Source: Alphaproteobacteria bacterium (GTDB lineage: Bacteria > Pseudomonadota > Alphaproteobacteria > RF32 > CAG-239). Taken from it: DNA of 35,851 nt. A model generated the notes under the pieces. That model worked only from the letters and a program-made list of their open reading frames with translations, was not told the origin of the DNA and ran no database searches. The stretch spans positions 1 through 35,851 of the forward strand of contig JAGASU010000003.1 in the NCBI GenBank assembly GCA_017621635.1, given 5' to 3'. Of this stretch, positions 1 through 35,851 are shown in pieces. Made by a program: the position numbers and the translations under genes. Each line of letters opens with the position of its first letter. The first letter of the stretch is position 1.

Positions 1-1
1 A

Positions 2-208
2 GAAGTTGATATAATCAAATACCTTTACCAAAACACGCCCGATATTGCCACAAAAGAAGATTTGTTAGAAAATGTCTGGGGCTATAGCTCGGATGCCACA
101 ACTCATACGGTTGAAACGCATATCTATCGCCTGCGCCAAAAGGTGGAAAAAGAAAAGGGCAGTCAGCTAATTATCACCGAAAATAATGGTTATCGCTTGA
201 ATATATAA
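2..208 (+). CDS. Response regulator, C-terminal winged-helix DNA-binding domain (partial)
   Basis: The open frame enters from the left edge and ends in TAA at 206-208, giving the last 68 residues of a protein. It matches the OmpR/PhoB-type winged-helix effector domain: the run KEDLLENVWGYSSD is the loop/recognition-helix entry, THTVETHIYRLRQKVE is the recognition helix, and ITENNGYRLNI is the C-terminal wing hairpin. Proteins of this class bind promoter DNA after phosphorylation of an N-terminal receiver domain, which lies outside the window. The stop is directly followed by the stop of tolA on the other strand, so the two genes converge with no spacer. The regulated genes cannot be told from here. 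Confidence 0.85.
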   Translation, partial: EVDIIKYLYQNTPDIATKEDLLENVWGYSSDATTHTVETHIYRLRQKVEKEKGSQLIITENNGYRLNI

Positions 209-1240
209 TTATTTGCTACTCAACCCCAGTGGGGTAAAGGTGAAGCGAATCACTTTCCAATCGTTATATCTAGCACCGCTTTGTTTTGCCAAGACCTTAA
301 AAGCACCTTGGTCTTGTGCAAGATAAATAGCTCTCTCTGCGCTATCAGCCAACGCGGAAAAATAAGTATCCGAACGATAACGTTTCATATCTTCAATCAT
401 AACGGCACCGGGGATAATATCGCCTTCTTTGGTGAGCTTAACCGAGATAACAACTTCAATATTCCTGTCATCTTTTCCGCTGCCGCTGATCTTCCATGCT
501 TCCTGAATTTTGGATTTGACATAATCCACACCGGAAATGGATAACTCACTGAAATAAGAGCCTTTGCTGTTTCCTCCCTCGATTCCCATATTGTTAACCG
601 GCTCGTCGTGAGGGATTTGTGCCGGAGAATCTTCGGTGCCGATTTGTTTTTGCAAATCATCAACCGAATTCATTAAGCTTTCAAGCGGGTTGGCTTTTCT
701 AACCGCAGCAGGTTTCTTCTTGGTTGTCGGCTGGTTAGCCGGTTTTGTGTCTTTTTTAGGTTCGGGCTTTTTCTTCGGCTCCGGCTTTTTAACCGGTTTT
801 ACCTGCGGCTTTTTCTGAGGAATAGGCGCGGGTTTCTTCTTTTCTTTAATCGGTTCCTTTGATTCTTTTTTAGGTTCTTCTTTAACTTCCTCTTGTTTCG
901 GTGCTTCTTCAATTAAAGACGGCGCTTTGATTTCAGGAGCTTCAACTACCGGTTCCGGTTTAGGTTCTTCCTGCGGTTTGGGTTCTTCTGTAACCTGTTT
1001 GGGAGAGGAATTTTCTTCCGCCGGTTTTTCTTTACGGGTAGCGGGTTTCTTCTCTTCACCGCGAACAGCTAATTCGGGAATATTTGTTGAATCCGAAATT
1101 TGTATATTTTCCAAATCAACAATAATCGGCGGTTGTTCGTCAAATTCACGTTTACCCGACAAAAAATTAATATCCAAAACACATAGCAAAACAACTGCTA
1201 TGTGAAGGGCTGCCGATTTGTAAACGTAATTTTTCTGCAT
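209..1240 (-). CDS. tolA: TolA-like energy-transducing protein of the Tol-Pal system
   Basis: Inner-membrane protein that links the TolQ-TolR motor to the periplasm and outer membrane. The 343-residue product has one N-terminal membrane segment (about residues 10-28), a long Lys/Pro/Glu-rich linker (about 60-185, with repeats such as KKPEPKK) and a folded C-terminal domain (about 230-343) of the TonB/TolA type. The ATG at 1240 is preferred over a TTG three bases upstream because GGAAGAG lies 5 bases before the ATG. It is the last gene of tolQ-tolR-tolA, starting 15 bases after tolR. The Pro-rich linker is more TonB-like than the Ala-rich helix of E. coli TolA, but the tolQR context favours TolA. 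No tolB or pal follows: a response regulator converges on this gene. Confidence 0.85.
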   Translation of the reverse strand: MQKNYVYKSAALHIAVVLLCVLDINFLSGKREFDEQPPIIVDLENIQISDSTNIPELAVRGEEKKPATRKEKPAEENSSPKQVTEEPKPQEEPKPEPVVEAPEIKAPSLIEEAPKQEEVKEEPKKESKEPIKEKKKPAPIPQKKPQVKPVKKPEPKKKPEPKKDTKPANQPTTKKKPAAVRKANPLESLMNSVDDLQKQIGTEDSPAQIPHDEPVNNMGIEGGNSKGSYFSELSISGVDYVKSKIQEAWKISGSGKDDRNIEVVISVKLTKEGDIIPGAVMIEDMKRYRSDTYFSALADSAERAIYLAQDQGAFKVLAKQSGARYNDWKVIRFTFTPLGLSSK

Positions 1241-1255
1241 CAAAACTCTTCCGAA

Positions 1256-1678
1256 TTATTTTTTTCGAGCTTCGGTTTTTAAACCGACTTTGGAAAATCC
1301 GGCCTCTTTAAGCAATGCCATTAAGCCGATAACACTGCCATATGCAGAAGAGGCATCGCCGGAAATTGTAATTGTAACATCCTGATTTTCCCCTTTGATG
1401 GCCATAATCTTGTCAATAATCGTGTCAGGTTCAATAACGCTTTGCCCGATATAATAAAAACCGTCTTTGTCAACACTGATGTTGATTGATGTTTCTTTTC
1501 CGTTTAATGTTCCCCCGCCGACTTTAGGCAAATCAAGCGGAATACCGGAAGTCATTAAAGGAGCGGCCACCATAAAGACCACCAGCAACACCATCATAAC
1601 ATCCATCAGGTTTGTCATATTGATGTTAGCGTTTCGGCGGCTGTTGCGTCTGCTTGTTCTCCCGTTTCCTAAAGCCAT
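1256..1678 (-). CDS. tolR: TolR/ExbD-family proton-channel component
   Basis: A 140-residue member of the ExbD/TolR family, which forms the proton-motive-force motor with TolQ. A basic cytoplasmic start (many Arg in residues 7-15) leads to one membrane segment at about 22-43 with the conserved Asp in NLMDVMMVLLVVF (residue 26), the proton-carrying position. The periplasmic part follows (GIPLDLPKV, then the beta/alpha domain with DKDGFYYIG). It starts 2 bases after the tolQ stop, which indicates translational coupling. ExbD is the alternative name, but the neighbouring TolA-like protein and the TolQ length fit Tol better. Confidence 0.9.
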   Translation of the reverse strand: MALGNGRTSRRNSRRNANINMTNLMDVMMVLLVVFMVAAPLMTSGIPLDLPKVGGGTLNGKETSINISVDKDGFYYIGQSVIEPDTIIDKIMAIKGENQDVTITISGDASSAYGSVIGLMALLKEAGFSKVGLKTEARKK

Positions 1679-1680
1679 CG

Positions 1681-2415
1681 TTATTCTCCGGCCATTTCAG
1701 CTTTAATGGCATTGTCATCAATCTCTCTGGAAAGAATGCTGGAAAACTCCGCCATAAAGTTTTCTAATTTTTTAGCGTAGCGTTCAATATCAGAGGTGAT
1801 AATATTATAAGCAACATAGGCAGGAATTGCCGCGATTAAGCCAAACGCAGTAGTAAACAAAGCTTCGGCAATACCCGGAGCAATTGAGGTTAAAGAGTTG
1901 CTTTGTGTGGCAGCAATAGCATTAAAACAGGAAATAATACCCCAAACCGTTCCAAACAAACCAACCAACGGGGCAACTGAGCCGGTGGAAGCTAAAAAGC
2001 CTAAATGGTTATCAAGCTCATCAAGCTCTTTATCCATTGAAACCATCATGGATTTTTCGATTCGCTGTTGCAAAGAAACGCCTCTTAAGCCTCTGTCTGT
2101 TTTGGATTTTAAAATATTTGTCCGGCGCCATTCTTTCATCGCAGCAACAAACATCGCAGACATCGGGTCTTGCGGGTTGCCGATAGAGTCATATAATTTA
2201 TCTAAAGACCCACCAGACCAAAATCGCTCCTCAAATAGCTTAGAGAGTCTTTTAACTTGGCGCAATGTGTTGAATTTTTCAAAAATAATCGCCCAAGACC
2301 AAACGGATGCGGCAATCAACCCGATCATAACCGCTTTGGTAATTAAGTCAGACGACCACACCATATCCCACATTGAAAATTGATTTACAACTTCGTTAGC
2401 AACCTCTGTTTCCAT
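1681..2415 (-). CDS. tolQ: TolQ/ExbB-family motor protein
   Basis: A 244-residue inner-membrane protein of the MotA/TolQ/ExbB family. Three membrane segments are visible at about residues 24-46, 150-178 and 185-212; the last two include the conserved GSVAPLVGLFGTVWG and GIAEALFTTAFGLIAAIPA stretches that line the channel. It energises outer-membrane constriction during division together with TolR and TolA. The start at 2415 has AGAGGAAA just upstream. It is the first gene of the tol operon here; ybgC, usually upstream in other proteobacteria, is absent. A weak candidate promoter lies at 2461-2489. Confidence 0.93.
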   Translation of the reverse strand: METEVANEVVNQFSMWDMVWSSDLITKAVMIGLIAASVWSWAIIFEKFNTLRQVKRLSKLFEERFWSGGSLDKLYDSIGNPQDPMSAMFVAAMKEWRRTNILKSKTDRGLRGVSLQQRIEKSMMVSMDKELDELDNHLGFLASTGSVAPLVGLFGTVWGIISCFNAIAATQSNSLTSIAPGIAEALFTTAFGLIAAIPAYVAYNIITSDIERYAKKLENFMAEFSSILSREIDDNAIKAEMAGE

Positions 2416-2460
2416 ATTTTCCTCTTTTTATCAAATAACACCAGATAAATTTAGCTTTAT

Positions 2461-2489
2461 CATATAATTGTAAAAAATCAACTAATCAA
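2461..2489 (-). promoter_or_regulatory. Candidate sigma-70-type promoter for tolQRA
   Basis: On the minus strand TTGATT (2489-2484) is followed after 17 bases by TATATG (2466-2461); TATGAT at 19 bases is a second -10 choice. The site lies about 45 bases upstream of the tolQ start. The region is AT-rich, so chance matches are likely. Confidence 0.35.
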
Positions 2490-2492
2490 AAC

Positions 2493-2531
2493 AAAAAAAA
2501 GTTGTTCTTTAGGTTATCCCTAAAAAACAAC
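2493..2531 (-). terminator. Rho-independent terminator after the 110-residue membrane protein gene
   Basis: On the minus strand an inverted repeat (GTTGTTTTTTAGG paired with CCTAAAGAACAAC, one internal mismatch, 5-base loop) is followed by eight T residues (2500-2493). It begins 6 bases after the stop of the 2538-2870 gene and separates that gene from tolQ. Confidence 0.85.
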
Positions 2532-2537
2532 TTCTTT

Positions 2538-2870
2538 TTACACCGTTCCGGCAATCCACCGTAAAAAGTGGAAACCGAGAAAGACGACAAGTACTACAAT
2601 AAATATTAATGCCCCCCAGCCTATTAACATAAGCAAGATATTACCAAAAAGCTTGTGTATTCCCGTCAACCAATAAACAAGGAAGAACACGAAGAAAAAA
2701 ACTTTTCGAACACCGAACCCGTGACCATGAAAAAAATTCACGATGGCCGGAAAGCAAAAATCATCTATGTAGCCGAGTTTGGAGTTAAGATAAACTAAAA
2801 CCCAAACAGTTATCCAAGCGCATATCGCAGCCCAGATAAAGGAGAAAACTCCCTCTTTAAGATCTTTCAT
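2538..2870 (-). CDS. Small inner-membrane protein, unknown function
   Basis: I do not recognise the family. The 110-residue product is strongly hydrophobic, with about three membrane segments (roughly residues 9-29, 57-72 and 76-105) and a short loop with HGHGFG near residues 49-54. It stands as its own transcription unit: a TTGAAA-17-TATAAT promoter lies upstream (2900-2928) and a strong terminator lies directly downstream (2493-2531). No clear Shine-Dalgarno sequence precedes the ATG. The isolated good promoter with a palindrome over the expected transcription start suggests it is regulated. Its function cannot be inferred. Confidence 0.7.
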   Translation of the reverse strand: MKDLKEGVFSFIWAAICAWITVWVLVYLNSKLGYIDDFCFPAIVNFFHGHGFGVRKVFFFVFFLVYWLTGIHKLFGNILLMLIGWGALIFIVVLVVFLGFHFLRWIAGTV

Positions 2871-2883
2871 AATATAAAAATAA

Positions 2884-2899
2884 TTTGTTTACAAACAAA
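2884..2899. promoter_or_regulatory. Perfect 16-bp palindrome, candidate operator
   Basis: TTTGTTT-AC-AAACAAA is a perfect inverted repeat with 7-base arms and a 2-base centre. It begins right after the -10 box at 2900-2905 (minus strand), so it covers the expected transcription start of the 2538-2870 gene. That is the position of a repressor site. AT-rich composition tempers the call. Confidence 0.4.
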
Positions 2900-2928
2900 A
2901 TTATACCCTAAAAACCGAAGGTTTTCAA
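2900..2928 (-). promoter_or_regulatory. Sigma-70-type promoter for the 110-residue membrane protein gene
   Basis: On the minus strand TTGAAA (2928-2923) and TATAAT (2905-2900) are separated by exactly 17 bases: five of six and six of six consensus matches. The spacer contains a short inverted repeat (AAAACC/GGTTTT, 2911-2925) that could act as a weak terminator for the upstream gene ending at 2957. Confidence 0.65.
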
Positions 2929-2956
2929 GGCTTTTTTGTCAAAATTTTATGCAAAA

Positions 2957-3631
2957 TTATTTTTTTTGCCTCTCATCACGGAGTTTTTCAACCCATTTTA
3001 ATCTCCTGACGCATTCATTTCCGGGGGCTGTCGGTCCGTAAATCTTACATAAATGGATACCGATGTCCGGTTCACCGGCCAAGGTGTAACAAATGTCTCC
3101 TCTTGTGGTAATGCTTCGGATTTGAGTGCCGTAAGCAGGGACGTCCCTGAAAAGAAAAGCAAAAGTTCTTTGTTTATAAAATAAATTAAGCCCCATCTGT
3201 TTTAAAACCCGATTCATGTCAGATTTAAGTATCACACTGAATGAACAAGAGGTTTGTCCGCTCATATCCCTGAAAATCTTGAAACTTCCGTCAAGCAAAC
3301 CGATAGACATATCCCCTTCTAGAGGAGGCAAAGCTTTTTGTTCTTCAGGTAAGGGAGCTGTTGTATCGGTTTGCCCTATAAGGTCGGCGGCTCTGTCCAT
3401 AGCGTCATTAAAGGTTTTAACTTTGGTAATATCTCGCTCGGTTTCTGAATAATCACTAAACATTTCGTTAAACAAAGCTTCGTCTTCGTCCACTTCATCA
3501 AGAACAGGAGCAGAACCGGCGTCGGCTTTTGTTTCTGCAACTTCTTCATCATCAAGAACTTGCGAAAAAACAGGTGTGCAATAAATCAAGAGAAAAAAGG
3601 TCGCCCAAAATGTTAAAGCGATTCGCTGCAT
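2957..3631 (-). CDS. Exported protein with four conserved cysteines, unknown function (paralogue of the next gene upstream)
   Basis: I do not recognise the family. The 224-residue product has an N-terminal signal peptide (hydrophobic to about residue 23, likely cleavage after VFS), an acidic low-complexity stretch (about 26-70) and a C-terminal domain with four cysteines at 129, 181, 195 and 207. The pattern CxFSVxL ... CYxL ... C-I ... EC also occurs in the protein encoded just upstream (3642-4400), with the same 14-residue step from the second to the third cysteine. The two genes are 10 bases apart and are probably one operon of duplicated periplasmic proteins. GAGG lies 6 bases before the ATG. 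Two disulfides are a reasonable prediction. Confidence 0.8.
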   Translation of the reverse strand: MQRIALTFWATFFLLIYCTPVFSQVLDDEEVAETKADAGSAPVLDEVDEDEALFNEMFSDYSETERDITKVKTFNDAMDRAADLIGQTDTTAPLPEEQKALPPLEGDMSIGLLDGSFKIFRDMSGQTSCSFSVILKSDMNRVLKQMGLNLFYKQRTFAFLFRDVPAYGTQIRSITTRGDICYTLAGEPDIGIHLCKIYGPTAPGNECVRRLKWVEKLRDERQKK

Positions 3632-3641
3632 TATAAACCTC

Positions 3642-4400
3642 TTAGTTAATGTTGGTTAAGGTTGTATCGGAAGCGCCGAGATTCTCAACAATCTTTTGAA
3701 TAACAACATCAATATCAGAAAGTTCTCTGGTTTCTTTTTCTTTATCCTGAGCAGCAATTTCCGTTGCTGAAATTTTCTTGAACTGGCCGAAATATTCCGG
3801 ATTCGATGTGTTAACAAGCTGGAATAACTTGGTGCATTCTTTTTCGCCGTTATTAAGCCCGAATCCGCTGTTGTTATCAAGGTTGCGGGCAATATCACAA
3901 GGGGAAACCTTATAAGAGGCCTCACTAAGCATTAAGTAACACTTCTCATTGTCAACGTGCGACCGGATGGTAATTTGTTTGTCTGCTCCGAAAGCATTAA
4001 CGGTTATTGCGGTTTTTAATGGTTTGGCAATCATCTCTTCGCCCAATAAATCTTTTTGTTTTGCCGCTTCTTCGGTACCTAAAACCGATTCGACATATCT
4101 GTTAAATTTAAAACGCTCGTCAACAGTATCATTCCACTGTAAATCTATTGTGAAAGAGCGAAAGTTTACGGCCGTACGATTATAAAGCGTTACGGAAAAA
4201 TCGCACCCTGTAACAACACCGTCAGTAGAAACCGGTGCAACGTCATGTATTTTAAAAATAACGGCATCGGAACGGGTGGTTGGTTCTTGTTTTTCTTCAT
4301 TTGAGGTGGGAGTTGGCGCTTTTCTCGCGGCAGCCAAAACCGGCAGGCAAAAAACAATACCAGATAATAAAACCGATAAAAACTTGATAGATTTACTCAT
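3642..4400 (-). CDS. Exported protein with four conserved cysteines, unknown function (paralogue of the next gene downstream)
   Basis: A 252-residue protein with a classical signal peptide (hydrophobic 6-22, likely cleavage near LAAA). The mature part holds cysteines at 66 (GCDFSVTL), 154 (KCYLML), 168 (SPCDIA) and 189 (KECTKL). This matches the order and local motifs of the downstream gene's product; the loop between the first two cysteines is longer here (88 versus 52 residues). It has no lipobox and no membrane segment after the signal, so a periplasmic location is likely. The ribosome-binding site GAGG sits in the 3' arm of an RNA hairpin just before the ATG. I cannot name a function. Confidence 0.8.
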   Translation of the reverse strand: MSKSIKFLSVLLSGIVFCLPVLAAARKAPTPTSNEEKQEPTTRSDAVIFKIHDVAPVSTDGVVTGCDFSVTLYNRTAVNFRSFTIDLQWNDTVDERFKFNRYVESVLGTEEAAKQKDLLGEEMIAKPLKTAITVNAFGADKQITIRSHVDNEKCYLMLSEASYKVSPCDIARNLDNNSGFGLNNGEKECTKLFQLVNTSNPEYFGQFKKISATEIAAQDKEKETRELSDIDVVIQKIVENLGASDTTLTNIN

Positions 4401-4407
4401 ATTAAAA

Positions 4408-4429
4408 CCTCATAACTTAATTTTATGAG
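4408..4429 (-). promoter_or_regulatory. 5' UTR hairpin overlapping the Shine-Dalgarno sequence
   Basis: On the minus strand CTCATAA (4429-4423) and TTATGAG (4415-4409) form a 7-bp stem with a 7-base loop. The GAG of the ribosome-binding site GAGG (4411-4408), 7 bases before the ATG at 4400, lies in the 3' arm. Weak pairing of this kind could limit translation, for example at low temperature. Confidence 0.4.
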
Positions 4430-4490
4430 CCTATCATATATAAAGATAGTTTAATTTTTATTAATTATCGGAAAATAAAAAATATCTTTT

Positions 4491-5297
4491 CTAGCTTATT
4501 TCTTCAACTTTCTTTTTTAAACGGAGCAAATCGGTCCAAACTTTTGATTTTTGCGCAGTGCTTCTTAATAAATAAGAAGGATGATAAGTCGCGAGAACGT
4601 AAGCCTTTTTTTGTGATGAAATCGAATATTCCAGCCATTTTCCTCTTGTTCGCGAAATTGAATCAGCACAATCCATAACCGATTTCAACGCAATTCCGCC
4701 TAAAAGCAAGAGAAAATCCGGTTCAATCAATTCAATTTGTCTTTTTAAAAAAGGCAGACAAACGGCAATTTCATCATCAGTCGGCGGTCTGTTCCCCGGC
4801 GGGCGCCACGGCAAAACGTTTGTAATATAGCAATCGGCGCGATTTAGCTCAATTGCAGTAAACATTTTATCCAGTAATTTGCCGCATCTGCCCACAAAGG
4901 GTCTGCCGATTCTGTCCTCATCAGCTCCGGGTGCCTCTCCGATTAACATAATTTTAGCTTTATTAGAACCGTCGCCGAAAATCGTTGAAGCAGCTGTATT
5001 TTTTAAATTGCAGCCGTCAAATTTTTCCAGTAATTCTCTAAGTTCTTCAAGCGAAGTTGCTTTTGCGCAAATATCCTTGGCATTTTTTAGGGCAGCAAAG
5101 GAAGTCAAAACCAGCGCGCCGGAAGCCGGAACCTGAGCCGCAAGTACGGACGACGAACGCATTGCCGAAACCGTTGTTTTGGGGATAATGGGCTGATTTT
5201 CTTTATTAAAAGCGCACACTTCATCCGAGCAGGTTTCCGTAACACCTGCCCATATATACCAGTCAAGAGCTTCTTGTATGTTAATTTGTTTATCCAT
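4491..5297 (-). CDS. Uracil-DNA glycosylase, family 4 type
   Basis: Removes uracil from DNA as the first step of base-excision repair. Motifs: GEAPGADEDRIGRPFVG (uracil pocket and water-activating loop), ITNVLPWRPPGNRPP, LLLLGGIALKSVM and the DNA-intercalating YHPSYLLRS. The 268-residue form starting at 5297 is chosen over the ATG at 5315 because TATAAT directly abuts that first ATG (5316-5321), so the transcript should begin inside or after it. In classical family-4 enzymes four cysteines hold a 4Fe-4S cluster. Here the CxxC before the first motif reads CNLK and the expected Cys in the 'VLPWRPP' segment is Trp, so the cluster is probably absent, as in other alphaproteobacterial members. Divergent from the TPR gene. 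Confidence 0.9.
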   Translation of the reverse strand: MDKQINIQEALDWYIWAGVTETCSDEVCAFNKENQPIIPKTTVSAMRSSSVLAAQVPASGALVLTSFAALKNAKDICAKATSLEELRELLEKFDGCNLKNTAASTIFGDGSNKAKIMLIGEAPGADEDRIGRPFVGRCGKLLDKMFTAIELNRADCYITNVLPWRPPGNRPPTDDEIAVCLPFLKRQIELIEPDFLLLLGGIALKSVMDCADSISRTRGKWLEYSISSQKKAYVLATYHPSYLLRSTAQKSKVWTDLLRLKKKVEEIS

Positions 5298-5315
5298 TGC
5301 TATCAGTTTATACAT

Positions 5316-5344
5316 ATTATACTTTTTATTGCAATATAAAGCAA
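5316..5344 (-). promoter_or_regulatory. Promoter of the uracil-DNA glycosylase gene
   Basis: On the minus strand TTGCTT (5344-5339), 17 bases, then a perfect TATAAT (5321-5316). The -10 box touches the ATG at 5315, which makes the in-frame ATG at 5297 the likely true start with a very short leader. Confidence 0.55.
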
Positions 5345-5430
5345 TTATTTACACAAATATAATAAATTTAGTTTAAAGTTAAGCATAAAATGATAAAATA
5401 TGTCAAATTACATAAGGAAGCGGACAATAT

Positions 5431-7215
5431 ATGTTAAAAACAAGTTATATAATAGCCTTATTAAGCGGAATAGGTTTTTTTAATTCCTGCACGGGAAATT
5501 TTATTAATTATCCCGAAGAGCCGCATTATGCTTATATAAAAAAAGAAGATACAGTTTACGGAAGTTACCTTGCCGGGAGAGTGGCTCATATCCGGCAAGA
5601 TTATAGCAGCGCGGCTATGTATTATGTTAAAACTATGGAAAAGGGAATGGTTAATGATGACCTTTTAGGGAAGACATACATTATTTTAGCTTCGGAAGGG
5701 GAAATTGACAAGGCAGTCAAATATGCCAATCTTGCTCGTCAGAATGGTGATGAAAATAATTTTATTGATGTCATTAATGCTGTTCATGCCTTTAAGCATA
5801 AAAATTACAGGCTTTCACGAAGCTATTTACAAAAAATTGATGAGAAAACATACAATAACCTGATTTCTCCTTTATTTAACGCATGGAGCTATGTTGGTGA
5901 AGATGATTATGCCAAAGCAAAAGCGGAAATGGAAAAAATATCTTCCGCAGATGAACTTAAAACCGTATACAATCTTCACAGCGGCTTAATTGCGGAGTAT
6001 TTCAATGAACCGGAAACGGCACGAAAATATTATGAAGCGATTATAAATAATCAGGCCGACGATATGTCATTTCGTGCGCTCCAGTTAATTTCAAACTTTT
6101 ATGTTCGTCAAAACCAAAAAGATCAGGCAATAGCACTTGTTTCAAAATATTACCAGTCAAACCAAATGAAAGAACTGTTGACAGGGTTGCGTGAAAAAAT
6201 TAAAGAAGAAAAGCCATCAGTTGCACCGATTGTTAAAACTCCGGATACCGGCATAAGCGAGGTTTTTTTAGAAATTGCTCTGTTGTTTAAATCTGTTCCC
6301 GTTGGTTACGATTATGCGCAAATGTATATGGCTGTTTCTCAATATTTTAATAAAAACAATGATATAGCAAAAATGGCGCTGGCTGATTTATGTGAAGAAC
6401 GTATGATGTATAAAGAAGCAAATAAGTATTATGACACAATTGGTAAAAAGTCAGAAATGTTTTTTCCTGCTCAAATTAAAAAAGCAAACAATCTCTCCTA
6501 TGAAAAAAGATATGACGAGGCCGTAAGGGTTTTAAAGCGCTTATTACGAGAGAATCCGGATAATTTTCAAATATTGTTTAATTTAGGGGATATCTTGCGT
6601 GTTAGCAATCATCAGGATGATGCCATTAAATATTATAATGAAGCGATAAACTCGATTTTTTATGAAAGTGAACGCTACTGGCCGGTATATTATGCTCTGG
6701 CAGTGTCTTATGATAAAAATAATGAGTGGCCTAAAGCTGAACAAAATCTCGAAAAAGCTCTGAAATTAAGTAATAGACATCCTCAGGTTTTAAACTATCT
6801 CGGTTACAGTTGGTTAAAAACCAACACAAATGTTGATAAAGCGGTGTCTTATATCTTGGAGGCTTATGAAAAAGAACCAAATGATGGTGTGATTATGGAC
6901 AGCCTTGGGTGGGTATATTTTAAAACCGGAGATTACAAAAACGCTATTTTATATCTGGAAAAAGCTTCTGAATTAAATCCGCAAAACGCTATAATCAGTG
7001 ATCATTTAGGCGACGCATATTGGTTCGGCGGTCGTAAAAATGAAGCAGTCTTTCTTTGGAAGCAGGCATTAAAGCAAAAGGATGAAGAAAAAGAATTAAA
7101 TATCAAAAACGTAAAAAATAAAATAGAGAACGGTTTGAAAAATGTTTCTGCTTTGACAATTAAAGATGAAAATATCAAACAAAGCCTGCATAGCTTAAAT
7201 GACATAGCAGAGTAA
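5431..7215 (+). CDS. TPR-repeat protein, probable lipoprotein
   Basis: A 594-residue tetratricopeptide-repeat protein. The N-terminus is a signal peptide ending GFFNSC; the Cys at residue 20 could be lipidated, although the lipobox is not canonical. Helical repeats fill the rest. The clearest TPR units are in the C-terminal half (about 350-560), for example the segment with NFQILFNLGDILR, the one with HPQVLNYLGYSWL, and the one with DGVIMDSLGWVYF. TPR arrays are protein-docking scaffolds; the partner is unknown. GGAAG lies about 9 bases before the ATG. It ends before a hairpin shared with the converging glmM. Large TPR lipoproteins of this shape are common in alphaproteobacteria without an assigned role. 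Confidence 0.8.
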   Translation: MLKTSYIIALLSGIGFFNSCTGNFINYPEEPHYAYIKKEDTVYGSYLAGRVAHIRQDYSSAAMYYVKTMEKGMVNDDLLGKTYIILASEGEIDKAVKYANLARQNGDENNFIDVINAVHAFKHKNYRLSRSYLQKIDEKTYNNLISPLFNAWSYVGEDDYAKAKAEMEKISSADELKTVYNLHSGLIAEYFNEPETARKYYEAIINNQADDMSFRALQLISNFYVRQNQKDQAIALVSKYYQSNQMKELLTGLREKIKEEKPSVAPIVKTPDTGISEVFLEIALLFKSVPVGYDYAQMYMAVSQYFNKNNDIAKMALADLCEERMMYKEANKYYDTIGKKSEMFFPAQIKKANNLSYEKRYDEAVRVLKRLLRENPDNFQILFNLGDILRVSNHQDDAIKYYNEAINSIFYESERYWPVYYALAVSYDKNNEWPKAEQNLEKALKLSNRHPQVLNYLGYSWLKTNTNVDKAVSYILEAYEKEPNDGVIMDSLGWVYFKTGDYKNAILYLEKASELNPQNAIISDHLGDAYWFGGRKNEAVFLWKQALKQKDEEKELNIKNVKNKIENGLKNVSALTIKDENIKQSLHSLNDIAE

Positions 7216-7250
7216 ATATTTTTCGTAACAATATTAAAATGGTCGGGATT

Positions 7251-7278
7251 AAAAAAGCGGCGAATTTTTCGCCGCTTT
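7251..7278 (-). terminator. Terminator between the TPR gene and glmM
   Basis: The inverted repeat AAAGCGGCGAA / TTCGCCGCTTT (7254-7264 and 7268-7278, 3-base loop) is GC-rich and perfect. On the minus strand it is followed by six T residues and lies 14 bases after the glmM stop. On the plus strand the T tract is only three long, so termination should be stronger for glmM. Confidence 0.85.
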
Positions 7279-7292
7279 GAAGACAATCGAAT

Positions 7293-8699
7293 CTACTTTT
7301 GATATTTTAAAATAAGCTCTTTTAACTCGCCGGCCAGTTTTTTAACAAGCGATTCGTCTTTTCCTTCGACTCGAAGTTTTATAACCGGTTCCGTACCGGA
7401 TTTGCGGGCAATCAAATTGCTGTCTGCGCCTAATGCGGCTTTTGCTTGTGTTAAAGCTTCTTTAACATCATTATGTTCAACACTCTCGGACATATAGTCT
7501 TTGGTAGAAAATCTGATGTTTTCAATAATGCAGGGGTAGGGGGTGAAAAGCGGAAAAATTTCACTCATGGAACGGCCGTCTTCCAAGTAGGCTAAAGCCA
7601 GAATAATTGCGGTGGCTAAAGCGTCACCGCTTTTGGCGTAGTCAGAAAGAACAATGTGTCCAACCAGCTCACCGCCTAAAGAACTTTCTTTTTCTTTCAT
7701 TAAATCAATAACATATCTTTCGCCAACCTTGCTCTTGTAATAATTAAAGCCTTTTTCTTCCAAATATTTTCCCATTCCGAGATTAGACCATTCAGTGCTG
7801 ATAACAGTATTATTTTTTAATTTTTCGTGTTTTTTTAAATACTGGGCCAAAAAACAAAGCAGCTGGTCGCCGTCAATAACTTTGCCGTCATTGTCAACTA
7901 AAATGATTCTGTCGCCGTCACCATCAACGGCAACTCCAAAGTGGGCATGTGCGCCTTTAACCGTTTCGGATAATTGCTCTGTATGCTGTGAGCCGCAGTT
8001 TTTGTTTATATTATATCCGTCCGGTGTATTGTTAATAGCAATGACGCCGGCTCCTAAATCTTTAAATGTTTGCGGAAAAATATAGTGATAAGCCCCGTTT
8101 GCGCAATCAATCACAATCCGAAGCCCTTCAAATGCTTTATAGTTAGGGGCTATATCGCGCATATTTTGAATGTAATCTTCAACAACATTCTCATCTTTAA
8201 TAATAACCCCGAGGGGAGAAGGGCTTTTATTTTGTTGTTCGTTATTGTTATTGCCATTATTCTTATTATTATCGGTATCGTTATTATTTTTTTGTTCTTT
8301 ATTAGCTAAAAGCCCTTCAATTTCAGCATAAAACTTATCTGAGAATTTATTGCCGTGTTTATCAATAAGTTTTATGCCGTTGTCGTGATACGGGTTATGT
8401 GAAGCAGTAATCATTAACGCCATATCAACATCCAAAGACGGAGTTTTCAGAGTAACAAGAGGCGTGGGAACAACCCCTAACGATACGACGGTAACGCCGT
8501 TCGCCGTAAATCCGGCACTGAGTGCAGCCTCAAGCATATCACCTGAAACGCGGGTATCTTTGCCGATAGCAACTCTTTTTTTATCTTTGCAAACCAAAGA
8601 ACTTAATACTTCTGCCAGATTAAAAGCAAACGAAGTATTCATCGGATAAAGGTTTGCAACACCTCTGACTCCGTCAGTTCCAAATAATTTATTAACCAT
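7293..8699 (-). CDS. glmM: Phosphoglucosamine mutase
   Basis: Converts glucosamine-6-phosphate to glucosamine-1-phosphate, feeding UDP-GlcNAc synthesis for peptidoglycan and lipid A. Visible motifs: the phosphoserine loop MITASHNPYHDNG (Ser 100), the metal-binding loop DGDGDRI, the sugar-binding GGELVGH (the family's GGEXSGH with V for S) and the phosphate-binding RKSGTEPVIKLRVEG near the end. The 468-residue length exceeds the usual 445 or so because of an Asn-rich insertion at about residues 134-160 (8220-8300) in a surface loop after the first domain. GGAG precedes the ATG. It has its own promoter candidate upstream (8735-8763) and a strong terminator downstream. Confidence 0.96.
   Translation of the reverse strand: MVNKLFGTDGVRGVANLYPMNTSFAFNLAEVLSSLVCKDKKRVAIGKDTRVSGDMLEAALSAGFTANGVTVVSLGVVPTPLVTLKTPSLDVDMALMITASHNPYHDNGIKLIDKHGNKFSDKFYAEIEGLLANKEQKNNNDTDNNKNNGNNNNEQQNKSPSPLGVIIKDENVVEDYIQNMRDIAPNYKAFEGLRIVIDCANGAYHYIFPQTFKDLGAGVIAINNTPDGYNINKNCGSQHTEQLSETVKGAHAHFGVAVDGDGDRIILVDNDGKVIDGDQLLCFLAQYLKKHEKLKNNTVISTEWSNLGMGKYLEEKGFNYYKSKVGERYVIDLMKEKESSLGGELVGHIVLSDYAKSGDALATAIILALAYLEDGRSMSEIFPLFTPYPCIIENIRFSTKDYMSESVEHNDVKEALTQAKAALGADSNLIARKSGTEPVIKLRVEGKDESLVKKLAGELKELILKYQK
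8220..8298 (-). repeat. Low-complexity AAT/AAC-rich tract encoding an Asn-rich loop in GlmM
   Basis: About 26 codons, mostly AAT/AAC with some CAA and GAT, encode NNN, NNNN and QQ runs inside glmM. The frame is kept, so the tract is an in-frame expansion and not a disruption. Confidence 0.7.
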
Positions 8700-8734
8700 T
8701 ATTTTTGCTCCAAAATCAATTTTTCAATAAAAAC

Positions 8735-8763
8735 AAGATACTGTTATAAAACTGATAATGCAA
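8735..8763 (-). promoter_or_regulatory. Candidate promoter of glmM
   Basis: On the minus strand TTGCAT (8763-8758) is followed after 17 bases by TATCTT (8740-8735), about 35 bases upstream of the glmM ATG. Each box matches four of six consensus bases. Confidence 0.45.
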
Positions 8764-8780
8764 GCCTGATGTTTTTGTTT

Positions 8781-9401
8781 CTACAGAACGTATCTTAATC
8801 CTGCATAGATTTCTTGGTTATCCATTGTTGTTTTACCATTATCGGCAGACGGACCGTCTCCCATATCATAATAACGATATCCGACATCAAAATTCATACG
8901 ATTCGTTATTTTTAAAGAAATACCTGCGCCTAAAGACCAGGTAAAACCATTCTCTTTAACGTGGCGGGAAAAATCCGTGAGAGGCATATTGATAGCTAAT
9001 TTACTGCGTGTATAGCCAAGCCCTGCATTAACAAAGGGGGTAAACCAAGTATAGGGGAAGAAGTCATAATATACAACGAACATATAAGATTCTGACTTAA
9101 ACTTGCCTTCTGTTATTTCGGCAACACTACCGGAGTTTTTCTTTCTCCAGATGTATTCAAGTTCACCCCTGAAGTGTTCATATCTGTATCCGAGAGCGCC
9201 GCTTGCCATAAATCTTCTTTTATCAATAACGTAATCGGAACCATTGCTGGAAACGCTGCCTCTGTCGTCATCAACTTTATATTTTGCATATCCTGCTCTG
9301 CCTGCGATATAAAAGCCATCGCACTCGGCTTTTGCGGAAGTGGTGTATATGGCTGTAAACATCGCCAAAATTGTTATAAATAAATTGCATTTTTTTGTCA
9401 T
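8781..9401 (-). CDS. Outer-membrane beta-barrel protein (opacity/porin-like)
   Basis: A 206-residue small outer-membrane barrel. The signal peptide (residues 1-23, ending SAKA) is followed by alternating hydrophobic/polar strands typical of eight-stranded barrels: FYIAGRAGYAKY, ASGALGYRYEHFRGELEYI, FTPFVNAGLGYTRSKL, FTWSLGAGISLKI, MNFDVGYRYYDMG and a terminal strand EIYAGLRYVL. The start at 9401 is chosen because GGAG lies 7 bases upstream and the signal peptide begins there; an in-frame ATG further upstream (9455) adds 18 residues that do not fit. The final residue is Leu, where Phe is the usual barrel signal. The 5' leader is long and AT-rich. The specific role (porin, adhesin or structural) cannot be told. 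Confidence 0.85.
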   Translation of the reverse strand: MTKKCNLFITILAMFTAIYTTSAKAECDGFYIAGRAGYAKYKVDDDRGSVSSNGSDYVIDKRRFMASGALGYRYEHFRGELEYIWRKKNSGSVAEITEGKFKSESYMFVVYYDFFPYTWFTPFVNAGLGYTRSKLAINMPLTDFSRHVKENGFTWSLGAGISLKITNRMNFDVGYRYYDMGDGPSADNGKTTMDNQEIYAGLRYVL

Positions 9402-9576
9402 AAAAAACTCCGATAAAATAGTCCTGAAGTCGATTCGTAGACATAAATAATACAAAATTTAAACAAAAACAAGTAAAAAATTAAAAAAAGGTAAAAAAAA
9501 TTTAAAAATAAGTCGAAAAGGTAATATGAAACGCTTAAAAACATTGATTTTTTAATAAAAGATGTTAAAACGAAAA
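9402..9576. other. AT-rich intergenic stretch between the barrel gene and RNase P RNA
   Basis: About 175 bases, very A-rich on the plus strand, holding the divergent promoters of the outer-membrane barrel gene and the RNase P RNA. TATTAT and TTGATT-like boxes occur but no pair stands out from the composition. I see no small gene here. Confidence 0.4.
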
Positions 9577-9966
9577 GCACGGTGGTCGGATAGCTGCGTC
9601 GATTCTGTCGATGAGGAAAGTCCGAGCGTCATGGAAACAAGATACCGGATAACGTCCGGCTGGAGAAATCCAAGGGAAAGTGCCACAGAAAATTACCGCC
9701 GAATCCGATTCGGTAAGGTTGAAAAGGCGAGGTAAGAGCTCACCGCAAAGGTAGTAATACACTTTGGCAAGGTAAACCCTGTCTGACGCAAGACCAAATT
9801 AGGAGAGCGGCTTTAGCCGTATAATGGGGCGTTTCCACTCTACTCCAGAGGTAGGTCGCTCGAGCTGGTTGGTAACAATCAGCCAAGATGAATAGCTATC
9901 GCTTTGAATCTTCACAAGTATTGTGAAGCAAATGATAAGTACAAAACTCGGCTTACAGACCACCTG
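9577..9966 (+). ncRNA. rnpB: RNase P RNA (bacterial type A)
   Basis: Catalytic RNA that trims the 5' leader of tRNA precursors. Universal elements are present in order: the 5' strand of P1 (GGTGGTC, 9581-9587), GAGGAAAGTCCG (9613-9624), a CACAGAAA core element, GGTAAGAGCTCACCG, GGTAAACCC, AGATGAATAGCT (9886-9897), ACAAAACTCGGCTTACAG, and the 3' strand of P1 (GACCACC, 9958-9964) pairing with the start. A short hairpin (CTTCACAAGTATTGTGAAG) sits in the 3' third. Ends are set from the P1 helix and may be off by a few bases. No terminator is visible before lpxC, which starts about 27 bases later. Confidence 0.95.
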
Positions 9967-9992
9967 AATTATTTGTTGGGGGATTAAATTTA

Positions 9993-10841
9993 ATGCAGCA
10001 AACTTTTAAAAATAGCATAGAAATCAAAGGAATAGGGCTACATTCCGGTCTCAATTCCGTCTTAAAGCTTGAACCTGCGCCAGAAAACAGCGGAATACAA
10101 TTTATTCGTAGCGATATTAAAGAAGCTCTGCCGATTCGCGCCTTGTATTCTAACGTGATAGACACAAGAAACTGCACCTGTTTGGGAACTTCTCCGCAAA
10201 ATATCGTTAGCACGATAGAACATCTTATGGCGGTTTTGTATATTTTAGGTGTTGATAATGCTCTTATTTCGGTAAATAATCCAGAAATCCCTATTCTTGA
10301 CGGCAGCGGCAAAACATTTTTGGAAATATTACAAAAAGAAGAATTGGTAAAACAGCAGTCTGCTCGTAAATACTTAAAAGTAAAAAAAGAAATAACGTTT
10401 ACCGATGATAAAGGCAACTCAGTCAGTTTGTTACCTGCCGATTCGCTTGATATAAGTTTTGACATAGAGTTCCCTTCAAAAATTGTCGGACACCAGCATT
10501 TTGAAAATAAAATTACTAAAGATATTTTTGTAAAAGAAATAGCCCCCGCGCGGACATTCTGTGAAAAATATCAGGTTGATTATCTGAAATCGCTCGGGCT
10601 GATTAAAGGCGGCTCTTTGGAAAATGCTGTTGTTTTGGATGGTGAAACAATTTTAAATCCGGAAGGATTCCGTGTTAAAAATGAATGCGTTAATCATAAA
10701 GTTATGGACACTATAGGTGATTTATATACTTCCGGATATTATATATTAGCAAAAGTTGTTGCCAATAAAACCGGCCACTATCATAATAATGAAATCTTAA
10801 AGCGGTTATTTGCCGATAAAGAGAATTATGAAATTTTATAA
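9993..10841 (+). CDS. lpxC: UDP-3-O-acyl-N-acetylglucosamine deacetylase
   Basis: Catalyses the committed step of lipid A synthesis, a zinc-dependent deacetylation in the cytoplasm. The 282-residue protein shows IKGIGLHSG at the N-terminus, the zinc ligand His in TIEHLMAVL, the PILDGSG loop, and the second zinc pair in VNHKVMDTIGDLY (His and Asp). The catalytic His is in KTGHYHNN near the end. It is slightly short (E. coli LpxC has 305 residues) because the C-terminal tail is trimmed. GGGGG is located about 10 bases before the ATG. It heads the lpxC-bamD-recN run. In many alphaproteobacteria lpxC follows ftsZ; here it follows RNase P RNA. Confidence 0.96.
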   Translation: MQQTFKNSIEIKGIGLHSGLNSVLKLEPAPENSGIQFIRSDIKEALPIRALYSNVIDTRNCTCLGTSPQNIVSTIEHLMAVLYILGVDNALISVNNPEIPILDGSGKTFLEILQKEELVKQQSARKYLKVKKEITFTDDKGNSVSLLPADSLDISFDIEFPSKIVGHQHFENKITKDIFVKEIAPARTFCEKYQVDYLKSLGLIKGGSLENAVVLDGETILNPEGFRVKNECVNHKVMDTIGDLYTSGYYILAKVVANKTGHYHNNEILKRLFADKENYEIL

Positions 10842-10855
10842 AAAGGGGTTATGAA

Positions 10856-11605
10856 ATGAAAAAAATTATATATGTTCTGCCGTTTCTTTGTTTAATGTTG
10901 GTATCAGCCTGTGCCGGACATGATGATGAAATTGCCGATGAAGATAAAAGTGCGGAAACTTTATATAATGAAGCCTATGATTATTTAGAAAAGACCTCTT
11001 ACCAAAAAGCCGCCGAAACTTTTGATAAAGTTGAGATGGAACACCCTTATTCAAAATGGTCGGCAAAGTCTAAATTAATGAGTGCTTATGCTTATTACAA
11101 AGATGAAAAATATGATGACGCGATAGCCTCATTGGATCGCTATATCCGCTTGCACCCCGGCAATAAAGATGTAGCCTATGCTTTCTATCTGAAAGGTGTA
11201 TGTTACTATGACCAAATAGCCCCCTCAAAGAAAGAGCAATCAGCCACCAAAGACGCTTACGATTCGTTTATGCAGGTGATAACAATGTTTCCAAACAGCG
11301 AATATGCCGCCGATGCAAAAGCAAAAATGGCTTTAATAGAAGACCATTTGGCTGGGCATGAAATGACCGTCGGGCGTTATTATCTGAAAAATAAAGAATA
11401 CATATCAGCCTTAAACCGCTTTTCAACCGTAAGCGATGTTTACCAGACAACCGCGCAAATTGAAGAAGCTCTTTATCGCGAGGTTGAAATTTACACAATT
11501 TTAGGTCTGACAAAAGAAGCTACGAAAAAAGAAGAAATCTTACGCCGTAATTATCCGGAAAGTCAGTGGGCAAAACTTGCCGCGCAGTTGGTTGCAAGGG
11601 ATTAG
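10856..11605 (+). CDS. bamD: Outer-membrane assembly lipoprotein BamD
   Basis: Essential lipoprotein of the BAM complex that inserts beta-barrels into the outer membrane. The 249-residue product has a lipoprotein signal peptide with lipobox VSAC (Cys 19), then five TPR-like helix pairs (for example the unit beginning AETLYNEAYDYL, the one with YYKDEKYDDAIASLDRYI, and the final one with EEALYREVEIY). A short ATG-AAA-TGA lies just upstream in another position, so the ATG at 10856 with AAGGGG before it is the start. It is 14 bases after lpxC and 9 bases before recN, an order conserved in alphaproteobacteria. Confidence 0.95.
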   Translation: MKKIIYVLPFLCLMLVSACAGHDDEIADEDKSAETLYNEAYDYLEKTSYQKAAETFDKVEMEHPYSKWSAKSKLMSAYAYYKDEKYDDAIASLDRYIRLHPGNKDVAYAFYLKGVCYYDQIAPSKKEQSATKDAYDSFMQVITMFPNSEYAADAKAKMALIEDHLAGHEMTVGRYYLKNKEYISALNRFSTVSDVYQTTAQIEEALYREVEIYTILGLTKEATKKEEILRRNYPESQWAKLAAQLVARD

Positions 11606-11614
11606 TTTAGGCTT

Positions 11615-13297
11615 ATGTTAAAATCTCTATCCATTAGAAACGTTGTTTTAATAGACAGTCTGGATATAGATTTCTCTAATGGTTTGATTGTGCTTAGCGG
11701 TGAAACCGGTGCCGGTAAATCTATCTTACTAGATTCGCTAGGGCTTTTGCTTGGAAAACGCGCCGAAACATCGTTGATTCGCAGTGGAACGGATAAATTA
11801 TCCGTAACCGGCGTTTTTGAAGTCTCAAAAGAAAATAAAATTTATAAACTGGCCAAAGAATATGACCTTGAAATAGAGGATGAGATTATCATAAAACGCA
11901 CCATAACAACAGAAGGTAAAAACAAAATACTGTTTAATGACCAAATCATCACCTTAAAATTACTCAAAGAATTAGCAGAAAATTTGATAGAAATTCACGG
12001 ACAGTACGATAATCAGGGCCTTCTAAATTCTGCAACGCATTGCACGATATTAGATGAATATGGAGCCTATGAAAATGATATTGCCTCCGTTCAAAAGTCA
12101 TTTCAACTCTATAAACAAGCCAAAAAAGAACTGAAAGTTAAAGAAGACGCTCTGGCAAAAGCTCGGGAAAACGAAGAAAACCTTAAACATTGGGTAAACG
12201 AATTAGAAAAAATATCTCCCAAAACAGGGGAAGAAGAAAGCTTAAGAACACGCCGGACCGAGTTAATGAATGCGGAAAAAATAATCGAGAAATTAAATAC
12301 GGCATATTCAAGCTTAAACGCCGGCATTTCCGTAATAGACGAAATTTCTAAAGCAAGAAATGCAATCTTCAGGGCAAATGAAATCGTTAACGGCAAATAT
12401 TCCGGTATAGAACAAAATTTAGAGACTGCGCTTTATAGCTTAAATGACGCTGTCGAACAAATAGAGGCGGAATCAGCAGATATATCTCTTAATCAAAACG
12501 AAATTGATAATATTGAAACAAGATTGTTTGCGTTACAAAATCTTGCCAAAAAACATCAGACGACAATTGAAGAATTGCCGCAAAAGTTGGCCGAACTCTC
12601 TTTAGAATTAAAAAATTTGCAAAACGGAGAGGATGATATAAGCGAGCTTAAAAAGGAAACCTTGCGTCTAAAAAATGAATATATCTCAAAAGCGCAAAAT
12701 TTGAGCCGGTTAAGAGAGCAGGCAGCAAAAAAACTGGATAAAAATATTATGCAGGAGCTGCCGCCGTTAAAAATGGAAAAAGCCGTATTCAGAACTACAA
12801 TAACCCCGAAAACGGAAGAACAATGGGCAGAAAATGGTTGCGACGATATTTGTTTTGAAGTTTCGACCAACCCGAATACGCCGTTTGGAGCCTTAAATAA
12901 AATCGCCTCAGGCGGTGAGTTATCCCGTTTTATGCTGGCTTTGAAAGTAAATTTAGCTAAACCGGATTGTCAGGAAACATTAGTTTTTGATGAAATAGAT
13001 ACTGGTATTGGCGGTGCCACAGCTGAAGCGGTGGGAGAACGCTTGTCGCGTTTGGCAAAAAAAGAGCAAGTGTTTGTCGTAACACACTCCCCCCAAGTTG
13101 CTGCGTTTAGTGATGAGCACTTTAAAGTATTAAAAGAAACAACGGATAATATAACGACAACGCGTTTAAGTAAGCTTGATGATAAAGGCAAAGCCGAAGA
13201 AATAGCCCGAATGTTGGCCGGTGAAAAAATAACCAAAGAAGCTCGGGCGGCAGCGTTGGCTCTTTTAAATAAAACACCGGAACCGACACTGTTTTAA
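11615..13297 (+). CDS. recN: DNA repair protein RecN
   Basis: SMC-like ATPase that acts in double-strand-break repair. The 560-residue product has the N-terminal Walker A (GETGAGKSILLDS, about residues 29-41), a central coiled coil with many Glu/Lys/Leu heptads (about 150-365), the ABC signature ASGGELSRFMLAL and Walker B ETLVFDEIDTGIGG, followed by the switch VFVVTHSPQVAAF. Full length for the family. Last gene of the lpxC-bamD-recN operon; it ends 5 bases before the converging LOG-family gene. ligA, often the next gene in alphaproteobacteria, is instead at the far right end of the window on the other strand. Confidence 0.96.
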   Translation: MLKSLSIRNVVLIDSLDIDFSNGLIVLSGETGAGKSILLDSLGLLLGKRAETSLIRSGTDKLSVTGVFEVSKENKIYKLAKEYDLEIEDEIIIKRTITTEGKNKILFNDQIITLKLLKELAENLIEIHGQYDNQGLLNSATHCTILDEYGAYENDIASVQKSFQLYKQAKKELKVKEDALAKARENEENLKHWVNELEKISPKTGEEESLRTRRTELMNAEKIIEKLNTAYSSLNAGISVIDEISKARNAIFRANEIVNGKYSGIEQNLETALYSLNDAVEQIEAESADISLNQNEIDNIETRLFALQNLAKKHQTTIEELPQKLAELSLELKNLQNGEDDISELKKETLRLKNEYISKAQNLSRLREQAAKKLDKNIMQELPPLKMEKAVFRTTITPKTEEQWAENGCDDICFEVSTNPNTPFGALNKIASGGELSRFMLALKVNLAKPDCQETLVFDEIDTGIGGATAEAVGERLSRLAKKEQVFVVTHSPQVAAFSDEHFKVLKETTDNITTTRLSKLDDKGKAEEIARMLAGEKITKEARAAALALLNKTPEPTLF

Positions 13298-13302
13298 ATA
13301 AA

Positions 13303-14256
13303 TTAAAGCCGGCGTTTTCTTCTTTTCAGACGAGATAATTTGTAGCTGACAACCGATGTGTCACGTCCGGTTTTTGCTAATCTGTCATACATTCTCTCAA
13401 TTTCTTTTTCAAGATAAGCTGTTTCAATATCATTATCCAAAGCGGCTTTTTCTTCGGCTGAACCGAAAGCTTTTACGCCGCAAACCTCGCGGATAATGTC
13501 AACAATCTCTAAATTTGAATCTTGTCTCCGTTTAATAAAATAAGGCAATTCATAAACAAGCTCGCGTGCGTTATCATAAACTTTACTGGTATCCGTACAT
13601 TTGCCATATCGTGATTTTAATAAATTAAAAGCAACTTCAAGCTCGAAATCATTATCAACCACAATAAACGGCACCGGATCAGAAAAGCCTTTATTGGAGA
13701 TAGATTTTAAAAATTCCAAAAGATGATGAAAAAATCCGCCTATATTATAGAGTATAAAAGGCTTTTTTTGTAATAAGCCGTCTTGCATGGCTACACAGTC
13801 ATAAGCCAGTTCATCAAGGGTTCCTACTCCCCCCGGCGCAAAGACGACAAAATCGGCGTCAAGCAGACGTTTTTTCCGTTCTTCAAGCGTTTTGGCAAAA
13901 ATAACGTTAATATGTTTGAGCATATTATCTTCGGAATCGTAAAGCTTAAAATATTCCTCTGTGGTTATTCCCTGAATCAAATAATCAGGGATGGAGCAAT
14001 GTTGTTTTTCGTGCCAAGCGTCAATCACGCCACGCGCAACAGCTCCCATAATACCGCTGTTAGACAATCCGAAGTCAAGCTTAAACCCCATTTCAACAAT
14101 TTTTTTACCCAGAGTATAAGCCTCTCTGACATACAGCGGATTATGCCCGCCGCGTGATCCTCCGGCGACAAAAACCCGAATGCCGTCTTTTTTATTTTCT
14201 TTAATAAAAGCGGAAAGCAGGTCTTCTTTGCTGTTACAAGTTTTACTGGTGCTCAT
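13303..14256 (-). CDS. LOG-family protein (TIGR00730-like Rossmann fold)
   Basis: A 317-residue member of the LOG/lysine-decarboxylase-like family. The signature PGGVGTLDEL (family PGGxGTxxE) and NSGIMGAVARG are present, with a Rossmann-like start VFVAGGSRGGHN. Family members hydrolyse nucleoside 5'-monophosphates at the N-glycosidic bond (cytokinin-activating LOG, PpnN). The C-terminal 100 residues, with a basic tail ending RLKRRKRRL, are extra to short LOG enzymes and of unknown role. The ATG at 14256 is preferred because it follows the tgt stop by one base; the longer frame to 14319 would overlap tgt. Probably cotranscribed with tgt. Confidence 0.85.
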   Translation of the reverse strand: MSTSKTCNSKEDLLSAFIKENKKDGIRVFVAGGSRGGHNPLYVREAYTLGKKIVEMGFKLDFGLSNSGIMGAVARGVIDAWHEKQHCSIPDYLIQGITTEEYFKLYDSEDNMLKHINVIFAKTLEERKKRLLDADFVVFAPGGVGTLDELAYDCVAMQDGLLQKKPFILYNIGGFFHHLLEFLKSISNKGFSDPVPFIVVDNDFELEVAFNLLKSRYGKCTDTSKVYDNARELVYELPYFIKRRQDSNLEIVDIIREVCGVKAFGSAEEKAALDNDIETAYLEKEIERMYDRLAKTGRDTSVVSYKLSRLKRRKRRL

Positions 14257-14257
14257 C

Positions 14258-15391
<1,134 letters not shown>

Positions 15392-16546
15392 TTATTCTTC
15401 CTTATAAATTTTACTCCATAACGGGATCTCATCGCCGATTCCCTGTTGCAATTTCTTTTGCTCGATAAAAGCCATTTCCCCGTTGTCAAACATGACCCTG
15501 TACCAATTTTGATCAACTGTATATCCCGTAACTCTGACAGTTGTTCCGGCTTCAACGGTTTTATATATATCAAAACCGGTATCGGCGCCATGTCTGGCTT
15601 CAGTCTTTTCTATAACATGATATAACTTTTGTTTATCTGATACGTCAACCGGAATATCAAATATTTTTGCAACGGCGACATCACTAAAGGCTTTTTCTCC
15701 ATTATTAAAAACAACAACCTCTTTTACATTGGCCTTAGAGATGTTCGCCCGTTCAACTTTCTTTAAATAAAAAACACCGCCGATAAGTAAAACAACAAGT
15801 AAAACGATAAAAGGATAAAATAATTGCAAGTAAACAAGTTTCTTAAAATCCCATTTTTTAACGCTTAAAGCGTTACAATCTTGTAATGAATTAATAAACT
15901 GTTTTAAATAAACCGCAACTTCTTTAGAAGCGTATTGCTCGGCTAAAAGCGCCAACGTCATAGCTTCTTGCTTTTTCCCTTCGGCTTCATAAACAAGCGC
16001 GTTATGAATAAGTAAATTTAAATTTGCTTTTTTATCATTGATTTGCAAAATATTTTTAATAAGAGCGTTACAATTTGCAAATAATGCCGTTACCCCTAAA
16101 AAACCATATATCCAATTATGACGGGTGATATTGCCGATAACGCCGGCCGCTTCATACTGACTGCAATAATAAACTTTATAAATAGATTTATGTAAAAGCC
16201 CTTTTCCGGTAACTTCTGTTAAAGGAAAAGCCCGTAAATTCAAATCTTCCAGTCCGTGCATATTGCGCAACAGGCATAACGCATTCATATCCGGAAAATT
16301 GTTTTTGTCATAAATGAAGGAGAGCAACATATATTTTAATCGGCTTTTGCTGTCTTTCAAAATATCAAAAGCGGCAGAAATTTTTTGAAATTTATCAATG
16401 GCTGTCGGGTCAGGATTATGATCCGGATGCCAGCGTTTAGCAAGTTCTCGGTACTTTTGGCGGATTTCTTCTTCCGAAGAATGAGCCGTTGCTTCTAAAA
16501 TTTGATAATAACCTAATTTATCATAATCCATAGCAGTTTTATTCAT
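15392..16546 (-). CDS. Membrane-anchored J-domain protein with C-terminal SH3-like domain
   Basis: The 384-residue product starts with a DnaJ J-domain (about residues 7-75) carrying the HPD motif (40-42, in KRWHPDHNPD). The middle region is helical. One membrane segment lies at about 236-260 (FYPFIVLLVVLLIGG), followed by a C-terminal bacterial SH3-like domain (about 325-372; GTTVRVTGY ... WYRVMFDNGEMAFI). The topology puts the J-domain in the cytoplasm, where it would recruit DnaK, and the SH3 part in the periplasm. I know no named protein with this layout. The start at 16546 has GGGAG upstream and overlaps the end of the ParA-like gene by 8 bases, so the two are coupled; tgt follows. Confidence 0.8.
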   Translation of the reverse strand: MNKTAMDYDKLGYYQILEATAHSSEEEIRQKYRELAKRWHPDHNPDPTAIDKFQKISAAFDILKDSKSRLKYMLLSFIYDKNNFPDMNALCLLRNMHGLEDLNLRAFPLTEVTGKGLLHKSIYKVYYCSQYEAAGVIGNITRHNWIYGFLGVTALFANCNALIKNILQINDKKANLNLLIHNALVYEAEGKKQEAMTLALLAEQYASKEVAVYLKQFINSLQDCNALSVKKWDFKKLVYLQLFYPFIVLLVVLLIGGVFYLKKVERANISKANVKEVVVFNNGEKAFSDVAVAKIFDIPVDVSDKQKLYHVIEKTEARHGADTGFDIYKTVEAGTTVRVTGYTVDQNWYRVMFDNGEMAFIEQKKLQQGIGDEIPLWSKIYKEE

Positions 16547-17345
16547 AGTCAGTCTCCCGATCCAGTTTTTTAGCAATACCACATATATCAATTGCCGCTT
16601 CCGACGTCGGATATCTGGTTAACAACAGCTCTTTGTTCCGTATTGTATCGCGTATCCTCGTATCAATTCTGACGATTCCCAATAGTTTCGGAATGTCTAT
16701 TCCGCTCCTGTCGGCCGCTTTGCAAAGTTCTTTATATATTTTATAGCCGTCTTCAAAAGAATTTACTTTGTTAATTATTAAATTATAATTAGCGGTTTTC
16801 TCTGTTTTTTCAATAAATTTAATAATCTCAAGAGTGCGAACCAAATCTGTGCTTTTTTCCGAACACATAATAATGATATTATCTGAAATCCGGCAAAGGC
16901 TGAGGTTTTTTTCATTAACTTCAGTTCCTAAATCAATAATCGTGTGATCGTAATTTTGTGCGATAATGTTTAAATCTTCTGCAAAAATTTGGATTCGGCC
17001 TTGCGGTTGATCTAAAAGATAATTATTACCGGCTGTTGCTGTCAAAATGTTAAAATCTTTATTTTTATAGGCGGTGATTAGCTGATTTAAAGTCTTTTTT
17101 CCTTGTGTATAAGCTTCTAAGTAAAGAGGAGCGCTTAGTTTAAGATATGATCCGATATTAGAAAAATTACCATTGGCGTCCACCAGTAAAACCTTGTTTT
17201 TTTCTAAATTCAGCGCATGGGCAATACTTAACGCACACCAAGAGGTTCCCGTCTGTTCCGCTCCGGAAATAAAAGCGGAAATGTGTCTCGGGGCGCCGGT
17301 TTCAAGAAATAATCGTTTATAAACTAAAGTTAAATCGTTGTCCAA
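16539..17345 (-). CDS. ParA/MinD/TadZ-like P-loop protein with degenerate Walker A
   Basis: A SIMIBI-class fold: beta-strand ISAFISGAEQTGTSW in place of KGGxGKT, then ALSIAHALNLEKNKVLLVDANG (switch/Walker A' strand), YDHTIIDLGTEV (Walker B strand) and IIIMCSEKSTDLVRTLEII. The P-loop lacks both the signature and the phosphate-binding lysines, so ATP turnover is doubtful. TadZ/CpaE and some FlhG-like proteins have similar variants. I choose the TTG at 17345 (268 residues) because GGAGG (17354-17350) lies 4 bases upstream; the ATG at 17393 has no ribosome-binding site. It may position a cell-pole or envelope structure; no tad or flagellar gene is nearby. First gene of the run leading to the J-domain protein. 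Confidence 0.65.
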   Translation of the reverse strand: MDNDLTLVYKRLFLETGAPRHISAFISGAEQTGTSWCALSIAHALNLEKNKVLLVDANGNFSNIGSYLKLSAPLYLEAYTQGKKTLNQLITAYKNKDFNILTATAGNNYLLDQPQGRIQIFAEDLNIIAQNYDHTIIDLGTEVNEKNLSLCRISDNIIIMCSEKSTDLVRTLEIIKFIEKTEKTANYNLIINKVNSFEDGYKIYKELCKAADRSGIDIPKLLGIVRIDTRIRDTIRNKELLLTRYPTSEAAIDICGIAKKLDRETDYE

Positions 17346-17349
17346 ATTG

Positions 17350-17354
17350 CCTCC
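17350..17354 (-). promoter_or_regulatory. GGAGG ribosome-binding site that points to a TTG start
   Basis: Full GGAGG on the minus strand, 4 bases before an in-frame TTG (17345-17343). The two ATGs further upstream (17393 and 17369) have no such sequence. Confidence 0.5.
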
Positions 17355-17456
17355 GTACGCAAAAAACATTTCATAGCAAAAAAGGTAAATCATTTTTTAA
17401 TATAATATCAGCTATACTTTTAAATAGCAAAGATTCTTTTAAATAAGGTGTCATAA

Positions 17457-18398
17457 ATGAAACAAATCACAGCACTTCTGATAATTTTTTTCTGTTCTTT
17501 TAATGTTTCTGCGGCAACAATTAAAATGTTCGGTAAAGAGGAAAATGGTTTTAATCAGCCTAAATATGTTCAAAAGTTTATATCAGGTACAGAATATTTA
17601 GATATTTACTGTATAGCAAAAGATAATCATTTTCCCTTTTCTTCCAAAGAACAGGAGACTGTTTTTTATAAAGTATTTGAAGAATTGACAGACAAAGAGC
17701 ATATCGCTTTTCATTATTCGTATCCGAATGATTTTCAAAAAAAAGTGGAAAATTTTGAACGGGGAAAATCTCAGGAATATATAAATGCTTATTGCAACGC
17801 CTATTATGAACATCTGCCTTATTCAAAAAACGAGTATATTTATCCGGCTTTTTTTGAAAATAAAATTTATGTCATAACGTCAATACAAAATAAATTAGAA
17901 TTAACAACAAAAGAAAGCCTGAAAAAGTATAGAGGTATCCGTTCAAAAACAGATCAAATATCATCATTTGTTGCTAAAGATTTTTCAAATCTAAAGATAA
18001 AAGAGGTGGATAATTATGCCAAAGCCTATGAAGAACTGTTAACCGGAAAAGCTGATTATCTGGTTGCTTCTTATTATCCCAGCCTGATTGAGGCTTATAA
18101 ATTAGGAATAAGAAATTATATCATTTACAGCGCAAACAGCGTATGGAAAATGCCGATGTTTATCCGAATTCATCCAAAGCTGAAAAATAATTCTCGTATA
18201 AAAGCCATGGAAAAATACTTAAAAAGTTCCCGTTATAAAAAAATAAGAGATGCGGCATTTGAAGAATTGATAGAAATTTATAAAAACAATACACTGGGTA
18301 TTGTCCCGCCAACATATATTAATACAGAGCAAAAAGATCGGAAAGAGGAAAAAGAAGCGGAAGAAAAAACAACACAGGAACAAAAACTTGAAAATTAA
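17457..18398 (+). CDS. Exported protein, solute-binding-protein-like fold
   Basis: A 313-residue protein with a signal peptide (residues 1-19, ending VSAA). The rest loosely resembles periplasmic binding proteins of the bacterial family 3 type: a segment around FFENKIYVITS, then LKKYRGIRSK, the DNYAKAYEELLTGKADYLVAS stretch (the family's 'LxxGRvDa' region), and a C-terminal helix pair. The last 25 residues are Glu/Lys/Gln-rich and probably disordered. No ABC permease or ATPase gene is adjacent, so transport is not supported; it could be a sensor or orphan binding protein. AAGGTG precedes the ATG. Divergent from the ParA-like gene across about 110 bases of AT-rich sequence. Confidence 0.6.
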   Translation: MKQITALLIIFFCSFNVSAATIKMFGKEENGFNQPKYVQKFISGTEYLDIYCIAKDNHFPFSSKEQETVFYKVFEELTDKEHIAFHYSYPNDFQKKVENFERGKSQEYINAYCNAYYEHLPYSKNEYIYPAFFENKIYVITSIQNKLELTTKESLKKYRGIRSKTDQISSFVAKDFSNLKIKEVDNYAKAYEELLTGKADYLVASYYPSLIEAYKLGIRNYIIYSANSVWKMPMFIRIHPKLKNNSRIKAMEKYLKSSRYKKIRDAAFEELIEIYKNNTLGIVPPTYINTEQKDRKEEKEAEEKTTQEQKLEN

Positions 18399-18443
18399 AA
18401 AATAAAGTGTAATATGCACTCACTAACAAGGGAGAAATAAAAT

Positions 18444-19109
18444 ATGGTTCTTTTAATTCATCATGGCATATCACCGCAATCGCGGAAAATCCGTTTGATT
18501 ATGGCTGAAAAGAAAATGCTTTTTGTCTTAAAAGAAGAAGAGCCGTGGAATGTATCGCAGGAAATACTAAATATTAATCCTTCGGGAGAATTGCCTGTAC
18601 TTGTTTTTGACGGCAATGTCATCTCCGGAAACTATGCAATTACCGAATATCTGGAAGAAAGCAGCCCTCAATATAAGCTCCTTCCTGAAGATGTTAAAGA
18701 AAAAGCCGAAGTTCGCCGGATTATGGAATGGTTTGATACAAAATTCTATAACGAAGTCTACAAATATATCGTAACCGAAAAAATTATAAAAAGATTTCAA
18801 TTAAAGCAGGCGCCAAACTCAAAAATCCTCAAAGCCGGACTGAACAATCTTAAATTTCATATGGAATATATCGACTATTTGGCAGACCGGAATAACTATA
18901 TTGCCGGTAAAGAGTTAAGTTTGGCTGATTTAACTGTTGCCGCTCATCTTTCGATTATTGACTATTTGGGTGATATTTCTTGGAATGAATATAAAAATGC
19001 CAAAGTATGGTATGCAAAAATAAAGTCTCGTCCGAGTTTTAAGGATATATTAAAAGATAATATCCGCGGTATTCGCCCCTCCAAAAGTTATGCGGATTTG
19101 GATTTTTAA
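18444..19109 (+). CDS. fzlA: Glutathione S-transferase-fold protein, probable FtsZ-binding FzlA
   Basis: The 221-residue protein has a thioredoxin-like N-terminal domain (LIHHGISPQSRKIRLIMAEK; NPSGELPVLV; the YAITEYLEE motif) and an all-helical C-terminal domain (NYIAGKELSLADLTVAAHLSI). In Caulobacter FzlA, a divergent GST that does not bind glutathione, binds curved FtsZ filaments and sets constriction rate; it needs a conserved C-terminal tail. The present protein ends SKSYADLDF, which fits that tail. The active-site Ser/Tyr/Cys of typical GSTs is not obvious. FzlA is the call from the tail and length, not from a search. GGGAG is located 10 bases before the ATG. Confidence 0.7.
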   Translation: MVLLIHHGISPQSRKIRLIMAEKKMLFVLKEEEPWNVSQEILNINPSGELPVLVFDGNVISGNYAITEYLEESSPQYKLLPEDVKEKAEVRRIMEWFDTKFYNEVYKYIVTEKIIKRFQLKQAPNSKILKAGLNNLKFHMEYIDYLADRNNYIAGKELSLADLTVAAHLSIIDYLGDISWNEYKNAKVWYAKIKSRPSFKDILKDNIRGIRPSKSYADLDF

Positions 19110-19110
19110 G

Positions 19111-19569
19111 ATGAAGAAAAGCTGGCTGACATTCCTTTTTATTTTTTTGGCCTCTTGTTCCGGCGGACAAAAAGGGCAGGTCGTTTTTCATTGGGACCGT
19201 TATAACACAGGGGGAATAAAATTTGCCCGAGATCATTCGGAATGTATGCGTGAAGCAGAGGCCTTAAAGCTTCTGCCGAATTTCAAAAGCTGGTTTTATA
19301 CCGAAGAACAACGCTATAATATTGTGGTGAAATGGCATAAGGAACACGGAATATGGGCAAGTTTTGTTCCCTACCCCGGAGCAATGCCGATAATGGTTAA
19401 TTCTGTGCGGGATGATACAGATACAAGTCCTCGCAAATACCAAAAATGTATGTTAAAAAAAGGTTATGTTGAAAGAACGACGGATATTCCCGAAGCCAGC
19501 AATTTATTCGTTTACAAGCCGCAAAGTGTTAATCAGGATGTTCCCCTTGACGATACATACCATTATTGA
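19111..19569 (+). CDS. Small lipoprotein, unknown function
   Basis: A 152-residue protein with a short lipoprotein signal (residues 1-17) and lipobox LASC. The mature part carries two further cysteines in SECMREAEAL and YQKCMLKKGY, a spacing seen in several short alphaproteobacterial lipoproteins that have a C...CMxxKGY end; they likely form a disulfide. The start at 19111 is chosen because the signal peptide begins there, one base after the fzlA stop; an upstream in-frame ATG at 19090 would lie inside fzlA. It ends in TGA and converges on the efflux operon. Function unknown. Confidence 0.75.
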   Translation: MKKSWLTFLFIFLASCSGGQKGQVVFHWDRYNTGGIKFARDHSECMREAEALKLLPNFKSWFYTEEQRYNIVVKWHKEHGIWASFVPYPGAMPIMVNSVRDDTDTSPRKYQKCMLKKGYVERTTDIPEASNLFVYKPQSVNQDVPLDDTYHY

Positions 19570-19583
19570 TAATTTCTGAAAAT

Positions 19584-21008
19584 CTATTTGCAAAGCTGCT
19601 CGGTTTTAATATTATAACCGCCGCCGGTGGCTTTGTAAAAAGCTGTTAAATACTTAATTATAGCCGCATTGCTTGTGATTAGAGCGTTTTGTGCGTTTAA
19701 ATAATTTTGCTCAGCTGTGGCAACATCTGTAAAATCAATTAAACCGTTTTCATATTTATTGCGGGTTAATTCCATTACATTTCTCATCTTGTTTAAAGAA
19801 GATTTGCTATAAATGTTGGTTTTATAAGCCTGCTCAACTGCTATAACAGCATTTCTTATTTCTGTAACCGCCATAAGCATAGTTTCATTGTAATTTAACA
19901 GATATTCTTCTTTAATGTGTTTTTGCAGTTCGATATTGTTAGTAAGCTGTCCCCAATGCCAAATCGGTAGAGTAACACCGGGGGTATAACCATAGATTTG
20001 GCTGTCATTGTTAAATAAAGAATGTCCGCTTGAAGAAATAAACCCGAATGTTGCACTCAGATTAACTGTCGGATAAAGGCTTGTGATTGCTTGGTTAACA
20101 ACAGAATTTTGCGCGCGAACATTTGCTTCTGCTGCCATAATGTCGGGTCTTGAACGAACGATATCAAGAGGAAGCTGGTAAAGTTTTTTAGTGTCAAACC
20201 TAAAAGTATTTGCGGTGATGTTCTTTTTGTATTTATCTAAGTTAAAGGGAAGATTTGTTGGTAAAACGCCCAAAAGCACCGCAAGCGCATTTTTATAATT
20301 TTCAATTTGTGTTTTTAACGGCGGAATGGTCGATTTTGTCGTTTCAACCGCATATTCGGCTTGGTTTAGCGCTAAATCATCAGCGATACCGGCATTATAT
20401 TTGTTGCGTACGGTTTGCAAAATATCCCGCTGTAAATATAGATTGCGTTCGGCAATGCGTAGTTTTTCCTGTGCTTCTCTTAAATTGATGTAATTTAAAA
20501 CCGTTTCCGCTATAACCGAAACTTTAATATTGAATAAAGAATATTGAACGTTGTTCATAAGCTCTGAGTATTGCTCGGTGATGTATTCTCCTTTGCCCCA
20601 GATGTCAAGTTCCCATGAGGCATCCAGCCCCGCTTTAAATGCATTGACATCGTAGGAATAGTCAACATTGTTGCTGGCTTTACTAAAATTATAGCTGCCG
20701 TTTGCATCAATCATCGGAAACATTTGTTTTGAATTTATCATGAGAGCATATCTTGACTGTTTTAATCGTTCCAGTCCTTGCTGAACTGTAAAGTTATTAG
20801 TTGCAGCATATTGAATCAGTGTATTTAAATCGCTGTCTTTAAAAACCTCATACCATTTGTTTGTCACATCCGTATTTTGAAAGGAGCTGAGTTGCAGGTT
20901 CTCGATAATGTCTTTATTTTGCGCAAAAGGTTTAGATTCAAAATCTTCTCCGACATGACAAGAAGTCGTCAGGAATAAACTGAATAATAAATAAATTTGT
21001 TTACGCAT
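19584..21008 (-). CDS. RND efflux outer-membrane factor, NodT family lipoprotein
   Basis: The 474-residue channel of a tripartite efflux pump. It has a lipoprotein signal (lipobox TTSC, Cys 17) and the internal duplication of the TolC/OprM fold, with [21 protein letters not shown] and [12 protein letters not shown]-like helix segments, plus the LRSRPD motif (here [19 protein letters not shown]). The ATG at 21008 overlaps the 3' end of the pump gene by 8 bases, so translation is coupled. Third gene of the MFP-RND-OMF operon. Confidence 0.92.
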
Positions 21009-22614
21009 GAGTATTCTCCTCATCAGATAAGGTGGTGTTTTGTGCTTGTTTTTTTGCTGTCGGACTAAAATATTCGGTAATACTTTCAAATAAGGCAAAC
21101 AAAGCCGGAATAAAAATAATGCCGACCAATGTTGCAAAAATCATACCGAAAAAGACTGTCACGCCGATAGAAATTTGCGAACTGGCCCCCGGTCCTTTAG
21201 CAATAACCATCGGAAAAACACCCAAAATAAAAGTCATCGCTGTCATCAAAACCGCTCTGAAGCGCTCACCAGCTCCTTTTTCGGAAGATTCTAAAATACT
21301 ATACCCTTGCTCTCGGTAATCTTTAGTGAATTCTACAATCAAAATAGCGTTTTTAGCTGCAAGCCCGATAAGCAAAACAATACCGAGCTGGGCATAAATA
21401 CTGAGCGGAAGTCCGAAAACCTGTAACCCGATAAACGCACCCAAAACCGCAAAAACAGTCGAAAACATAACTGAAAAAGCAAGCATCCAGCTTTCATAAA
21501 GCGCTACCAAAAATAAATAGCAGAAAACAACCGCCAGAGCAATTAAAGCACCAACCAAACCTCTGGTTTCTGCCTCTTGCAACGAAAGAGCCGTCCAGTC
21601 AATGGAAAATCCCTTTGGCAAAACGCTTTTTGCTAAAGCTTCCATTTTATCCATAGCTTGTCCGCTGCTGACGCCGTTTGCGGCCTGTGCTGTAATTGCT
21701 GCTGCACCATAAAGGTCATAGCGGTAAATAATTTTAGGAGAAATTTCTGTTGAAACTTCGGCAAAGCTGTCAACTTTAATTAAATTGCCATCATTAGACT
21801 TAACATAAAGGTTTTTGATGTCATCAATACTTTTACGATAATTAAAATCAGCTTGCAAAATAACACGGTTTACCTGCCCGCTTAACGTAATGTTATTAAT
21901 ATACGTTGCACCTAAATTACTTTGCAGTGTCGCAAACAGCTGGGAGACGGGAATATTATAAGACTGAAGTTTGGTCCGGTCTATATTCAAATAAACGTGC
22001 GGTGTATCTGCGGTATATGTGCTGAACGCATAAGCAATATCTTTGTCACTGTTAACCGCCATAAGATATTTTTGCAAGGCTTGATTAAGTTCTTGCGGGG
22101 TTGAGTTTGTATTTGTTGCAATAAGCTCTAAAGAAAGTCCGTTGCTTTGTCCGATTCCAGGGACGGAAGGCGGTGCAAAAAAGTTAATTTCCGCGCCGTT
22201 ATAAGTACTGAATTTTTTTGATAAAGCACCGGAAATTCCTTCAATTGACAGAGCTTTGGTTGTTCGTTTGGACCAATCGTCAAGCCCTATAACACCTAAA
22301 GCGACATTTTCACCGCCGCCTCCTAAAATACTGTAACCAGCCACGGTTATAACATATTTTATCCCATCCATCTTAAGAATTTCATCGCTCATTTGAGCTA
22401 AAACATCATTCGTTTGGTTTATGCTGGCCGTGCTGTCTAATTGTAAATTGGCAAAAATAATCCCTTGGTCTTCTTCGGGCAAAAAGGAAGTGGCGGTATA
22501 TTTAAAATATATGCCGATAACAGCAATAACGCCCAAAACAGCAAGCACGGTATATATTAAAAATCGGGAGAAAAAGCCGACAATTTTGATATAAATATCC
22601 CGAAATTTATTTAA
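21001..22614 (-). pseudogene. C-terminal half of the RND pump, cut off by an in-frame TGA
   Basis: The frame after the TGA at 22617-22615 continues without a shift as [18 protein letters not shown], then TM7, the second periplasmic porter domain ([11 protein letters not shown]) and TMs 8-12. It has the proton-relay Lys in [15 protein letters not shown]. It completes an AcrB-type protein of about 1,053 residues. The first possible start is GTG at 22548, inside TM7, with no ribosome-binding site, so separate translation is not supported. It could still be made by readthrough of the TGA, or the stop could be a recent mutation or sequence error; TGG, CGA or another sense codon is expected there. 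Confidence 0.8.
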
Positions 22615-24162
22615 TCAGTTATCAAACCATTTAAAAAATCCCTTTGAATCTCCTTGTTTTTCGTTATTTAAAAAGATAGAGCATAAAGCCGGACTTAAAG
22701 TCAAAGCGTTGAAAGCAGAAAAAATAACCGAGGTGGCAATTGCGACGGCAAATTGCTGATAAATTTTTCCGGTGATACCCGCCATTAAACCGACCGGTAC
22801 GAAAATTGCCAGTAAAACGAATGTTGTTGCCACAATGGCGCTGCCAATCTGCTGCATAGCTTTAACCGAAGCATCATAAGAATTGAGATTCTCATTTAAC
22901 ATAAGATATTGCACACGCTCAACTACAATGATAGCGTCGTCAACCACTAATCCGATAACAAGAATCATCGCAAATAAAGTCAAAATGTTAATATCAAACC
23001 CTAAAAGATAAATCACAATAAAGGTTGCAACCAGAGAAACCGGAATGGTGATCAACGGAATAAGGGTTGTTTTAAATTTTTGTAAAAACAAATAAGTCAC
23101 TAAAATAACCAGTCCGAAAGTGATAAACAGCGTTTCAACAATAGCCGCAATAGAGGCTTGAACATAATCGGTTGAATCGTAAGCAACATAAATTTCCATA
23201 TCCTCAGGGAAAGTCTTAGATAACTCTAAAAGTTCTTGTCGGACAATTTCCATAGTTTGTAAAGCATTTGTATTCGGAGTTTGGTTCAACGCCATAATAA
23301 CAGCCGGCGCATTATCATATCGTGAATTGATATTATAAGCATCTCGTCCAAGCTCAATTCTGGCTACATCTTTTAAATAAACCGTACCGCCGGTAGAAGA
23401 TGTTGCAACAACAATATTAGAAAATTCTTCTACACTGTTAAGAAGACCTTTGGCTGTTAAAGTTAAAACCAAATTTGTCTCTTTGCTGCTCGGAGCCGCA
23501 CCGATACTGCCGACAGCCGCTTGTATATTTTGATTCTGTACGGCGTTGATAACGTCTGTACTGTTTAATCCTAAAGCGGTAATCTTATTAACATCCAGCC
23601 AGATTCGCATACTGTATTTCGGGCCGAATATTTGCACCTGTCCGATACCGTATAGTCTTGAAAGCGGGTTTTTAATGTTAGTGTAAGCGTAGTTGCTCAA
23701 ATATAGGTCGTTATATGTGTTGTTTGGTGAGCGAAGTGTTATTAATGCCAGAATATCGGCATTTTCGGTTGAAACATCTAAGCCGTTGAGTTTAACTTCT
23801 TCAGGGAGTTCACTGTTGACTTGTTGTAACCTGTTTTGTACCTTAACTTGAGCAATGTCCGGATCTGTCCCGATATCAAACGTCACTGTAAGTGTGTACG
23901 AACCATTGTCATCGGCAGTAGAAGACATATAAAGCATATCTTCAATACCATTCATCTGATTTTCAATCGGGACAGCCACTGTGTCGGTTAACACTTGGGC
24001 GTTAGCTCCTAAATAAGTTGTTTTGACGCTAACTTGCGGTGGGGTAATGTTTGGAAATTGTGAAATCGGCAGGATTTTTATGGCCAAAGCTCCCAAAATA
24101 ATCATAATGATAGAAATGACCATGGCAAAACGAGGTCTGTCTATAAAAAATTTTGAAAACAT
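22615..24162 (-). CDS. RND efflux pump, N-terminal half (AcrB/HAE1 family)
   Basis: The 515-residue N-terminal half of a hydrophobe/amphiphile efflux pump: TM1 (FAMVISIIMIILGALAI), the first porter region (TPPQVSVKTTYLGA, MNGIEDMLYMSS, VKVQNRLQQ) and TMs 2-6. The proton-relay Asp pair is in IGLVVDDAIIVVERV. It ends at TGA in the linker before TM7 (GFFKWFDN then stop), which is the boundary between the two repeats of the RND fold. ATG at 24162 is used (GGGAG 8 bases upstream) and not the TTG three bases earlier. It lies 19 bases after the adaptor gene. On its own this half should not pump. Confidence 0.85.
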   Translation of the reverse strand: MFSKFFIDRPRFAMVISIIMIILGALAIKILPISQFPNITPPQVSVKTTYLGANAQVLTDTVAVPIENQMNGIEDMLYMSSTADDNGSYTLTVTFDIGTDPDIAQVKVQNRLQQVNSELPEEVKLNGLDVSTENADILALITLRSPNNTYNDLYLSNYAYTNIKNPLSRLYGIGQVQIFGPKYSMRIWLDVNKITALGLNSTDVINAVQNQNIQAAVGSIGAAPSSKETNLVLTLTAKGLLNSVEEFSNIVVATSSTGGTVYLKDVARIELGRDAYNINSRYDNAPAVIMALNQTPNTNALQTMEIVRQELLELSKTFPEDMEIYVAYDSTDYVQASIAAIVETLFITFGLVILVTYLFLQKFKTTLIPLITIPVSLVATFIVIYLLGFDINILTLFAMILVIGLVVDDAIIVVERVQYLMLNENLNSYDASVKAMQQIGSAIVATTFVLLAIFVPVGLMAGITGKIYQQFAVAIATSVIFSAFNALTLSPALCSIFLNNEKQGDSKGFFKWFDN

Positions 24163-24183
24163 CAAACTATCTCCCGCACAAAG

Positions 24184-25314
24184 TTATTTAATGATATTAA
24201 AACTGAGTTTAGTTCCCTCTTTTACTCGGTTGACATCATCTAAAATGAGTAAATCTCCGGTTTGAAATGTGTTTTTTAAAACATATTGATTGTTTTTATC
24301 TGCAAGAATTTGAACCGGAACTTTCACAAGTTGGTTGTTTCTGGCAAGTGTTAAATAAGAACCGTCTTGTTGCATTTTTATATAGTTTTTATCAACTGTA
24401 ACACTGTTTTTAAATGTTTTTAAGATTTCAACCGTAACAAACGCATTTGGCAAAAGCTCATTTTTATCATTTTTAAAATAGGTATAGACGGCAATGGAAT
24501 TCGTTGGCTTATTCAGTTGGTTATCAGTGTATTTAAAGTCTCCGGTGTATTCATAGTTTTGACCGTTTGCTAATTTTAATTTAATAACGCTGTTTTTAAA
24601 AAGCTCACCGCCATTTTTCATATTAAGATACTCGGCATCGGTTAAAGAAAAAACAATGCGAATAGGGTCGGTTTGCACAATAGATAAAAGTGCGCCTCCG
24701 GCTGGTGAAACATAATCTCCGGGGCTTAAAGTAAAGTTGCCGATAAGTCCTGAAAAAGGGGCTTTGATAATTGTGTAATGGTAATTAACTTCGGCCAAGG
24801 CTTTATTGGCCTGAGCATTTTTAAGAGACGCCTGAGCTTGCAAAAAATTGTTTTTTGCGTTATCTGTCTCGATTTCGGAAAAAGCCTTTTTACCGGACTT
24901 TTGTACTCTGTCATAATAATTTTGGTTATATTCAAACTGAGCTTCTGCCTGCAAAACAGCGGCCTCTGCTGCATCTAATCTTGCTTTATATTCATCTGGG
25001 TCAATCGTTAATAATAAATCGTCTTTTTTAACGCTGGCGCCGGCTGAAGTTGCAACATTTTGAATATATCCCGTGATATAAGGAATAATTTGAACCTGAT
25101 TAATAGCCTCGACATAACCGACATAACTGTTTTTAACAACAATATCTTCCCCTTTAAGCGGAGTTGCATTAAGGGTTAATCCCTCGCTGATCGGTACGGT
25201 TGAGATTTCTTTCGGATTATTATGCTTAAATATGAAGTATCCTAACCCGAAAGAAATCAGGCATAACACAATCAACAGCAATATATATGTCCGTTGTTCG
25301 TTATTCTTTTCCAT
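24184..25314 (-). CDS. RND efflux periplasmic adaptor (membrane fusion protein)
   Basis: The 376-residue adaptor bridges the pump and the outer-membrane channel. It has an N-terminal membrane anchor (about residues 10-28, no lipobox), a lipoyl/barrel-sandwich domain in two halves (VGYVEAINQVQIIPYITGYI and HYTIIKAPFSGLIGNFTLSPGDYVSP), a hairpin of coiled coil between them (about 115-165) and a beta-barrel with LTDAEYLNMK. First gene of the operon, followed 21 bases later by the pump gene. The 67-base gap to rpoH may hold the promoter; no regulator gene (TetR type) is adjacent. Confidence 0.93.
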   Translation of the reverse strand: MEKNNEQRTYILLLIVLCLISFGLGYFIFKHNNPKEISTVPISEGLTLNATPLKGEDIVVKNSYVGYVEAINQVQIIPYITGYIQNVATSAGASVKKDDLLLTIDPDEYKARLDAAEAAVLQAEAQFEYNQNYYDRVQKSGKKAFSEIETDNAKNNFLQAQASLKNAQANKALAEVNYHYTIIKAPFSGLIGNFTLSPGDYVSPAGGALLSIVQTDPIRIVFSLTDAEYLNMKNGGELFKNSVIKLKLANGQNYEYTGDFKYTDNQLNKPTNSIAVYTYFKNDKNELLPNAFVTVEILKTFKNSVTVDKNYIKMQQDGSYLTLARNNQLVKVPVQILADKNNQYVLKNTFQTGDLLILDDVNRVKEGTKLSFNIIK

Positions 25315-25381
25315 CTTACTATCCTTTTATTCTAAATGAAATTTGCAGAATAGATAATAAGAAAAGAAAGCGTTTCAACCC

Positions 25382-26257
25382 TTACTGCATAAGTTCTATG
25401 GCTTTAGTAATTTTTTTTATGGAATTAAGTTCTATTTGACGTACGCGTTCTTTAGAGATGTTATACATTTTGCTTAAATCATCCAAAGTTATTGTCTTTT
25501 CGTATAAACGACGCTTAAACAAAATGTCTTTCTCTCTTTTGTTTAAAACATATAAGGCCTGATTAAACATTTTGCGACGGTATTTAATCGTTTCGGCATG
25601 AGCCAGACTTTCTTCCTGATTGGGCTTATTATCTGAAATAAAATCAAGCCATTCGGTTGTGCCGTCAGAATCTCCGTCAATAACCGCGTTTAAAGACCCG
25701 TCGTGCGATTTCAGGCGCATATTCATATCAGTAACATCTTGAACACTGACATCTAATGATTTTGCAATATCAGCTAAAATATGCTCTGAAAGTTCTCTGT
25801 CATCAATAAGGTTAAGCCTGTTTTTTATTTTTCTTAAATTAAAAAACAGTTTTTTTTGTGCGGCGGTTGTTCCCAGCTTAACCAAAGACCAAGAGTTAAG
25901 AATATATTTTTGTACCGAGGCTTTAATCCACCAAAGCGCATACGTTGAAAAACGGAATCCTTTTTCCGGCGCAAACTTGTCAATAGCATACATTAAGCCT
26001 ATATTTCCTTCGGAAATCATTTCTCCCACCGGCAAGCCGTATCCCCGATATTTTGAAACCACCTTGACAACCAGACGTAAGTGCGAGGTAATAAGTTTGT
26101 AGGCAATTTCTTTATCTTTTGTTTGTTGATAAGCTAAAGCCATTTCATATTCTTCATCAGGTGAAAGGATGGGATATTTTTTGATTGATTGTAAATAACG
26201 AGAGAGGTTTTCCTCAGGTGAAAAGTCAAGTCCGTTTAGAATAAGTTGTTCTTTCAT
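25382..26257 (-). CDS. rpoH: Heat-shock sigma factor RpoH (sigma-32)
   Basis: A 291-residue sigma-70-family factor. Region 2 is seen in AYKLITSHLRLVVKVVSKYRGYGLP and FRFSTYALWWIKASVQKYIL, the RpoH box in QKKLFFNLRKIK (which identifies sigma-32), and region 4 in TLDDLSKMYNISKERVRQIE (helix-turn-helix). It directs transcription of chaperone and protease genes. AGGAGAAAG lies 3 bases before the ATG. In the 118-base leader (minus strand) a TATAAG box is visible about 40 bases upstream, with a weak -35. rluD lies upstream, in the order rluD-rpoH that is common in alphaproteobacteria. Confidence 0.96.
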   Translation of the reverse strand: MKEQLILNGLDFSPEENLSRYLQSIKKYPILSPDEEYEMALAYQQTKDKEIAYKLITSHLRLVVKVVSKYRGYGLPVGEMISEGNIGLMYAIDKFAPEKGFRFSTYALWWIKASVQKYILNSWSLVKLGTTAAQKKLFFNLRKIKNRLNLIDDRELSEHILADIAKSLDVSVQDVTDMNMRLKSHDGSLNAVIDGDSDGTTEWLDFISDNKPNQEESLAHAETIKYRRKMFNQALYVLNKREKDILFKRRLYEKTITLDDLSKMYNISKERVRQIELNSIKKITKAIELMQ

Positions 26258-26375
26258 ATTCTTTCTCCTAAAAGTTGACTTTATGGAGCTTATAGAAAGA
26301 TTATTTTTTCCACAACCTAGACATTAGTTCTATTGTTTTTAATGCTTTTTTAAGGATTTAGCAAAAAAAGAAAGA

Positions 26376-27359
26376 CTAAAGTTTATAGTCGCGCAATTTG
26401 GCAATAAGCTCTTTCATATCAGCCGGAAAATCAGCATAAAAGCTCATTTCTTGTTTTGTAATCGGGTGAATAAAGCCAAGCGAACAAGCGTGTAAAGCTT
26501 GGCGGGGAAAGTTGTTAACATAGCTTTTCAGAGGCTCGGGCAAACAAAGGCTTGTTTTCTTTGCTTTAATGTAAACATCATCGCCGATAAGGTTGCAACC
26601 TTTGCTTGAAAGATGAACACGGATTTGATGTGTTCTTCCCGTTTCTAAATTACATTTCACTAAAGAAGCCGCATTTTTATAGTTTTCAATCGTTTCATAA
26701 TGCGTCACGGCGCTTTTGCCGCCGGTTTGTACCAAGGCCATTTTTTTGCGGTCATAAGGGCTTCTGGCAATATTTCCTTCAATAACACCTTTAAGCGGCG
26801 TTAAGATACCATAAACAACAGCATAATAAGTCCGTTCAATGGAATGGTTAAAAAATTGCTCGGCCAACCCTCGATGAGCTAAATCATTTTTGGCAACAAC
26901 CAAGATACCGCTGGTGTTACGATCAATCCTGTGTGCAATACCGGGTCTGGCAACACCGCCGATTCCCGATAAAGAATCTTTGCAATGAAACAATAAAGCA
27001 TTAACCAGAGTTCCGCTGTAAGCACCAGCCGCCGGATGGACTGTCATTCCTGCCGGTTTGTTAACCACTATCAAATCGTTGTCTTCATATAAAACCTCAA
27101 GCTCAATATCTTCAGCTTTCGGTACGGCATCTGTTGCCGCGGGCAGCGTAATCTGATAAATGTCGCCCAAGCGGGTTTTAAAACTTTTGTCGGTAATGCT
27201 TTCTTCATCGGCAAAAACAAAACCGCCGTCAATAAGCCGCTGAACTTGTGCGCGTGAAAGCTCTGAAATGCTTTCGCAGATAAATTTATCAATCCTTAAA
27301 CCGGTTTTACTCTCATCAACCGATTCAGTGTAAAAAACAGTATTATTTTGTTCGTTCAT
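26376..27359 (-). CDS. rluD: Ribosomal large-subunit pseudouridine synthase, RluD type
   Basis: Modifies uridines in helix 69 of 23S rRNA. The 327-residue enzyme has an N-terminal S4 RNA-binding domain (about residues 17-75; LRIDKFICESISELSRAQVQRLID) and the catalytic domain with the Asp nucleophile in HRIDRNTSGILVVAKN, then the LETGRTHQIRVH and IGDDVYI motifs. Full length for RluD/RluC. The ATG at 27359 has no strong Shine-Dalgarno sequence but agrees with family length. Upstream of rpoH and probably cotranscribed, across a 118-base gap. Confidence 0.94.
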   Translation of the reverse strand: MNEQNNTVFYTESVDESKTGLRIDKFICESISELSRAQVQRLIDGGFVFADEESITDKSFKTRLGDIYQITLPAATDAVPKAEDIELEVLYEDNDLIVVNKPAGMTVHPAAGAYSGTLVNALLFHCKDSLSGIGGVARPGIAHRIDRNTSGILVVAKNDLAHRGLAEQFFNHSIERTYYAVVYGILTPLKGVIEGNIARSPYDRKKMALVQTGGKSAVTHYETIENYKNAASLVKCNLETGRTHQIRVHLSSKGCNLIGDDVYIKAKKTSLCLPEPLKSYVNNFPRQALHACSLGFIHPITKQEMSFYADFPADMKELIAKLRDYKL

Positions 27360-27458
27360 GGCTCATTTTTTAAATATATTTTCACAAATCGGTATTAAAC
27401 TAACATAAACACAAGGATAAATCAAGACTATAATGAGCCGAATTCTAAGGAGATTAAG

Positions 27459-28571
27459 ATGAGTGATGATAAACAAGGTCTGGATTCTTTTTTAACAACA
27501 GAAACCTCAGCCCCTAAAGAAGAGAGTCAGGCGGTAAATTTGGAAGACGAATTTGCCAAATTGTTAAATAATTTCATTACCGATAATGCTGAAAATAAAG
27601 AAGTTACCCAACCGGAACAATCATCAACACCGGCAACAGGAGGTTTGGAAGGTTTTATTAGTCAACCTCAGCAGGAGGCTCCGACAACAAGCGGTCTGGA
27701 TGGTTTTATCAGTCAATCTCAGCCGGAGGCGACCGGACTTGACAGCTTTTTAACCCCGTTCGAAGAAAAACAACCAACCCGTAATGAAGCTCCCGTCCAA
27801 GAAACGCAATCACTTGACACACTCATAACAAATGTAGAAGTTCCTGCTCCGGTAGCGGTAAGTGAAACAGAAAATTCCGAAAACCCGATGCATTCGGAAG
27901 AACAGGAATTAGCTCGTGCCGTAACAAATTTTCAAGACGGTGTTTATGCTTTGGCAGATAAAAAAAATTTGAAAATGCCGCAAACCGACTATACAAATGA
28001 AATGCTTATTCCCAACTATAAACCGAGTGTGGGTAAAAAAATAGCTCAATATCTCTTAGCTTGTTGGGACCTGATTAATAAATATGATCCTGAAAATATG
28101 AGCCGCCTGTCTCCGGAGGCAAATGATGAGGAATATTTAACTTTTGCCGAGAGTCTGAGCGATACGGATATGCAATTGTCGATTATTTCGTATGTCGAAA
28201 TCCTGATTAATATGGAAATTTGTGAAGTTCAATACGAACAAAAGAGAGAACTGGCTCTCAAAAACCGGATAAAAAAGGAACTTTATGAAGAGTATATGGA
28301 ATTGCAGGAACGTAAAAATACTTTCAAGCAAAAATTAAAAGAAAAAAACTTTCCGATAGATACCGATAAATTAATAGATAATTATTTCCGCGCCGCCCAA
28401 AAAGATGCGGAAGGAGCTTTTCAGGCGCTGACTAAAAATCCGGCAATGTTTTCACCGATACAATTTGAAAAAATGCATCCCCGCTTTTTCGGCTTAATAA
28501 AAGTTACACCGGAAGACGGCATAAAAGCCAACCAAAAAATCGGCGAATTTATCAAAAAACTTAAAGTTTAA
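27459..28571 (+). CDS. Acidic soluble protein with repeated GL(D/E)xF motifs, unknown function
   Basis: I do not recognise the family. The 370-residue product has no signal or membrane segment. The N-terminal 130 residues are acidic, Gln/Pro/Ser-rich and probably disordered, with five copies of a short motif: GLDSFLT (residue 7), GLEGFISQ (62), GLDGFISQ (79), GLDSFLT (93) and a weaker SLDTLIT. The C-terminal part (about 145-370) is helical, with a coiled-coil-like stretch (about 250-300), ending in a basic tail. GGAG is located 6 bases before the ATG. It is 88 bases ahead of the next gene, in the direction of the coupling ATPase. The motif repeats suggest multivalent docking; a T4SS substrate adaptor is one idea. 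Confidence 0.7.
   Translation: MSDDKQGLDSFLTTETSAPKEESQAVNLEDEFAKLLNNFITDNAENKEVTQPEQSSTPATGGLEGFISQPQQEAPTTSGLDGFISQSQPEATGLDSFLTPFEEKQPTRNEAPVQETQSLDTLITNVEVPAPVAVSETENSENPMHSEEQELARAVTNFQDGVYALADKKNLKMPQTDYTNEMLIPNYKPSVGKKIAQYLLACWDLINKYDPENMSRLSPEANDEEYLTFAESLSDTDMQLSIISYVEILINMEICEVQYEQKRELALKNRIKKELYEEYMELQERKNTFKQKLKEKNFPIDTDKLIDNYFRAAQKDAEGAFQALTKNPAMFSPIQFEKMHPRFFGLIKVTPEDGIKANQKIGEFIKKLKV
27642..27740 (+). repeat. Tandem imperfect repeats encoding the GL(D/E)GF motif
   Basis: Units starting at 27642 and 27693 (51-base step) are nearly identical at DNA level over 35 bases; a third, more diverged unit starts at 27735. The steps are multiples of three, so the frame is kept. This points to a recent in-frame duplication. 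Confidence 0.7.
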
Positions 28572-28578
28572 ACTATTT

Positions 28579-28607
28579 TTGACAAAATAACCGATTTAAA
28601 GTAGACA
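28579..28607 (+). promoter_or_regulatory. Candidate internal promoter before the 513-residue gene
   Basis: A perfect TTGACA (28579-28584) is followed after 17 bases by TAGACA (28602-28607, weak); GACAAT two bases on is an alternative. It lies about 55 bases upstream of the ATG at 28660, in the 88-base gap. Confidence 0.35.
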
Positions 28608-28659
28608 ATCTCGGGTTTTTGTGTTACCATACAACAAAGGTTCAAGATAGGAGGCTGCA

Positions 28660-30201
28660 ATGGCTGAAGAAAAAAAAGATGTTTTTGCTGAATTTGAAGA
28701 AGAAAAAGAAAAAATAAAAAAAGAAGCTTATGGATATGCCGGCAAAGAGGATAACGAAAATAACACGACGTCTTCGGCTGATGAGGGCAATGATTCTGAT
28801 AAGGATGATAGCGCCCCTGCACCTGAGGATAATTCAAATGAGGATAACACGCCGCCGGCTCCCTCGCGTGCGCCGGATGGCGAATCTCACGCCTATGATG
28901 ATTTAGACCTAAATCAAATGGGGAAACCTCAACAAGAAACCTCCTCAGGCAAAGCGTCATCAAAAGGAAATTGGCCCAAAGCTCCGGAACATAAAAAATC
29001 AGGAAAAGGCGGTGGCGGTAAAGACATAATGGAACTCATTTGGAATGAGTTTATTCTGGGCTTTTATGACTGGGTGATTGATACGGCTGTCGATACCGTT
29101 TTAGATTTTGCCGACTGGGTTCTTTACAAACCATTCGCAAACAATGAAAACAAGCCGGATAAGTCCAAAGAATCTGAGAAAAAAACAGCGTTTGATCTTG
29201 GAGATGAGTTAATTGCCAAATATTCTCAAAACGCTCAAAAAGGCAAAGAATTGTTTGAGCAGGCGCATGGCGAAATTTTAGAAAATATAAACAGAAATCA
29301 AGCCGGGATGGCTCCTGAATGGAAAATCTGGAAAAATGAACCGCCGTTTTTTACCAAAGTTTTGGATTTAGCTCAAAAAGCCAAAGAAAATCCGAATTCT
29401 CCTGAAGCCGCTAAATATGCTCGTTTTATAAAAGCGCCTGAAATTATGGATTCTATGTTTAAAAAAGAAATATTGCTGCGCAAGATGTCGGTCGGCTTAG
29501 CCGCAATAGATGAAACTTTGAATGCGGATGAAAAAGCCTTGCCACCAAAAGTATCAAGCGAGTTAATTGTAATGAAAAAAGCTTTAGAAAAACAGAAAGA
29601 TCCTGAAAAGTTAAAAGAAAGCTTAAAAAAATCAATTGAAGCAATAACACCTTTACTGAAAATTGAAAGGCCGACAGATAAAGTGATTGCTGAAAAAATA
29701 AGCAATATGGTGCAAGTTATTTCAGACCCGACAACGGATTTGGAGGTGTTAACCAGAGATATCGGTAAAAATTTAAATGAAGCAAATGAGGCAATAAAGA
29801 AAAATAAAGAGATGAATCCGCAAACAAATATTGAGAATAGCAGCAAAGGCTATTACGAAGATTTGATGAGCAATATTGATAAAATCCAAAAAACTTACGC
29901 AAATGATCCTGAGAAAGCCAAAGCAACTGTTCATGATTATATGGTTTCGGTCACAGAAGCAATTAAAACGGCTAAAACGGACACGGATTCATATTTATCA
30001 GCCAATACGTTAACCTCTAAGCCGCATAAGAAGAAAGCCCGAGAAAGCCTGAAAAAAGCAACCGCCTCCATAAATAGCTTTATACTGGAAGGTGGAGAAA
30101 TCGGAGGAAAGCCAAGAAGTCCGGAACAAGCCCAATCTCCGTTAACGGGCGATAAATACAAAATTTTTAAAGCTGTAAAAGACTACGGATTAGGAGCTTA
30201 G
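28660..30201 (+). CDS. Large acidic/helical cytoplasmic protein, unknown function
   Basis: I do not recognise the family. The 513-residue product has a highly charged N-terminal region (1-120; Glu/Lys then Asp/Asn/Pro-rich, probably disordered). It is followed by an amphipathic aromatic segment (about 124-152, IMELIWNEFILGFYDWVIDT) that could touch a membrane or a partner. A long all-helical part (about 170-490) has many Lys/Glu heptads. No signal peptide. GGAGG lies 5 bases before the ATG. It ends 1 base before the next gene, so it belongs to the coupling-protein operon. Its size and helix content fit a scaffold or adaptor; no catalytic motif is visible. Confidence 0.75.
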   Translation: MAEEKKDVFAEFEEEKEKIKKEAYGYAGKEDNENNTTSSADEGNDSDKDDSAPAPEDNSNEDNTPPAPSRAPDGESHAYDDLDLNQMGKPQQETSSGKASSKGNWPKAPEHKKSGKGGGGKDIMELIWNEFILGFYDWVIDTAVDTVLDFADWVLYKPFANNENKPDKSKESEKKTAFDLGDELIAKYSQNAQKGKELFEQAHGEILENINRNQAGMAPEWKIWKNEPPFFTKVLDLAQKAKENPNSPEAAKYARFIKAPEIMDSMFKKEILLRKMSVGLAAIDETLNADEKALPPKVSSELIVMKKALEKQKDPEKLKESLKKSIEAITPLLKIERPTDKVIAEKISNMVQVISDPTTDLEVLTRDIGKNLNEANEAIKKNKEMNPQTNIENSSKGYYEDLMSNIDKIQKTYANDPEKAKATVHDYMVSVTEAIKTAKTDTDSYLSANTLTSKPHKKKARESLKKATASINSFILEGGEIGGKPRSPEQAQSPLTGDKYKIFKAVKDYGLGA

Positions 30202-30202
30202 A

Positions 30203-30694
30203 ATGAAAAAAATCAAGAAATTATTTCGTTTTTGTTTTATCAGTGTACTCGTTTTAATCGTTTTCCTGTTTTTGGGGCGGATAATTTTTCGCTTATTGTG
30301 GAATTTTGATATTTTGAGCGCTGTATCATACCAAAAAATGCAAAATTACTGGGAAAGCGGCGGGGTTTTTAACACATTTAAAGATTGCAGTCTTTTAGGC
30401 TCATTGCTGTTATTCCCGATAATTTGGCTCCATGCCAGCTATAAACTCTATAAATATGGCTTGGGTAAGTTTTTAACCCGACCGATTATTTTGCTCTATC
30501 GCAGATTAACTCGGCCGAAAGTTATGGAAGTTGAACACGTTTCAATAAAAAATATGGGTTCGAAAGATAAAACGTTGGATGAAATTATTTCTGAAAAATT
30601 AAAATCAGAAGGAAAACAAGGCAGTTCGGCGCACTTGTCAAAGGATTTGCGCAAACAAATTGCTGCAAAAATCGGAGAAAATGAAAAACAATAA
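30203..30694 (+). CDS. Two-TM membrane protein of the coupling-protein operon (short paralogue)
   Basis: The 163-residue product has two membrane segments (about residues 11-32 and 64-82) and a cytoplasmic basic tail (98-163). Between them lies the sequence WNFDILSA...YWESGGVF. It shares this whole layout with the next gene's product: WxFDI at residues 33-37, W at 50 followed by (E/N)SG, P at 72, and YRxLT at the exit of the second segment. The two are clear tandem paralogues. The start follows the previous stop by 1 base. Function unknown; membrane partner of the ATPase is the inference. Confidence 0.75.
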   Translation: MKKIKKLFRFCFISVLVLIVFLFLGRIIFRLLWNFDILSAVSYQKMQNYWESGGVFNTFKDCSLLGSLLLFPIIWLHASYKLYKYGLGKFLTRPIILLYRRLTRPKVMEVEHVSIKNMGSKDKTLDEIISEKLKSEGKQGSSAHLSKDLRKQIAAKIGENEKQ

Positions 30695-30738
30695 TTTATT
30701 GTTAACTAATAGGAGCCTATAATAAATAATAAAAAACC

Positions 30739-30742
30739 GGAG
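30739..30742 (+). promoter_or_regulatory. Ribosome-binding site of the TTG-started gene at 30749
   Basis: GGAG with a 6-base spacer to TTG (30749). A second AGGAG at 30711-30715 has a 6-base spacer to an in-frame ATA (30722), which would be an unusual start. The alignment with the preceding paralogue starts in register from the TTG, which favours it. Confidence 0.5.
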
Positions 30743-30748
30743 AATAAC

Positions 30749-32038
30749 TTGAAACCACTGCTAATTATAATAAAAACTCTGATAATCGGCTACCTGTGGA
30801 GCATTATCTTCATAGATGGCATCAGGGTTCTTTTGTTAATAAATTGGCATTTTGACATCTTTTTGAGACAACATTGGGACTTGCTGAGCTATAAATGGAA
30901 TAGCGGAGCAGGGGTTAGCAATTCCGAACTGGGCTTTTTCTTAATTATTGTCAGCTCAATACCATTATGGCTGGCGGGCTGGGTCGGGTTATGTCTTGTC
31001 AAATGGCAGCGTTTGTTCAAAAGGATATTCTTCAGCCCGTTATATCTCTATCGCAAATTAACCTTAAAAACCAAACCGCCGGTTGTGGTTAAGAAAAAAT
31101 CTGTTACCGAAGAAGTCAAAACCATCAAAAAGACGCCGATTATTAAAAAAGCGCCGATAAAAAGACCGCCGCTCCCTTCGGCAACCTTATTGCAATCAAA
31201 TATAAATAACAATTTGTCTGCCTCTCGGCCGTCAACATCTTTTCAGGCAAGCAAGAAAAATCCGGAAATGCCTGAAAATCACGCTTTGTTTAATTTTGAC
31301 GATGATGATTTCGATTTGGATTTTGATTTTGACTCCAAACCCGAACCGGAGAAAATTCCGTCTGCTCTGGCCGTGGATACCCCTAAAACCATAGAAATGG
31401 AACAAACAATACCGCCGCAAAAAGAAAAAACACCGCCGGCTCCTAAGGCGGAAAATAAAGCTCAAACAAACAACAATAAAAAAGAAAATCCAAATCAAAA
31501 CAAAAATAAATCACCGGAAGCTGCCCCGATCAAAGAATCTCATACCCCCGTTTTAGATGTTTTAAAACAAAAAGGATTTGACATAATCCCGAGCGCTATC
31601 ATCAAAAATACCACCATCGATTATGTTGCCGTATCAAAAGACCAGTTGCTGTTATGTTTGGTCGATAAAGAATCCGGCGATTGGCTTGCCGACGAAGAAA
31701 AGTTTAATGACGAAGAGCCGCTATGGTTCTCTGAAAGCAGTCACCGGATTTCTCCTGTCCGTAAAATTGATTTGGCTCGGGATATCCTTAAAACGAAACT
31801 TGCCGTTGCTGATATGAATTTTGAAATTCTGTCTTATGTGGTTATTCAGGCCGGAAATATTATCAATGCGGAAGATATGTTTGAAATATGGAATACAATG
31901 AACATCCACGTTACGAGAATAAACCGTGGCAGTCCGAAAGAAATTCATCTGTTTTCCAAAGCAGTTGATAGCTGCGAAGAAAAAACAGATAAAAACACAT
32001 TGGAAAAACTGAAAAAACTTATCAGAAGTTTGGCTTAA
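30749..32038 (+). CDS. Two-TM membrane protein with acidic linker and C-terminal cytoplasmic domain (long paralogue)
   Basis: The 429-residue product shares its first 110 residues with the preceding gene (two membrane segments, about 5-31 and 62-84). A basic, Pro-rich stretch (105-150) follows, then a very acidic tract (DDDDFDLDFDFD, about 186-200), a Lys/Asn/Gln linker to 265, and a compact alpha/beta domain (about 268-429) with LDVLKQKGFDII, TIDYVAVSKDQLLLCLV and LSYVVIQAGNIIN strands. I considered a nuclease-related fold, but no complete catalytic set is visible. TTG is used as start. In size and layout it recalls Legionella DotM (membrane anchor plus soluble domain beside the coupling ATPase); this is analogy only. 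Confidence 0.7.
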   Translation: MKPLLIIIKTLIIGYLWSIIFIDGIRVLLLINWHFDIFLRQHWDLLSYKWNSGAGVSNSELGFFLIIVSSIPLWLAGWVGLCLVKWQRLFKRIFFSPLYLYRKLTLKTKPPVVVKKKSVTEEVKTIKKTPIIKKAPIKRPPLPSATLLQSNINNNLSASRPSTSFQASKKNPEMPENHALFNFDDDDFDLDFDFDSKPEPEKIPSALAVDTPKTIEMEQTIPPQKEKTPPAPKAENKAQTNNNKKENPNQNKNKSPEAAPIKESHTPVLDVLKQKGFDIIPSAIIKNTTIDYVAVSKDQLLLCLVDKESGDWLADEEKFNDEEPLWFSESSHRISPVRKIDLARDILKTKLAVADMNFEILSYVVIQAGNIINAEDMFEIWNTMNIHVTRINRGSPKEIHLFSKAVDSCEEKTDKNTLEKLKKLIRSLA

Positions 32039-34231
32039 ACTAATTATTAGAGGAAAAAATGGTAAAAGAAAGAGGAAAAGAGTGGGAAGAATATGACAAC
32101 GCCGTCCGTTGGATGACAATAACGTTTTTCATAGCGTTAATAGTTACGGCGGCATTGGCTTATCTGGCTCAACCGTTAGCTTTTTTGGTTCAAAAAGGAA
32201 TTTCTAAAGAAAGTATGGATTTGGTTATCCGTTTTGTTAAAAAATCTTTGGTTGATCCCGGCTTTCTTTATGATCGCTATGCCAAATGGTTTCGCCAAAT
32301 CTATCGTTATAACGGAGAATTTAAATTAAGCTTGTGGCTGCCGATTCTCCCGTTTATTTCCTTTCCGGTAATCTTATTGGTTGGCGGGGTGAAATGTCCG
32401 TATCGTTTTCAATCAAATGTCCACGGTTCGGCGCATATTGCCACTCTGCGAGATATTCAAAGAATGCCGCTGTTGGGATTTGACGGTTTTTGTCAGGTTG
32501 TCGGGCGGTTTGAAGGCAAAATGTTGAAATTAAAAGAAACATTATCAACCCTATGCTGCGCTCCTCCGGGTACCGGTAAAACTGCCGGTGTGGTTATTCC
32601 GACAATTTTTAACTCAGAGGGCTTAAGTATTATCGTAAACGACCCGAAACCTGAGTTGTGTTTTAGTACAACCGGTGCAAGAAACAAAGTCGGACCAGTA
32701 TTTGTTATTAACTGGGGACGTGAAGATAACCCTGAAACCGGAGAATACTATCCGAGCTGGAATCCGCTATCCCCCGGCGCGTTACCTGCTCCGGGGCCGG
32801 AACGTGATTTGTATGTCGATTCAATGTGCAATACGTTGGTGGAAGACCCGAAAGGCGGAGCAGACCCTCACTGGTCAAAAACCGGTCGAAGCGCTTTGTG
32901 CGGTTTTATTCACTTTGTGGCTTCAAAATGTGAACGGGCGCTGGCAAATGAGAAATTTATTCAAAAAATCTATGAAGGTTCAATGACAGCCCAAGATAAA
33001 GCCGAGCTTATCCGCTATTATGAAGATATGAGTATCGGTGGTTTACGGGCAAACGCAGCCAAAGCCATTCAGGACTTGCAAAGCGATAATTTAACCATTG
33101 AAAATTATCTCCCCATCGGCACTTGGAATTTGTTGCCCGAAAAGTGGATTAACCACGAACCGTGTATGGCAATGATTTTGGAGTGGATCACAACTTCGCA
33201 AATTGAGCAGACCAATGAAATTAAGCGTCGTTTGGAAGAAGGCGACCAAATGGCTGCTATGGCCGATCCGATGCGTGATTTGCTTGATGCCGCGGTGGAA
33301 GAAGCCAACAACTATGGTTATTCCCGCCGTTGTGTGACTGAGCTTAGCGCTTTAAGTGCAATGCCGGATAAAGAGCGTGGTTCTGTTATGTCAACAGGTT
33401 TAACCGGTATCGGTATCTTTAAAAACTCGGCTGTTGTTGCCAGAACAAGTTTTTCTGACCTGAAGTTTAAAGATTTGCGCGGAATGAAAGACCCTGTTAC
33501 CGGCGAGTGGAAACCGATTTCGGTTTATTTGTCCGTAAACCAAACCGACGCGCAGGCCTTAAACCCGATTAGTGCAACGTTTGTGGATTTGATGAGTGCG
33601 TATTTGATTTCTAATCCGCCGAACTTTGTGAACAAAACCGACGGCAAAATGGGGCCGTTCCCTGTATTGTTCGTGCTCGACGAGTTTCCGCAAATGCCGA
33701 AATTAAAAGCGGTTATTGACGGACCAGCGGTCGGACGTGGTCAAAAAGTGTCATATCTGCTTATCGGACAAGACTTAGGCCAAATTTCCGGCAAATATGG
33801 TAAAGATGACCTTGAAACTGTAATTTCTACCACGGCTTGCAAAGTTATCTTGTCACAAAACAACGAACAGACAGCACAGCGTTTCTCTAAAATGATTGGT
33901 AACAAAACCGTTCAGACAACTTCATTTTCAAGAAGCGAAGGCGGCATAAACAACAAAGACTTTAACCCGTTTGCCAAAAACGTAAGCTATCAGCTGCAGG
34001 GCGTTTCAGCCATTAGCTCAAATGATTTGCTGAGTTTGCCGATGTTAAAGCAGGTTGTTTTAATGCAAGGGGCGATTGAAACGCCGATTATGGCTGACGC
34101 ACCGCGTTTTTATCTTGATAAAAAAATGCTGGCACAGTCTAAAATACCGCATTCTGCATGGGTGCCTGACTGGATTGTAGCCCAAAGGGCAGATGAAAAT
34201 GAAGATATCTTGTCTAAATTAGGGATAGATT

Positions 34232-35851
<1,620 letters not shown>

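Follow-up and report, generated by a model that had tools for sequence, protein, structure and literature searches.

Known Proteins of Comparable Design

Small periplasmic proteins that hold disulfides and act on glycan-cutting enzymes include Ivy, MliC/PliC, PliI and PliG. The two putatively exported proteins described here, P1 and P2, resemble such inhibitors of lysozymes and lytic transglycosylases in their small size, their disulfides and their periplasmic location, the last two being predicted for P1 and P2. Neither these families nor LprI occurred among the Pfam matches of the single proteins or of the 65-member alignments.

ScwA of Salmonella is periplasmic, carries two disulfides and affects lytic transglycosylase levels (PMC7933661). 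It shares these traits with P1 and P2 to the extent that they are predicted for the latter, together with a link to lytic transglycosylases, and it serves only as a precedent for a protein that works in a similar way. It belongs to another family. ScwA carries an LprI domain and was acquired horizontally in Salmonella, whereas P1/P2 represent a conserved, class-wide gene.

In fold, the closest described protein is IrmA of E. coli, which is FN3-like with two cysteines about 60 residues apart (PMC10269718; PMC5810482) and has been described as cytokine-binding (PMC5810482). As predicted for P1 and P2, it is exported, small and built as an FN3-like beta-sandwich that holds a cysteine bond, but it has a single cysteine pair (PMC10269718) in place of four invariant cysteines and lies in a different gene context. 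Further traits of the IrmA family are a domain-swapped dimer and cytokine binding. A literature search yielded nothing on the P1/P2 family itself.

The P1/P2 Gene Pair

The window, by which we mean the whole stretch of 35,851 nucleotides that was analysed, carries two tandem genes on the minus strand. P2 (252 aa; 3642..4400) is transcribed first, followed by P1 (224 aa; 2957..3631), with a spacer of 10 bases (3632-3641), and the ORF ends and the short gap lie exactly where an earlier sequence-only reading had placed them. That reading had also assigned a signal peptide to both products, and the N-termini, with a basic and then a hydrophobic stretch ending in VFS/Q or AAA, agree with putative signal peptides. 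Read from sequence alone, these suggest that P1 and P2 are exported to the periplasm. A lipoprotein alternative, raised by Cys18 in both signal peptides, was ruled out because there is no lipobox and Cys18 is not conserved. At residues 23-24 of P1 (window 3560-3565), a Gln that is invariant or nearly so in orthologues follows the presumed signal-peptidase site (A/S-Q), and mature P1 may begin with Gln or pyroglutamate.

The mature cysteines are located at residues 129/181/195/207 in P1 and 66/154/168/189 in P2. They fall within a four-cysteine Ig-like core, delimited by conservation, structural models and fold matches, which spans residues 105-217 of P1 (2981..3319, minus strand) and 43-198 of P2 (3807..4274, minus strand). 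The distance between the first two cysteines (C1-C2) is 52 in P1 and 88 in P2, while the step from the second to the third (C2-C3) was noted earlier as 14 in both proteins, a value that extends to all of their orthologues. The motifs proposed around the cysteines stood in part: CxFSVxL is present in both proteins (CSFSVIL and CDFSVTL), as is (N/K)EC (NEC and KEC), and CYxL occurs in P1 as CYTL but is missing from P2, which reads CYLM(L). The non-cysteine letters of these motifs (FSV, NEC) are not conserved in orthologues.

Conservation within the Family

P2 was found in 120 of 126 genomes of the same family and P1 in 116 of them, with the pair put at about 95%, and both genes are single-copy and near-universal there. 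All four cysteines are kept in every distinct orthologue, 57/57 for P1 and 58/58 for P2, so that the sequence-only reading, which had staked its pattern on their conservation, is upheld; C2-C3 is 14 in every one of these proteins, and W213 of P1 and W89 of P2 are invariant too. Positions conserved throughout the core are of structural kinds (Cys, Pro, Trp, Gly), and no set resembling catalytic residues was found among them.

A scan of named genomes, for which the query was a P1 alignment lacking the genus of the window (g1), yielded 80 loci, all of which (80/80) carry both genes in tandem, mostly less than 40 bp apart. Most are titled as MAGs of uncultured Alphaproteobacteria or of a proteobacterium, and several of these come from the gut or rumen of animals; Azospirillum sp. 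CAG:239 is also included, and from this record and general knowledge we take the family to be of the CAG-239/RF32 type.

Some lineages show peculiarities of their own. P1 of the window's genus (g1, loci L002-L018) is long-branched in the tree and no longer carries the WP and NRCR motifs, which P1 keeps in the other genera that lack slt. In two loci of genus g8 (L067 and L077), P2 carries a long C-terminal extension and reaches 444 and 460 aa as against about 250.

Paralogy and Predicted Fold

Comparison of clean P1 and P2 alignments with hhalign gave a probability of 94.7% (E 5.6e-8), which rose to 96.8% (E 3e-10) when a wider P1 core was used; for the latter comparison, 100 column shuffles gave 3.0% or less and the reversed profile 0.2%. 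In the tree, the P2 proteins group in a single clade (support 99/90) that excludes both P1 and the outgroup members, and the duplication therefore predates the radiation of the CAG-239-type family. P1 and P2 are thus true paralogues, and the profile-profile match with its shuffle controls bears out the earlier treatment of both proteins as one related family. The same gene order, UDG-P2-P1-slt, is also seen in G152 (locus L107), the one genome from a different family of the order. In locus L101, a 536-aa ORF between the uracil-DNA glycosylase (UDG) gene and P1 scores 9.8 bits, against 5.1 for the best shuffle, which is suggestive of a P2-like protein.

AlphaFold2 models had a mean pLDDT of 78 for P2 and 70.7 for P1, with a confident core in the latter. 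Both consist of six strands, with a short helix at C2, a last long strand holding C3, a helix at C4 and a short last strand. In the P2 model the beta-sandwich core (about 43-198) is interrupted between strands 3 and 4 by a helical insertion (93-119) that explains the longer C1-C2 distance, and is followed by a C-terminal helix (212-251). In the P1 model a low-confidence linker (about 25-104) precedes the core at 105-217. The best fold match of both models is IrmA (5ek5), with VIA-align Z scores of 9.3 and 9.4, about 2 units above the next chain in each case; Foldseek alone gave weak matches to it (E 4.2e-3 and 2.7e-2). The models thus agree in fold, on which the notion of a shared pattern depended, and they strongly support the prediction that each protein contains one Ig/FN3-like beta-sandwich with four invariant cysteines.

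Searches of the PDB with three profiles gave no relevant match and no sequence similarity to IrmA, and we therefore speak of an IrmA-like fold rather than of membership of the IrmA family. Searches of Pfam and NCBIfam, both with single proteins and with entire alignments, produced only scattered chance matches, in agreement with the earlier view that the pattern lies outside known families.

Low pairwise identity between P1 and P2 and the differing C1-C2 distances would be expected if two unrelated secreted proteins had come to share a cysteine pattern by convergence or chance. This is scarcely credible given the profile-profile match, which shuffled columns do not approach, the strand order common to both models, the reduction of the excess length of P2 to one helical insertion and the identical best fold match.

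The four cysteines are likely to form two disulfides. Every homologue examined, including orthologues, outgroups and the rhizobial and roseobacter relatives considered below, keeps all four, so that no paired loss points to their pairing. The window genome encodes three Thioredoxin_4 (DsbA-like) domains, and DsbB was not detected in it with Pfam PF02600.

Gene Context

The usual order in the family is a gene for a TPR protein divergent from that of UDG, then P2, P1 and slt, whose product of about 585 aa is a soluble lytic transglycosylase (Pfam SLT). The UDG, of family 4 (4491..5315, minus strand; TIGR00758), lies upstream of P2 in 79/80 named loci. In 65/80 of these loci P1 is followed by slt, overlapping it or lying within 105 bp of it in 51 cases; nine of the 80 lack slt and six end too soon to tell. 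Outside the family, a P1-like gene lies directly upstream of slt in loci L101-L107, L200 and L208-L211, whereas slt was not found beside P1 in L207, and across the wider class there is mostly one single P1-like gene ahead of slt. Several of these lineages carry genes for a Mur ligase and an LD-carboxypeptidase opposite P1-slt. The ligase appears to be Mpl-like, judging by sequence and place, and both neighbours would fit peptidoglycan recycling.

In contrast to P1/P2, which are present in nearly all of the 126 family genomes, this slt occurs in only 72. The window genome lacks it, and so do most or all genomes in genera g1, g3, g4, g5 and g14, where P1/P2 are nevertheless retained. In the window's genus, P1 is followed, all on the minus strand, by a gene for a small, hydrophobic 110-aa protein that is kept in the genus and has no Pfam or NCBIfam match (2538..2870), tolQ of the MotA/TolQ/ExbB family (1681..2415; PF01618, E 6e-35), tolR of the ExbD/TolR family (1256..1678; PF02472, E 1.7e-24) and a gene for a TolA/TonB-like protein with a Lys/Pro-rich middle (209..1243). 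The last was assigned from its position after tolQR and a weak TonB_2 match (E 0.0067) that is under the Pfam cut-off. P1 also precedes tolQRA in loci L064, L168, L170 and L171, but most family genera do not have tolQRA beside P1.

The close pairing of P1 with slt in many families raises the possibility that P1 was, at least ancestrally, dedicated to Slt as an inhibitor or chaperone, comparable to the periplasmic inhibitors of lysozymes and lytic transglycosylases, with P2 as a duplicate; where slt is lost, another SLT-domain enzyme would be the one controlled. Such an enzyme would generally be at hand, since some SLT-domain protein was found in 47 of 49 sampled family genomes, including genomes without a neighbouring slt (none was found in G018 and G038). 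We nevertheless consider this unlikely: the pair is retained where slt has gone, P1 keeps its full motif without decay in slt-less genera other than that of the window, and Pfam gives no known inhibitor family. A partnership with Slt as the sole function is weakened further by the number of genera in which slt is missing. As the pair has outlived slt and sits ahead of tolQRA in the window's genus, slt alone cannot define its job.

The earlier reading had proposed that the neighbours be checked for a secretion or pilus system. Such a neighbourhood was rejected for the pair: the adjoining genes are envelope genes, slt in most genera and tolQRA here. A VirD4/TraG-like type IV coupling protein is encoded about 28 kb away (32059-34281, plus strand; PF02534, E 2.6e-54), without a visible link to the pair. 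Four ORFs lie ahead of it (27459-32038) and one behind it (34232-35032), none of them with a Pfam or NCBIfam match, and the region 27459-35032 (plus strand) may be a type IV secretion locus of an unusual kind.

Probable Distant Relatives Linked to TonB and ExbBD

The core profile also reaches exported proteins encoded beside tonB in large genomes from a different family of Alphaproteobacteria (E about 1e-4), which score 21.5-24.9 bits compared with 8.8 for the best shuffle and match the core profile with an hhalign E of 8.5e-9. Named relatives occur beside tonB in heme-uptake loci of Sinorhizobium meliloti and Phyllobacterium, and in the roseobacter Marinovum a relative lies ahead of genes for biopolymer transport (ExbB/ExbD) and TonB. 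None has a Pfam or NCBIfam name, and examples are annotated as "hypothetical protein" (UIJ94165.1, AKP00108.1).

Like P1, these proteins have a signal-peptide-like start and one four-cysteine domain with a C2-C3 step of 14 and a C3-C4 step of 8-10, the series beside tonB being 58-14-8 or 58-14-10. They differ in a C1-C2 distance of 58 rather than 52, in having no long linker and in their heme/TonB gene context, as opposed to slt for P1. In the outgroups, which are the most distant members, C2-C3 is 14-16. The P2 profile gave no direct match to the TonB-linked proteins, and their homology to the P1/P2 family is probable rather than certain.

Relatives in heme/TonB and ExbBD-TonB operons, together with the loci in which P1 precedes tolQRA, could mean that the domain is an accessory of proton-driven trans-envelope systems, aiding TonB or TolA, or their receptors, in acting across the periplasm, and that the link to slt reflects an opening of the wall needed there. 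This strikes us as doubtful, since the homology involved is distant, tolQRA is not a neighbour in most family genera and slt is the usual one outside the family.

The same relatives bear on whether the pair could be secreted to bind host molecules in the animal gut, as proposed for IrmA. The fold match to this protein, described as cytokine-binding (PMC5810482), and the animal hosts of the family would suit such a role, but it is very improbable for proteins that are near-universal and single-copy in the family, lie in an operon with housekeeping wall genes, have relatives in rhizobia and marine roseobacters and bear no sequence similarity to IrmA.

Proposed Role

P1 and P2 are probably cell-envelope helper proteins. 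The reading that we favour, at a probability of roughly 0.45, is that they belong to a new family of soluble periplasmic proteins, Ig-like and disulfide-stabilised, which serve as adaptors or regulators in peptidoglycan turnover and for trans-envelope machines. The domain would be a non-catalytic binding or adaptor module that, within the periplasm, helps, regulates or protects enzymes that cut peptidoglycan and machines that span the envelope, possibly those of Tol/Ton, and P2, with its C-terminal helix, may work with P1 as a pair. Ig-like folds are common and likeness of fold shows no function, and it is gene context from which the biochemical role is derived. The invariant cysteines, the paralogy, the shared fold, the slt operons with peptidoglycan genes opposite, the ExbBD-TonB and tolQRA neighbours and the ScwA precedent all speak for an adaptor; the loss of slt from several genera that keep P1/P2, and neighbours that vary by lineage between slt, tol and ton, speak against it. 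A more specific proposal, which we regard as quite unlikely in this form, is that a class-wide family couples wall-cutting enzymes (Slt) to TolQRA/ExbBD-TonB and that a duplication made it a near-obligate tandem pair in the gut family of the CAG-239 type.

Significance

The four-cysteine pattern marks one domain spread across the Alphaproteobacteria, which could not be seen from the window alone, and P1/P2 constitute a new, unnamed alphaproteobacterial family to which an old duplication and a link to slt, tol and ton genes can now be added. The family has no Pfam or NCBIfam name, yet nearly all members of a large uncultured gut lineage carry it. To our knowledge, few such periplasmic helpers have been described in Alphaproteobacteria. 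Probable relatives are present in laboratory species, Sinorhizobium meliloti among them, where knockout is routine and, if the gene context holds true, one could test directly what assists or controls wall-cutting enzymes and Ton/Tol machines in Alphaproteobacteria.
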